DNA from: Nautiliaceae bacterium
Lineage (GTDB): Bacteria; Campylobacterota; Campylobacteria; Campylobacterales; Nautiliaceae
Direction of reading: 5' to 3'
NCBI GenBank assembly: GCA_027062285.1
Contig: JAMOTL010000107.1
Coordinates: 1-64,000 of the forward strand
DNA: 64,000 bases
Each line of letters begins with the position of its first letter. Within the stretch, counting starts at the first letter, position 1. Below, piece after piece: positions 1 through 64,000 of this stretch. Both the position numbers and the translations under genes were made by a program. Below the pieces are notes generated by a model that saw only the letters and a program-made list of their open reading frames with translations, had not been told where the DNA came from and did no database searches.

Positions 1-98
1 TATATTTTTATACCTTTTTTTATCGCTTGGTCGATATATTCCTGAGGGGTTCCCTCAGCATGTTTACAAAGGGGAGTGTGGTTGTGTAAATCTACCAT
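1..98 (-). CDS. PHP-domain histidinol-phosphatase-like protein, N-terminus only (runs off window)
   Basis: Minus-strand translation from the ATG at 98: MVDLHNHTPLCKHAEGTPQEYIDQAIKKGIKI; the HxH motif (DLHNHT) and LCKHAEGTP are typical of PHP histidinol phosphatases. Not in ORF track. Confidence 0.75.
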   Translation of the reverse strand, partial: MVDLHNHTPLCKHAEGTPQEYIDQAIKKGIKI

Positions 99-151
99 GC
101 TTTGCCTTTTTAAATGAAATTATATATAATAAAATAAAAAAAGAGGCGCAC

Positions 152-793
152 ATGACACAAGAAGAGTTAGACGCTTTACTTAATTCGGATGAAGAACTGA
201 ATGAAATTGAAGAAACGGAAGAGAGTGTTGAAGAATCAGAGGATACGAACAAAGAGGATGTGATTATGCCTCCTCCTGCTGATGATGACAATAAAGTAGT
301 GGCACAGCTCGATGAGGTGACAAAAGAAAGCGAAGAAAAAGCTTCCCAGGTATTGGAAATTATTACGTCTATTTCTGATGATATTGAAAACTTTAAAGAA
401 AAATTCGAAGATATTTTAAATTTTTTGGAACGTCAAAAAGAGATTTTTGAAAAATTACACAATAAATTTCCTCATATAAAAACTTTTGAGAAAGAATTAG
501 AAGAGGTTAATAAAAAAACAGAAGAAATAAAAGAAATGTTGGAAAGTGCCGAAGATGCTGAAATGAGAGTGATGTCGGTTCTTGAGATTATGCAATATCA
601 AGATATTCATAGACAAAAAATAGAAAGAGTTATTAATATTATGAGAGCGCTTATTAAATATATGAATAAACTTTTTGAAGGAAAAATCTCCGATGAGGAA
701 AGAGTTCAAAGCGCAACTTATATTCCGGGAGACAGTAAAGAAGTGGTAAGTGAAGAAGATATCGAAGAATTATTAAAACAATTTGGAGTGTGA
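152..793 (+). CDS. CheZ-like protein phosphatase (epsilonproteobacterial type)
   Basis: Acidic N-terminus MTQEELDALLNSDEE, long coiled coil, MQYQDIHRQKIERVINIMR CheZ-like motif, C-terminal EEDIEELLKQFGV. Confidence 0.65.
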   Translation: MTQEELDALLNSDEELNEIEETEESVEESEDTNKEDVIMPPPADDDNKVVAQLDEVTKESEEKASQVLEIITSISDDIENFKEKFEDILNFLERQKEIFEKLHNKFPHIKTFEKELEEVNKKTEEIKEMLESAEDAEMRVMSVLEIMQYQDIHRQKIERVINIMRALIKYMNKLFEGKISDEERVQSATYIPGDSKEVVSEEDIEELLKQFGV

Positions 794-796
794 TGT

Positions 797-2086
797 ATGA
801 AAAAAAAACCTGAACTTTTAGCACCGGCCGGAGATTTTGAAAAATTAAAAATTGCCATAGAATACGGTGCCGACGCCGTTTATGCAGGGGTTAGTCATTT
901 TTCCCTGCGTTGTCACAGCGGAAAAGAGTTTGATTATGAAACATTTAAAAAAGCAGTGGATTTTGCGCATTCAAAAGGAGTGAAGGTTTATGCCACCGTA
1001 AATTCTTTTCCATTTGAAAATCAGCTTCCAATAGTGGAAGAGCATATAAAAAGACTTAAGGAAATCGGCGTCGATGCTTTAATAGTGTCCACTCTCGGCG
1101 TTATAATGAAAGCAAGAGAGATAGCGCCTGAAATTGATATTCATCTTTCAACTCAGGCGAATGCGCTAAATTCTTGGGATTATAAGGCGTATAGGGATTT
1201 GGGAGTTAGTAGAATTATCGCAGCTAGAGAAACCAGCCTTAAAGATTTAATAAAAATAAAAGAAAAAGTTCCCGATGTCGAAATAGAAGTTTTCGTTCAT
1301 GGGGCGATGTGTTTTGCCTACAGCGGAAGATGTCTTTTAAGTGCGGTTCAATTCGGTAGAAATCCGAATAAGGGAAGCTGTGCTAACGACTGTAGGTATC
1401 CATATGTGCTGTATGCTGAAAATCCCGAGACCGGGACACTTTTTAAGCTTGAAGAGTATCCGGAAGACGGGACTTATATAATGAACGCAAAAGATTTGTG
1501 TCTTATAAAACACATCCCTGAAATAATTGATGCCGGTGTGATTGACAGTGTAAAAATCGAAGGAAGAACAAAAGCCCCTTATTATGTAGCGGTAGTTACG
1601 AAAGCTTACAGGGATGCGATAGATGAGTATGTAAATACGGGTAAATGCGAATGTGATAAATATTATCAAGAAATTTTAACCACTAAAAACAGGGGCTTGA
1701 CGGATGCTTATCTTGTAAAAAGACCGTACGAAAGACATGATACCCAAAATCTTGAAACATCTCTTACATACGGAAACTGGCAGGTAGCTGGAATAGTTAA
1801 TGAAGATGAAGAGACGTTTATGTGTAAATATAAAATCTTTCCGGGTGATATATTGGAAATTTTGTATCCGAAAAATGCTAAAATTTCACCTTGCGAGAAT
1901 GAAATAGGAAAAGTATTTCAAAAAGACGGTAAATGGTATTTAAAATTAAATAAAATAATAACAAAAAGCGGCAAGGAGCTCGAAGCAGTTCACAGTGGTA
2001 ATTTAAACCCGATAAAATTACCGTGTAAATTGCCATATCTTACTTTTTTGAGAAAAGAAGTGGAATTTGGTCCTAATGGAAAATAA
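797..2086 (+). CDS. Peptidase U32 family protein
   Basis: KKPELLAPAGDFEKLKIAIEYGADAVYAG, VHGAMCFAYSGRCLLS, KIEGRTKAPYYVA motifs. Confidence 0.9.
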   Translation: MKKKPELLAPAGDFEKLKIAIEYGADAVYAGVSHFSLRCHSGKEFDYETFKKAVDFAHSKGVKVYATVNSFPFENQLPIVEEHIKRLKEIGVDALIVSTLGVIMKAREIAPEIDIHLSTQANALNSWDYKAYRDLGVSRIIAARETSLKDLIKIKEKVPDVEIEVFVHGAMCFAYSGRCLLSAVQFGRNPNKGSCANDCRYPYVLYAENPETGTLFKLEEYPEDGTYIMNAKDLCLIKHIPEIIDAGVIDSVKIEGRTKAPYYVAVVTKAYRDAIDEYVNTGKCECDKYYQEILTTKNRGLTDAYLVKRPYERHDTQNLETSLTYGNWQVAGIVNEDEETFMCKYKIFPGDILEILYPKNAKISPCENEIGKVFQKDGKWYLKLNKIITKSGKELEAVHSGNLNPIKLPCKLPYLTFLRKEVEFGPNGK

Positions 2087-2095
2087 GGAGATGAA

Positions 2096-2593
2096 ATGAG
2101 ATTTATTAGTATTTTAATGGGAAGCAAAAGTGATTATGAAGTGATGAAAGAAGCGGCTAAAGTTCTTGAGAAATTTCAGATTCCATATGAGCTTATCGTA
2201 ACATCGGCGCACAGAACACCTGACAGAACTCACAGTTATGTAAAAGAAGCGGAAGAAAGAGGCGCTAAAGTGTTTATCTGCGGTGCCGGAATGGCGGCAC
2301 ATTTAGCGGGTGTTGTAGCTTCACTTACTACAAGACCGGTAATAGGAGTACCTATGCCTACCGGTATGATGGACGGGCTTGATGCGCTTTTATCAACTGT
2401 CCAAATGCCCGGAGGTATGCCTGTGGCGACTGTTGCGGTAGGAAAAGCGGGGGCTAAAAACGCTGCGTATCTTGCTTTACAAATTCTTGCTAACAGTGAT
2501 GATGAATTAAAAGCAAAACTTGAAGAAGACAGAATAGCTCAAGCTAAAAAAGTAGAGCTTGATTCAAAAGAAGTAGAAGTAAGACTTGATTAA
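2096..2593 (+). CDS. purE: 5-(carboxyamino)imidazole ribonucleotide mutase
   Basis: ISILMGSKSDYEVMKEA, TSAHRTPDRT, GAGMAAHLAGVVAS, PVIGVPM. Confidence 0.95.
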   Translation: MRFISILMGSKSDYEVMKEAAKVLEKFQIPYELIVTSAHRTPDRTHSYVKEAEERGAKVFICGAGMAAHLAGVVASLTTRPVIGVPMPTGMMDGLDALLSTVQMPGGMPVATVAVGKAGAKNAAYLALQILANSDDELKAKLEEDRIAQAKKVELDSKEVEVRLD

Positions 2594-3051
2594 TGCAAAC
2601 CTGGTTAAATATAGGGGAATTTTCAAAACTTACGGGAAAAAGTAAAAAAGAGATAATATCTTTATGTAAACAAAAAAAGCTTAAATGTAAAAAACAGGAT
2701 AATGATATTTATATAGAAGTGGAGTCGATGGCAAAGGCTCTTGTACCTTTGCCGGAGCTTGAAATAATAGAAAAAGAGCAGTCTATCGCCGAAAAAACTA
2801 TAGGAATGCTTTTAACTCTTCATGAAAAAGTTTTAATGAGTAAGGATGAAACGATTTCTGCTTTAAAAGAAGAGAATCAGTTTTTAAAAGAGTCGATTTA
2901 TTCTATTCAAGAGGATTATGAAAATCAGAAAAAAACGATTGAAAGACTTCAAAAACAACTTGAAATATGTCAAGAAGAGTTGGAATTTTGCAGAAGAAAA
3001 TATAAATTGATGTGGGGTCAAGTTTTAAAAAAAGAGGGTAAAGGAGAGTAA
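2593..3051 (+). CDS. HTH / coiled-coil protein (DUF3972-like)
   Basis: N-terminal WLNIGEFSKLTGKSKKEIISLCKQ HTH-like segment followed by coiled coil. Confidence 0.55.
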   Translation: MQTWLNIGEFSKLTGKSKKEIISLCKQKKLKCKKQDNDIYIEVESMAKALVPLPELEIIEKEQSIAEKTIGMLLTLHEKVLMSKDETISALKEENQFLKESIYSIQEDYENQKKTIERLQKQLEICQEELEFCRRKYKLMWGQVLKKEGKGE

Positions 3052-3291
3052 ATGAGTCAAAAAAGAGTAGTGCTTTTTACGGCACCTGGATGTGTATGGT
3101 GTACAAAAGCGGAACAGTTTTTTAGAAAAAATAAAATAAGATATAAAAAAATAGATATTTCAAAAGATACAAAAGCGGCTAAAGACTGTGAAAGACACGG
3201 ATGTAGAGGTGTTCCCGTGATTTTAATCGGGAGCAGATGGATTTGCGGATTTAACGAGCCGGTAATTAAAAAAGAACTTGGAATTAAATAA
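3052..3291 (+). CDS. Glutaredoxin family protein
   Basis: FTAPGCVWCTKAEQFF (CxxC) and GVPVILIG cis-Pro region. Confidence 0.85.
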   Translation: MSQKRVVLFTAPGCVWCTKAEQFFRKNKIRYKKIDISKDTKAAKDCERHGCRGVPVILIGSRWICGFNEPVIKKELGIK

Positions 3292-4160
3292 TGAATATAT
3301 CAAAAGAGTGTTATTTGTGTATTTACAAACAGGTTTATAAAATTGCCGATAAGTTTAATTTACCTGATAAAGAAGCAAGTAAAATTTTAAGGGAAGGGGC
3401 TAAAATTCTTAGTAAATACGATATAAATGTGACTCCTCCCGAAATTGCCGCCGAAGAATACGGAAAAGTCAGTGAAATTTTAGATGTTGAAGATTTATTT
3501 GAAAATGAAAAAAAAGAAGCGATTAAGGAAGCGTTAAAATTTAAACCCATGCTAAAATTAAGGCTTTTAAAAAGTCCTGATAAATTATTTGACGCGTGTA
3601 AAATTGCCGTAGCCGGAAATGTCATAGACCTTGGAGTTCATCATGAATATAATCTTGAAAAAGAAATTCAGGAAATATTTCAGATGGAATTTAAAAAAAA
3701 CGATTATGCTGAATTTAAGACAGCTGCTGAAGATGCTGATAGTATATGTTATTTAGCGGATAATGCCGGTGAAAACGTTTTTGACGAGCTTTTGATAGAA
3801 ACTATAAAAGAAATTAATCCTGATGTAAAAATTTATTATTTTGTCAGAGGAAGACCTGTGATAAATGATGTAACAATTAAAGATTTAAATATAGAAGGGC
3901 TGGAAATTTTCGAACTTGCGGAAGTTGTTGATACGGGTGTGCCAACTCCCGGATATCATTTGAAATTTGCCAATGAAAAATCAAAAGAGATTTTTTTTGA
4001 AGCGGACATGGTGATTAGTAAAGGGATGGGAAATTTCGAGTGTCTTTATGAAGAGTGCGGGAGAGAAGTTTTTTATCTGTTTAAAGTCAAATGCGATGTA
4101 GTCGGGAGAAAAGCCGGCGGGGAAGTTGGAGATTATATGCTATTTAAAGGAGATAAATAA
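3291..4160 (+). CDS. DUF89 / damage-control phosphatase ARMT1-like protein
   Basis: [41 protein letters not shown] motifs. Confidence 0.8.
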
Positions 4161-5014
4161 TGTATTTTAGCGATTTACTTTTAAAACTTCAGGAATTTTG
4201 GAAAAATAAAGGTTGTAATATAGTAATGCCTTATGATTTTCCAAGCGGGGCCGGGACGTTTCATCCCGCAACGCTTCTTAGAAGTCTTGAAAACAGACCT
4301 TGGAATGTAGCGTATGTGGCACCAAGCCGCCGTCCGACAGACGGAAGGTATGGAGAAAATCCAAACAGGCTCGGAAGTTATTATCAGTTTCAGGTTATTA
4401 TGAAACCAAGCCCTGATAACATTCAGGAGATGTATCTTGAGAGTCTTGAATATCTTGGATTAAATCTAAAAGAACACGATGTAAGATTTGTGGAAGACAA
4501 CTGGGAGAGCCCGACTCTTGGAGCATGGGGGCTTGGATGGGAAGTCTGGCTTGATGGAATGGAAGTGACTCAATTTACTTATTTTCAACAAGTCGGGGGA
4601 CTTAAAACATTTCCAGTACCTGTAGAAATTACATACGGGACAGAGAGACTTGCTATGTATCTTCAGGGAGTGGATAACGTCTATGATATAAAGTGGAATG
4701 AAAGCACCACTTATGGAGATATGCATAAAGAAAGTGAATATGAATTTTCAAAATATAATTTTGAAGTGGCAAATACTCAAATGCTTTTTAGATGGTTTGA
4801 AGATAGCAGAAACGAAGCAAAAAGATGTATCGAAGCAAAACTGCCTCTGCCGGCATATGATTATACTATTTTAGCTTCTCATATATTTAACGTGCTTGAT
4901 GCTAGAAAAGCGATTTCTCAGACTGAGAGACAAAACTATATTTTAAAAATCCGTGAACTTGCTAAAGCGGTAGCAGAACTTTATGTAGAAAAACATAATA
5001 AAGAGGAAAAATGA
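4160..5014 (+). CDS. glyQ: Glycyl-tRNA synthetase alpha subunit
   Basis: [45 protein letters not shown]-like signature. Confidence 0.95.
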
Positions 5015-5730
5015 AATTAAGAACCGTTTATGATTTTTTAAACGAAATAAGTCCGTTTGAATTGCAAGAAGAGTGGGATAACAGTGGAATAAACGTAGGA
5101 GATTATAATTTTGAAGTAAATAAAATTTATATTTCTCTTGATATTGATGAAAAAGTTATAGAAGAGTTGGAACCGAATTCTCTTCTTATAACTCATCATC
5201 CGTTAATATTCAGAGGAGTTAAAAAAGTAATTCCAAACAGATTTTCCACAAAATATTTAATCTCGTTAATTCAAAAAAACTGCGCGCATATAGCTATGCA
5301 TACGAATTTTGATAAAACTCATCTGAATACTTATTTTGCCGAAGAGATATTAGAGTTAAGCGGAGAGAGTGAAGATTTTATTTATTACAGTGATGTTTTT
5401 ATGGAGTTTGATGAGCTTGTGAAATTAGTAAAAGAAAAAATGAATCTGAATACTTTACGGGTGGTGAAAACGAAAGATTTTATCAAAAGAGTGGCAATAA
5501 CAACAGGTGCGGGAATGAGCCTTCTTGATAATATTAAGGCCGATTGTTTTATGACCGGAGATATAAAATATCATGAAGCGATGGATGCTAAATCCAGAGA
5601 AATTTCTTTAATCGATATAGGGCATTTTGAGAGTGAAAGATATTTTACGGATGTGCTTTATAACGCGATTAGTCATCTGGATATAGAAATAATTAAAACA
5701 AATTCTCAAAATCCGTTTGAGTTAATTTGA
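5011..5730 (+). CDS. Nif3-like dinuclear metal center hexameric protein
   Basis: [45 protein letters not shown]. Confidence 0.9.
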
Positions 5731-5756
5731 TATAATTTCAATAAAAAAGGCAGAGA

Positions 5757-6479
5757 ATGAATAAATTTTTAAAAGAGCTTATCGAATTAAATAGGCTTGA
5801 GAGAAGATTAAAAGAGTTAGAGCCGGTGGAAGCTAGTATTAAAGCGCCTCTAATTAAACTTGAAAACCAGAAAAAATCTCTTGAAGAGAGACTTGAAAAA
5901 CTTGAAGAAGAGATTAAAAATCTTAAACTTAAAAAAAGTAAAAATGAATTATTAATTGCCGAACTTAAAGACAAATTAAAAGATATTGAAGAAAAACAAG
6001 CAAAAGTTAAAACTGAAAAAGAGTTTAAAGCATTACAAATTGAAGAAGAATTGGCAAAAGAACAAATTGAAAGCGCAAACGAAGAAATTGCCAGATTTGA
6101 AAAAATAATAGAGCAAAAAGAGGAAGAAAAAGAGGAGATTTTAAAAGAAATAGATAAGATTGAAGCTGAAATTACCATTACTAAAACCGATGTTGATAAA
6201 AAACTTGAAACTGTTGAAAAACAAAAACAAGAAATTCATAAAAAAAGAGACGATCTTATTAAAAATATGAATCCTCAAATTTATAGATTTTATGAAAAGA
6301 TTAAAAGATGGGCTGATATTTCAGCTGTAACGCCTATAAAAAAACAGGCATGTACGGGATGTAATATGAAAATTAACGATAAAATTTATTCGGAAGTGTT
6401 AAAAGGTGAAGAAATTATAACCTGTCCTCACTGTGGTAGAGTTTTATTTATTGAGGATGAAGATAAAATTCAAGAATAA
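5757..6479 (+). CDS. Zinc ribbon coiled-coil protein (C4-type, DUF164-like)
   Basis: Long coiled coil, C-terminal CTGCNMKINDKIYSEVLKGEEIITCPHCGRVLF. Confidence 0.85.
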   Translation: MNKFLKELIELNRLERRLKELEPVEASIKAPLIKLENQKKSLEERLEKLEEEIKNLKLKKSKNELLIAELKDKLKDIEEKQAKVKTEKEFKALQIEEELAKEQIESANEEIARFEKIIEQKEEEKEEILKEIDKIEAEITITKTDVDKKLETVEKQKQEIHKKRDDLIKNMNPQIYRFYEKIKRWADISAVTPIKKQACTGCNMKINDKIYSEVLKGEEIITCPHCGRVLFIEDEDKIQE

Positions 6480-7591
6480 TGCCTTTTATTTATTATTTAT
6501 TTGCTTTATTTATCTATTTAGTTTCTCTTCCTTTTCTTTTATTTTTACTATTAAAACCAAAATATAAAAAATCAATTCCCGCTAGATTTTTTTTGTATAA
6601 AAATCCTCCTTTTTCTCAGAAAACATACTATTTTCATGCGTGTTCCCTTGGAGAAACAAAAGCTCTAAAACCCATAATAAATAAATTTGATAAAGTAAAT
6701 TTATCAGTCATAACAAATACCGGATATGAAGAAGCAAAAAAATATAAAAATGCCGAAATAAGATTTTTACCTTATGAAATTTTTATTCCTTTTTGGTTTA
6801 GACCTTGTAAAACTCTGGTGGTTATGGAAGCGGAGCTTTGGTATATGCTGTTTTTTACAGGGAAAAAAAGATGTTCTAAAACAGTCTTGCTGAATGCCAG
6901 AATCAGTGATAAAAGTTATTCTAAATATATGAAGTTCAAATGGTTTTACAGACAAATATTTAAAAATATAGATTTGGTATTGGCCCAGAGTGAAAAAGAT
7001 AAAAAAAGACTACAAGAACTCGGAGCAAAAAGAGTAGAGGTAGTGGGGAATATAAAAACTTATTTCGAACCGGAAATCACTAAAAATTACAAAAAAACAA
7101 AACCTCTTATAGTTTTAGCTTCTACTCATGCGGGAGAAGAAGAAAAAATATTGCCACAGATCGATCTAAAAAAATACCAGGTTGCGATTGTTCCGAGACA
7201 TCCTGAAAGATTTGATGAAGTTGCTAAATTTTCTCAAAAATACGGAGAGGTTGAAAAACTTTCGAATCTTAAAAGCAATAAATTGACAAAAGATATTGTA
7301 ATAGTGGATAAAATGGGGGAGCTTATTAATTTTTACAATATAGCCGACGTTGTAATTTTAGGAGGAAGCTTTGTAGATAATGTAGGTGGACATAATCCGA
7401 TAGAACCGGCGTATTTTAATCTGCCTATAATTAGTGGCAAATATTATTTTAATCAGCACGCTTTATATGAAGAAGTTGATGGTATTGAAGTGTGTGAGCC
7501 TGATGAAATTTCAAAAAAACTTTGTTTTCTTAAACCGACTGCAATAAAAAATAAAATTGATTTAAAAAATATAATTTCGTATATAAAATAA
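6479..7591 (+). CDS. waaA: 3-deoxy-D-manno-octulosonic acid transferase
   Basis: HACSLGETKALKPII, ASTHAGEEEKIL, VPRHPERFDEV, GGSFVDNVGGHNPIEPAYF. Confidence 0.9.
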   Translation: MPFIYYLFALFIYLVSLPFLLFLLLKPKYKKSIPARFFLYKNPPFSQKTYYFHACSLGETKALKPIINKFDKVNLSVITNTGYEEAKKYKNAEIRFLPYEIFIPFWFRPCKTLVVMEAELWYMLFFTGKKRCSKTVLLNARISDKSYSKYMKFKWFYRQIFKNIDLVLAQSEKDKKRLQELGAKRVEVVGNIKTYFEPEITKNYKKTKPLIVLASTHAGEEEKILPQIDLKKYQVAIVPRHPERFDEVAKFSQKYGEVEKLSNLKSNKLTKDIVIVDKMGELINFYNIADVVILGGSFVDNVGGHNPIEPAYFNLPIISGKYYFNQHALYEEVDGIEVCEPDEISKKLCFLKPTAIKNKIDLKNIISYIK

Positions 7592-7628
7592 TTTTATTTC
7601 TTTCCGATATTTCAGCAAAGGAGAATAA

Positions 7629-7907
7629 GTGATATATCAAATTAAAGACGATAAGGTAATAATAAACGTGAAAGCTCAACCGAATTCATCCAAGAATAAA
7701 ATAGCAGGAATTTACGGAGATGCAATAAAAATAAACATAAAAGCTCCCGCAGTGGAAGGGGCTGCGAATAAAGAACTTATTAAGTTTATTTCTAAAGAAT
7801 TTAAAATACCAAAAAGCGAAATTATTATTAAGGGCGAAACGAGTAAAAAAAAGCAGCTTATTCTTCCTTTAAATGAAAAAGTTAAAAAATTTTTAGAAAG
7901 TTTGTAA
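7629..7907 (+). CDS. DUF167 / YggU family protein
   Basis: VNVKAQPNSSKNKIAGIYGDAIKINIKAPAVEGAANKELIKFIS; GTG start. Confidence 0.9.
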   Translation: MIYQIKDDKVIINVKAQPNSSKNKIAGIYGDAIKINIKAPAVEGAANKELIKFISKEFKIPKSEIIIKGETSKKKQLILPLNEKVKKFLESL

Positions 7908-10255
7908 TGAAATTTTATTCTTTTAATTTTGATGAAGAAAAAATAAAGTCATTAAAAGATATTAAACATAAAAGTCTTTTAGTAACTGTATTTTGTGGTC
8001 TTACGAGTAAAACGTATCTTTTAAATGTTATTAATACTATAAAAAGTTATTTTCCGAACGCAGAAATAATAGGTGCTACGACAGACGGGGAAATTTTAAA
8101 TTCAAAAATAGAAAATTATACCTGTACGCTGGGATTTTTATTTTTTGAAAAAAGTACGGTGAAAACATACATAAAAAATTTCAGTAATGATTTTTATGAA
8201 GACGGTAAAAGTTTTGCAAAAGAGATTATTTCTCCTCATACCAAGCTTATAATAAATTATGCCAGCGGTTATGATGTGAATTTTGATGATTATATTAACG
8301 GATTTAGCTTTATAAATTCAAATATACCGCATATAGGCGCAATAGCGGGTGATAATTTTAAGTTTAAGAAAAATTACGTTTTTAACGGAGAAAAAATCAC
8401 TTCGCGCGGCAGTGTCTGTGCCGTTATAGATTCTGAAGAATTGACAGTTCATACTGAATCGACATGCGGTTGGAGTACAATTGGTAAAAATTTAAAAATA
8501 ACAGATGCGGATAAAAATATTGTAAAGGAAATAGACAATAAAAAAGCATTGAATGTTTATAAATATTATTTCGGAAGTGATATTATTTACAACATAAAAA
8601 AAATAGGAATGGAACTTCCTTTAGTTAAAAATAATATAGCACGGGCTGTTTTGGATATAAAAGGCGATTCATTGGTTTTCGGAGGAAATTTCAAAAAAGG
8701 GGATATTGTAAGATTCGGTATTGCCGAAATTTCGAAAGTTCTCCGAAAATCAAAAAAAGCCATTCAAAATCTTTATAAACATAAAATCGAGGCGTTATTG
8801 ATTTTTTCATGTACGGCAAGAAAAAGAACGTTTGCCAATCTCGCAAACCATGAATTGTGTATGTTGAAAAATATTCCTAATATAGGATTTTTTTCATACG
8901 GTGAATTTGTAAATGGAAAATTTTTAAATCATAGTTTTAATCTTTTAGCGATTAGTGAAGGCGGTGATTATAAAGATAAAAAGATTTTGTGTTCCAATTA
9001 CAAAGAATCCAATCCTATACAGGGATTAATTCATTTGGTAGATGTAGCTTTTGAGGAAGTTGAAAAAAAACTTTATACGGACGAGATTACTGGAATAGGG
9101 AATAAATTTGCTTTTGAGAGGGATTTGGAGAAAAATTATTATGGTGGAATTTTATTTGATATCCGTAAATTTTCTTCATTAAATGACAGATACGGTGAAG
9201 AGGTTGGAGATAATATTCTAAAAAGTTTCGCTTCTATTTTGAAAGAAAAATTTCCTCAATTTTCATATGTATACAGAATTTCGGGAGATAATTTTTTTGT
9301 TTTATTTTTTGAGGAGGTCGATCTTTTAGAGTGTGCTCAAACTGTATTAAATTATTTTTATAAAAAACCTTTAAGTATAAAATTGAAAAATGATGAAATA
9401 AAGATCGATATCGATTTAACGGCGGCTATTGTCGAAAAAGAAAAAAATATAAAAATTAAAGCTGATTTAGCGTTACACTACGCAAAAAAACATAAATTAT
9501 CACTAATAAAATATTCAAAAGAATTAAAAATTGAAGAAAATATCGAAAAAGAACTAAAAACAATCAGTTTTGTAAAAAAAGCTTTAAAAGAAAATAAAAT
9601 AGTTCCCGTCTTCCAAAGAATAGAAAAATCTACAGACAGTTATGAAGCTTTGGTAAGAATAGAAGAAAACGGTGAGCTTATTTCCCCTTTTTATTTTTTA
9701 GAATCGATTAAAGATACAAGATATTACGATAATATTACTAAAATTATGATTAATAAGGTTTTTGAAATTTTTAAAAATATTGATAAAACCGTATCTATCA
9801 ATCTTTCTTTTAAAGACATTAAAAATAAATCGACGGTAGATTATTTAATCGCAAGTATTCAAAGATATAAAATGAAAAATAAACTGATTATAGAACTTCT
9901 TGAAACGGAAGCGGTTTTAGATTTTGATGTAATTAAAGATTTTGTGAAATTAATGAAAAATTACGGAGTCAAAATAGCAATAGACGATTTCGGCAGCGGA
10001 TATAGTAATTTTGTATATTTAACCAAATTAAATCCGGATATCATTAAAATTGACGGATCACTTATAAAAAATATCGATATAAATGAAAATCTTAAAAAAA
10101 TAGTACTCTCAATCGTTAATTTCGCAAAATCTATGGGGATAGAAACGATTGCCGAATTCGTAAAAGATAAAAAAGTGTATAATATATGTAAAAGTTTGGG
10201 AATAGATGGTTTTCAAGGATATTATATCCATGTTCCTTCAAAGGATCTAAAATGA
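7907..10255 (+). CDS. FIST sensor domain - degenerate GGDEF - EAL protein (probable c-di-GMP phosphodiesterase)
   Basis: FIST-like N-terminus (IIGATTDGEIL, SGYDVNFDDYINGFSF), GGDEF site degenerate (SGDNFF), EAL motifs [35 protein letters not shown]. Confidence 0.85.
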   Translation: MKFYSFNFDEEKIKSLKDIKHKSLLVTVFCGLTSKTYLLNVINTIKSYFPNAEIIGATTDGEILNSKIENYTCTLGFLFFEKSTVKTYIKNFSNDFYEDGKSFAKEIISPHTKLIINYASGYDVNFDDYINGFSFINSNIPHIGAIAGDNFKFKKNYVFNGEKITSRGSVCAVIDSEELTVHTESTCGWSTIGKNLKITDADKNIVKEIDNKKALNVYKYYFGSDIIYNIKKIGMELPLVKNNIARAVLDIKGDSLVFGGNFKKGDIVRFGIAEISKVLRKSKKAIQNLYKHKIEALLIFSCTARKRTFANLANHELCMLKNIPNIGFFSYGEFVNGKFLNHSFNLLAISEGGDYKDKKILCSNYKESNPIQGLIHLVDVAFEEVEKKLYTDEITGIGNKFAFERDLEKNYYGGILFDIRKFSSLNDRYGEEVGDNILKSFASILKEKFPQFSYVYRISGDNFFVLFFEEVDLLECAQTVLNYFYKKPLSIKLKNDEIKIDIDLTAAIVEKEKNIKIKADLALHYAKKHKLSLIKYSKELKIEENIEKELKTISFVKKALKENKIVPVFQRIEKSTDSYEALVRIEENGELISPFYFLESIKDTRYYDNITKIMINKVFEIFKNIDKTVSINLSFKDIKNKSTVDYLIASIQRYKMKNKLIIELLETEAVLDFDVIKDFVKLMKNYGVKIAIDDFGSGYSNFVYLTKLNPDIIKIDGSLIKNIDINENLKKIVLSIVNFAKSMGIETIAEFVKDKKVYNICKSLGIDGFQGYYIHVPSKDLK

Positions 10256-11952
10256 TGACGAATCAGGAAATAGCAAAAATTTTTTCAAGAACGGCGGATT
10301 TACTGGAAATAAAAGGTGAAAATCCTTTTAAAGTCAGGGCATACAGAAATGCGGCAAGAATAATAGAAAATTCAAGTAAAGATTTTAATAAACTTGTAAA
10401 TGAAGGGTTTGATTTAACGAGGCTTCCGGGAATAGGTAAAGATTTGAGTGATTATATTAAAGAAATCGTAAAAACGGGTAAATTTCATAAACTTGAAGAA
10501 CTCGAAAAAGAAATACCCTCAGGACTTGTCGATATGTTAAGTATAGAAGGTCTGGGTCCTAAAAGGGTAAAGCAGATTTATGATGCGTTTGGAGTGACTT
10601 CTTTAGAGGAGCTTAAAAAATACGCTGAAAACGGAAAACTTGCCACTTTGCCGGGGTTTGGCCCGAAATTGATAGAAAAAATTTTAAAAGGCGTCAAACA
10701 GCTTAAAAAAGCGGGAATTAGATTTTTATGGGCTGAGGTTGAGGAAATAGCGGAAGAACTTAGAGAGTATTTATTAAAATTCGAGGGAGTCGAGATTGTA
10801 GAAATTGCCGGAAGTTATAGAAGAAAAAAAGAAACGGTCGGAGATTTGGATATTTTGGTTGTGGCGAAAGATTATCCTAAAGTCAGTGAATATTTTATTA
10901 AATTTCCAAAAGTAAAAGAAGTTCATTCAGCAGGTTTGACACGTTCAACGGTGTTTTTGGAAAACGGACTTCAGGTGGATTTAAGAGCTGTGGCTCATGA
11001 GAGTTATGGAGCTGCTTTGCATTATTTTACGGGCTCTAAAGCACATAATATAGAAATTAGAAAAATAGCTATTGAAAAGGGATTGAAAGTTAATGAATAC
11101 GGAGTTTATCAAGGGGATAAAAGAATTGCCGGAGCTACTGAAGAGGAAGTATATAAAGCGGTGGGATTGTGTTATATGGAGCCGGAACTTAGAGAAAACA
11201 GGGGAGAAATAGAGGCGTGTTTGGAAAATAAATTGCCTGAAATTATTAAAAAAGAAGAAATTTTAGGTGATTTTCATATGCATACAGTATATAGTGACGG
11301 AAATAATACGATTGAAGAAATGGTTAAAAAGGCTATAGAACTCGGATATAAATATTTAGCCGTAACCGATCATTCAAAAAGGTTGAAAGTTGCGAACGGA
11401 ATGGATGAAGAAAAGCTTTTAAAACAATTAAATGAAATAGATGAAATACAAAAAAAATATCCTGAAATCAAAATACTAAAAGGAGCAGAAATCGATATCT
11501 TAGAAGACGGGAGTTTGGATTTTGGTGATGAAATACTTCAAAATCTTGATATTGTAATAGGAGCTATTCATTATAAATTCACGGGAGATCAGACTGAGAG
11601 GATTTTAAAAGCGTTTGATAAGATACATATTTTCGCTCATCCTTTAAACAGAATAATACACAAAAGAGAAGGTATAAATGCCAATTGGGAAGAAGTGTTT
11701 AAAAAAGCAAAAGAAAATAGAGTGGTTTTAGAGATAAATTCTCAGCCTGACAGACTCGATTTGCCTGATACTTATATAAAAAGAGCAAAAGAGATAGGAT
11801 GTAAATTTGCAATAAATTCAGATGCTCATAATACAAAAATGCTGGAGTTTATAAAATACGGAGTTAATCAGGCAAGAAGAGGGTGGGCAGAGAGAGAAGA
11901 TATTATAAATTCATGGGATTTAAAAAAAATTATGGATTATTTAAAGCGTTAA
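10252..11952 (+). CDS. polX: DNA polymerase/3'-5' exonuclease PolX
   Basis: HhH segments (LPGIGKDLSDYI, IEGLGPKRVKQI), pol X catalytic VGDLDILV, C-terminal PHP domain DFHMHTVYSDGNNTIEEM. Confidence 0.9.
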   Translation: MMTNQEIAKIFSRTADLLEIKGENPFKVRAYRNAARIIENSSKDFNKLVNEGFDLTRLPGIGKDLSDYIKEIVKTGKFHKLEELEKEIPSGLVDMLSIEGLGPKRVKQIYDAFGVTSLEELKKYAENGKLATLPGFGPKLIEKILKGVKQLKKAGIRFLWAEVEEIAEELREYLLKFEGVEIVEIAGSYRRKKETVGDLDILVVAKDYPKVSEYFIKFPKVKEVHSAGLTRSTVFLENGLQVDLRAVAHESYGAALHYFTGSKAHNIEIRKIAIEKGLKVNEYGVYQGDKRIAGATEEEVYKAVGLCYMEPELRENRGEIEACLENKLPEIIKKEEILGDFHMHTVYSDGNNTIEEMVKKAIELGYKYLAVTDHSKRLKVANGMDEEKLLKQLNEIDEIQKKYPEIKILKGAEIDILEDGSLDFGDEILQNLDIVIGAIHYKFTGDQTERILKAFDKIHIFAHPLNRIIHKREGINANWEEVFKKAKENRVVLEINSQPDRLDLPDTYIKRAKEIGCKFAINSDAHNTKMLEFIKYGVNQARRGWAEREDIINSWDLKKIMDYLKR

Positions 11953-13663
11953 AAATATCTAAATTTTCAGAAATTATTTTCGATGTGTCGTTTCCTTTAA
12001 AAAATTCCGCATAGTGGTTCAATGCTATATGAAATATTGAACCTTTTAAGAGTGTAAAAGCGCTTTTATTTACTTTTGAATATTCTTTTAATAAATCTTC
12101 TATAAAATCTATTTTTCCGGTGAGTTCTTTTTGGTTTTTAGCAGGGAGTAAAAAGGCTTTTTTTAAAGCTTTTATCAGAGAATCAGTATCAATAGTATTA
12201 TCAATTTTTTTAACAGGTTTGAAGTTTGAGAGTATTTCTTTTTTTATTTGTTCTTTGTTAATTTTAGGAAGTGTTTTATCTTTTAAAGGAACTGATCCTT
12301 TAATATATGCTCCGTCACTTAAATTGTAAACTTTCAAATTGAAAAATTCTATCATTTTTTCTATTTTGTCTTTTGATGACAAAAGTAGGGAATCCGAATA
12401 AATATCGTTGCTGAAATTTCCTTTTACTTTTATTCCTTCTTTTGCCATGTCTTCTCTTGTATCATAAAAGCTGCCGCTTGCGTGTTTTTTGTCATTAAGT
12501 CTGTATCCGAGGTCCATTCCGCAAAGATAAATCTCTTTTCCAAACGCAGCTCCAAAAGCAAATCCGGCATTACCTACGATAGGGGAGGAACCAAGAAGAG
12601 GTTTATATTTGTTTTCAAGGGTAAACGCTTCTCTGATATACATTAGAGGGTTTTTTGCCATTTCAAATATTTTCGGATTAACGACGCTTGCTCCTACAAA
12701 ATATCCGTTGTAATTTGGCAGTGTATCTTTTAACGCTTCTATTAAAACATCTATTCTTTCTTGCTCAAAATGAAAATCACTCTCAATTCCGGCTTTCATT
12801 AAAGGTCTAAGAGCCGTTCCTACCGAAACTATAATCATAGAGTTTCTGTTTTTTTTGATAAAAGGGATATTTTTTTCAAGACTTTTTCCATTGGCTACGA
12901 TACAAATCGGGGCGTTAGTTTTTCTAAAATTCTGTAAAAGAGGGTATTTTGTGATGTTTCGGATATGGTTTTTTATACCTTTGAATTCATCTTCGAATGT
13001 TCCCCATCCTCTTAATTTTGTAGATTGAATCGTATGAAATTTTTTTATAGCGTCATCAATTAAAGGATGTTCGTATGCTTTATAGTAGATATTTAAAAAA
13101 CTTGAAGTAACTATTCTTTCATAAAAGAATTTTTCTATGGCAAAATAATCCATTTCACCTCCGACCCATAAAAATAATCTTTCATTATATTTTTTATATA
13201 CTTTTTCCCAATCCACAAAATAACAGCTTATTGCGAAAAATTCGGGATTCGGTTCATATATGAAAAGAGATTGAAACGAATAATTTTTAAAAAGCAAATC
13301 TAAATGCTTTCCGCTAATCAAGCCGAAAAGTATGGTAGTTGGTAAAAAATCGTTATCGAAAAAATACTCTTTTTTATCGCTTATAATTTTATTTATGATT
13401 TTTCCCGTTGCAAAAAATTCTTTTTCGTTCCATTTATTAGGATGAAAATAAAATTGTTTTTTCCATAGAGGATTGTTGATAGGGTTTGTTGCTATAAGTT
13501 GGGAATCTTTTTGAATAGAATTCGGATATACGGGATTTGAATTTTTATCGAAAATATTGTCGTTTTTTATAATAAAATTTTTTGAAGAATTTACAATTAA
13601 GCGATAATAAGAAGGAAGATGGTCATAAAAAAATTTAAGGTTTTTTTCAAAAAGCTGTTGCAT
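11930..13663 (-). CDS. Motility accessory factor (Maf/DUF115) glycosyltransferase-like protein
   Basis: DUF115-like core (PICIVANGKSLEKNIPFIKKNRNSMIIVSVGTALRPLMKAGIESDFHFEQE, CGMDLGYR) next to flagellar genes; track starts at TTG 13678, ATG at 13663 is likelier. Confidence 0.8.
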   Translation of the reverse strand: MQQLFEKNLKFFYDHLPSYYRLIVNSSKNFIIKNDNIFDKNSNPVYPNSIQKDSQLIATNPINNPLWKKQFYFHPNKWNEKEFFATGKIINKIISDKKEYFFDNDFLPTTILFGLISGKHLDLLFKNYSFQSLFIYEPNPEFFAISCYFVDWEKVYKKYNERLFLWVGGEMDYFAIEKFFYERIVTSSFLNIYYKAYEHPLIDDAIKKFHTIQSTKLRGWGTFEDEFKGIKNHIRNITKYPLLQNFRKTNAPICIVANGKSLEKNIPFIKKNRNSMIIVSVGTALRPLMKAGIESDFHFEQERIDVLIEALKDTLPNYNGYFVGASVVNPKIFEMAKNPLMYIREAFTLENKYKPLLGSSPIVGNAGFAFGAAFGKEIYLCGMDLGYRLNDKKHASGSFYDTREDMAKEGIKVKGNFSNDIYSDSLLLSSKDKIEKMIEFFNLKVYNLSDGAYIKGSVPLKDKTLPKINKEQIKKEILSNFKPVKKIDNTIDTDSLIKALKKAFLLPAKNQKELTGKIDFIEDLLKEYSKVNKSAFTLLKGSIFHIALNHYAEFFKGNDTSKIISENLDIFNALNNP

Positions 13664-13698
13664 AAAAAGCGCCCCCAAAAATCAAAAGATTTTTAGGG
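13664..13698 (-). terminator. Putative intrinsic terminator/hairpin downstream of flgE, abutting the maf ATG
   Basis: Plus-strand CCCCAAAAATC-aaaa-GATTTTTAGGG (13673-13698; one C.A mismatch), followed on the minus strand by GCTTTTT. Confidence 0.55.
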
Positions 13699-13707
13699 TA
13701 TTATAGT

Positions 13708-16317
13708 TTATTGTTTTAATTGAAGCAAGGTATTTAACATCTGATCTGATGTCGTAATTGTTTTTGAGTTTGCCTGGAATCCTCTTTGAATAACTATTAA
13801 TTGCGTTAAACTTCTGCTTAAATCAACGTTACTCATTTCAAGGCTACTTGGTTGTATACTCCCTCTACCACCAGTTCCGGCAGTTCCTACTATAGGATCG
13901 CCTGAGTTCGGAGAAGCGGCAAATAGTGTGCCTCCCTCACTCATCAGACCTTCATTGTTTACGAATTTAGCAAGAGCTACCTGAGCCAGACTGTAGCTTC
14001 TTCCGTTTGTAAATACTCCTATAATCGTTCCTGTCTGGTCTACTACCAGTTGTTGTAAATCTCCGCCCGGATACCCGTCCTGGGTTTGTCCGCTGGTTGA
14101 ACTTGGTGCCTCAAAAGAAGTAAGTCCGTCAAATTTACCCATATCTCCGAAATCGAGCTGAACGGCCTGTCCTGTCGATGCTCCGTTATTCGGATTGAAA
14201 ATAAGGCTTGGAGGATTATATGAATTTATACTTCCGTCAGAGTTGAATTTTACGTAACCGTATGCCGGCTGATCAAGAGATGCCGGAGCTGGAACCTCAG
14301 CGTACCATTTCCATACCGTCGGATCGTTCGGACCTGTGGAAGTGTGCGTTTTTCTAAAATGGAACGTAAGTGTATGTTTTGCCCCAAGAGAATCGAAAAC
14401 ATCCATACTTGTCGTATGAACGGCAGCGTTCATGGCTTGAGTGAAGGCGGTGCCTCCGGCTGCCACCGTTCCGTTAATAGGAGAAAACGCTTCTGTGAAA
14501 AGTTGATTGTCCTGTTCGTCGCTAGGATATCCGTTTACCGCGATATTAAATGAATTCGGAGATGTGTTTTTAACCGTAAGTTCTCCGTTTTCACTGATTG
14601 AAACTATACCGCTGTTGTTGGTGGTGGAATTTGCCGGGTCACCACTGGCATCAACGGCCAGTTGCCAGATATAAGCCAGATCCTGAATATCATGAAAATA
14701 GTAAATGTCATTTTTGTAAAAAGTTTCCGTCTCTGCTCCCTTTCCGTCAAGTCCGTCCATCATTTTAGCAAGTCTTCCAAGAGCAGTAGTGGTATCCGCG
14801 TTTATAGTATTGTTGTTTGAATCTCTGACTTGTGCGTCTGTGATTACGGATGGAGAGCTTTCTACGATTTTTCCGTCTTTAAATGAGATGATGTCATTTA
14901 AACTTCTATTAGCTAAATCGGTATTTAATAAACAGCAAAGATCATTTATAGTCTGAAAATCTTTTCCGTAAGTGTATGTCAATGTATCTCCATTGGATAA
15001 TTTAAAAGATAATTTTTGGTTTGTACTTAAAAATGCTCTATTATTGGAATCACTGCTTTTATCGGAATAAAACAGCCAATGAAATCCTTCGTTGGAATCA
15101 GCCACAATCGGTTTTGTCGGTTGATATTTGCCGCCAGTACTTCCGCATTCTTCCGCAGCGCTTATAGGTTTGTTTTTATATACAAATTTTCTGGTTTCTC
15201 CAAGCCCCGTTATATTAACTTTAATCCCCTGTCCGTCTTCAAGGTTAAAAGCGTCTCCGTTGGTATTGAAAAGTTCTCCGACATCATCGGCTCCTATGAA
15301 ACTGTTTTGAACGGCTTTAATACTACCGGTGGTAGTTGAAGGCCCTTGTAAAGATTTGAAAATATCTTTAAGAACATCGTTTGTGGATTGTAAATAGGTT
15401 TTGTTGTTGCCTTGGATTTTAATCATATTTTTAGGGTCTACTATCTGACCGTTTCCGTTTAAATATACTTTATAATTATAACTATCGGGCGTATTGCCGG
15501 TAGCCTGTAAAATTTTATTGTTGATTTCATCAAGCAGGTCTTTGATGGAAGTGAATTTTCCGTCGTTTGCCTTTTCACTTTTTCCATAAACGAAAGTAAA
15601 TACTTCATTGTTAGTATCTATATTACCGTCTTTATTTACGTCAATTGCCAGTTGAATTGAATCTACTTCCGGCGTTAAGGAAATTTTTTGTCCGTTAGCG
15701 TCGTAAAGTCCGTTAAAATCAGCTGTTTGATCGACTGTAGGTCTTGTAGCGCCTTTTTCTATAATATGATCCCCGCTGTTTAAATTCGCTTTAATCGATA
15801 TTTTACTTGTAGGGTTTGCCGGTGTGGTAAGTCCGGGAGGAATTGAAATAGGCTGTAAACCTTTTGCGGTATCAATGTTGTGTGTTTCAGGGTCTGCTAA
15901 CCACCCTTGTACTATAAAACCGTTAGGATCGACAAAATTTCCATTGGCGTCAAATGTAAAATCACCGGCTCTTGTGTATCTGTAAGTTTTACCTCCGTCT
16001 CCGCTGACTACGAAAAATCCATCACCGTTTATTGCCATATCCGTATTTTTATCCGTATTTTGAATACTTCCTTGTTTATACATCGTCTCTACCGCACTGA
16101 CGCTTGTTCCAAGACCGATTTGTAAGGAGTTTTTACCTCCGAGTGTTCCTTGAGGAGCCGTTGCGCTTTTTACCGTTTGGCTTAAAAGATTTTGAAAGTT
16201 TGTTCTTGAATACTTAAATCCTACCGTATTGACGTTTGCTATGTTGTTTGCTTCTACGTCCATTGCTATTTGATGAGCGTTAAGTCCGCTAACGCCGCTC
16301 CAAAGACTTCTCATCAT
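13708..16317 (-). CDS. flgE: Flagellar hook protein FlgE (large epsilonproteobacterial form)
   Basis: MMRSLWSGVSGLNAHQIAMDVEANNIANVNTVGFKYSR start and LTQLIVIQRGFQANSKTITTSDQMLNTLLQLKQ end. Confidence 0.93.
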   Translation of the reverse strand: MMRSLWSGVSGLNAHQIAMDVEANNIANVNTVGFKYSRTNFQNLLSQTVKSATAPQGTLGGKNSLQIGLGTSVSAVETMYKQGSIQNTDKNTDMAINGDGFFVVSGDGGKTYRYTRAGDFTFDANGNFVDPNGFIVQGWLADPETHNIDTAKGLQPISIPPGLTTPANPTSKISIKANLNSGDHIIEKGATRPTVDQTADFNGLYDANGQKISLTPEVDSIQLAIDVNKDGNIDTNNEVFTFVYGKSEKANDGKFTSIKDLLDEINNKILQATGNTPDSYNYKVYLNGNGQIVDPKNMIKIQGNNKTYLQSTNDVLKDIFKSLQGPSTTTGSIKAVQNSFIGADDVGELFNTNGDAFNLEDGQGIKVNITGLGETRKFVYKNKPISAAEECGSTGGKYQPTKPIVADSNEGFHWLFYSDKSSDSNNRAFLSTNQKLSFKLSNGDTLTYTYGKDFQTINDLCCLLNTDLANRSLNDIISFKDGKIVESSPSVITDAQVRDSNNNTINADTTTALGRLAKMMDGLDGKGAETETFYKNDIYYFHDIQDLAYIWQLAVDASGDPANSTTNNSGIVSISENGELTVKNTSPNSFNIAVNGYPSDEQDNQLFTEAFSPINGTVAAGGTAFTQAMNAAVHTTSMDVFDSLGAKHTLTFHFRKTHTSTGPNDPTVWKWYAEVPAPASLDQPAYGYVKFNSDGSINSYNPPSLIFNPNNGASTGQAVQLDFGDMGKFDGLTSFEAPSSTSGQTQDGYPGGDLQQLVVDQTGTIIGVFTNGRSYSLAQVALAKFVNNEGLMSEGGTLFAASPNSGDPIVGTAGTGGRGSIQPSSLEMSNVDLSRSLTQLIVIQRGFQANSKTITTSDQMLNTLLQLKQ

Positions 16318-16349
16318 TTTGAAATCCTTTTTATATTATTTTTTATAAT

Positions 16350-16367
16350 AAGCAATAAGTGTTCCTA
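16350..16367 (-). promoter_or_regulatory. sigma54 (-24/-12) promoter for flgE
   Basis: Minus strand TAGGAACACTTATTGCTT; GG(16365-16364)-N10-GC(16353-16352), 35 nt upstream of the flgE ATG. Confidence 0.85.
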
Positions 16368-18266
16368 TCTTTTTAAATTTATAGCTTTTTGTATCATTTC
16401 GTCGCTTGTCGTAACGGTTTTGGCGCTTGCCTGAAATGCTTTTTGGGTAACTATAAGTTCCGTCATAGCTTGTGAAAAATTAACGTTTGATGTTTCGAGC
16501 ATACCGGATTTTATTTTAGAAGTGAGATAATTTCCTTCCGGGTCAGTATATAAAAATGCCTTGTTTGAATTTGATGTTTCCATAAAAAGACTATCCCCAA
16601 TACTTTCCAATCCTTGTTCGTTTTGAAAATGAAAAACTGGAATTTGACCGAGTACGGCGTCTTGAGCGTTTGAAAAGATACCGATGATTTTTCCGTCGTC
16701 ATTTATTTGATAACGTTCGAGATATCCTTGTTCTATACCGTCTTGATTAAAAGAATAACTAACGGCATTATCCGGTTTTGCGAAAGATGAAAGTTCGAAT
16801 TGAAAATTAATTCCGTTTACATTTATATCTTTTGGTACTAAAAGATATCCCGAAGAGTTAAAAGTAAAGTCTTCAGAGGTGGTTATATTTTCGTTAGGTG
16901 TTTGAATGATTATATCGCCTTTCCAAATAGTAGTGTCTTTTAATACTTTTTGTTTTGTAAAAGTAATACTAACAGGATTTTTGTTGCCTTTTGAATCAAT
17001 TATATATCCTCCGAAATCCTGTGAATTTTCTAAGAATTCAAAACTTTTATTTGCGGTATGGGGATAAAGTTCGTTTCCGACTCTTCCGAGATTCGATAAA
17101 AATTTTTTATTTGAATTATTTGCTTCTTTTATGTATGAATTTAAAGGAAGGTTTGTTTTATTATCTACGACAATTCTTCCTTTATCGTCAAGATATACGT
17201 CCACACTTTCTGGATAAGCAATGTTAGCTAGAGAAGAAATTTCATTTATAAATTCATTCATATTTGAAAAATCAAATTCATCTTCCGGATTATTTTTGTA
17301 TGCAAGTGTGGCGGCAGCAGTATTTTTCATCAAATCGGTATTAGAAGAAAGAATTATTTTGTTCGGAACGCTTATTGTAAGTTCTCCGTTTGACGCCGAA
17401 GCCTTAAAACCTTCAGTATTTAAAGCTTCGGCAATAGCTTTTGAAATCTCTTTTTTAGTCGATCCGTCAGGAAGGGTTAATTTAATATTTTTACCGTTTA
17501 AAGTAAATTCGATATTGACGTCCTTATTATCAATTTCGTCATCCCTGAAACAATATTTTACGCTTAAAAGACCTTTGTTGTAAATTACATTTTCACCAAA
17601 GCCGAATACAAGATTTTGACCTTCTCTTATTTTCATATCTTCACCGTCTTTATTGTACATGGCGCTGAAGTCTATATTCTGTTTTACAGGTTTTAAAGTT
17701 GTTATTTTAACATCGTCATTGAGATTCGTTTCAAGTTTAACGTTTTTAGTGGCGACGGCCGGTAGTATTAAATTATCCGGAAGTGAAATAGGGCTTAAAT
17801 TGTCGCTCGGAAGAAGGTTTTGAGTAGAAATTTCTCTGTTTATTACATAACCGTTTTCGGTCTTTATCAGATTATTCGCGTTTGCCACGAGCAAATAAGC
17901 ACCGCTATCATTAACTAAAAAACCTTCGGAGTCTCTTGTAAAACTTCCGTTTCTGGTATAAAAAGTTTGATCTGCGTATTTGACCGCCAGCCATCCTTTA
18001 TCGGCAATTGCCAAATCAAAAGGATTATCAGTGGTAATTAAAGAACCTATTGACATATCTTTAGCGGTTGAATTCATATAATTTCCAAGCCCTATGTCAG
18101 AAGTTGCGTAAGCGTTTGATAATGTATTTGAAAAAAGAGTTGCGAATTCCGGAAAGGATTCTTTAAATCCGGGAGTGTTTACGTTTGCTATATTATCACC
18201 CCAAACGTCAATACCGCTTTGAAAACTAATCATTCCCGAAACGCCGTTATAAAACGAAGTAGTCAT
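16365..18266 (-). CDS. Flagellar hook-basal body protein, FlgE-like paralog
   Basis: MTTSFYNGVSGMISFQSGIDVWGDNIANVNTPGFKESF start; MTELIVTQKAFQASAKTVTTSDEMIQKAINLKR end. Confidence 0.88.
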   Translation of the reverse strand: MTTSFYNGVSGMISFQSGIDVWGDNIANVNTPGFKESFPEFATLFSNTLSNAYATSDIGLGNYMNSTAKDMSIGSLITTDNPFDLAIADKGWLAVKYADQTFYTRNGSFTRDSEGFLVNDSGAYLLVANANNLIKTENGYVINREISTQNLLPSDNLSPISLPDNLILPAVATKNVKLETNLNDDVKITTLKPVKQNIDFSAMYNKDGEDMKIREGQNLVFGFGENVIYNKGLLSVKYCFRDDEIDNKDVNIEFTLNGKNIKLTLPDGSTKKEISKAIAEALNTEGFKASASNGELTISVPNKIILSSNTDLMKNTAAATLAYKNNPEDEFDFSNMNEFINEISSLANIAYPESVDVYLDDKGRIVVDNKTNLPLNSYIKEANNSNKKFLSNLGRVGNELYPHTANKSFEFLENSQDFGGYIIDSKGNKNPVSITFTKQKVLKDTTIWKGDIIIQTPNENITTSEDFTFNSSGYLLVPKDINVNGINFQFELSSFAKPDNAVSYSFNQDGIEQGYLERYQINDDGKIIGIFSNAQDAVLGQIPVFHFQNEQGLESIGDSLFMETSNSNKAFLYTDPEGNYLTSKIKSGMLETSNVNFSQAMTELIVTQKAFQASAKTVTTSDEMIQKAINLKR

Positions 18267-18269
18267 TTT

Positions 18270-18941
18270 TTATCCTTGCCATTCGTATATTTCTTTAATT
18301 TCACTAAAAGGAAGATAACTGCTGCCGAGTTTAGCATAAGGGGTTCCGTTTTCAAATCTTACCGATTCAATAGGATAAGCCCCAAGAGCCGTTGAATGAT
18401 TTTTACCGTCCGCAGATGTGTATTCCGCCACTACTTCATAACTGTCGCTCGGTACTTTGTTGCCGTTGTTGTCTGTTAAATCCCATTCAAAATTTAAAAC
18501 GCCGCCATCATGAGCCTCCAATGGAAAAGTTCTTACGATATTGCCGTTTTTGTCTTTTATTTGGACTTCTCCGCTGCTGATATTGTCTCCAAAAAACAGA
18601 TCAAAACTTACGCTTTTGTCTTCATCAGTGACATTCAGATATCTGTATCCGGTATCGCCTATTTTGCCTATTGCGCTTATGGCACCCAGTTCGCTGTTTT
18701 GATTTAATGTTTTTTCAAGTGTTTCAAGAGTTGTTTTCATATTTTGATTCATCTCCATAGTAGAAAGATAAGCCGTCTGTTCAAGCATTTTATCCGTATC
18801 CATTGGATCTGTTGGGTCTTGCATTTGAAGCTGGGTTAAAAACAGTTTCATAAAAGCGTCTTTATCAAGTTCGGATTTGGGATTGTAAACGGCATCGGAA
18901 GCTGATGCGGTTACATTGTTGTTTATTGAAGTCACGGCCAT
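18270..18941 (-). CDS. flgD: Flagellar hook assembly (capping) protein FlgD
   Basis: LDKDAFMKLFLTQLQMQDPTDPMDTDKMLEQTAYLSTMEMNQN and C-terminal FlgD Ig-like region. Confidence 0.9.
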   Translation of the reverse strand: MAVTSINNNVTASASDAVYNPKSELDKDAFMKLFLTQLQMQDPTDPMDTDKMLEQTAYLSTMEMNQNMKTTLETLEKTLNQNSELGAISAIGKIGDTGYRYLNVTDEDKSVSFDLFFGDNISSGEVQIKDKNGNIVRTFPLEAHDGGVLNFEWDLTDNNGNKVPSDSYEVVAEYTSADGKNHSTALGAYPIESVRFENGTPYAKLGSSYLPFSEIKEIYEWQG

Positions 18942-18964
18942 TTTATATCCTTTTTTGTCAAATT

Positions 18965-18982
18965 AAGCAATAATCGTTCCTA
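18965..18982 (-). promoter_or_regulatory. sigma54 (-24/-12) promoter for flgD-flgE-like operon
   Basis: Minus strand TTAGGAACGATTATTGCTT; GG(18980-18979)-N10-GC(18968-18967). Confidence 0.85.
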
Positions 18983-20266
18983 AGCGTATTTATAAGGGAT
19001 TTCTATAACAAATCCTTCGTCTTCATAATGTTCGCCGTTAAAATTTTGTTGGTTTTGTTTATATTGCTGTCTTTGCTGCTGTTGTTGATTTGAATTGAAA
19101 CTCATATTAACTTCGCTGTATCCCATATTTACTAAAATATTTTTTAATTCGTTTTGGTGAGTATTAAAAAAATTAATTGTTGAGGACTGAGTCGAATTTA
19201 TCTGGATTTGTAAATTTTCTCCTCTTTGAGTCAGGGTAACTTCGACTTTTCCGAGTTCTTTTGGATTCAACTCAATTGATAATTTATGAATCGGCGGTTT
19301 ATAATCTTTTATGGCTTCTTGTAAATTCGAAGCGAAATGTTTTAAACTTTGTTTGGCTTTAAGGATATTTTGTTTAATTTCCTGATGTATGATACTTGTA
19401 AGGGCTTGAGAGTGCTGTTGTGAATGAGTATGAATGCTTTGAGGTCTTTCGGATTCTTGTTTTTCTTTAAAGGTTTCTTTTAGAAAGTCTGTTTTAGTTT
19501 TTTTTATTTTTTGGCGTATAAAATGTAAATCTCTCGGTTTATCGGTTTTTTTGGATTTTGAATTAAGCAGTTTTTCAAGAGTTATTTTATTTTGAGCTTG
19601 AAATCCCGATTTATCGTTTGTTTTGGGAATTGGTGATGAGATGATTATTTTAGGCTGAGGCGGTGTTTGAGTTTTAAGGGATTTTAGTTTCGTTTCGTTT
19701 AATACTTCTTCTATTTTAGGTTTAATTTTTTTCGAGTAAATAATTTTTTTTATATTGAGTCCTTTTTTGTTGGCAAAGGCAATAAGTTCTTTTAATGTTT
19801 TAATTTCTTTAAATTTTAAAGTTTCTTGGGCGGTTAATAAAATTTTTTGAGTTTTGATTTTCGAATCGATCTCTTTTTTTATGATTTCTGTGATTTTTAT
19901 TTCCATTTTTTTGGGTATTGTTATTTTTTCGTTTTTGTTTTCGGTTTCGTTTGTTAAAGGTTTTATTTGATTTAGCAAACTTAATATTGTTACGGATTTT
20001 TCTTGATTTTCAGTCGTTTTTGTATTAATTTCTTTTTCATTGATTGAAGTAATTTTGTCAATAAGTTCTTTTAACTCTTTTTGGATGTTTTTCGGAGAGT
20101 TTTTTAATATACGGTTTAAATCTTCTTTATTAATATGTAAGCTTTTTAATAATTCTTTCGGGTTTTTTGAATCTTTAAGCAAAAATAAAATGAAATTTTC
20201 GTTTTTAAGCGCCGATTTGGGTATTTTTTCAGGATTTTCCGTATTTAATAAGAGTTGTTCTATCAT
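18980..20266 (-). CDS. fliK: Flagellar hook-length control protein FliK
   Basis: Lys/Asn-rich N-terminus and C-terminal FliK core (LSIELNPKELGKVEVTLTQRGENLQIQINS); start revised from track TTG 20296 to ATG 20266 preceded by AAGG. Confidence 0.82.
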   Translation of the reverse strand: MIEQLLLNTENPEKIPKSALKNENFILFLLKDSKNPKELLKSLHINKEDLNRILKNSPKNIQKELKELIDKITSINEKEINTKTTENQEKSVTILSLLNQIKPLTNETENKNEKITIPKKMEIKITEIIKKEIDSKIKTQKILLTAQETLKFKEIKTLKELIAFANKKGLNIKKIIYSKKIKPKIEEVLNETKLKSLKTQTPPQPKIIISSPIPKTNDKSGFQAQNKITLEKLLNSKSKKTDKPRDLHFIRQKIKKTKTDFLKETFKEKQESERPQSIHTHSQQHSQALTSIIHQEIKQNILKAKQSLKHFASNLQEAIKDYKPPIHKLSIELNPKELGKVEVTLTQRGENLQIQINSTQSSTINFFNTHQNELKNILVNMGYSEVNMSFNSNQQQQQRQQYKQNQQNFNGEHYEDEGFVIEIPYKYA

Positions 20267-20289
20267 AAGAAAACCTTTTTTTAAACTTT

Positions 20290-20308
20290 TAAGCAAATTT
20301 CATTCCGA
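20290..20308 (-). promoter_or_regulatory. sigma54 (-24/-12) promoter for fliK
   Basis: Minus strand TCGGAATGAAATTTGCTT; GG(20306-20305)-N10-GC(20294-20293). Confidence 0.78.
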
Positions 20309-20330
20309 TTATTTTTTATACTTTTTGGAT

Positions 20331-20336
20331 ATAATT
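20331..20336 (+). promoter_or_regulatory. Approximate -10 box (TATAAT) upstream of typA
   Basis: GGATATAATTTC lying about 25 nt upstream of the typA ATG (20360). Confidence 0.5.
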
Positions 20337-20359
20337 TCAAAAATTTTTAAAGGCAATTT

Positions 20360-22171
20360 ATGAAAAATATTAGAAACATAGCGGTTATCGCTCACGTTGA
20401 CCACGGTAAAACTACCTTAGTTGACGAACTTCTAAAACAATCCGGAACTCTTGATGAAAGAAAAGAACTTGGTGAGAGAGTAATGGATTCCAATGATTTA
20501 GAAAAAGAAAGAGGAATTACCATTCTTTCAAAAAATACTGCTATTAAGTGGAATGATTTTAAAATTAATATTATTGATACTCCGGGACACAGCGATTTCG
20601 GTGGAGAAGTTGAGAGGGTTTTAAAAATGGTTGATGGGGTGTTACTTCTTGTAGATGCGCAAGAAGGAGTAATGCCTCAAACCAAATTCGTTGTAAAAAA
20701 AGCTCTGTCTCTTGGACTTAAACCTATTTTAGTCGTAAATAAAATCGATAAACCCGCCGCCGAGCCCGACAGAGTAGTGGATGAGGTTTTTGATTTATTT
20801 GTAAGTATGGGAGCAAATGAAGATCAACTTGATTTTCCTATTATTTATGCGGCGGCTAAAAACGGAATAGCTAAATGGGATCTTGAAGACGATAATGAAG
20901 ATATGACTCCTATATTTGAAGCTATTACGAAATATATTCCGGCTCCGACAGGAGATGAGGAAAAACCTCTTCAAATGCAGGTATTTACTCTTGATTATGA
21001 TAATTTCGTAGGTAGAATAGGAATAGCCAGAATATTTAACGGAAAAGTGAAAAAAGGTGAAAATGTTACTCTTGTAAAAGCCGACGGAGAAAAAATTAAC
21101 GGAAGAATTACTAAATTAATGGGATTTTTAGGTCTTGACAGAATTGAAATTGAAGAGGCTAAAGCTGGAGATATTGTAGCGATAGCCGGGTTTGAAGCAC
21201 TTGATGTAGGTGATACTATAGCCGATAAAGATAATCCTGTAGGGCTTGATCCTTTACACATTGAAGAGCCTACAATCAGCGTAATTATGAGTGTAAACGA
21301 TTCTCCTCTTGCCGGTACTGAAGGCAAAAATGTAACGGCTCCGAAACTTAGAGATAGACTCTTTAAAGAGATGGAAACGAATATAGCTATGAAAATAGAA
21401 GAGCTTGGTGAAGGTAAATTTAAGGTATCAGGAAGAGGAGAACTTCAAATAGCTATTTTGGCTGAGAATTTAAGAAGAGAAGATTTTGAATTCAGTCTCT
21501 CACGTCCGGAAGTAATTATTAAAGAAGAAAACGGTGTTAAATTAGAACCATATGAATACGTAGTGGTTGACGTTCCTGATGAATACAGCGGTGCCGTAAT
21601 TGAAAAACTGGGAACTAGAGGTGCGATTATGAAAAATATGATGCCGCTTTCCGACGGTACAACCAGAATAGAATTTGAAATGCCGGCTCGCGGGCTTATC
21701 GGATATAGAGGTGAATTTATGACCGATACTAAGGGTGAGGGAGTTTTAAACAGTTCGTTTTTAGATTTCAGACCAGCTACTACTAAGCCTTATACTAGAA
21801 AAAACGGAGCTCTTATTTCTATGGAAAACGGTACCGCTACAGGATATGCGATATTTAACCTTCAGGAAAGAGGTAGAATGTTTATAAAACCGGGGGATAA
21901 AGTATATAACGGAATGATAGTCGGAGAACATAGCAGAAGCAACGACCTTGAAGTGAATCCGATCAGAGGTAAGAACTTAACAAACGTAAGAGCCAGCGGA
22001 AGTGACGAAGCTATCAAACTCGTACCTCCTGTTGAAATGACGCTTGAGAAGGCTCTTGAGTGGATAGAAGACGATGAGCTTGTAGAGGTTACTCCGAAAT
22101 CTATACGCGTAAGAAAAAAATATCTTGATCCTACTGAGAGAAAAAGAATGAGCAGGCACAAAAATAAATAA
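20360..22171 (+). CDS. typA: Ribosome-associated GTPase TypA/BipA
   Basis: [60 protein letters not shown]. Confidence 0.97.
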
Positions 22172-22264
22172 AAGACTGTTTCTCTCCTTTTTTCTATAAC
22201 TTTTTCTTATATCACACTTATAATAATGACTTATTTGTTAAAATTCTCTCAAAAAAGGAGCGGT

Positions 22265-23659
22265 ATGAAAAAATTTTTTATAATTTCAGCCGCTTTGTCG
22301 AGTCTGCTTTTTGCAAAGAGCGTGGATTTTAACACGGCATTGAAAGAAGCTTTAAAAAGTAATTTTGAACTTAAGGCAAAAAAATTAAATATCGACAAAG
22401 CAAAAGCTATGCTACAAGAAGCTAAGGGGTATGACTGGGGAAAGCTGATATTTTCAGAAGAGATAAGCAGAACCAATAATGCGATGTATGTTTTCGGTAT
22501 GAAACTTGAAAGCCGTGAGGCTACTTTTAGAGATTTCGGATTTGCTGACTTTTTAGCGAATATGCCGGGACTTATGGCTGGAACCACCTCCGGAGATAAA
22601 GTATTATCCATTCAGCCGAAAGATTTGGATCATCCGGGAAGTAGAAGTAATTTTAAAACTAAATTTGTATATGAGGTACCTATTTTTACGGGATTTAAAC
22701 TTAAATATGCAAAAGAAATGGCAAAACTTCAGGTATTGGCTAACAAATTCAAATATTCCGAGGATAAAAACAAACTCGGAATAGAAGTATTAAAAGCTTA
22801 TAACGGCGCGGTAGCAGCTAAATATTTTATCGATGCTTTGAAAAAGGCAAAAGAAACCACCGAAGCTTTTGTAAAAACCGTTAAAGCGTTTTATAAAAAC
22901 GGAATGGCTACGGATATCGATCTGCTTGAAGTTAAAAAAAGAGACCAAGAAGTTAATGCTATGCTTATTGAAGCGGAGAATAAATATCAATTAGCTCTTA
23001 GTTATTTAAGATTTTTAACGGATGATAATGAAATAACGGATGTAAAAGATTTTAAAACGCTTATCCCTCAAAACGCATCTCTTGATATGCTTAAAAAAGT
23101 CGCTCTTGAAAACAGAGGCGATTTAAAATGGATGCAAAAAAACGTAGAAACAATGAAAACTAAAGTAAAATTTGAAAAATCTGCCAAATACCCGATGGTA
23201 GGGGCTCACTTGGAGTACGGCTGGAATGACAACGGTTTAAATAACATCTCTTCGGATAAAGATTATTATCTGATAGCTGCGGGACTTAAATGGAATATTT
23301 TTGATAAAAGTGTTAATGCAAAAGTTCAAAAAAGCAAAATAGAAGCTATGCAAACGGGTTATTATTATAAATATATGCAAAAAGGTATTGCTTTAGAAGT
23401 AGAACAGAAATATTTGGATTATAAAACTAAAAAAGCGATAGTAAAAGAAAAACTTACGAATAAAGAACTTGCCGAACAAATTCTGAAAAAATATACATAT
23501 ATGTATAAACAGGGAATGATTTCAATGCCTATTTTACTTATGAAAGAAGCGGAAGCAAGAAAAGCCAGAGCGGAACTTATCAAAGCGAAATTTGACGAAG
23601 CTATAGCGGCGGCGGAGCTTAAAAAAGCACTTGGAGATTTAGTAAAGGAGAGTAAATGA
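22265..23659 (+). CDS. TolC-family outer membrane protein
   Basis: Signal peptide MKKFFIISAALSSLLFAKS, TolC-type repeats; start revised from 22226 to ATG 22265 after AAAGGAG. Confidence 0.88.
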   Translation: MKKFFIISAALSSLLFAKSVDFNTALKEALKSNFELKAKKLNIDKAKAMLQEAKGYDWGKLIFSEEISRTNNAMYVFGMKLESREATFRDFGFADFLANMPGLMAGTTSGDKVLSIQPKDLDHPGSRSNFKTKFVYEVPIFTGFKLKYAKEMAKLQVLANKFKYSEDKNKLGIEVLKAYNGAVAAKYFIDALKKAKETTEAFVKTVKAFYKNGMATDIDLLEVKKRDQEVNAMLIEAENKYQLALSYLRFLTDDNEITDVKDFKTLIPQNASLDMLKKVALENRGDLKWMQKNVETMKTKVKFEKSAKYPMVGAHLEYGWNDNGLNNISSDKDYYLIAAGLKWNIFDKSVNAKVQKSKIEAMQTGYYYKYMQKGIALEVEQKYLDYKTKKAIVKEKLTNKELAEQILKKYTYMYKQGMISMPILLMKEAEARKARAELIKAKFDEAIAAAELKKALGDLVKESK

Positions 23660-24699
23660 AAAAAATATTAGCATTAGGGCTTAGTATCGCCTCACTTTTT
23701 GCGTTTGAATACGCTACTGCCAAAAAAGAGGTTATCGACATTAAAAAATCATATGTAGCGGATATATATTCACCAAAACAAGTTATGGTGGCAACAAGAC
23801 TTATGGGATATGTTAAAACCATTCCGGTGGAAGAAGGTGATGTGGTAAAAAAAGGAGACTTGCTTTTTGAAGTTGACCCGGCGGATATTTATTCTATGCT
23901 TAATCAGGCAAGAGGAGCCGTTCTTCAAGCAAAGAGCGGGGTATTGATGGCTGAACTTGCTTATGCCGATGCGAAGAAAGATTATTTAAGATTTAAAAAT
24001 CTTTATGCTCAAGGAGCTGTTAGCAAAAGAGATTTTGAAAAAATGAAATTAATGATGGATATTAGAAAAAAACAGGTCGATATGGCAAAAGGTATGCTAA
24101 AACAAGCCGAGGCCGGACTTGCCAGAGCTAGAGCTCAGCTAAAATACGCAAAAGTTAAATCACCGATTGACGGTGTGGTTACTATGAAAATGAAAAAAGT
24201 GGCTGAAATGGCTCTTCCCGGATATCCGGTGGTGGTATTAAGCGATATTAATACTATTAAAGCGAAAAGTATGGTAAAAGAGAGTGACATAGAGAAATTT
24301 AAGCTCGGTATGCCTGTTAGTATTTACGTACCTTCGTTAAAAAAAGAATACAGTGCAAAAGTATCGACTATAATTCCTGCCGGAGACAATTTTACGCATT
24401 CGTTCGTAGTTAAATATACTTTTGACAATCACAAAGGGTTATTGCCGGGAATGTACGCAAAAGCGGTTGTTACGATTGGAAAAACCGAAGCGGTTTTAGT
24501 ACCTTTTGGAGCTTTAACAACAAGATCGGGAATTGTAGGGGTGTTTGTAATTGATGATAGCGGCGTGGCTCATTTCGTTCCGGTAAAACAGGTAGCTCAG
24601 TTAAATGACAATATTGCCGTAAAAGGTCTAAAAGGCGGTGAAAAAGTAATTATTTATCCTCCTGCGAATTTGGCTGACGGACAAAAAATAGAGGAGTAG
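23656..24699 (+). CDS. RND efflux periplasmic adaptor (HlyD/MFP family)
   Basis: VEEGDVVKKGDLLFEVDPADIYSMLNQA, KVKSPIDGVVTMKMK, VLVPFGALTTRSG. Confidence 0.92.
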   Translation: MKKILALGLSIASLFAFEYATAKKEVIDIKKSYVADIYSPKQVMVATRLMGYVKTIPVEEGDVVKKGDLLFEVDPADIYSMLNQARGAVLQAKSGVLMAELAYADAKKDYLRFKNLYAQGAVSKRDFEKMKLMMDIRKKQVDMAKGMLKQAEAGLARARAQLKYAKVKSPIDGVVTMKMKKVAEMALPGYPVVVLSDINTIKAKSMVKESDIEKFKLGMPVSIYVPSLKKEYSAKVSTIIPAGDNFTHSFVVKYTFDNHKGLLPGMYAKAVVTIGKTEAVLVPFGALTTRSGIVGVFVIDDSGVAHFVPVKQVAQLNDNIAVKGLKGGEKVIIYPPANLADGQKIEE

Positions 24700-24702
24700 T
24701 GA

Positions 24703-27700
24703 ATGGAAAGACTTGAAAAATTAAAAAAGCTGTTAGCTGCTAAAAAAGAGGAGCTGGAGACTAAAAAAACTTCCGGTTCTTGTGATTTGAATGAGCTTAA
24801 AAAACTTGAAGAGGAAATTATACAAATTGAAAAAGAGTTGGAAGCTCTTGAAAAAGAAATTTCTCAAAAAGAAAAAGAGCTTAAAGCGGTAGAAGAAGAA
24901 TTAGAACTCAATATAGCAGGAAAACTTGCAAGAACTTTTTTAAAAAATCCTCTAACTCCGGTTTTGGCTATTATATTTTTGCTTATGGGGATTGTTGCGG
25001 TATTATTTACTCCGCGTGAAGAAAACCCTCAAATAGACGTTCCTGCTGCTAATGTTATAGTAGTTTATCCAGGTGCTTCGAGTAAAGAAGTTCAAAATGT
25101 AATAGTAGATCCGCTTGAAAGAATTCTAAAAGCTATGACCGGTGTAAAACATGTATACGGTATGTCTATGAATAGTGTAGGTATAGTGACAGTCAGATTT
25201 AAAATCGGTCAGGATAAAGTCAGAAGTATTTCAAAACTTTATGACAGAGTTATGCAAAATTTAGATAAGCTGCCTAAAGGCGTAATGATGCCTTTAGTCA
25301 AACCTATCGATATTGATGAAGTTCCGATAGTGACTCTTGCCGTTTCAAGTAAAAAATATGACGACGCACAGCTTTACAGAATAGCCCAAAGACTTTTATC
25401 TCCTTTGGCAGCGGTGAAAAATGTAAGTATCGTAGGAATAAAAGGGGGGCATAAAAGACAGTTTAATATTATTATAAATCCTCAAAAACTTGCCGCTTAT
25501 CATTTATCGCTCGGACAAATTGCCATGGCGCTAAAAGGCGCAAATGTCGATTATCCTCTTGGCGGGACCGAAAACAAAAAATATTCTATTCCTGTAGAGT
25601 TTGACGGTTTTATAGATTCCGTTAAGGATGTGGAAAATTTAGTGGTGGCTAATTATATGGGAAGGCCTATTTATATCAAAGATATTGCCAAAGTGGAAGA
25701 CGGGGTTGATTTTCAAAATAAACATAAAACATATTTTGAAGGCGGAAAAGCTTTTTATACGGATCCTTTAATCGAAGAAAAAGAGGTTAAGAAATTCCCT
25801 GTAGGAGAAAAATTAAATCAAGTTACTATATTTATAGGTAAAAAAAGAGGAACGAACGCTGTTTTCGTTGCTAATGACGTATTGAAAAAAGCGGAAGAAC
25901 TAAAAAAATATCTTCCGAAAGACGTTCATCTTTATGTAACGAGAAACGACGGTCAAAAAGCGAATCATGCGGTAAATGAGCTTATTGAGCACTTATTTAT
26001 TTCTCTTGGTATTATTGTGATCTTGCTTATTGTAATGCTTGGATGGAGAGAAGCGCTTATCGTTGCGTTTACGGTGCCTTTGATTCTTTCAATCACTCTG
26101 TTTATAGGAATGCTTGCCGGACAGACTATTAACAGAATTACTCTTTTTGCCCTAATCTTATCCTTGGGATTACTGGTTGATAGTGCGATTATCGTTATTG
26201 AAAATATCCACAGACATTTTGAAATCGGGGATAAGCCAAGAGAATATGCCGCTGTTTACGCTACAAACGAAATAGGTAACCCTACAAACATTGCGACATT
26301 TGCTATTATTTTAGCGTTTATTCCGATGTTTTTCGTAACGGGTATGATGGGTCCTTATATGAGACCTATTCCTTTTAATGTGCCTGTGGCAATGATTGCT
26401 TCACTTTTTATTGCTTATATTTTTACGCCTTGGGCGGCAGTTAAATTTTTGCCTGAACATAAAAAAGAACATAAAGAGCCTTTTGATATCAGAAAAACGA
26501 AAACATATAGAGTGTTTCATAAAATACTTGATCCTTTATTGAATTCAACATTCAAAAGAGCAGTATTTTTTACGGTGCTTATTTTAGCTTTATTAGGTTC
26601 AATGGCACTGCCTGTATTTAAAATCGTTTTATTTAAAATGCTTCCGAGTGCTAATAAAAATACATTTAATATCACTATCGACCTTCCAAAAGGAAGCAGT
26701 ATAGACGCTACTACTGAAGTTAGCAACTGTGTGGCTAAAATTTTAAGTAAAGAGCCTGAAATTCATGATTTCGAACAGTTTATAGGTATCAGCGGAGTAG
26801 TGGATTTTAACGGACTTCTTAGAGGTTCGTCTATGAAACAGGGTGAAAATTACGGAGAAATCAGGGTGAATCTTTTCCCTAAAGAAGAGGGAAGAAAAGA
26901 AAGTTCAATAGATATGGTTAGTCGCTTAAGACCTATAATTCAAGGTCAATGTAGCATGCATAATGCGAATATCAAACTTGTAGAAGACCCTCCAGGACCT
27001 CCTGTAATCGCTACACTGCTTATGCAGGTATTCGGAGGAGATGAAGAGGGAAGATTGAAATTGGCAAATCATATCGAAGAAATTTATAAAAAGACTCCTA
27101 AAGTAGTTGATATTGATATTATGAGAGATAGACAGATAATTAAATACAAAATTATCCCTGATAAAGAAAAAGCGGCACTCCTTGGAATAAGCGTGGATCA
27201 AATAGCTAAAATCTTAGGAATGGGAATAAGAGGAGCTGTAGTAAGCGTAGCTCATATTCCTAATGAAAAAGAACAGGTCGGAATATTTGTCAGATTTGAG
27301 AAAAAGGCAAGAGATTCGATTGATGCTTTGGATAAAATCAAAATTATGTCACCTGTAACAGGAAAACTGGTAGCTCTTAAAGAAGTGGTGAAAGTGGTTC
27401 CAGCTCCTTTTGACGGTATGATAACAAGCAAAGATTTAAGACCTATGGTAATGGTTACGGGAGAAATGGATAAAAGAGGTAGTTTATATGCTCTTCTTGA
27501 TATATTCAGCTATTTAAAAGATAAAGGTATTCCTGGTTATAAAATTACATATGACGGCAATCCGAGACTTAATTTAAAAGCTGTCGATGAAAAAACAGGT
27601 AAAGAATATGATTTGATCTGGGGAGGAGAATGGGAATTAACATTTGACGTATTCCGTGATTTGGGAAGTGCTTTTGTGATTGCTATCATTTTAATTTATC

Positions 27701-28200
27701 TGTTAATGGTAGCTTATTATAAAAATTTCCGTGTTCCAAGAATTGTTTTGGCGGCAGTACCGCTTACATTCATAGGAGTGCTTCCTGGGCATGCTTTAAT
27801 GAACTGGATAACATTAACGTTTTTCGATTCAAAAACATATTTTACTTCAACAAGTATGATCGGATTTATTGCGCTTGCGGGAATTGTTGTTAGAAACTCA
27901 CTATTGTTAATAGATTTTACAAATGACCTGTTAAAACACGGTAGAAGTATAAATGATGCCGTAATCGAGGCGGCTGCTACGAGATTCAGACCGATTATTT
28001 TAACTGCTCTTGCCATTATTTTAGCTTCTCTTGTAATCGTACTTGATCCGGTATGGCAAGGGTTGGCAGTAGCATTAATTTTCGGAGTTTTAGCTTCAAC
28101 ACTTTTGTCTGTCATAGTTGTGCCGATATTATATTGGAGATATTTAATCTCTAAACATAAAAAAGAAAAACATATCAAATATGGATTAGAGGAAATTTAA
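24703..28200 (+). CDS. RND transporter permease (AcrB/CusA-like superfamily) with N-terminal coiled coil
   Basis: NPLTPVLAIIFLLMG, DVPAANVIVVYPGASSKEVQNVIVDPLE, LSLGLLVDSAIIVIENIHRH, TALAIILASLVIVLDPVWQGLAVALIFG. Confidence 0.93.
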   Translation: MERLEKLKKLLAAKKEELETKKTSGSCDLNELKKLEEEIIQIEKELEALEKEISQKEKELKAVEEELELNIAGKLARTFLKNPLTPVLAIIFLLMGIVAVLFTPREENPQIDVPAANVIVVYPGASSKEVQNVIVDPLERILKAMTGVKHVYGMSMNSVGIVTVRFKIGQDKVRSISKLYDRVMQNLDKLPKGVMMPLVKPIDIDEVPIVTLAVSSKKYDDAQLYRIAQRLLSPLAAVKNVSIVGIKGGHKRQFNIIINPQKLAAYHLSLGQIAMALKGANVDYPLGGTENKKYSIPVEFDGFIDSVKDVENLVVANYMGRPIYIKDIAKVEDGVDFQNKHKTYFEGGKAFYTDPLIEEKEVKKFPVGEKLNQVTIFIGKKRGTNAVFVANDVLKKAEELKKYLPKDVHLYVTRNDGQKANHAVNELIEHLFISLGIIVILLIVMLGWREALIVAFTVPLILSITLFIGMLAGQTINRITLFALILSLGLLVDSAIIVIENIHRHFEIGDKPREYAAVYATNEIGNPTNIATFAIILAFIPMFFVTGMMGPYMRPIPFNVPVAMIASLFIAYIFTPWAAVKFLPEHKKEHKEPFDIRKTKTYRVFHKILDPLLNSTFKRAVFFTVLILALLGSMALPVFKIVLFKMLPSANKNTFNITIDLPKGSSIDATTEVSNCVAKILSKEPEIHDFEQFIGISGVVDFNGLLRGSSMKQGENYGEIRVNLFPKEEGRKESSIDMVSRLRPIIQGQCSMHNANIKLVEDPPGPPVIATLLMQVFGGDEEGRLKLANHIEEIYKKTPKVVDIDIMRDRQIIKYKIIPDKEKAALLGISVDQIAKILGMGIRGAVVSVAHIPNEKEQVGIFVRFEKKARDSIDALDKIKIMSPVTGKLVALKEVVKVVPAPFDGMITSKDLRPMVMVTGEMDKRGSLYALLDIFSYLKDKGIPGYKITYDGNPRLNLKAVDEKTGKEYDLIWGGEWELTFDVFRDLGSAFVIAIILIYLLMVAYYKNFRVPRIVLAAVPLTFIGVLPGHALMNWITLTFFDSKTYFTSTSMIGFIALAGIVVRNSLLLIDFTNDLLKHGRSINDAVIEAAATRFRPIILTALAIILASLVIVLDPVWQGLAVALIFGVLASTLLSVIVVPILYWRYLISKHKKEKHIKYGLEEI

Positions 28201-28250
28201 GACCTCTGATCTTTTATTTGTCTTTAAATATTTTTAAAAAGGCACAATTT

Positions 28251-30326
28251 TTGAGAAGTTTAAAAAAAGAATTTTTCATTAGTATAGTTTTGGGATTTTT
28301 AGGATTTTTTTTAGTTATATGGGTTTTATATTCATTTATAAGCAATGTGATAATTAATCAAGCTCTTAGTAAAGCCAGACTCGAAAGCAAGACGATTTAT
28401 CATTTTAGAAATTATTTGGCGCAGGTTTCTCCTCATATTCAAAGAAAAGACTTAAATGTTTCATATTTCGCATGTACTCCAGCATATACTGTAAATCAGG
28501 TAGCAAAACTTTTAAGAGATAAAGAGCATTTATATATAAGACAAGTATCCGATAAATGGAGAAATCCAAATGATAAACCTAATAAATATGAACTAAAGGC
28601 AATTAAATTTTTTAAAACTCATAAAAATGCTTATGAATTTTGGGAAATTCACGATTTTTCTGATACAAGCTCGGATTCTAAGGCAAAACATATTTTTTAC
28701 GCCTATCCTTTAAAAGTAAAAAAATCCTGTCTCGTATGTCATGGCGATCCTAAAAAGGATGTACCAAAAGATATATACGAACATATTGTAAAAACATACG
28801 GAGTTAGTGCTTTTAACTATAAAGTCGGAGATGTTAGAGGAATTATTTCTATTAAAATACCTTATAATGAGATAAATGAGAAAATAGATTTTATTTTTCT
28901 TGTAGTATCGGTACTCATCGGGATTATATTTATAAGCGGATTTTTTATATTTTATAATATTAATAAAAATATCACTGAGGATATTGATAGATTATTAAAT
29001 TATTTTAGCAGTTTAATTTCAAAAGGCAAATACAAGACCTTAAAAGAAAAAATGAATTTTAAAGAATTTGAAACTTTAAAAAATCAGATTAATTCTACAG
29101 TAAATTTGATTAAAAAATATCAAAAAGAACTGTTTAAAAAACTTTATTTTAATTTCCTTACTAATTTACACAACAGAGCAAAATTTATGGAATATTTATC
29201 TAAAAGCAAAAATAGAACCATTATTCTTTTAAACATAGATAAATTCAGAGAAGTCAACAGCTTTTTCGGGGTGGAAGTAGGAGATAAATTAATAAAAGAA
29301 ATTTCAAAAAGACTGAAAGAACTTAAAAAAGAGTTTGGATTTTTACTTTATCATTTGGATATAGACGAATTTGCTATAATCCCTTCTAAAAATTTAACGG
29401 ATAAACAGTTAGAAGAGTATATAAAAAAAATTTTGATGTTGTTAGAGGCCCCTTATAAAATTGATAATAATGAAATAGTCATAAGATTCAGGGTGGGAGT
29501 TAGCAAGAAAGATTATCTTGATGCAGAAGTCGCTTTGGCGTTGGCTAAAGAAATAAAAAAAGATATAGTGTTTGAAGAAAAAATACAAAACATAAAAAAA
29601 GATTACGGAAACAATATAAAATGGTTAAAACAGATAAAAAGCGCTATAGAAAATCTCAGAATCGTACCTTTTTATCAGCCTATAGTAGATAAAAATGGTC
29701 ATGTGGTTAAATATGAAGCCTTAGTAAGAATGTATGACGGGGAAGGTAATATCGTTCCACCGAATAAATTTTTGGAAGTTGCTAAAAAATCCAGACTTTA
29801 TAATGAAATTACTAAAATTATCATTGATAAAGTTATAAAAAAAATCAGAGAAAAAGATATAAAAGTTTCCGTTAATATTTCATTGGAGGATATTGAAGAT
29901 GAAAATATGAGAGAATATATTATCAACAGAGTGAAAAATTTTGAAAAAAGGGAAAATTTAACATTTGAAATAGTTGAAAACGAAGATGTCAGAGAATCTG
30001 AAATTTTAAAAGAATTTTTACATACTTTACAGGAAATGGGAGTGGAGATTTATATCGATGATTTTGGAAGCGGATATGCTAATTTTGATTATTTGCTAAA
30101 GCTTAATCCTAACGGTGTAAAAATTGACGGAAGTTTGATTAAAGACATCTTACATAATAAAAATAATGAAATTATTGTAAAAACAATTATCAATTTTGCT
30201 AAAGAAACAGGTATTAAAACTGTGGCGGAATTTGTAGAAAGCAAAGAGATTTTTGATAAACTTAAACAAATGGGAGTTGATTATTTCCAAGGATATTATT
30301 TTTCACCACCCAAAAAAGAGATATAA
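28251..30326 (+). CDS. DUF3365 (Tll0287-like, c-type heme) - degenerate GGDEF - EAL membrane protein
   Basis: TM helix, heme motif CLVCH at 28728-28742, GGDEF site degenerate (DIDEF), EAL motifs [39 protein letters not shown]; track start 28218, TTG at 28251 better placed after AAAAAGG. Confidence 0.85.
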
Positions 30327-30334
30327 GGAGTAAA

Positions 30335-30919
30335 ATGAAAAGAATCGTAATAGCAAGCGGAAATAAGGGAAAAATCAAAGAAATAAAAGAATTATTAAAA
30401 GATTTTGAAATTGTACCGTATACGGAATTAATAAAACCTGTTGAAATAGAAGAAACCGGAAAAACTTTTAAGGAAAATGCGGTAATTAAGGCTGAAAGTA
30501 TTCGAAAATATCTTCCTGATGAAATAATTTTAGCGGATGACAGCGGAATAAGTGTTCCGATTTTGGGAGGGATTCCCGGGATATATTCAGCCAGGTTTGC
30601 CGGAGAAGAAGCGAGTGATAAAGATAATTTATATAAATTAATTAACGAATTAAAAGCAAATAATATTAATAAAACACCTGCTTACTATACTGCTGCTATT
30701 GCTTTGGCAACTCCTTATGGAGTATTTACCACTCATGGATTCATGAGAGGATATGTAATAGATGAAGCAAGAGGAGATAAGGGTTTTGGTTATGATCCTA
30801 TGTTTATCCCAAAAGGTTTTAATAAAACTTTAGGCGAACTTGATGAAAATATAAAAAAAGAGATTTCCCACAGAAGTAAAGCTCTAAATCTTGCTAAAAT
30901 TATTTTAAAAACTATTTAA
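30335..30919 (+). CDS. rdgB: XTP/dITP diphosphatase (RdgB/HAM1)
   Basis: [62 protein letters not shown]. Confidence 0.95.
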
Positions 30920-31886
30920 GTTTTTTAAATTCTTCAAATGAAGGTTTTTTTTCTCCGCTTTTTCTTTTGATGCCGAAATACTTTTCAGCTTCGTTAAAAT
31001 ATCCTACGTGATTTGGTACGTCAATATAATGAAATAAATTTATTCCTAAAAGATCGGCGGAATTTTTAAAAAGCGGAAGAAGTTTTACGAAATCTTTTAT
31101 AACTTCTTTTTGTAATTCTTCATTTTTGTAGCTGGATATAGCAAGATAAGCTAAAAAAGTCGGTTTTTTGAATTTTTTATGAAGATAAGTGGCAAAAGCT
31201 AAAGCTCTTAGAGGAGTGTTTAAAATTTGTTCTTTTGTGTTTCTGGTAAGTGCTCTCATTTCTTGAAAAGCAATAAAATCAGATAGTTTTGCACTATAAT
31301 TAAGAGAAGGTAAATTCAAATCCCAGTTTAAAGTATCCCATATAAGATTATAATCTCCGAAATCGCCCAGACATATTCCTATTTTTGCTTTCGGATTTTT
31401 TTCTTTTATTATTAAAATCGAATGCGCTTGTAATATATCAAAAAGTCTGGAAGCATTCATCTTGTTTTCATTGTATTCCGGATTTAGGATAACAATTTTC
31501 GGTCCTTTTATCTTTGTGAGAAAATCCGAAAATCTTTTAAGATCTTTTAGATATTCTTTTTTGTGTTTTTTTACATATTTCGGTGAAATATCATCTCCGA
31601 ACCAATAAAAAATAAAAATCGGTATGTATCCTCTTTGTATCGCTTTATTTATTGTTATAGCGGGATACCAATCTTGTTTCCAGCCTTTAGTTATCCACAT
31701 AGAAACCGCATTTACATTAGGAACCTCGCGTTTAAGAAATTGAAATATGGGTTTTCTTTGTATATAAGGGCAGTTTTTTTCAAAAGAAGCCCCGTATTTT
31801 GAATTACAAGCGCTGAAACCTCCCACTCCGATAATAAACGCAAAACTGTAAGTGGCGGCAATGAGTAATAAACTAATTAATTTCAT
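30912..31886 (-). CDS. Secreted TIM-barrel glycoside-hydrolase-like protein
   Basis: Signal peptide [19 protein letters not shown]-like pattern ([22 protein letters not shown]); last gene of EPS operon, overlapping deacetylase. Confidence 0.5.
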
Positions 31887-33708
31887 CGTATTTAATTATC
31901 AGTGTAGTTGATGAGTTCGGTTTTAGCTCGTTTATTTTATAATCGCTGTATCTTCTTAAAAAGTTATCGTTTATTTTTTTTATCTTAACTGATGTATTTT
32001 CGGAAATGACGCTTTTTATTTTTATATTAGGCCAGTAAAGTCTGAATTTTAGATTTTTTACGGATTTATTGTTTTTATTATAAATTGTTAAAACTATAGT
32101 GTTACCTATTATTGTATCGGAATATGAGATATTCGGCAGTAATCTTGCTCTTTCGTTTAACTCTATCCCTTTTAGAGGTTTAATATCAGGGCGCGTTTTA
32201 AGATATTCGAAATATTTTTTAATAATATCGAGATTTGACTTATAACTTAGAAGATGCGTGTGAACGCTTAGAGTATAAAGAGCGTTTAGGGATGTAAGCA
32301 TTTCAGTTTCCTGAATTATTTTATTTAAAATCTTTTTTTTATTCCAGTTAAGGTTAATCAAATAAATATAATCATCGGTTCCGTGTCTAGGAATAGTGAT
32401 AAGACCCTTATAAAGTTCTTTAGGAAGTAAAAAAGGCTTAACTTTTTCCATAACATATTGATACCCGCTTTTTTTAAGCCAGTATTCCATAATATTATCT
32501 ATTTCTTCTCTTGGAGGTCTAAATCCGTAAATTTTTTTACCGGTAATTTTTTCTAAAATTTCTTTTGAACCCAAAATTTCTTTTTTTACTTTTTCTTCCG
32601 AAGTTCCCATTATTTTTGTATGAGAATAGCTGTGAGAGCCTATTTCAATATTTGGAAAAGATGAAGCTTCTTTTGTCATTTGCGGGTATTGTTCCGCAAG
32701 AGAAGCAACACAAAAAAGAGTTGTGTTTATGTTATATTCTTTTGCTAATTTTGAAAAGCGGATCATGTTTTCATATTTATATTCCGTATCTTCCGAAATA
32801 AATATAGCTTTATCTGTATCTATGTAAGGAAAAGTGGCAATTGTGATATCGTTTTTGACGAAATCGACAATATTTCCGAACAGTTTATTAAATTGTGTTT
32901 CTTTCATATCTAAAAATACATAAGAAGGGACCGAAAAGTAAAACCATTTACCTTTTCCCAAAAAACCATGCCAGGCAATTCCGGATTCTTTTACATTCAA
33001 AAGTCTGTTTTCAAGAAAAGGTGTGGATGTCATCTCCCAGTTTGTAATGATAAAATCAGGAATAAAAGGCGATTTGAAAAGAGGCAAAATATCATTTCCA
33101 TAAAGTGTAAGATCTTCTCTTTTGGCATTTATATCGGATTTGATAAGCGGAGATAAGACACGAGGTATATAAAAACTTGTTTCATCTTTTGAGATTGATT
33201 CGGATATGAATTTTAATCCGGTTAGATTTTCTATAAATTTAGGACCTTGAAATATGTTTTTGTCGCTAAAATAACCGAAATGATAATTAAATATTAATGT
33301 TCCACCGTTCTTAATGAAAGATAATATTTTTTTATAAGTACTTTTTGATATTTTATATGTATCAAGAGCAATAACTATTGACTTTTGCGGTATTGATAAT
33401 AAATTTTTTTCTGTGATTTGTTTGATATTATAATGTTCTTTTTGTAGTCTTTTTGTAAATTGAATCAGTTTATCGGTATAAATATCGTAATTTCCTACCG
33501 AATTCGATAAATACTCCATTGTTTCCTGAGAAGATAAAATATATACGGTTTTTTCACAAGACGGAGAGGCAAAAGTAAAGCTCAGATTTTTTTTAGGGAA
33601 TATTTGATATAAAATATATCCTGAAATTATTACCATAAGAAAAACAAAAATTAAAACGGGAATAAAAGATATTTCTTTTTTTTTACTATTCAAAATAGAT
33701 ATATTCAT
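31873..33708 (-). CDS. Polysaccharide deacetylase (NodB-like) with N-terminal GATase/flavodoxin-like region and C-terminal beta-rich domain
   Basis: N-terminal TM; ISEDTEYKYENM, GSHSYSHTKI (HxxxH), GFRPPREE NodB-type motifs. Confidence 0.75.
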   Translation of the reverse strand: MNISILNSKKKEISFIPVLIFVFLMVIISGYILYQIFPKKNLSFTFASPSCEKTVYILSSQETMEYLSNSVGNYDIYTDKLIQFTKRLQKEHYNIKQITEKNLLSIPQKSIVIALDTYKISKSTYKKILSFIKNGGTLIFNYHFGYFSDKNIFQGPKFIENLTGLKFISESISKDETSFYIPRVLSPLIKSDINAKREDLTLYGNDILPLFKSPFIPDFIITNWEMTSTPFLENRLLNVKESGIAWHGFLGKGKWFYFSVPSYVFLDMKETQFNKLFGNIVDFVKNDITIATFPYIDTDKAIFISEDTEYKYENMIRFSKLAKEYNINTTLFCVASLAEQYPQMTKEASSFPNIEIGSHSYSHTKIMGTSEEKVKKEILGSKEILEKITGKKIYGFRPPREEIDNIMEYWLKKSGYQYVMEKVKPFLLPKELYKGLITIPRHGTDDYIYLINLNWNKKKILNKIIQETEMLTSLNALYTLSVHTHLLSYKSNLDIIKKYFEYLKTRPDIKPLKGIELNERARLLPNISYSDTIIGNTIVLTIYNKNNKSVKNLKFRLYWPNIKIKSVISENTSVKIKKINDNFLRRYSDYKINELKPNSSTTLIIKYDEIN

Positions 33709-33859
33709 CTCCCATGTCCTTTAAAATTTCCTCATAAGAGCTATACTTGGGTTTATTTTTTTCTCTTGTTTTGTATAAAAAGTAAGCGATTATACCAAAT
33801 ATAAGAGTAATAAAAGTAATCACAAGTATCAATACCGATAAAAAAGCTAAAATGTTCAT
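33686..33859 (-). CDS. Small single-pass membrane protein (57 aa), absent from supplied ORF track
   Basis: MNILAFLSVLILVITFITLIFGIIAYFLYKTREKNKPKYSSYEEILKDMGDEYIYFE*; ATGA overlap with the GT2 stop and overlap with the deacetylase start. Confidence 0.8.
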   Translation of the reverse strand: MNILAFLSVLILVITFITLIFGIIAYFLYKTREKNKPKYSSYEEILKDMGDEYIYFE

Positions 33860-35169
33860 AGATTCCCTTTTCTTTCAAGTTTTCCCCAACTCATTTCTAT
33901 TCCGAACCACTCTTCAAATGTTGATAAAATTTTAGCAATATTTATAAATTCTATAAAAAACAACCTGTAAAATACGGCGTAAAATACAAGAGAAAGACTC
34001 TCTCCTGTTACCAGAACACAATATAATGCCCCTGCCATATCAAGAATCGTAAACATCACCCACCAGAAAAATATTAATATACTCACTCCTGAAATTATAG
34101 AAAGATAAATTATAAACAAATTGGTCCATATGTCCATAAAAGGCCAAAAAACCGCTTCAAATAACATATACCACATTGTAAAAGAAGCTGCTGGTTTTTT
34201 TCTAAAATGCCATAAAAGATATTTGTGTTTTTTTATAGCTTGTAAAATGCCTCTTGTCCATCTATATCTTTGCTTAATCAAATCAAGAATATGTTCGGGA
34301 GCTTCGGTATAAGCTACGGCGTCGGATTCAAAATCTATTTTATAACCTTTTGTGATAAGTTTTAAAGTAACGTCACAGTCTTCGGCAAAAGTATCGTCAT
34401 CGTAAAGTCCTACGTCATAAAGGGCGTCTTTTCTAAACATTCCTATGGGACCTGGTATTATATTTACAAGTTTTAAAAAAGCCTGACCGTTTCTTACCAT
34501 ATTCAGCCCTTCGACATATTCCAGGGCTTGAAGTTTTGTAATTAAGTTATTTTGATTACTCACATATACTGATCCCGCAACAGCCGCTATTTCGGGGTTT
34601 ATGAAGTATCCCGCCATCAGTTCCACTGCGTTTTTATCAAGTTTCGAATCTGCATCCACCACCATAATCAGTTCACCGGTTGCGTGTTTTATTCCGTAAT
34701 TTATGGCGTTTGCTTTTCCGCTGTTTGGTTTTGTAAGTACTTTTAGTGATTTCGTATCGGATTCGAATTCATAATTTTTTGCTATTTGGTATGTCAAATC
34801 GGTAGAACCGTCATCCACTACTATTATTTCGATATTAGGATGAGTTTGCGCTATTAAAGAAGGGAGGGATTTTGGTAAAACCTTTTCTTCGTTATAGGCT
34901 GGAACGATTATGCTTACTTTGAAATTCGTTTTTACTCTTTTGTTTTTTTCTTCATCTGAAGTTTTCATGATAAGTTTGATTATCGAAAAATAAAGTAGAA
35001 ACATATATCGTGATATTATGATTAAAGTAAAAAATAAAACAATAACAACTCCTGTTTTTATAAAAATATTTTGGATGTGTTGAAATTTATCGTAAAAAAT
35101 ATATAAAAGAGAGCCTAAAATCAACACAATAAGAATGTTTAATAAAATTAATATAAATTGTTTCACCAT
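33856..35169 (-). CDS. Processive family 2 glycosyltransferase (PgaC/IcaA-like)
   Basis: N-terminal TMs, SIIVPAYNEEKVLPKSLPSLI, IEIIVVDDGSTD, MVVDADSKLD, FAEDCDVTLKL, QRYRWTRG, C-terminal TMs. Confidence 0.85.
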   Translation of the reverse strand: MVKQFILILLNILIVLILGSLLYIFYDKFQHIQNIFIKTGVVIVLFFTLIIISRYMFLLYFSIIKLIMKTSDEEKNKRVKTNFKVSIIVPAYNEEKVLPKSLPSLIAQTHPNIEIIVVDDGSTDLTYQIAKNYEFESDTKSLKVLTKPNSGKANAINYGIKHATGELIMVVDADSKLDKNAVELMAGYFINPEIAAVAGSVYVSNQNNLITKLQALEYVEGLNMVRNGQAFLKLVNIIPGPIGMFRKDALYDVGLYDDDTFAEDCDVTLKLITKGYKIDFESDAVAYTEAPEHILDLIKQRYRWTRGILQAIKKHKYLLWHFRKKPAASFTMWYMLFEAVFWPFMDIWTNLFIIYLSIISGVSILIFFWWVMFTILDMAGALYCVLVTGESLSLVFYAVFYRLFFIEFINIAKILSTFEEWFGIEMSWGKLERKGNL

Positions 35170-38100
35170 ATAACCTTTGCTGAAAGTTCACACTCTAAAC
35201 TTCTGTAATTTGATCCCGGAGTGTTTGTAGTGGCTGAATTACTAAATTCACATCCTGCTTTTGAAAAAATGTTTTTTTGATTGTCGTATGTCAGCCATGC
35301 TTCGAGTTTATAAACAAAGGCTTTATCAAAGAAGCTGTACCCCATACCTCCTTTTCCTCTTGCGTAAAAATATCTGGATAATCTTTTTTTCGCTTTTAAA
35401 CCGATAATATTGGTATCGGTTTTATCAGGTGAGTAATAACAATCGGTTTGTTTTGAATTGAATTGATACCAACCTGAAAAATAAACGGAAAAAGGTTGGT
35501 CGTTGATAGAAAATTCATAAAAATCATAATCTACCTGAGGAGTTATGACATTATTTGAATCGTCTACAAGTTCATAAGCTATAGACCACCAAAGTTCTCT
35601 TGAATGTGTTATTTCTTTATATCTGGTAAGTTCGGCTTTTATTCTGGTATGTTTGCTTGAACAGATGCTTCTTCTAGAATATACCATATTATGTTTATTC
35701 AAATTAAATGTAATACCGGGAAAAAGATTATAATATGTAAAATCCCATCCTATAGTGGAGGTTTTTCCGCTGTTATCATTAAAAACATCAAATAAAAAAG
35801 GGTTTTTTTCAAATCCGAGTCCGTAATAAAGCCCTTTTTTATTTGATGAAGCAACATTTAAAGAGTAATTTCTTACGAATCCGAATAAATAAAAATTATC
35901 TTTTATATGTTTTGCAATTTTTAGATATTCCGTCCACATAGTGGTTTGTTGATTGTCTTCAAAATAATTTATTTTACCGAAAATTTTCCAGTTATAATGT
36001 TGAGTTGAAGATAAGACGTCATTTTTGTTTAAAACATTCTTTTTTGAAAGATTTGTTTTTTTTAAATACACATAATTTAACACCTCGGATTCTTTCATTA
36101 CCTCTTTATTTTGATTAGGAACTAAAAGAGGATAATTTGGGTTAGGAGGAGGAGATTTTTTTGCTTGTTTTTTTTTAAGATTATATTCCGGTTTGATTTT
36201 TGATTGTTTTTCTAAAGGGGTTAGGATTATTTTTTTGTTTTCCTCTTTATTAATTAATTCGAGATTTCTTTTTATGTATTTTTCTAGAGAATTTTCAGGA
36301 TTATAAGGAACATACTCTCCTCTCGTCCATTTTTCATCTATAATTACGCATTTGTTATTTTCACACTTTAGAGTAAGTGTTTTGTATCCTTTGTCTTTTC
36401 TGATTTTAGATGCGTATACCTGATAAAATTTTACTTTATATATATTGTCTTTATGATATATTAAAACCGGGTCGTATATTCCTACACTTATAAAAGAAGC
36501 TCTTTTAAAGATTGATTGTTTTCTAAGTCTCCAATAAAGATTTTTTGAATATTTTTTGTCATAAAATCGGGCATATTTGTTTATATCCATACTTTCCCAT
36601 GCTTTTTTCCAATCTTCAAGAAATTTTTTAATAAATTCAGGTACCGGTTTAGGCACTTCATTTAGAAGTTTTTTATAAATTTCTTTTGCTTTTTTAATTT
36701 TTCCGGCTCTTTGAAGATTATAGGCATAATGATATTCGATAAGAGGTGTTTTTTTCCACCACATTAAAAGATAAAACTCTCCGGCCGCTTTTTCAGGTTC
36801 TCCTGCTTGTTCTAGAGCAAATGCGTATCTTTCTCTTACTTTGTAGTCGTTAGGTTGTAAAAAGAGATATTCTTTATAATATTCTATCGCACTTTTATAA
36901 AGATCAGAAAAATAAGCCCTATCTCCCAAAACCTGTATCTGTTGACTTTTATTATTAAAATATTCGTCAATAGTTGCGGCCGTGCTGGAGGTTACGAATC
37001 TAGGATTTATTTTAAGAATTTTGGCTTTTAAAATTAAAGCATCCGTATAATTCGGGTATTTTTTCAAAAGATCATTGACTACGCTTAAAGCTTCTTTATT
37101 AAATCCGTTCCAGTAATATCTTAAAGCAAGTTCATAATATGCTTCTTTTGTATTTTTATAGTTAGCGTAATATTCCCAATAGCTGAAACCTTTATAATAA
37201 TTTTTTTGTGCCAGATAGATGTCTCCGAGAGTTTTATATATTTCTAAATTTTCAGGATGTTTTTTTAAGTATTTTTCATAATAATAGGCAGATTTATTAT
37301 AATCTCCCAAAATATAATAGTAATCGGCAAGTTTTAAAATATAATCTTCTCTTCCAGGATGGTTTCTAAGAAGGATGAGATATTTTTTTATCAGAGGTTT
37401 TACGTTACCGTTTAATACCATCAGTTCTTCTTTTACCTCTTCATCTTTAGGATTTATTTTATAAAGTTCTTGAAAGATTGCTTTTGCTTTTTTCTTATCT
37501 CCTTTCCATAAATATACGTATCCAAGCATTTTTTTCGCTTCGTATTTTTGTTCTTGATTGCCGTGGGAATAAACATCTCCCAAATAGATTATGGCTTTGT
37601 CAAATTTTCCCTGCCATGCCAATATTTTTCCAAGAAGAAGTTTTGCGTTTAAATCGTTTATATTTTTAAATTGAGATAAAAACTTAAGCGCTTTTTCGTT
37701 GTTTCCGCTCCAGCTTAAAAGCTGAGCGTAAAATACTTTTGCCTGAGTATTGTGAGGATGTGTTTTTATATATTTTTCCACTATTTCAAATGCTTTTTTT
37801 TGATCTATTTGAAACATTGCTATAGCAAGTTTTTTCATGTTTTCAAAACTTGGATTGGCATTATATTCTTTTTTAAGTTCTTCTATGTGTTTTAATTGTA
37901 AATCTAAAAGTTTTTTTTCATATTCTCCGGCTATTTTAGGGGATATTCTTTTTAATGAAAGGATTAATTTTTTTACCTGGTCGAATTCTCCAAGATAATA
38001 GTAAATATCAATAAGCTTTTTTGCGTATTCCAAATTTCCCGTAGTTTGATATAAAAGCTGAAAATATTTTTTAGCTTTTTTGTAATTGCCTTTATAATAT

Positions 38101-38612
38101 AAATCATAAGCTAATATTTCGTAATAGTCTAAACTTTTTTTATTTTTAACGTAAGAAAGGACATTTATTGATAAATCATAATTACCTTCCCACATAGCCA
38201 CTCTTGCAACTTTTAAAAGTTCACTATCGGTTAGGCCGTCTTTTTTTAGTTTTTTTAAAGCCGTATAGAATTTTAATAATTCTTTATATTGTTCTTTTTC
38301 ATATAGGCTGTTAATGACATTTTTAGGAGTTTTATATTTTGAAATATATTTTTGATAAATAATCCTGTATCGAATATTTTCTTTTAATTGTTTTGCATAT
38401 TTATTTTTAGGATCGATTTTTAACACTTCATTGACATATTTTTCCGCTTCTTTTATTTTTCCTTTTTCGAATAAATAACTCGCAATAACGAGTCTATTTT
38501 TTAAATCATGAGGATTTTTCTTTACTTTTGATATAAGTTCGTTGATATCTAATTCCATGGCAAAAGCCATTATTAAACTTAATAATAAAAACATTACTTT
38601 TTTCATTTGCAA
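35163..38612 (-). CDS. TPR-rich outer membrane protein with NTF2-like domain and C-terminal beta-barrel (PgaA/PelB-like EPS export candidate)
   Basis: Signal peptide, many TPRs, NTF2-like segment (FLEDWKKAWESMDINKYARFYDKKYSKNLYWRLRKQSIFKRASFISVGI), C-terminal amphipathic strands ending in W. Confidence 0.7.
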   Translation of the reverse strand: MQMKKVMFLLLSLIMAFAMELDINELISKVKKNPHDLKNRLVIASYLFEKGKIKEAEKYVNEVLKIDPKNKYAKQLKENIRYRIIYQKYISKYKTPKNVINSLYEKEQYKELLKFYTALKKLKKDGLTDSELLKVARVAMWEGNYDLSINVLSYVKNKKSLDYYEILAYDLYYKGNYKKAKKYFQLLYQTTGNLEYAKKLIDIYYYLGEFDQVKKLILSLKRISPKIAGEYEKKLLDLQLKHIEELKKEYNANPSFENMKKLAIAMFQIDQKKAFEIVEKYIKTHPHNTQAKVFYAQLLSWSGNNEKALKFLSQFKNINDLNAKLLLGKILAWQGKFDKAIIYLGDVYSHGNQEQKYEAKKMLGYVYLWKGDKKKAKAIFQELYKINPKDEEVKEELMVLNGNVKPLIKKYLILLRNHPGREDYILKLADYYYILGDYNKSAYYYEKYLKKHPENLEIYKTLGDIYLAQKNYYKGFSYWEYYANYKNTKEAYYELALRYYWNGFNKEALSVVNDLLKKYPNYTDALILKAKILKINPRFVTSSTAATIDEYFNNKSQQIQVLGDRAYFSDLYKSAIEYYKEYLFLQPNDYKVRERYAFALEQAGEPEKAAGEFYLLMWWKKTPLIEYHYAYNLQRAGKIKKAKEIYKKLLNEVPKPVPEFIKKFLEDWKKAWESMDINKYARFYDKKYSKNLYWRLRKQSIFKRASFISVGIYDPVLIYHKDNIYKVKFYQVYASKIRKDKGYKTLTLKCENNKCVIIDEKWTRGEYVPYNPENSLEKYIKRNLELINKEENKKIILTPLEKQSKIKPEYNLKKKQAKKSPPPNPNYPLLVPNQNKEVMKESEVLNYVYLKKTNLSKKNVLNKNDVLSSTQHYNWKIFGKINYFEDNQQTTMWTEYLKIAKHIKDNFYLFGFVRNYSLNVASSNKKGLYYGLGFEKNPFLFDVFNDNSGKTSTIGWDFTYYNLFPGITFNLNKHNMVYSRRSICSSKHTRIKAELTRYKEITHSRELWWSIAYELVDDSNNVITPQVDYDFYEFSINDQPFSVYFSGWYQFNSKQTDCYYSPDKTDTNIIGLKAKKRLSRYFYARGKGGMGYSFFDKAFVYKLEAWLTYDNQKNIFSKAGCEFSNSATTNTPGSNYRSLECELSAKVIW

Positions 38613-39970
38613 ATCTCCTCTTTTTTAATTGGATAATCCGGAGCTTCGTAAGCGAATATAATTTCGAATTCCTTCGGATCGTTAAAGAATTTTTTCATCA
38701 CATAAGGAAGATGAACGATTCTTGTATTTAGCAATATTAAAATATAAGTGTCGTTTTTATCTTTAAAAATAAAATCGTTTTTTCTTAAATATTCTTTTTT
38801 TATCTCTTTTTTGCTTCTAAGTTTCAATACCGAAAAGAAGAATTTTTCTTTATATAAGATTTCAAGTATCTGGCAGAGCATATTTTTATTGGTAATGTTT
38901 CTGTTTGATGTAATTTTAGCGAGGGTATAAGTATAAAAATTCACCCCTACTATTTTTTCTATTTCAGCTATTAATTCAAGAAGATTAAAATTATAAGGGA
39001 AAACTTCGTAACATCCGTTAGAAATTGCTGCTATTTTATCATCACCTCTTATATAATTTTCATTGGTTATATAAATAAGTCTGGATTTTAATTTATTTTC
39101 TTTTATTGTATGACAAACGCTAAAGTCCATCTCTTTATCAAAAGGATTATAAATAATTATATCGGGTTCGGTTAGTACTTTATTTATAATTTCCGAAGTG
39201 TGAGAAGCAAAATCCACATTGAAAATATCTCTGTTGAATACATATCCGAGCGTTTTTTGAAGTTCTTTGTTTTTTGTTATAATTAATATGCTGTATTTGT
39301 CTTTTTTCGGTGCGAGATCGGTTGATGTGGAAGTATTTTCATCGGAATAAGGTTCCAATATTATTTCGTTTTCTTTTATTAAAAATTTGTATTTATCAGG
39401 AAAGGTTGGGAAAAGTGAGTTTTTCACCTGAATCAATCTGTATCGCTCAAGTTTTTCTATATAGATGTTTATATCCGAAAAATTTTCTATATTTTCAATA
39501 GTCCCTTTGTTTGTTTCCATAGGAGCGGCAGTAAAGAAAGTTTTGAAATCTTTTGAATCTTTTAAATTAATTATTTCTTCCATAAAAAATTTTAAATGCC
39601 CTGTTTCGTGATGTTCGAAAAAGAGGTCGAATCTATGAAAAATAACGCTGTCAGGATTAATTTTTTCGATTGCTCTATATATGTCTTTTAATAAAAAATC
39701 TATTCCGAATTTGGCTTTAAATTCCGGCCATTCTTCTTTAAGTGATAAAAGTTCTATGTTTTTCAAAACCGGTTCGATATTTTTTATGTGTTGTTGTTTT
39801 ATCGCTTCTAATCTTTTTTTCATAATAGTTTTATTGTATGTTGAAAAAACTAAAATTTTGTCTTTGTTTTCTCTGGCGCATTCATAAATGCTGAATGTGA
39901 ACTTTCCGACCTTTTTTTCACCTTCTATTAAAATGACTTCCGATTGTCTTATGGATTCTAAAAATGTCAT
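38603..39970 (-). CDS. Degenerate RecA/KaiC-like - REC-like - GGDEF/GIL-like protein (BcsE-like architecture)
   Basis: N-terminal VILIEGEKKVGKFTFSIYECAR degenerate P-loop; SILIITKNKELQKTLGYVF REC-like with PDIIIYNPFD (N at phospho-Asp position); C-terminal RKND (RxxD) preceding a strand. Confidence 0.45.
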   Translation of the reverse strand: MTFLESIRQSEVILIEGEKKVGKFTFSIYECARENKDKILVFSTYNKTIMKKRLEAIKQQHIKNIEPVLKNIELLSLKEEWPEFKAKFGIDFLLKDIYRAIEKINPDSVIFHRFDLFFEHHETGHLKFFMEEIINLKDSKDFKTFFTAAPMETNKGTIENIENFSDINIYIEKLERYRLIQVKNSLFPTFPDKYKFLIKENEIILEPYSDENTSTSTDLAPKKDKYSILIITKNKELQKTLGYVFNRDIFNVDFASHTSEIINKVLTEPDIIIYNPFDKEMDFSVCHTIKENKLKSRLIYITNENYIRGDDKIAAISNGCYEVFPYNFNLLELIAEIEKIVGVNFYTYTLAKITSNRNITNKNMLCQILEILYKEKFFFSVLKLRSKKEIKKEYLRKNDFIFKDKNDTYILILLNTRIVHLPYVMKKFFNDPKEFEIIFAYEAPDYPIKKEEICK

Positions 39971-41838
39971 TGCTTGTTCCTTAATTTATTTTTGAAAAGT
40001 TCTATTAATAATTCGTTTTTCTCTTCTTTAAAAATATTCAATAATGTTTTTAACACTTCTTTATCATGAGGATTTTTTTCAAGTACTTTAAATAAATATT
40101 GTTTGGCTTTTTTATAATCGTTTAGTTTATAATATATTAATCCTGATAATTTCTCCGTATTATAATCATATTTAATTTTTTGGAGATATTTAAGAGACTT
40201 TTTATACTCTCTTTTTTCATAATATGCTTTTGCCGTTAAATAATTTATTTCATATGAATTACTGAACTTTTCAGCTTTGCTTAATATTTTTAAAGCGTTG
40301 TCGTAATCTTTTTTTATTATTAAAATTTTGGCGTATAATATATAAGGTTTATCCGATGCTGTTTTTATGGTTCTTAAAGATTTTTTTACATAAATTTCCG
40401 CTAAGTCTATGTTTGAGTTGTTAAATTCCTGTAACGCTTTATAAAAATTTTTCAAAAACAATAATTTATTTATATAAGGCATTGAGTAAAGATTTTCATT
40501 TACACTTTGTAAAGAAAAATACCACAGTCCGTCATCAAGGTCACTGAGTAAAATTTGTCTTTTTGTGGTTACGTATTTTAATATAGGGGCTTTATCGAAT
40601 TTTTTGGATTTTGAAAGGGTTAAAACGAATTTTTTATAAGGACTTTCCCAGTTTATTATTATATTGTGTTCCGGAGTTTTATAAAGATCAATATTTTGAG
40701 GGGGATTTGGAAGAGGAGTTTTTATAAGTTTATCTCCTTTTACGATTAATCCTTGGTTTTTTTTTACCTCCTGATTTTTTGCTTTTATTTTTCCTTTGTA
40801 GACGCTTGTAGCTACAGAATCTTTTTTTACGGTTTCAAATTCTGTCCCAATATTTTTTAAAATCGTTTTTCCAGCTATTACTTTTACCGGCTGGTGGTTT
40901 GTATTTATGGAAATATCTGCGTTTTCTAAAAAAAATTCGGTTTTAGTTTTCGTATTAAACAGATTTTTTCTGGCGATGATTTTTATTTTATCGTTTATTT
41001 GGGCTTTTGCTATTATTCCGTTTTCGAATTTATATAAAACTATGTCATCCGAAATTATTTTTTGTATTTGTTGAGGGAAAAAACAGTAATAATAATCAAG
41101 TCCGATAAAAATAGTCAGAATGAATCCTGATAAGGCGAGGGCCAATCGTCTGAGTTTAATAGATTTGGCGACTTTTGGTAAATAAATATAAAATTTTGTT
41201 CCTCTTCCTTTTTCACTATCTATCGCAATAGCGCCTCCAAGTGATTCAATAACGTTTTTTGACATAGCAAGACCGATGCCCGTACCTTCTTTTTCATCAG
41301 TGGTATAAAATTTTTTAAATATATATTTTTTTTCTTCTTCGCTTATTCCTATACCCGTATCTTTTATAGTGAGAATTACTCCTTTTTTTTCAGGAGCAAA
41401 TGAAATTATGACTCTTCCGTTTTGATGATTATATTTAATACTGTTGTGAATTATATTTAAAAGAGCTTTTTTCAGCCATTTTTTATTGGCTTTTATTATA
41501 ATTTCTTCTTGCGGGGATTCGACGGTTACTAAAATATTTTTTTTTTGGATGTCAATTTCAAGTTCTTTTATTATTTCGTGAATAAACTGAGGTAAGTTTA
41601 TTTTTTCATTTTTTAAAAACTTTTCATGTTTATATTTTTCAAGGTCTAAGTAGTCGTTTAGCATATCAATTGTTTTATCGAGGGTAACCAATACGCTTTG
41701 TATGAGAGAATGTTTTTGTTCTTCGTTGATATTGGGATTTAATAAAAGGCTTAGAGAGAATTTTATACTTCCTAATTTATTCTTAATGTCATGAAAATAA
41801 ACTTGTAAAAAAGGTTTTTTATTTCGAAAAAGTTTCAT
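39967..41838 (-). CDS. Histidine kinase with N-terminal HisKA/HATPase, TM, then FecR-like and TPR regions
   Basis: YFHDIKNKLGSIKFSLSLL H-box, NIIHNSIKYN, DTGIGIS, GTGIGLAMSKNVIESLGG; TM LRRLALALSGFILTIFIGLDYYY; FecR-like GTEFETVKKDSVATSVYKGKIKAKN; C-terminal TPRs. Confidence 0.85.
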   Translation of the reverse strand: MKLFRNKKPFLQVYFHDIKNKLGSIKFSLSLLLNPNINEEQKHSLIQSVLVTLDKTIDMLNDYLDLEKYKHEKFLKNEKINLPQFIHEIIKELEIDIQKKNILVTVESPQEEIIIKANKKWLKKALLNIIHNSIKYNHQNGRVIISFAPEKKGVILTIKDTGIGISEEEKKYIFKKFYTTDEKEGTGIGLAMSKNVIESLGGAIAIDSEKGRGTKFYIYLPKVAKSIKLRRLALALSGFILTIFIGLDYYYCFFPQQIQKIISDDIVLYKFENGIIAKAQINDKIKIIARKNLFNTKTKTEFFLENADISINTNHQPVKVIAGKTILKNIGTEFETVKKDSVATSVYKGKIKAKNQEVKKNQGLIVKGDKLIKTPLPNPPQNIDLYKTPEHNIIINWESPYKKFVLTLSKSKKFDKAPILKYVTTKRQILLSDLDDGLWYFSLQSVNENLYSMPYINKLLFLKNFYKALQEFNNSNIDLAEIYVKKSLRTIKTASDKPYILYAKILIIKKDYDNALKILSKAEKFSNSYEINYLTAKAYYEKREYKKSLKYLQKIKYDYNTEKLSGLIYYKLNDYKKAKQYLFKVLEKNPHDKEVLKTLLNIFKEEKNELLIELFKNKLRNKQ

Positions 41839-41909
41839 CGTCCCCCATTTTTATTTCATCCTTTTATTTTAACAAAATTTTATTATCTTAAAATGTCATT
41901 TCAATGACT

Positions 41910-42548
41910 TTAATCAATAATGTAACCCAAATCCCTTTTTGTTTTTATTATATTTTTATTTCCCATTTTTTCTCTTAATCTTTTAACAAGCACGTTTAGG
42001 GTGTTAAGAGATACGGGAGTTTCCCAGATATAGTCTATTAATGTTGAATTTGAAATAACTTTTCCTCTGTTATTTAACAACAGTTCAAGCAGTTGAGACT
42101 CTTTTTTTGTCAGCTCTATTTCTTTTGAATCTTTTATGATTGATTTTTTATTAAAATCATAGTAAATGTCGTCTGTTAACTTAATTTGCGAATTTCTTTC
42201 TTTAAATAATTTTCTAATTCTTATCGACAGTTCTTCATAATCAAAAGGTTTTTTTATAAAATCCTCGGCTCCTAAATTAAATGCTTTTTTTATATTGTTT
42301 ATTTCGGTGTTTCCTGAAATTACCATTATTTTCACATAAGAAAGTTCGGGATGTCTTTTTAATTCTTCCAAAAAATTTCCGTCCGGAAGAGATATGTCGG
42401 AAATAATGAGCTCGGGCATAATTTTTTTATAATTGTCAAAAAAACTGCCTAATTCTGAAAAGGAGTGGACTTCATAACCTTCGGATCTTAAAAACATTCC
42501 GAGGGCTATATTCAAACTCTCTTCGTCTTCAATTAATACTATTTTCAT
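41910..42548 (-). CDS. OmpR-family response regulator
   Basis: MKIVLIEDEESLNIALGMFL, IISDISLPDG, KKPFDYEEL, winged-helix KKESQLLELLLNNRGKVIS; track start 42593 revised to ATG 42548. Confidence 0.92.
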   Translation of the reverse strand: MKIVLIEDEESLNIALGMFLRSEGYEVHSFSELGSFFDNYKKIMPELIISDISLPDGNFLEELKRHPELSYVKIMVISGNTEINNIKKAFNLGAEDFIKKPFDYEELSIRIRKLFKERNSQIKLTDDIYYDFNKKSIIKDSKEIELTKKESQLLELLLNNRGKVISNSTLIDYIWETPVSLNTLNVLVKRLREKMGNKNIIKTKRDLGYIID

Positions 42549-42562
42549 TTGTCTCCTTTTTT

Positions 42563-43222
42563 TTAAAGCAGGATTTTGCTTGTAATCGCGCAAGCAGCTG
42601 TTTCACTTCTGAGTATGAAAGCCTTAAGTCTTATTTTCTCTTTAAAAAATTTTCTTTCTTCTTCGCTAAATCCGCCTTCCGGTCCAATGAATACCGGTTT
42701 ATTAAAAGTCTCAGGGCATTTTATTAACTTTCCATCAAAATCCAAAGCTACAAAATTAGGATATTTTTCAAAAAATTCTTTGGAAGAATTTAAAATTTCT
42801 ATCTCCATTAAATCACTTCTGCCGCATTGCTGAGAAGAGTTTATTAAAATTTTAGTTAATCTGTCAAGCTTTAGTTTAAAATTTTTCTGAGAATAGTCAC
42901 AATAAACGAATGTTATTTTACTTACTCCCATTTCATTTAAAGCGGGCAGTGTTTTTTCAATGTTTTTAGGATCTATAATACACCAACCGAGATGAAAAAA
43001 AGCGGAAGGTTTATTGGGTCTTAAAATTTTATCGGTGAGTTTAAGAACTGCTTCTTTTTTATTTATGTCAATAATTTCATAAACATAAATAAAATCATCC
43101 TTTAAATTTCTGATATTGATTTTTTCGTTTTTTTTGATTCTTCTGACTTTAAAAAGATATTTATGTTCATCTCCTGTCAAGATTATCTGGGAAGATGGAT
43201 TGGGATGATAAAGAAATTGCAT
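42563..43222 (-). CDS. rsmE: 16S rRNA (uracil1498-N3)-methyltransferase RsmE
   Basis: TGDEHKYLFKVRRIKKNEKINI, FIGPEGGFSEEERKFF, LRSETAACA. Confidence 0.93.
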   Translation of the reverse strand: MQFLYHPNPSSQIILTGDEHKYLFKVRRIKKNEKINIRNLKDDFIYVYEIIDINKKEAVLKLTDKILRPNKPSAFFHLGWCIIDPKNIEKTLPALNEMGVSKITFVYCDYSQKNFKLKLDRLTKILINSSQQCGRSDLMEIEILNSSKEFFEKYPNFVALDFDGKLIKCPETFNKPVFIGPEGGFSEEERKFFKEKIRLKAFILRSETAACAITSKILL

Positions 43223-43277
43223 TTTCTTTCCTTTAAAATTTGATAAAATTATAATATATTTAAGTTAAGGAGCATAT

Positions 43278-44984
43278 TTGGTTAAAAATATAAAAGATTT
43301 TTTAAAAAATCCCAAAAAATCGAAAATATATAAAATTTTAAATGTCAAAGACGAAGAACTTCTTATTTTGCAAAAACTTCTTGAATATTATCTTGAAGGA
43401 AAAGAAGATATAAAACCTCGAAATCTTTTACAGGAAATTTATGAAAAAGATTACAAAAAAGCCTTTGAAAAGATAGATTTGATTAAAAATTTAATTAATG
43501 AGGGGTGGTTGGTTTTAAGCGGAATAGGAGTTAAAAGCAACGATATTACTTTACTTGAATTATTCAATTCAAACGTTTCGCTTTCTTTAACTTTTTTAAA
43601 ACTGCTTGAAAACGGGGAACTTGATTTGGTGGTTCCTCAAAATACCCCTTATTTAGATCATTTGGAATATTTACACGATCAATTTTTAAGAATAGAGATA
43701 TATGAGCAATTGGCTAATTTGAAAAACAATTATTCAAACCAGTCCGCATCTATTAAAAGACTTCAAAGCAAGTTGGTTTTGATAGAAAATACTATTAAAG
43801 AAAGAGTGAAAAAGACTCAAATAGACCTCCCGGTTTTAAATTTTATGATAGAGCACGAATTAAACGAAAAAGAAGAACTTATTTTTTTAGCGCTTTTAAA
43901 AGAAGAATATACAAGCTCAAACGAAAATATAAGAGAACTGAATTATCTTTTGAATTTAATAAGTGCGGATGAAATAGAAAGAATAAAGAATCGTTCCTTA
44001 TTGGACGAAAATTCAAAACTGGTAAGCGAAGACATATTGGACTATGACGAGATTTTCGGAGGTTTTGGTGGTTATACCAGAATATATTTTATCAACGAAG
44101 AGATTTTAAACGAGCTTATACATCCGAGAAAAAAACATAAAATCCAGCATATAGTAAAAGATACTATTTTTGATCTTATAGAACCGAAAACCACTCTAAA
44201 AGACGTGGTGCTTCCCGCTAAGACAAAAGAGATGCTTTCGACATTGCTCAAGCAGATAGATAAAAGGGTATTTAATTTATTAAAAAAATGGGGCATTAAA
44301 ACTTCGGAAGATTTAGAAGCGAAAATTATTTTTTACGGAGCTCCTGGAACAGGTAAAACTTTGACGGCTCACTCCATAGCCAAAGAGCTAAATAAACCTA
44401 TTTTGTCGCTTGATGCCAGTAAAATATTGTCTATGTATGTCGGAGAGAGTGAAAAGAATGTAAGAAGAATGTTTGAGGAATATTATGAAATAAGCGATAA
44501 GCTGAAATCCAAACCTGTTTTGCTTCTTAATGAGGCCGACCAGTTTTTATCTACCAGAACAACGGCTAGTTTCAGCAGTGCTGATAAAATGCACAATCAG
44601 ATGCAAAATATTTTTCTGGAACAGCTTGAGAAATTTAACGGAATTTTAATAGCTACAACAAATCTTTTAGAAACGATAGATAATGCATTTTCAAGAAGAT
44701 TCGATTATAAAATCGAATTTACCAAGCCTTCTTATAAAGAAAGAATTAAGCTTTGGAAAATGAAACTTCCTAAAAATGCCGATTTCGAAGAAGAGTTTAA
44801 TATAAAAGATCTTGCCAAATATGAATTAACCGGAGCGCAAATAGAACTTGTAATAAAAAATACGGCTTTGAAAGTAGCTACGAAGAAAAAACCGGTATTT
44901 AAAATGCAAGATTTTATAGAAGAGATAGAAAAAGAGAAAAGAAATGCGTTTGACTCTCAAAAAGAGGTCGGATTTAAAATGTAA
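43278..44984 (+). CDS. AAA+ ATPase
   Basis: Walker A FYGAPGTGKTLTAHSIAKEL, Walker B PVLLLNEADQFL, GILIATTNLLETIDNAFSRRFDYKIEF; TTG start. Confidence 0.9.
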   Translation: MVKNIKDFLKNPKKSKIYKILNVKDEELLILQKLLEYYLEGKEDIKPRNLLQEIYEKDYKKAFEKIDLIKNLINEGWLVLSGIGVKSNDITLLELFNSNVSLSLTFLKLLENGELDLVVPQNTPYLDHLEYLHDQFLRIEIYEQLANLKNNYSNQSASIKRLQSKLVLIENTIKERVKKTQIDLPVLNFMIEHELNEKEELIFLALLKEEYTSSNENIRELNYLLNLISADEIERIKNRSLLDENSKLVSEDILDYDEIFGGFGGYTRIYFINEEILNELIHPRKKHKIQHIVKDTIFDLIEPKTTLKDVVLPAKTKEMLSTLLKQIDKRVFNLLKKWGIKTSEDLEAKIIFYGAPGTGKTLTAHSIAKELNKPILSLDASKILSMYVGESEKNVRRMFEEYYEISDKLKSKPVLLLNEADQFLSTRTTASFSSADKMHNQMQNIFLEQLEKFNGILIATTNLLETIDNAFSRRFDYKIEFTKPSYKERIKLWKMKLPKNADFEEEFNIKDLAKYELTGAQIELVIKNTALKVATKKKPVFKMQDFIEEIEKEKRNAFDSQKEVGFKM

Positions 44985-45131
44985 ATGAATAATCATTTAT
45001 TACTTAGGGTAACTTTTAGATGAGAAAGAAAATATTAAATTTGTCTTAATTATAAATTTTACTTATAATTTATCATAAAAACTATAAAATTCTTATGAGT
45101 TTGATATTATTCAACAAAAAAAGGAGTTTCA

Positions 45132-45470
45132 ATGGAAACCATTTTGATTTATGGTTCTGGAATTTTAGCGGGTGTGTTGTTATTATATTTTTTAGGTATT
45201 ATCGTAGCTCCGTTTAATCCGGGCGAAATTAAAAATGATCATTTTGAGTGTGGTTTACCTCCGAGCAGTGAAGTACCGATGAAAGCAAACTTTGGATATT
45301 TTATATTTGCGATTGCCTTTATTGTTTTTGACATGGCCGGTTTGTTTTTTAGTTTATTTGTATTTGCAGACAATCCTATGGCTCTTACCTGGGCGATGAT
45401 TTTCGGAATATTATTATTTGCTGCTATTACAGTTAGTATGAAGGAGTATAGAAATGCTAAAAGTGCTTGA
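45132..45470 (+). CDS. nuoA: NADH-quinone oxidoreductase subunit A
   Basis: FECGLPPSSEVPMKANFGYFIFAIAFIVFDMAGLFFSLFVF. Confidence 0.93.
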   Translation: METILIYGSGILAGVLLLYFLGIIVAPFNPGEIKNDHFECGLPPSSEVPMKANFGYFIFAIAFIVFDMAGLFFSLFVFADNPMALTWAMIFGILLFAAITVSMKEYRNAKSA

Positions 45471-45927
45471 TTTTTTTAATTATGCGAGAAGTAAGTCTCC
45501 TTGGATTGTTCATTTTTGTAGCGGATGCTGCTCGCTGGAGATGCTTGCTGCAATGGGACCGAGATATGACTGGGAAAGATACGGATATATAATGACTCCG
45601 ACTCCCAGACAAGCTGATATAATTTTTATTACGGGACTTGTAAGTAAAAAAATTTTACCTGCACTTTTAAGAACGTACGAGCAAATGCCTGAACCGAGAT
45701 ATGTGGTTGCTATAGGAGCCTGTGCGTATGACGGGGGTCCATACAACGATTCACCATCTGTTATTAAAAATATGACGGAAATCCTTCCACCAGACGTATT
45801 TGTTGCGGGATGTCCACCAAAACCCGAAGCCATAATAGCCGGGTTAGAGGATTTAAAAGAGAAAATTAAAAGAGGTGAGCCTAGTGCTTCTAGCCAAGGC
45901 GGCCTTTGGAAACAAATGAAATTTTAA
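45454..45927 (+). CDS. nuoB: NADH-quinone oxidoreductase subunit B
   Basis: CCSLEMLAAMGPRYDWERYG, GACAYDGGPYN, VFVAGCPPKPEAI. Confidence 0.93.
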   Translation: MLKVLDFFNYARSKSPWIVHFCSGCCSLEMLAAMGPRYDWERYGYIMTPTPRQADIIFITGLVSKKILPALLRTYEQMPEPRYVVAIGACAYDGGPYNDSPSVIKNMTEILPPDVFVAGCPPKPEAIIAGLEDLKEKIKRGEPSASSQGGLWKQMKF

Positions 45928-45930
45928 GGG

Positions 45931-47586
45931 ATGGCGATGGATAGAATTAAAGAAGTACTCAATAAATTTGATATGGAATATGTTGAAGATTATAAAAACT
46001 CGTGGGTTAAAGCTAAACTGAAAAACAAAGAAGATTTAATTCCCGTGATAAAAGCTTTAAAAGAAGAGGGTGTTAAGACTTGTTCGACAGTATCTCCTAC
46101 AGATTTTATTGATGAGGAAAGAATTGAAGTTAATTATTTTCTTGAAGGGCTTTTAAACAAAAAAAACGTATGGCTAAAAGTTGATTTGCCAAGAGATTTG
46201 GAAAAATGTGAAATCGATTCTATCACACCCGAAATGCCAAGTGCCGAATATCATGAACTTGAAGCTTATTCGACTTTCGGAGTAAAATTTAAAGGACATC
46301 CTAATTTAAGATTTTTCTTAATAAGTAGAGATTATTACGGCAAATTTCCGTTTAGAAAAGATTTTGACTGGAAAGAACATGAAAAACATTTAATAGAAAA
46401 CGTAAATGCCATCACAGAAGAGTTTCTCGAAGAATATGAAGAGCATGAAAAAACATTCGGACATGAAGATAGCAGAACGGTTTTACACTGGGGGCCGACT
46501 CATCCTGCGAGCGGACCGATAAGATTAAAAGTTTTTATTAACGGAGAAAATATAGAAAAAGTAGAACCGGATATCGGTTACGTATGGCGTGCTCTTGAAA
46601 ATTTAGCTGAGAGAAAAGATTTTATAGGTACGATTGTAGCCGTTGAGAGAATTTGCTTTATGGATAATCCTAATCCTATGATCTGTTATTCTCAAGCAAT
46701 AGAAGAAATAGCTGGTAAAGAGATTACTCCGTTTGCTAAATATATGAGAGTTGTATTGGGAGAGACCGGAAGAATTGCATCTCACTTAATTTCTATGGGT
46801 GGATTTTTTGGAACGATGGGTCTTCAAACGTTTTTAATGTGGTGTTTGGACGTAAGAGAATATTTCTTAGATGTTTTAGAAGACTACAGCGGTGCGAGAA
46901 TTGCTACTGCTTGTATTGAACCGGGCGGTGTTAGATATCCTCTAAATGATTATAAAGCTTGGTTTGACGAGATTAATAAAGCGATAGAGAAATGGGAAAA
47001 AGTAAAACCCGATATCGAAGATATTTTCCTTAAAAACCCACTGATGACGGTAAGGGCGAAAGATACGGGAGTATTTACTCTTGAAGATGTTGAAAAGTTC
47101 TATCTCGCAGGTCCTATAGCAAGAGCCAGCGGAGCTAAAATTGATGTAAGAATTGATGAACCTTACGCAGCTTATGCTGATTTGGAAATGGATTACGTAA
47201 CATGTGAAAACGGAGATGCTAGAGATAGACTTTATATAATCTATAAAGAGATAAATCAATCAATCAATTTAATCAAACAGGCTATGAAAAAAATTGAAGA
47301 AGGTATTGAAGCAGGTGAAATGGATCCTAAAAAAGATCATTTAATAAGAATGCCTAAAAAATTACCTGCCGGTGAAGCCGTTAGCAGAATAGAGTGGGCT
47401 AGAGGAGAGATTCTTATGCATCTTGTAACTCAAGATAAAGCAACATCTCCATACAGACTTAAAATAAAAGCACCAAGTGTTAATCACACTATGGTTCTTG
47501 AGAGATTATTACCAGGACATACCCTTTCAGATATTCCGTTACTATACGGCAGTATGCATATCTGTCAGGGTGATTTAGATAGATAA
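45931..47586 (+). CDS. nuoCD: NADH-quinone oxidoreductase subunit C/D fusion
   Basis: NuoC-like N-terminus (AEYHELEAYSTFGVKFKGHPNLRFFLI) fused to NuoD (WGPTHPASGPIRLKVFINGE, PYRLKIKAPSVNHTMVL, CQGDLDR). Confidence 0.88.
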   Translation: MAMDRIKEVLNKFDMEYVEDYKNSWVKAKLKNKEDLIPVIKALKEEGVKTCSTVSPTDFIDEERIEVNYFLEGLLNKKNVWLKVDLPRDLEKCEIDSITPEMPSAEYHELEAYSTFGVKFKGHPNLRFFLISRDYYGKFPFRKDFDWKEHEKHLIENVNAITEEFLEEYEEHEKTFGHEDSRTVLHWGPTHPASGPIRLKVFINGENIEKVEPDIGYVWRALENLAERKDFIGTIVAVERICFMDNPNPMICYSQAIEEIAGKEITPFAKYMRVVLGETGRIASHLISMGGFFGTMGLQTFLMWCLDVREYFLDVLEDYSGARIATACIEPGGVRYPLNDYKAWFDEINKAIEKWEKVKPDIEDIFLKNPLMTVRAKDTGVFTLEDVEKFYLAGPIARASGAKIDVRIDEPYAAYADLEMDYVTCENGDARDRLYIIYKEINQSINLIKQAMKKIEEGIEAGEMDPKKDHLIRMPKKLPAGEAVSRIEWARGEILMHLVTQDKATSPYRLKIKAPSVNHTMVLERLLPGHTLSDIPLLYGSMHICQGDLDR

Positions 47587-47595
47587 GGAGCGGCG

Positions 47596-48567
47596 ATGAA
47601 TATAGGAGAAATGCTATTTTATATTTTGGTTTTTCCGGGGTTGTTATTTTTACTTGCGTGGACGTTTTTCGTATTTTATTTTTCCAGAAAAGTACTTGCT
47701 TATCTGCATAAGAGAGTAGGACCTCATTACAACGGACCTGCCGGTTCTTTACAGACTGTGTGGGATGTGTTTAAGCTTTTAACTAAAGAATCCATTACAC
47801 CTAAAAGTGCGGACCCTTATCTTTTTAATATTATTCCTATTATAACGCCTTTAGTTGCGGCGTTACCTGTTATTCTTATTCCGTGGACTCCTCTTATTAA
47901 TGAAGGAAGAGCTATTTTGGATACCGATTATGGGGTTTTAGGACTTGTAGTATTGATTGGAGTTGAACCTTTTTTACTATTTTTAACAGGTTTCGGATCT
48001 CACAATAAATATTCATTTTTGGGTGGTATGAGGATTTTAGCTCAGATGATTTCAATGGAAGCACCGTTTTTCTTAGCTGCTTTAAGTCCGGCATTATTAT
48101 TCGGAACAATGAATTTATATGAAATTATGATGAGCAATACATGGCTTACAACTTTAATTCTTTTACCTGGAGCAATTATTTATATAATTGCTATGCTCGG
48201 TATTCTTGAGCAGCCTCCGTTTCATATTCCGGATGCTGAGCAGGAAATAGTATATGGGTTTTATACTGAATACGCAGGTACGAATTATACACTATTAAAA
48301 TTCGCTGAATTTACAGAAATATTAGTGGTTTCAGCAGCTGCTGTTGTTTTATTCTTCGGTGGATATAGAGGATTGTTTTTTGACAGTTTTTGGTGGCTGT
48401 TTTTGAAAATTGCTCTTTTAGCGGTAGTTATGGTTGCTATTAGGGCTTCGAATCCTAGACTTAGACTGGATCAGATGCTTAAATTTTGTTGGAGCTGGTT
48501 GGCGCCTATGGCGGTATTAAATCTTGTTTGGGTTACATTTGCCAGACTATATATATTAGGAGCTTAA
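47596..48567 (+). CDS. nuoH: NADH-quinone oxidoreductase subunit H
   Basis: KRVGPHYNGPAGSLQTVWDVFKLLTKE, PFHIPDAEQEIVYGFYTEYAG. Confidence 0.95.
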   Translation: MNIGEMLFYILVFPGLLFLLAWTFFVFYFSRKVLAYLHKRVGPHYNGPAGSLQTVWDVFKLLTKESITPKSADPYLFNIIPIITPLVAALPVILIPWTPLINEGRAILDTDYGVLGLVVLIGVEPFLLFLTGFGSHNKYSFLGGMRILAQMISMEAPFFLAALSPALLFGTMNLYEIMMSNTWLTTLILLPGAIIYIIAMLGILEQPPFHIPDAEQEIVYGFYTEYAGTNYTLLKFAEFTEILVVSAAAVVLFFGGYRGLFFDSFWWLFLKIALLAVVMVAIRASNPRLRLDQMLKFCWSWLAPMAVLNLVWVTFARLYILGA

Positions 48568-48568
48568 G

Positions 48569-49162
48569 ATGATTTTTGAAATCGGTGAAAAAATTATAAG
48601 GGTTATGAAGGCTTTTAAAGAGCCTAGAATTGCTATAAAAGACGTAGTAAAGGAACCGGCTCATAAATCTCCTATTTTTAGGGGAAAACATAAAATAAGA
48701 TATGATATTTGTACCGGATGTGAAGCTTGTGCCAAAATATGCCCGGTTGATGCTATTGTAATGGAACCTTTACCTATAAAAAGACCAAAAGCGCTTCCGG
48801 AAGTTAATTTGGCTATTTGTATTTTTTGCGGACTTTGTGAGGATGTCTGCCCTACAAAGCCAGAAAAAGCAATTAAATTAAGCGGTGGTGATATCGAAAT
48901 GATTGTTGATAACCCAAGTCATGAGAGTTTATCTGATTGGTGGGTTAGAGCTGAAGTGCCTGAAGAATGGATTGAACAGAAAAAACGAGAAGAAGAAGAA
49001 AAAGCCAGAAAAAAAAGAGAAATGATGGCTAAGAAAAAAGCAGAAGCAGAAGCTAAGAAAAAAGCCGAGGAAGCTGCAAAAGCGAAAGAATCCGAAGCAA
49101 AACCTGAAGCTGACGCCGCCGAATCGGAATCACAGGCAGCGTCAGAAGAAAAAGGAGAATGA
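48569..49162 (+). CDS. nuoI: NADH-quinone oxidoreductase subunit I with charged C-terminal extension
   Basis: Two 4Fe-4S motifs CTGCEACAKICPV and CIFCGLCEDVCPT; K/E/A-rich tail. Confidence 0.93.
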   Translation: MIFEIGEKIIRVMKAFKEPRIAIKDVVKEPAHKSPIFRGKHKIRYDICTGCEACAKICPVDAIVMEPLPIKRPKALPEVNLAICIFCGLCEDVCPTKPEKAIKLSGGDIEMIVDNPSHESLSDWWVRAEVPEEWIEQKKREEEEKARKKREMMAKKKAEAEAKKKAEEAAKAKESEAKPEADAAESESQAASEEKGE

Positions 49163-49163
49163 G

Positions 49164-49631
49164 ATGAGCGTACTTATTCTTGCCATAGCTATTATATTGG
49201 CTGTAATGAGTTTAACTCAAAAGAATACGGTCCCAGCCGTGATTTCTTTTGTAATGATGATGTTTTTATTGGGAATTTATTATATTTTCATGGGTGAAAA
49301 ACTTTTGGGCTTATTCCAAATATTCGTATATACAGGAGGTATAGTTGTATTAACATTATTCGGGGTGACTGTAGTCGGTTCGAAATTTCCGAAATTTGAA
49401 ATTAGACCTTGGGCGGTTTCCGTTGTAACTCTTGTAATAATCGGATTGATTATTATTCCGTTTTTATTGCCTGATATTCCTTATGAAGGTAAAGCGATAC
49501 CGTTAAAAGACCAGGTGAAAATATTTACTGATTTTTACGGGCAAATTGCTATTTTTATGAGCGTTGTAGCGGCAAGTATTTTGTATGGTAGTATTAGAAT
49601 GCTACATACGCTAAAACACGGAAAGGAATAA
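49164..49631 (+). CDS. nuoJ: NADH-quinone oxidoreductase subunit J
   Basis: Position in cluster; YIFMGEKLLGLFQIFVYTGGIVVLTLFGV. Confidence 0.9.
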   Translation: MSVLILAIAIILAVMSLTQKNTVPAVISFVMMMFLLGIYYIFMGEKLLGLFQIFVYTGGIVVLTLFGVTVVGSKFPKFEIRPWAVSVVTLVIIGLIIIPFLLPDIPYEGKAIPLKDQVKIFTDFYGQIAIFMSVVAASILYGSIRMLHTLKHGKE

Positions 49632-49633
49632 AG

Positions 49634-49942
49634 ATGGTACATTTTTATATTGATGCAATAGCGGCGATTATACTTTTTGGAGTGGGACTTTACGGAGTTA
49701 CAAGTAAAAGTGATTTTTTAAAAATTTTCTTTTCATTGGAGATGCTTTTAAATGCCGTAATTCTTCTTTTAGCAAGTGCGGCATATAATTTCGGGCTTAC
49801 TAAAGGATTGGCGATAGCGTATGTAATTATCGTTATCGCAACGCTTGAAGCGGCAGCTGGTGTACTTATTTTCATTTTAGCTAACAGAATAACGGGAGAA
49901 ATTATCCCAGATCACTTAGATAAGGCGGTGAGCGATGAATAA
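49634..49942 (+). CDS. nuoK: NADH-quinone oxidoreductase subunit K
   Basis: IFFSLEMLLNAVILLLASAAY, VIVIATLEAAAGVLIFILANR. Confidence 0.93.
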   Translation: MVHFYIDAIAAIILFGVGLYGVTSKSDFLKIFFSLEMLLNAVILLLASAAYNFGLTKGLAIAYVIIVIATLEAAAGVLIFILANRITGEIIPDHLDKAVSDE

Positions 49943-51785
49943 TGCGGTATTAACACTATTAATCGCTCCTTATATCGGAGCCGTTTTAGCGTATGTACTA
50001 GGAAAAACGAAAAGAGAACTTGCGTTTTGGGTTGCAGAGGTTGTAGGGTTTATCCTTTTCTTGGCAAGTTTGGTGTTGTTTTTTAAATATTCTGATACTG
50101 TAATCGATATCGACTATACATGGATAGCTTTAGGTAATATTCAAATTCCGTTTGGGATTTACATAGATCATCTTTCAATTGTAATGCTTTTAGTGGCTAC
50201 GGGCCTTGGATTTTTAGATATTCATTTCGCGCACGATTATATGGGAGATGATCCTGATCAGCCGAGATATTACGCAAAAGTGTTATTTTTTATCGGAGGT
50301 ATGATTTTACTTGTTATTACAAAAGATTTAATCGGTGCTTTTGTCGGTTGGGAGTTTATGGGTCTTGCCAGTTACTTGCTTATCAGTTTCTGGTATTATA
50401 AAAATTCTGCGGCGGATGCTGGTATGCAGGCGTTTTTATATACAAGGTTCGGTGATATTTTTATCTTAGCAGCTATCGCTTTACTATTCTTTTATGCCGG
50501 AACTGTAAATTTAGTTGAACTGAATCAAATGGCAAATGCCGGGCAACTTGATAAAACGTTGGCTCTTGTAGTTGCTCTATTTATCTTTATGGGTGCTATT
50601 GGTAAATCCGGTCAGTTTCCATTATATCCGTGGCTAATGAATGCGATGGAAGGTCCGACGACTGTATCTGCTCTTATCCATGGTGCGACAATGGTTAACT
50701 CAGGTATTTACATCGTAGCGAGACTTTTTGATTTCTTTGCTTATACGGATGCGCTGTTTATCGTAGCAAACGTAGCAGCATTGTCGGCATTTATCGGTGC
50801 TACTTCGGCACTCGTTCAAAAAGAAATCAAAAAAATCTTGGCATATTCAACAATGTCACACTTATCAATTGCGTTTGTAGGTCTTGGTGTTGGAAGCTTG
50901 GCAGCCGGTATGCTTCATTTGGTAAACCATGCCATCTTTAAAGCGTTGTTATTCTTAAGTGCTGGTGCCGTAATTTACATCGCACACCATACAAAAGACG
51001 CATGGAAACTCGGTGGTCTTATTAAAACAGCCCCGTGGGTGGCGTTATTTATGGCTATGGGGTCACTGTCACTTGCCGGTGTTCCTCCGTTTAGCGGATA
51101 CTTTTCAAAAGAAATGGTAGTAGCTGCTGCTTGGGAATGGGGTAACGGATTTACTAAAACATTCGTAACAATAGCGGCACTATTATCAATCGCATACATT
51201 ACAAGATTATGGATTCTAATATTCTTGGGTGAACCGAGAAATGAAGATTTAAAAGGAAGCGTTCATCATCCAAGTAACTTGTGGATGAGATTACCACTCG
51301 GTATTTTGGCGTTTTTAACACTGTTTATTTCAATTTGGCAGTGTGATATAGTTCATTACATCGTAGGTGAAGACGTTATCGAGCCTCATGTAGCAGGACT
51401 TGCGGCATTTATGCTTACAGGAATGCTTATTATTTTCTTAATTGTAGTCGGTTTATATGTAAAAGGTCTGAATCTGTTATATAAAATCGCATCTCATCAT
51501 TTCGTACAAACTATACATCAGGTTTTATTTAACGGATATTATGTAGAAGCGATGATTACATGGATTTCTAAAAACATCATAGTAGGTGCTATAGCGAAAT
51601 CTATGAGATGGTTTGATACATATGTAATAGATTATATAGTAAATAAAACGGTTGATATGACTAAATTCGTTTATAACATCTTTAAAGCTGGACATAGCGG
51701 TAAAATCGGTACATACATGGGACAATTCGTTCTTGGTGTGGCAATTATCGTTATAGCAATCTTAATTATTGTAAAGGGGCTATAA
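49935..51785 (+). CDS. nuoL: NADH-quinone oxidoreductase subunit L
   Basis: WEFMGLASYLLISFWYYK, FPLYPWLMNAMEGPTTVSALIHGATMVNSGIYIVARL. Confidence 0.95.
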   Translation: MNNAVLTLLIAPYIGAVLAYVLGKTKRELAFWVAEVVGFILFLASLVLFFKYSDTVIDIDYTWIALGNIQIPFGIYIDHLSIVMLLVATGLGFLDIHFAHDYMGDDPDQPRYYAKVLFFIGGMILLVITKDLIGAFVGWEFMGLASYLLISFWYYKNSAADAGMQAFLYTRFGDIFILAAIALLFFYAGTVNLVELNQMANAGQLDKTLALVVALFIFMGAIGKSGQFPLYPWLMNAMEGPTTVSALIHGATMVNSGIYIVARLFDFFAYTDALFIVANVAALSAFIGATSALVQKEIKKILAYSTMSHLSIAFVGLGVGSLAAGMLHLVNHAIFKALLFLSAGAVIYIAHHTKDAWKLGGLIKTAPWVALFMAMGSLSLAGVPPFSGYFSKEMVVAAAWEWGNGFTKTFVTIAALLSIAYITRLWILIFLGEPRNEDLKGSVHHPSNLWMRLPLGILAFLTLFISIWQCDIVHYIVGEDVIEPHVAGLAAFMLTGMLIIFLIVVGLYVKGLNLLYKIASHHFVQTIHQVLFNGYYVEAMITWISKNIIVGAIAKSMRWFDTYVIDYIVNKTVDMTKFVYNIFKAGHSGKIGTYMGQFVLGVAIIVIAILIIVKGL

Positions 51786-51786
51786 A

Positions 51787-53217
51787 ATGGTAGCGGTAGA
51801 TATAATTTTTGCGCCTATACTTCTCTCGGCCCTCGTGTATTTTTTAACTAGAGGGGCACAGCATATTACAAAATATATTGCGCTCGGGTGGTTTGTGGTT
51901 TTATTCATTATTGCTCTTAACTGGTATCATATGTTACCGGAAGACGGTGGATTCATTTTCTTAGGGAATTATTTAAGCGTTCCTCAATTCGGATTTGAGT
52001 TGACTCTTCAAATAGACGCATTAAGTGTTGCTATGCTTTTATTAACAGCGGCTCTTTTAATTTTAGTTGTATTAACATCATGGAACGAAAAGAAACAAGC
52101 GGCGTATTTTAGTTTGCTAATACTATTTAGCGGACCGATTTTCGGTGTATTTATGACAACAAACGTTCTTTGGTTTTTTATGTTTTGGGAATTAACGTTA
52201 GTTCCTATGCTTTTCTTAGTAGGTATTTGGGGTGCTGAAAATAGAGTTTATGCGGCAATCAAATTCTTTATTTATACACACGTATTTGCTATGTTTATGT
52301 TTGTAGGATTTTATCTTCTATATAAACAAACAGGATATTGGGATTTAACATTAATTAAAGAAGCGACACTTGCTACTCCTGCTTTAATTTGGTGGTTAAT
52401 GTTCTTAGGTTTTGCGGCAAAACTTCCTGTATTTCCATTTCATACATGGCTTCCTGACGCACACGTGCAAGCACCAAGCAGTATTTCTGTTTTACTTGCC
52501 GGTGTATTATTAAAAATGGGAGCTTACGGGCTTATAAGATTTACTGTTGAACTTATGCCTATCACTACTTTGATGTTTGCTAAATGGATGTTAGTATTCG
52601 GTCTTATTACGACATTTTACGCAGGATTTTTGGCAATTTACGAAAGACATATCAAAAAAATGGTTGCTTACAGCTCAATTTCGCATATGGGTCTTGTTGT
52701 AGTTGCTATTTCAACTATGACATACGAAGGTTTGAGTGCTGCTTTATTTGAAATGATAGGACACGCCCTTGTAATTTCACCACTATTCTTAATTGCCGGA
52801 TGGTTACACCATAAAACTCATACATGGTATATGGATGAAATGGGCGGTATTATGAAAAAAGCTCCATATGCGAGTGCTATTTTTATTTTAGCAGGTATGG
52901 CTGCTCTGGGACTTCCTGGAACAATGGGGTTTGTAGGAGAACTTACTATAATTATTTCGGCTGTTAAATCTTGGGGATGGTGGATTGCCGTTATCGCGTT
53001 TGCCGGACTTATCAGCGCCGGGTATATCATTTGGGCGGTTAGACGTGCGATTCATGGTCCTATGAGTCCTCTTGTAGAAAAAGCTGATTTTTCAATGAGT
53101 TTAGCAGAAAAATTAGCATTAGCGATTTACGCAGTGTTAATTGTTTATTTCGGTATCAATCCTCAACCGATATTCGATTTGGCAAATAAAGCATTTAGCT
53201 TCCTAGGAGGAATGTAA
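51787..53217 (+). CDS. nuoM: NADH-quinone oxidoreductase subunit M
   Basis: FWELTLVPMLFLVGIWG, FPFHTWLPDAHVQAPSSISVLLAGVLLKMGAYGLIRF. Confidence 0.95.
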   Translation: MVAVDIIFAPILLSALVYFLTRGAQHITKYIALGWFVVLFIIALNWYHMLPEDGGFIFLGNYLSVPQFGFELTLQIDALSVAMLLLTAALLILVVLTSWNEKKQAAYFSLLILFSGPIFGVFMTTNVLWFFMFWELTLVPMLFLVGIWGAENRVYAAIKFFIYTHVFAMFMFVGFYLLYKQTGYWDLTLIKEATLATPALIWWLMFLGFAAKLPVFPFHTWLPDAHVQAPSSISVLLAGVLLKMGAYGLIRFTVELMPITTLMFAKWMLVFGLITTFYAGFLAIYERHIKKMVAYSSISHMGLVVVAISTMTYEGLSAALFEMIGHALVISPLFLIAGWLHHKTHTWYMDEMGGIMKKAPYASAIFILAGMAALGLPGTMGFVGELTIIISAVKSWGWWIAVIAFAGLISAGYIIWAVRRAIHGPMSPLVEKADFSMSLAEKLALAIYAVLIVYFGINPQPIFDLANKAFSFLGGM

Positions 53218-54551
53218 TGAGTTTCATAATATTAATAGCGGCAGGTTTATTGGTTCCTATTTTTTATAGGAATAATATAGTAATCGCTAAAATCATAGCG
53301 GTGTTGGCATTTATATTGGCGGCATATTTTGTTTTTAAAGGAGAAAGTTTAAACAGTATTTTCCCATATTTCGTAGCCGATGATGCTACTAAACTTATGG
53401 AATTTGTGTTACTGGCGACTCTTGCGGCTGTTTCACTGGCTCTTACAGGATTTGAGAGACCTTTGATTTCACAAATGTTGTTTTTAGCAGGAGCCTCTTT
53501 GGCGTTTTTAGAGACAAACAACTTTTTTATGTTTATAGTTTTATTTGAAGTAATTGCTATTATTTCTTACATTTTAGTTGCCAATATAAGAAACTTTTAC
53601 AATGCCGAAGGTGCTATCAAAGCATTTATCGCAGGTGCGGTAGCAAGCGGTATTATTTTACTCGGGTTTGCTCTGTTTAGTTTTACAACAGACAGTTTTA
53701 TTTATTCTGAAATGAATGTAAGCGGTAAATTTACTTTAATTGCCGAAGCTATTATGCTTGCCGGTATCTTTTATAAATTAACAGTCGTACCAATGCATGG
53801 ATGGGCTGCGGATGCTTATTCGCAAGTTAATCATGCAGCAGCAGCTATTTTAAGTGGGGTTATTAAAAGTGTTGTGTTATTCGCAACATTTAAAGCGTTT
53901 TATAAATTCTTAATAGCTTATCCTTTGGCAACTGTGCTTATTTTTAGTTTCTTTGCTATTTTAACTATGACTCTTGCCAATTTTATGGCGCTTTGGCAAA
54001 AAAGAATTTCAAAAATCCTTGCTTATTCTTCAATTGCACACAGCGGATATGCTTTAATACCGTTTGCGGCAGCGGCAAGTGTTTATTCATACGCAGGGAT
54101 TTTATATTATGCTGTAGCATATATTTTTATGCAAACGAGTGTATTTTTATTACTTAATGATTTAAGACGTGAACTCGGAGTAAAATATCTTGATGATATA
54201 AAAGGTCTTTATAAAAAAGCGCCTTTACATTCTTTATTATTTACAATTCAGTTATTCTCACTTGCCGGTATACCTCTTTTGGCAGGATTTTTATCAAAAG
54301 CCGTAGCTTTTTATGCAGGAGTTGATGCCGGATTATGGATAATTGTCCTTATTGCTTTACTGAATTCTGCGTTAGCGGTGGGATATTACGTATGGATTAT
54401 CAAACATATTTATTTTGACGAACCTAAAAATAACGGTGAAGTGATACAAATGTCAACAGGAAGTATGATAGGACAGTTAATATTGCTTGCGGGTACTATA
54501 TATTTCGGTATAGTGGCAGGCGATATTATGAATGCTACTATAAGCTTCTAA
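53217..54551 (+). CDS. nuoN: NADH-quinone oxidoreductase subunit N
   Basis: FYKLTVVPMHGWAADAYSQVNHAAAAILSGVIKSVV, ILAYSSIAHSGYALI. Confidence 0.93.
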   Translation: MSFIILIAAGLLVPIFYRNNIVIAKIIAVLAFILAAYFVFKGESLNSIFPYFVADDATKLMEFVLLATLAAVSLALTGFERPLISQMLFLAGASLAFLETNNFFMFIVLFEVIAIISYILVANIRNFYNAEGAIKAFIAGAVASGIILLGFALFSFTTDSFIYSEMNVSGKFTLIAEAIMLAGIFYKLTVVPMHGWAADAYSQVNHAAAAILSGVIKSVVLFATFKAFYKFLIAYPLATVLIFSFFAILTMTLANFMALWQKRISKILAYSSIAHSGYALIPFAAAASVYSYAGILYYAVAYIFMQTSVFLLLNDLRRELGVKYLDDIKGLYKKAPLHSLLFTIQLFSLAGIPLLAGFLSKAVAFYAGVDAGLWIIVLIALLNSALAVGYYVWIIKHIYFDEPKNNGEVIQMSTGSMIGQLILLAGTIYFGIVAGDIMNATISF

Positions 54552-54580
54552 CCTTTTTGATATAATACATCAAAAAGGTT
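54550..54580 (+). repeat. 12-bp perfect inverted repeat at nuoN stop with TATAAT in the loop region
   Basis: AACCTTTTTGAT-ataatac-ATCAAAAAGGTT; TATAAT at 54561-54566. Confidence 0.8.
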
Positions 54581-54584
54581 TGAG

Positions 54585-56837
54585 TTGATTTTTTTTCTTC
54601 TTTTTCCCATATTACTTTTTGCTTTGGAAATAAATGTAGATTATGGAAAATCTCGAACTCCTTATGAAATACTGACAATAAATAACGACTTTAAATTCAG
54701 TTGTAAACCTTATAAGCGAAAAGTAATATGCGAATTTGATAAAGTTCCTACTACTCCGGTATTTAAAGATAAAACTTACTTTTTTAAAATTACTCCTAAA
54801 TTTAATAGAAAAAAATTTATAATAGAGATTGATGTTAAAGGGAACTACAAACTTTATACTTTTAAAGACAATTTACATAATTCTCCTCTTATAACTCCTT
54901 TTAAAATGAAAAATGCAAAAAAATGGGTAATTATTGCTAATGAACAATTTTTGTCAGATAAAAAAACAAACGGGCTCAATTTTTATTATCATCATGTCTA
55001 TTTACCTTATGTAGGGGCTATAAATGAAAATTTAGAACCTGTTAAAACTCAAAAATCCCAGGATTTGATGAAGTATTTTGAAATTTTAAAAGCGTATAAA
55101 AAAGGCCTAGATGTTAGGGATGAAATTGACGAATTTGTAAAAAAATATCCGAAATCCATATTTTTACCTGATGTACTGTATCTAAAATTAAAGCTTTTAG
55201 ATAAAAACAACGATTCCGAAGAAGTTATTAAGCTTGGAAAAGAATGGATAAAAAGATTTGCTTTTAATGAAAAACTTCCCGAAATATTATTGATCGTAGG
55301 AAAAAATTATTCTAAGATGGGATTTGTTAGTGATGCCAGTTATTATTACAATAGAATAATAACGGATTATCCCAATACAAAATGGGCGTATCTTGCAATG
55401 ATTTATCTTGCTGATCAGTTGTATATGATGGGGAATGAGAAAGACGCGTTTAATCTGTATAAAAAAGCGCTTTATTCCACTACCGATCTTGATATCGCTT
55501 CATTGGCAGCAGCAAGACTTGCCCAAAGATATATGGATAAAGGTCAAGTAAAAAAAGCCATAGAATACTATAAAAAAATATATGAAGCAAACAAAAAATT
55601 TTTATTAAAAGATAAAAGAAAAGCTTATGAGCTCGCTCAAATGCTTGCGAATCATCAAATTTATGATTTAGCTATAAATATAGGGGATGCTTTATTAAAA
55701 AAACTTAAAAAACTGGATGATTTATATGAGCCTTTACTTTTTAATTTGGCTCAGTGGGCTTATGAAGCAAAAAAATACGATTTAGCTCTCAAATATATAA
55801 ATAAATACCTAAAAGAATTTCCTTACGGAGATTATTCTGATGCCGCTGTAGCTCTTAGAGATAAAATTTTATTTAATCTGCCTGAAAATAATTTAACTAA
55901 AAAACTTAATTATATAGATAAGATTATAAAAAATTATCAAGGAGAGATTGCTCAAAAAGCGATTGTGGAAAAAGCTAAAATTTTATTTAAAATGAAAAGA
56001 TATCAGGATATTTTAAAAATAGAAAAAAAACTTCTTGATATTCCGGATAAAGTTTTTCCGGATAAGAAAGAGTTTTTGAAAAAAGTAAAAGAAGAATTGG
56101 CTAAAAAATTTTTAAATGAAGGGGCATGTTCTGTTGCTGTTGAACTTATAAAAAAATATAAAATAAAACTTGATCATAAATGGGATGATAAAATATATGA
56201 ATGTGCGATGAAGGCAAAAGCATATGAGCTGGCTTCTAAGATATGTAATAAATATTTGAATTCTCCGAATGATGAAGTCTTTGTCAAATGGATGAAAAGA
56301 AAAATAGAAGCGCTTTGGAAAATGGGTAAATATAAAGAGGTTGTGACGGCTGTGGATGATTTATGCCAAGTAATGAAAAACGACTGTTATAAATATTTAA
56401 AATATAAATTCTTCGCTTTGTACAAAATACAAAAATATAAAGATGCTTTAAAAGTGGCAAAAGAGATAGAAAAATACAAAAAATTCGAAAATGTGGATGT
56501 TTATATAAAAATTGTCAATTGGGCACTTAAAAGTAATGATAATCTTTTAGCGGCTACTTATGCCAAAAAGATAATTGATTTACAGGAAAAATACAAAGCC
56601 TATCCGTATTCGCCTTTTGTGGAATTTGTTTTTGCCAAATATACAAAAGATAAAAATGAAGCAATAAAAGTATTAAAAAATCTTCTTCCAAGAGTAAAAG
56701 GAGAAGATAAAGCGAGGGCTCTGTTTATGCTCGCAAACCTTACAAAAAATAAAACATACTTAGATGAGTGTTTAAAAGTAAAAAATTCAAAACTTTGGCG
56801 TGGGCTTTGTAAGGATGCTATGGATTTATTCGAGTAA
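54585..56837 (+). CDS. Secreted TPR-repeat protein
   Basis: TTG start, signal peptide FFLLFPILLFAL, many TPR units (SDASYYYNRIITDYPNTKWAYLAMIYLADQ). Confidence 0.75.
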   Translation: MIFFLLFPILLFALEINVDYGKSRTPYEILTINNDFKFSCKPYKRKVICEFDKVPTTPVFKDKTYFFKITPKFNRKKFIIEIDVKGNYKLYTFKDNLHNSPLITPFKMKNAKKWVIIANEQFLSDKKTNGLNFYYHHVYLPYVGAINENLEPVKTQKSQDLMKYFEILKAYKKGLDVRDEIDEFVKKYPKSIFLPDVLYLKLKLLDKNNDSEEVIKLGKEWIKRFAFNEKLPEILLIVGKNYSKMGFVSDASYYYNRIITDYPNTKWAYLAMIYLADQLYMMGNEKDAFNLYKKALYSTTDLDIASLAAARLAQRYMDKGQVKKAIEYYKKIYEANKKFLLKDKRKAYELAQMLANHQIYDLAINIGDALLKKLKKLDDLYEPLLFNLAQWAYEAKKYDLALKYINKYLKEFPYGDYSDAAVALRDKILFNLPENNLTKKLNYIDKIIKNYQGEIAQKAIVEKAKILFKMKRYQDILKIEKKLLDIPDKVFPDKKEFLKKVKEELAKKFLNEGACSVAVELIKKYKIKLDHKWDDKIYECAMKAKAYELASKICNKYLNSPNDEVFVKWMKRKIEALWKMGKYKEVVTAVDDLCQVMKNDCYKYLKYKFFALYKIQKYKDALKVAKEIEKYKKFENVDVYIKIVNWALKSNDNLLAATYAKKIIDLQEKYKAYPYSPFVEFVFAKYTKDKNEAIKVLKNLLPRVKGEDKARALFMLANLTKNKTYLDECLKVKNSKLWRGLCKDAMDLFE

Positions 56838-57681
56838 GAATAATTTCTTCCAGTTTTTCTAAAGGAGCGCTTATTTTTTGAGGAAATTGGGTTTTGTTAA
56901 AAATCTGCTGTCTTTTGGCAAGCCGTGCGGTATTGGTTATTATTTTTTCTTTCAATTCTTCTTTTGAATAAATTCCGTTAAAATAATCGAGTACTTCTTT
57001 TATTCCTATCGCTTTTAAAGCGGGAAGTCTTCTATCCCTGTATTTTTTTTCAAGATATGCCACTTCATCAATCAATCCTTTTTCAAACATTTTTTCGGTT
57101 CTTTTTTTTATTCTTTCGCGAAGCAAAGATCTGTCCGATTCAATCTCGAATATCGGAATATTCGGTAATACAGGAATTGGGGGATTTTGTTTAAAATAAA
57201 AACTTGGCGGTGTATTGGTTGCCAGATATATTTCTATTCCTTTTTGAGTTCTGTATGTATCGTTTGGAGATATTTTCGATGCAAATTCGGGATCGATTTT
57301 TTTTAAAAATTCATAATCTTTTTTTTTCGCTTCTTTTTTTATTTCATCGGTAATTGTAGGCATTTTTGAAATTCCTTCAATCATTGCTTTTAAATAAAAT
57401 CCCGTACCACCTACTATTATGATTTTATTATGAGGTATTTTTTTATAAATTTGAATGAATTTGCTTACATCGAACTTTTCATTGGGATAAATTTCGTCCA
57501 CTCCGTAATGTTTTACCAAACTCAGTTCTTCTTTTGAGGGTTTAGCAGATGCTATGTCTATTTCTTTATAAATGCTTAAACTATCCAGTGATAATATTTC
57601 ATATCCTAATATTCTTGCTGTTTTTATAGCCAAATCGCTTTTACCGCTTGCTGTAGGACCTATTATGGCAAACAAAATCAT
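56818..57681 (-). CDS. miaA: tRNA dimethylallyltransferase
   Basis: AIIGPTASGKSDLAIKTA, SLDSLSIYKEIDIASAKPS, VGGTGFYLKAMIEG, TARLAKRQQIF. Confidence 0.95.
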   Translation of the reverse strand: MILFAIIGPTASGKSDLAIKTARILGYEILSLDSLSIYKEIDIASAKPSKEELSLVKHYGVDEIYPNEKFDVSKFIQIYKKIPHNKIIIVGGTGFYLKAMIEGISKMPTITDEIKKEAKKKDYEFLKKIDPEFASKISPNDTYRTQKGIEIYLATNTPPSFYFKQNPPIPVLPNIPIFEIESDRSLLRERIKKRTEKMFEKGLIDEVAYLEKKYRDRRLPALKAIGIKEVLDYFNGIYSKEELKEKIITNTARLAKRQQIFNKTQFPQKISAPLEKLEEIILTRINP

Positions 57682-57728
57682 CCTTTTTTGTTACAATTAT
57701 ACAAATTAATATTCTTTTAAGGAAGAAG

Positions 57729-58568
57729 ATGAAAAAATATTTAGAACTTGTAAAGTTTTCTCATACGATATTCAGTATTCCTTTTATACTCATAGCTATG
57801 ATAGTGGGGGCTGACGGCTGGTTTGGATGGAAACTTTTGATTCTTGGTATTTTAGCGGCTGTGAGTGCCAGAAATTTCGCAATGGCTGTAAACAGACTTG
57901 TAGATAAAGATATCGATGCTAAAAACCCCCGCACAAAAGACAGGCCTTCAGTTACCGGTGAAGTTAGTGAAACGGAAATGAAACTTTTTATCATAGCGAA
58001 CGCTTTAATTTTCATTGGCGTTGCTTATTTGATAAATGATTTGGCTTTTAAACTATCAATCCCGGTATTAATAGTTTTAGGAGCGTATAGTTATTTTAAA
58101 AGATTCAGCGAATTTGCTCATTTGGTACTTGGTGTGGCTCTTGGATTAGCACCGATTGCGGGGGCTATTGCCGTTACGGGTACAATTCCGTGCTGGTCAG
58201 TGTTTTTGGCTTTTGGTGTTATGTTTTGGGTTGCGGGATTTGATATTTTATACTCTCTTCAGGATATGGAGTTTGATAAAAACGAAGGACTGTATTCAAT
58301 TCCTGCACTTGTGGGTGAAAAAGGAGCGCTTTTTATTTCAAAAATGTTTCATATTTTTGCCGTAATCTTCTGGGCTCTTTTTGTGGCGTATACAAATTTA
58401 GGTTTTTTTGCGTGGCTTGCAGTAATTATAGCCGCAGCTATGCTATATTATGAGCATAGACTTATTGAAAAAGATTATAAAAATATCCCAAAAGCCTTTT
58501 TTGACGTAAACGGATTTTTAGGTATACTATTTTTAATATTTATTATTTTGGATAAGGCATTAAGATGA
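57729..58568 (+). CDS. UbiA-family prenyltransferase, MqnP-like (menaquinone, futalosine pathway)
   Basis: AMAVNRLVDKDIDAKNPRTKDRP, FDILYSLQDMEFDKNEGLYSIPA. Confidence 0.85.
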   Translation: MKKYLELVKFSHTIFSIPFILIAMIVGADGWFGWKLLILGILAAVSARNFAMAVNRLVDKDIDAKNPRTKDRPSVTGEVSETEMKLFIIANALIFIGVAYLINDLAFKLSIPVLIVLGAYSYFKRFSEFAHLVLGVALGLAPIAGAIAVTGTIPCWSVFLAFGVMFWVAGFDILYSLQDMEFDKNEGLYSIPALVGEKGALFISKMFHIFAVIFWALFVAYTNLGFFAWLAVIIAAAMLYYEHRLIEKDYKNIPKAFFDVNGFLGILFLIFIILDKALR

Positions 58569-59071
58569 GACTGATACCGGCATTCGTTCCTATTGAATTT
58601 GAAGAGTTTAGAGATGAGTTTAAGGAGGAGTTCCATAAGCTCTCGGCCGAAACGGACGATCCGATAGGTCAGTATATAAAACTCGCAAAAGCAAGAGGAG
58701 AGACAAGGGATACGGATCCGGTATTGTTAGAGCTTTTAGTGGCACTTCATAGAAAAGTAGACGAATTAACGGCTATAGTAAAAAATGAAAAAAAAGAGCT
58801 GACTCCTTTAAAATATAAAAGTGAAACAGAAGCAGTGGGGTTTGAAAATTTTAGAATAAAAGATAAATTATTTAAACCGGGTCAAAAATATTACGGAAGA
58901 ATGGATTTGCCGGTATTTCCCAAAAGAGTGGTGCCTGTGATTTTTGAAGCGATAGACGAAAATACGGCGAAGATTTTACATCTTCACGAAAGAGACGAAA
59001 AAGATTACAACGCATTTATAACAGCAAGAGAAAGAGCGATAATAAGGGAGATGAAAGCGAAAAATGATTGA
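58565..59071 (+). CDS. Conserved hypothetical protein, possibly atypical PilZ-like C-terminal domain
   Basis: Coupled ORF; KPGQKYYGRMDLPVFPKRVVPVIFEAIDENTAKILHLHERDEKDYNAFITARERA. Confidence 0.5.
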   Translation: MRLIPAFVPIEFEEFRDEFKEEFHKLSAETDDPIGQYIKLAKARGETRDTDPVLLELLVALHRKVDELTAIVKNEKKELTPLKYKSETEAVGFENFRIKDKLFKPGQKYYGRMDLPVFPKRVVPVIFEAIDENTAKILHLHERDEKDYNAFITARERAIIREMKAKND

Positions 59072-59534
59072 TATACATTTAATAATTTTTATAGGTCTTA
59101 GTGCTTTTATGCTTTTTTTGTTTTTTTATATTTTAAAAAGAGAAAAAATAATAGAACAAAAATTTGCCGCAATTGAATTAAGTCTTGAAGAACTTAATAA
59201 AGAAGTGTTTTTATTAAAAAAAGAGCTTAAAAATAATAAATCCATAGAAACTATTCAAAAATTGGAAGAAATAATAGAAAATATCGTAGACGATATCAGA
59301 TATCTTGAAGAAAAAAACAGAAAATTTTATAAAAAAATAGAAGAAGAAATAGCTAAAGTCCAACTGGAAGTAAAAAAACAGAACATACCTGCGATAGGCA
59401 ATATAAACAAACATGAAGAGGAGAAAATTTTAAATCTATATAAAAACGGATACAGCATAGAGGAGATTAGCAGGGAACTTAGAATTCCGGCAGGAGAAAT
59501 CGAGCTTATTTTAAAATTCTCAAACATTCTCTAA
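59064..59534 (+). CDS. Membrane-anchored coiled-coil protein with C-terminal HTH-like motif (DUF6115-like)
   Basis: N-terminal TM, coiled coil, EEKILNLYKNGYSIEEISRELRIPAGEIELILKF. Confidence 0.65.
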   Translation: MIDIHLIIFIGLSAFMLFLFFYILKREKIIEQKFAAIELSLEELNKEVFLLKKELKNNKSIETIQKLEEIIENIVDDIRYLEEKNRKFYKKIEEEIAKVQLEVKKQNIPAIGNINKHEEEKILNLYKNGYSIEEISRELRIPAGEIELILKFSNIL

Positions 59535-59611
59535 CCTTAAAGTTTACTTAATTTAAGTTTCTTTTAAGTTTTGTTGCTTACAATTCCATACCTAAAAAAT
59601 TCACAAAAGGT

Positions 59612-60040
59612 GTGATAATGAAATTTACAAAATCTATAAGACCTGAAGATGTTAAAAGAGATTGGATTTTAATAGACGCAAAAGATAAAACTTTTGGTAG
59701 ATTAATAACTGAAATTGCCACTATTTTAAGAGGAAAACATAAACCTTATTATACTCCTCATGTAGATTGCGGTGATTATGTTGTAGTTATTAACGCTGAT
59801 AAGGTTAAATTTTCTACATCTAAAAAACTTGAAGACAAATACTACAAACATACTGGGTATTTCGGACATGTTAAAGAAGAGACAGTAGAAAAATTACTTA
59901 AAAACAATCCGGAAAAACTATTCAAATTAGCAACAAGAGGTATGCTTCCAAAAACTAAACTTGGAAGAAAAATGCTTAAAAAACTAAAAGTTTACGCAGG
60001 CGAAAATCATCCTCATACAGCTCAAGTAAAGGGTAACTAA
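59612..60040 (+). CDS. rplM: 50S ribosomal protein L13
   Basis: [48 protein letters not shown] may be at 59618 (MKFTKS). Confidence 0.96.
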
Positions 60041-60438
60041 TGAAAATGCACGGAAGAATTTACGCAACTGGAAAAAGAAAAGAAGCGGTAGCAAAAGTTT
60101 GGTTAAAAAACGGAAGCGGTAACATTATCGTAAACGGAAAACCGCTTGATGAGTTTCTTGGTGGAAGAGACGCACTAAAATTAAGAGTTAGATGGCCGTT
60201 AATGCTAACAAAACAAGAAGGAAATTTCGATATCGAAGTAAAAGTATTAGGTGGTGGGTTCGCAGCTCAGGCAGATGCTATTAAACACGGAATTTCAAAA
60301 GCGCTTGTTGAATACGCACCTGAGTTTAGAAGTGTTCTAAAACCTGCGGGATTATTGACAAGAGACGCAAGAGTAGTGGAAAGAAAAAAATACGGAAAGA
60401 AAAAAGCGAGAAAATCTCCACAATTCTCAAAAAGATAA
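60040..60438 (+). CDS. rpsI: 30S ribosomal protein S9
   Basis: [44 protein letters not shown]. Confidence 0.97.
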
Positions 60439-60553
60439 TTTTTCTTTTTCTTTTTTTTATTTTACTTAATATTCTCCGACACTGATTTTCTCCCAAAAAT
60501 TCAATAATTTACCATATAAATTGTGATATAATTTTTTTTAAAAAGGCAGGTTT

Positions 60554-61045
60554 ATGAAACCTTATATTTGGTTTATTATTCCTCTATTTGTAGGCTGCAG
60601 CGTCAGTAATACTTCTACTAAAATTAAAAATTTCACAAAGTGTTATATACATAAAATTCCCGCACCTTTTTGGGTATGTTATCAATCTTCCTTTCAATCC
60701 GTAGGAAAAGTTTATACAGAAAAGATTACAAGATTAAAACAAGAAGAAGCTTTTTCCATCGGAGTTTCCGATTTAATAAATAAATTACAGGCAAAAACTA
60801 AACTTTTTTTAAGAAGAGTTGGAATAGATAATGAAAAGAAACAAAAACAGATTTTGGATTCGGTTAAAAATTTCGTAATTATTAACGCAATACAAGGAAA
60901 TTTTTGGTATTCTAAAACCGATAAATTGTTATATGTTGAAGTTAAAATTAATAAAAATGATTTTAAAAAAATGCTTTTTAACGAACTGAAAGATGAAAAT
61001 ATAGATAAAAAAGAATTTGAAGTGGCATTTAATGAAATCTTTTGA
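60554..61045 (+). CDS. Putative lipoprotein (LPP20-like)
   Basis: Lipobox-like IPLFVGCSVS, 163 aa. Confidence 0.55.
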   Translation: MKPYIWFIIPLFVGCSVSNTSTKIKNFTKCYIHKIPAPFWVCYQSSFQSVGKVYTEKITRLKQEEAFSIGVSDLINKLQAKTKLFLRRVGIDNEKKQKQILDSVKNFVIINAIQGNFWYSKTDKLLYVEVKINKNDFKKMLFNELKDENIDKKEFEVAFNEIF

Positions 61046-62129
61046 TTTTGTAGTTATAGGAGCCGGAATTGCCGGCCTTATGTGTGCGTGGGAATTTAGG
61101 GAATTTAACACTCTTTTAATTGATAAAGAAGGTATTTTACAAAAAGCAAGCGGGGCTGCAGGGGCTTTTTTATTTCCGAAAATCGGTTATGATACGCCTT
61201 ATACGAGATTTATTAACGGGGCGATTGTTGAAGCTATTAATTTTTATAGAAACGCCGGTATAAATACTCATACAAAAGGTGTTGTTTTACTTCCACGGGA
61301 TGATAAAGATATAGAAAAATTTAAAAAATATGAGTCCCATATAAAACTTCCGTTTGAGAAAAGAGGGGATGGGTTTTATTTTGATATAGGGAGTGTTGTA
61401 GATCCTGCTGAAGTGAGAGAAAAGTTACCGGTGAGTTTTTTAAAAACGGAAGTTAAAAGTTTAGAGAGAAAAGATGGTTTTTGGTTCATCAATAATGAAA
61501 TAAAAACAAAACACGTAATACTCGCAAGTGGTTATGAAAAGATAATTGATATACCTTACATAAAAATAAGGCCTATTTGGGGTGAGAGGATAGAAATAAA
61601 AGCCCAATATGAAAATAACGCCATATGCTCTTTAGATGAGTGTTATTTTCATAAAAACTGTTCTGTCGGAAAAATAGGAGAGATTATAAAAATCGGTGCT
61701 ACACATAAACGTGATTGTCTGAATTGTAAAGAAAACCTAGAAGAAGCAAAAGAGCTTATAAAAAAAGCAAATGAAGTTATTAATATAAAAAAATATGAGA
61801 TTCTTGATATAAAAGGCGGATTTAGAGCGGCAAGTGTTGATTATTTTCCTGTTGTTGGTAAAATTATAGATACCGATAAAACTCTTCTTGAGGACAAATA
61901 TATTGTCAAAGGTGATAAACCGAAAAAATTATGGTATATTGAGGGACTGTACGTTATTAACGGAATGGGCGGCAGAGGTTTTTCCAATGCGGTTGTTTGT
62001 GCGAAGTTATTAAAAGAATATATCTTGAATGATAAAGACCTGGGTCATTTGGATACTAAAAGATTATTTATTAAATGGGCGAGAAAAGAAGGGGAAGAAT
62101 ATTTAAGGAGACTAAATGCTAAAGGTTGA
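61032..62129 (+). CDS. FAD-dependent oxidoreductase (DAO fold, MnmC C-terminal-like)
   Basis: DFVVIGAGIAGLMCAWEF, ASGAAGAFLFPK, GGFRAASVDYFPVVGKI, YVINGMGGRGFSNAVVCAKLL; track start TTG 61017, ATG 61032 preferred. Confidence 0.75.
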   Translation: MKSFDFVVIGAGIAGLMCAWEFREFNTLLIDKEGILQKASGAAGAFLFPKIGYDTPYTRFINGAIVEAINFYRNAGINTHTKGVVLLPRDDKDIEKFKKYESHIKLPFEKRGDGFYFDIGSVVDPAEVREKLPVSFLKTEVKSLERKDGFWFINNEIKTKHVILASGYEKIIDIPYIKIRPIWGERIEIKAQYENNAICSLDECYFHKNCSVGKIGEIIKIGATHKRDCLNCKENLEEAKELIKKANEVINIKKYEILDIKGGFRAASVDYFPVVGKIIDTDKTLLEDKYIVKGDKPKKLWYIEGLYVINGMGGRGFSNAVVCAKLLKEYILNDKDLGHLDTKRLFIKWARKEGEEYLRRLNAKG

Positions 62130-62883
62130 AAAAGTAACCAAGAAGTTCGGTGGAGTTGTGGCTATACAAGATGTAACGTTTCATGTTAAGCCGTTAGAAA
62201 TATTCGGTCTTATTGGCCCGAACGGTGCGGGGAAGACCACTCTTTTTAATATTATTACAGGAGTTTTAAAACCTACAAGCGGGCATGTTTATTTTAAAGA
62301 TGAAGAAATTACGGGACTCTCTCCTGTGGAAATCGTTCAAAAGGGAATAGCAAGAACGTTTCAAAATATAAGACTTTTTAAAAGCATGACGGTTTTGGAA
62401 AATGTATTAATAGGTTTTCATAATCACTATAATTATAATTTTTTTGAAGCGGTATTTAGATTTCCGAGATTTTTTAAAGAAGAAAAGCTTTATAAAGAAA
62501 AAGCAATGGAAATATTAGATTTTTTAAATATTGCTGAGTTTGCTCACTATAATGCTACGGCGCTTAGTTATGGAAACCAAAGAAAAGTGGAAATAGCAAG
62601 GGCACTTGCTACTGAGCCTGATTTGTTGCTTTTGGATGAACCTGCTGCCGGTATGAACCCGAAAGAAACTGAAGAGTTGGCTGATACTGTTTTTAAATTA
62701 AGAGAAGAAAAAGAAAAAACTATTCTTTTTATAGAACACGATATGAAATTCGTTCAAAAAATCGCCGATAGAGTTCTTGTCCTTGATTACGGAAAAACAA
62801 TATTCGAAGGTAAACCTGCCGATATGATGAAAAATGAAACGGTTATAAAAGCTTATTTAGGAGATATCGATGTTGAAGGTTAA
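62116..62883 (+). CDS. livG: Branched-chain amino acid-type ABC transporter ATP-binding protein LivG
   Basis: GLIGPNGAGKTTLFNIITG, GIARTFQNIRLFKSMTVLENV, LLLLDEPAAGMNPKET. Confidence 0.9.
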   Translation: MLKVEKVTKKFGGVVAIQDVTFHVKPLEIFGLIGPNGAGKTTLFNIITGVLKPTSGHVYFKDEEITGLSPVEIVQKGIARTFQNIRLFKSMTVLENVLIGFHNHYNYNFFEAVFRFPRFFKEEKLYKEKAMEILDFLNIAEFAHYNATALSYGNQRKVEIARALATEPDLLLLDEPAAGMNPKETEELADTVFKLREEKEKTILFIEHDMKFVQKIADRVLVLDYGKTIFEGKPADMMKNETVIKAYLGDIDVEG

Positions 62884-63568
62884 AGATCTGAAAGTAAAAT
62901 ACGGAGTAATTGAGGCGGTAAGAGGTATTAGTTTTGATGTAAAAGCCAGCGAAATAGCAACAATAATTGGAGCAAACGGAGCAGGAAAAACTTCAACCTT
63001 AAACGCTATTTTTAATCTTGTAAAAAAAGAAGGGTACGTAGAATTCGTAGAAGCTGATATCTCCAAAATTCCAACTCACCTGATTGTAAAAAGAGGAATG
63101 GCATTGGTTCCAGAAGGCAGAAGAATTTTTATTAATCTGACAGTTGAGGAAAATTTAAGAATAGGTGCTTATCTTAATGATGAAAATTATGAAAGATTAA
63201 AAGATGAAATGTTTGAACTGTTCCCTAGACTTAAAGAAAAAAGAAATAATTTCGGCGGAAGTCTTAGTGGGGGCGAACAGCAAATGCTAGCAATTGCCAG
63301 AGCTTTGATGAGCGAACCTAAAATGTTGGTTCTTGACGAACCTTCACTCGGACTTGCTCCGAAAATTGTAAAAGAAGTTTTTCAAATTCTTATAAATTTG
63401 AATAAAGAAAAAGACGTTACCATTCTTTTGGTGGAGCAAAATGCAGGTGCGGCTTTAAAAATAGCAAATCGCGGGTATGTAATGGAAAACGGTAGAATAG
63501 TGTTGGAAGATGATGCGAAAGCTTTATTGAAAAGTGAAGAAATAAAGAAAAAATATCTGGGGTTATAA
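62870..63568 (+). CDS. livF: Branched-chain amino acid-type ABC transporter ATP-binding protein LivF
   Basis: TIIGANGAGKTSTLNAIF, ALVPEGRRIFINLTVEENL, SGGEQQMLAIARALMSEPKMLVLDEPSLGLAPKIV. Confidence 0.92.
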   Translation: MLKVKDLKVKYGVIEAVRGISFDVKASEIATIIGANGAGKTSTLNAIFNLVKKEGYVEFVEADISKIPTHLIVKRGMALVPEGRRIFINLTVEENLRIGAYLNDENYERLKDEMFELFPRLKEKRNNFGGSLSGGEQQMLAIARALMSEPKMLVLDEPSLGLAPKIVKEVFQILINLNKEKDVTILLVEQNAGAALKIANRGYVMENGRIVLEDDAKALLKSEEIKKKYLGL

Positions 63569-63652
63569 TTTTTTTCTTTCAAATGTCATTTTAATAAAAG
63601 AAAAATATATTATTATAGTAAAAATAAGCGGCGCCTATTTTAAAGGAATAAT

Positions 63653-64000
63653 ATGTCAAAAAAAAACAATTTTATATGTGGAAGACAATAATGATACCCG
63701 AGAAGTACTTTCTATTTTATTAAGTGGATATTTTGATGAAGTTTATACGGCCCAAAACGGATTGGAAGGGATTGACAAATATAAAAAGCATTTACCTAAT
63801 ATCGTATTAAGTGATATAAATATGCCTGAAATGGACGGTATAACAATGGCAAAAAATATAAAAAAGATAAACGAAAATCAAAAGATAGTGTTAATAACGG
63901 CATATGACGGAAAAGAATCAAAAGAAGAAGCACTCGAAGCGGGAGTGAATTATTTTATTAATAAACCTGTAGATTTCGAATATTTAATAGAAATTTTAAA
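63653..64000 (+). CDS. Response regulator receiver protein, truncated by window end; ATG out of frame across A9 tract
   Basis: Frame from 63666 reads TILYVEDNNDTREVLSILLSGYFDEVYTAQNGLEGIDKYKKHLPNIVLSDINMPEMDG...LITAYDG...NKPVDF; ATG 63653 reaches TAA after 12 codons in the given sequence. Confidence 0.8.

Follow-up and report, generated by a model that had tools for sequence, protein, structure and literature searches.

A conserved gene block of Campylobacterota that carries a BcsE-like receptor beside a PgaC-related synthase

In the type II Bcs cellulose secretion system of E. coli, the receptor BcsE carries a composite c-di-GMP site, R306ATD-R415TGD, on its REC and GGDEF domains, and the tail of BcsF completes a beta-sheet of BcsE (PMC7439463, PMC11470070). 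The locus described here, part of a 64,000-nucleotide window of Nautiliaceae DNA (the whole stretch that was analysed), likewise encodes a receptor with degenerate RecA-like, REC and GGDEF domains and two RxxD motifs, and a small single-TM protein nearby (TM57, in the place of BcsF). However, the block is without BcsA, BcsB, BcsC, BcsG and BcsZ, and without the BcsR and BcsQ that BcsE recruits, and its synthase is PgaC-like and lacks a PilZ domain. With the Pga system of E. coli the locus shares a PgaC-related GT2, a deacetylase and a TPR outer-membrane exporter, but relatives of PgaB, a fused CE4 and GH153 protein, and of PgaD are absent, the deacetylase and the hydrolase, which belong to other families, are encoded separately, and a BcsE-like receptor is added. 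With the Pel system of P. aeruginosa it shares a deacetylase of PelA-like domain content, a large TPR exporter (with a presumed barrel) and a separate degenerate-GGDEF receptor; in contrast to Pel, a PelF/PelG-type synthase and flippase are absent from the block, the receptor layout is that of BcsE and not of PelD, and the hydrolase-like protein (Hyd) was not detected as a member of the PelA family. The first-pass annotation of this DNA had proposed a mosaic of such systems, and had itself raised the possibility that one characterised system explains the whole cluster. This did not hold, as the E. coli Pga and Bcs components matched the cluster proteins only piecemeal, and therefore no single characterised system accounts for it. 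Our search of open-access journal papers found neither a publication on the present locus type nor a BcsE-like protein linked to a polymer other than cellulose.

The ORF check placed nine head-to-tail minus-strand ORFs at 30912-43222 of the window, with a gap of 71 nt between the response regulator (RR) and histidine kinase (HK) genes, both as reported in the first-pass annotation (Table 1). At six junctions in a row, neighbouring ORFs overlap by 4-23 nt. For the exporter, the ATG at 38606 is a possible start in place of the TTG at 38612. Since RR orthologues begin at residue 16, RR probably starts at the ATG at 42548; with this start, 14 nt would separate RR from rsmE and the two genes would not overlap.

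Table 1. Coordinates of the genes, domains and motifs of the locus within the window
Feature	Position	Strand	Description
Hydrolase-like protein (Hyd)	30912-31886	-	324 aa, secreted TIM-barrel protein, without Pfam family
Deacetylase (Deac)	31873-33708	-	TM anchor, GATase-like alpha/beta domain, CE4 domain, C-terminal extension
TM57	33686-33859	-	57 aa, single TM, basic cytosolic tail
GT2 synthase	33856-35169	-	processive, PgaC-like, without PilZ domain
TPR exporter	35163-38612 (ATG start: 35163-38606)	-	signal peptide, TPR superhelix, NTF2-like domain, C-terminal domain presumed to be a barrel
Exporter NTF2-like domain	36330-36632	-	PF24125, residues 661-761; 7o21_A match
BcsE-like receptor	38603-39970	-	455 aa; KaiC/RecA-like NTPase domain, degenerate REC, degenerate GGDEF
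First RxxD motif, R308-D311	39038-39049	-	REC-like domain of receptor; cf. BcsE R306ATD
Second RxxD motif, R396-D399	38774-38785	-	I-site of receptor; cf. BcsE R415TGD; five residues before decayed GGDEF position
Histidine kinase (HK)	39967-41838	-	accessory; N-terminal cytosolic HisKA/HATPase, one TM segment, C-terminus FecR-like and TPR
Response regulator (RR)	41910-42593 (likely 41910-42548)	-	accessory, OmpR-type; Pfam REC and Trans_reg_C
rsmE	42563-43222	-	housekeeping rRNA methyltransferase, neighbour

We surveyed 397 Campylobacterota genomes by profile searches with the receptor and the deacetylase, and by a hydrolase search. Full-length receptor matches with E below 1e-100 and deacetylase matches with E below 1e-200 fell in the identical 11 of the 397 genomes, which span four families, and the two genes always lay in one block. 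Close relatives of the hydrolase (E below 1e-80) were present in nine genomes, including that of the window, and the order receptor-exporter-GT2-TM57-deacetylase-hydrolase was kept in all nine amid differing surroundings; the hydrolase gene lay within the core block in 9 of the 11. The core is made up of five genes, usually six: receptor, exporter, GT2, TM57 and deacetylase, mostly together with the hydrolase. Its gene order is shared with 10 further Campylobacterota genomes and with a metagenome-assembled genome (MAG) labelled Methylococcales, which is beyond chance. The neighbourhood survey proposed in the first-pass annotation therefore revealed a conserved core order, and the genes, far from being unlinked in relatives, are kept together as a block in related genomes.

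The core block stood without an adjoining hydrolase in two extra genomes (L101 and L102), an additional HupE/UreJ-like gene was inserted between deacetylase and hydrolase in L034, and the exporter ORF of L035, at 729 aa, was much shorter than those of other loci. Among genome contigs the block was also found in Campylobacterales MAGs, in a Sulfuricurvum MAG and, in its entirety, in the Methylococcales-labelled MAG, some loci being cut by contig ends. The RND pump adjoining the block in this last MAG was most similar to gammaproteobacterial copies in a plasmid collection, a likeness that lends slight support to the Methylococcales label. TM, deacetylase and hydrolase genes were present in Firestonebacteria MAGs as well, followed in one of them (L056) by two KaiC-type ATPases, a TPR protein and a GT2. 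A search for related loci with the single 455-aa receptor sequence returned none, whereas a search with the hydrolase alignment recovered them.

The flanking regulatory genes were distributed differently. The HK/RR pair was linked to the block in the window's own family and in G053, and L049 had the kinase only, at a contig cut; elsewhere the pair was absent or different. It is therefore an accessory of certain lineages and not part of the core, contrary to its earlier description as a built-in two-component system. FecR scored above the Pfam cut-off in one HK orthologue (L032). The rsmE product matches the RsmE rRNA methyltransferase family over its full length, and its gene lies upstream of the block only in the window's own family; we therefore rejected it as a member of the system and regard it as a housekeeping neighbour, although it had been counted in the operon.

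The 455-aa receptor was modelled with AF2 from five sequences (pLDDT 82.5, pTM 0.52). E. coli BcsE occupied all of ranks 1-5 in a Foldseek search of 350,542 PDB chains (E 2.4e-16 to 1.7e-13), with alignments covering about 500 columns. The TM-scores to BcsE were low, about 0.28, owing to the flexibility of a multidomain protein and the uncertain arrangement and packing of domains in the model. Together, model and fold matches reproduced the degenerate three-domain RecA-like/REC/GGDEF fold of BcsE. The REC part matched solved response regulators and is without the conserved Asp at the phospho-acceptor position. Across 14 full-length receptor sequences 18 columns were invariant, four of which are R308, D311, R396 and D399, and both RxxD motifs were also kept in 2 stand-alone REC-GGDEF-like relatives. 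Around the I-site the window's receptor reads RKND-FIFKD-KNDTY, with a decayed GGDEF; the spacing between the two is that between I-site and GGDEF in active cyclases such as PleD. Among 11 E. coli Pga and Bcs proteins, BcsE alone gave a long, colinear alignment with the receptor (318 columns). The hhalign probability for this pair was not significant (2.7%), with both RxxD pairs nonetheless in register, so that homology to BcsE rests on fold and motifs. Pfam BcsE (PF10995) was unmatched in the genome at E<=10, and in view of both results we call the protein BcsE-like and do not file it as BcsE. Its fold and motifs support the first-pass reading of a BcsE-like degenerate receptor, which would bind c-di-GMP. 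The genome yielded 32 GGDEF-domain matches, and the c-di-GMP signal is therefore available; its two PilZ domains are both on other contigs.

The synthase is clearly PgaC-related in sequence, as annotated earlier (hhalign 99.95%, E 1.6e-37), and its catalytic residues D120, D172/D174, E263-D264 and Q300-R301-Y302-R303-W304 are invariant. TM57, which directly follows GT2 in all core loci, consists of one TM helix and a basic stretch, and its aromatic C-terminal tail is conserved and ends in a Y-[ILV]-[FY]-F-E-like strand. With one TM segment where PgaD has two, and with PgaD unmatched in the comparison with E. coli Pga and Bcs proteins, its layout resembles BcsF more closely than PgaD. An hhalign comparison of TM57 with BcsF gave no signal (0.7%), and hence the link stays an analogy. 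In the exporter, Pfam detected TPRs and the NTF2-like PF24125 (E 1e-11), a domain of Csd6 type by its match to 7o21_A (E 9e-10). The C-terminal domain, presumed to be a barrel, terminates in W and matched no solved structure in a profile search of the PDB. We also considered selection on A9-A10 tracts in the exporter linker and rejected it, 7 being observed against 8.7 expected by synonymous resampling of 10 intact genes.

The CE4 domain of Deac (PF01522, E 3e-20, residues 300-419) is preceded by an alpha/beta part that matches the beta-galactosidase trimerisation domain (E 6e-4). This content of alpha/beta, CE4 and C-terminal parts is PelA-like; the alpha/beta domain of PelA resembles ThuA, PhzE and IFT52 (PMC12022489). 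The CE4 metal motifs are kept (His-x3-His, H359/H363; His-x-His, H483/H485). Motif 1, in the place of TFDD, reads S-E-D-T-E in all Campylobacterota members, which puts Glu (E306) at the position of the usual catalytic Asp base, and deacetylase activity is therefore not certain. The AF2 model of Hyd is a confident TIM barrel (pLDDT 89.6, pTM 0.88) with GH5, GH10, GH26 and GH53 proteins as Foldseek neighbours, and its conserved residues include E137, E209, D98, D175 and D289. Neither Deac nor Hyd had detectable similarity to E. coli PgaB; PelA structures gave no sequence match to Deac in a PDB search, and the hydrolase structures of PgaB and PelA were absent both from the PDB sequence matches of Hyd and from its best 50 fold matches. 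The "split PgaB/PelA pair" of the earlier description is therefore no more than an analogy, drawn from domain content. GH114 had no significant match in the genome. In other Campylobacterota, distant relatives of the Hyd domain are fused to CBM2 or GH114, or lie beside GT2-DUF3131 clusters.

Of the mosaic interpretation, the PgaC-like synthase, the BcsE-like receptor and the conserved neighbourhood remain, while rsmE, the built-in two-component pair and the split PgaB/PelA pair do not. What remains might still be a divergent PNAG (Pga) system, with GT2 making poly-GlcNAc, the CE4 protein and hydrolase replacing PgaB, the TPR protein acting as PgaA and TM57 as PgaD. PgaC was indeed the nearest to GT2 among the characterised proteins compared, and both a deacetylase and a TPR exporter are in the block. 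However, GT2 scored 195 bits, below the 422-bit cut-off of the PgaC/IcaA family, PgaB and PgaD found no counterparts in Deac, Hyd or the single-segment TM57, and the E. coli Pga operon has no BcsE-type gene, which makes this explanation unlikely. A Pel-type system whose synthase has been exchanged, and in which PelA is split into Deac and Hyd, the exporter is PelB-like and the BcsE-like receptor takes the place of PelD, would account for the PelB size of the exporter and for the Deac layout, shared with PelA (PMC12022489). Yet no PelF- or PelG-like gene is among the block ORFs, the sole glycosyltransferase being a GT2 where the Pel type is a GT4, and given that PelA was missing from the PDB sequence matches of both proteins and from the best 50 fold matches of Hyd, we regard it as very improbable.

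The 455-aa protein might also be a KaiC-like signalling ATPase that joined the operon by chance and senses no c-di-GMP. KaiC chains come directly after BcsE in the fold ranking, the Walker A GK of the KaiC/RecA-like part is invariant among orthologues, and one receptor orthologue matched Pfam KaiC. Against this, BcsE outranks KaiC with an alignment spanning the whole length, and both RxxD motifs are invariant; a KaiC-like bystander is thus a poor candidate.

We consider it likely that the core block is a c-di-GMP-gated, synthase-dependent exopolysaccharide machine in which a BcsE-type receptor controls a PgaC-like GT2, its ligand and polymer being deduced from fold, motifs and family. The GT2 would polymerise a sugar nucleotide (probably an N-acetylhexosamine) while driving the chain across the inner membrane. 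Two proteins may then act on the chain in the periplasm, the anchored CE4 protein stripping acetyl groups and the secreted TIM-barrel protein trimming or binding it, and the TPR-NTF2-barrel protein would guide the polymer across the outer membrane. The cytosolic receptor, putatively clamping c-di-GMP between its two RxxD motifs and tethered by the BcsF-like TM57, would activate or assemble the synthase, which has neither a PilZ domain nor a PgaD partner. The attached kinase/regulator pair could add transcriptional control in some lineages.

The locus is real and conserved, and the surprise is a BcsE-type receptor outside cellulose secretion. Receptors of this type have so far been described as accessories of E. 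coli-type cellulose secretion alone, so they may be a portable part common to different polymer machines. On balance, we favour an undescribed class of synthase-dependent exopolysaccharide secretion, whose PgaC-like, non-cellulose synthase is under the control of a c-di-GMP module of BcsE/BcsF type. This module would then be more portable than the enterobacterial cellulose system, and may predate it. If the receptor does govern this synthase, "activation by proxy", in which c-di-GMP acts via a tethered receptor, would be a general principle, and the locus would offer a compact system, free of BcsQ, BcsR and a PilZ domain, in which to test it. It would also give the small-genome Campylobacterota, with their many GGDEF genes, a concrete matrix-polymer locus.

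The exporter of the exopolysaccharide operon is encoded by two ORFs, TPR-NTF2 and presumed barrel, in three relatives (loci L034, L036 and L052), the break falling at an A10 tract. Rejoining of the two halves required an identical -1 shift in 3/3 loci, and the barrel ORFs were devoid of a signal peptide. Possible explanations of the split are phase variation, slippage during transcription and an error in the assembly.

The histidine kinase of the window showed a reversed, unusual domain order. The second gene downstream of the operon encodes a GGDEF-EAL protein with an N-terminal CxxCH sensor, which may bind haem; homologues occupied the equivalent position in L029 and L031. Stand-alone REC-GGDEF-like proteins (266-269 aa) encoded in L103 and L104 retained both RxxD motifs of the BcsE-like receptor, and their genes lay apart from any recognised exopolysaccharide cluster.

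Coordinates of the kinase, GGDEF-EAL, REC-GGDEF-like and split exporter features
Feature	Locus	Position	Strand	Description
Kinase	window	39967-41838	-	N-terminal catalytic part, one TM segment, then FecR-like and TPR domains
GGDEF-EAL	window	28218-30326		
REC-GGDEF-like	L103	8603-9403		
REC-GGDEF-like	L104	5726-6535		
Exporter break	L034	~9995		A10 tract
Exporter break	L036	~4005		A10 tract
Exporter break	L052	~5625		A10 tract

A gene for a HupE/UreJ-like membrane protein adjoined the hydrolase gene in L034, L052, L053 and L054, and in one of these loci it lay within the operon itself. In L041 and L048, a GT2 and a DUF3131 protein adjoined a hydrolase-like domain, a grouping which is a candidate second exopolysaccharide cluster.
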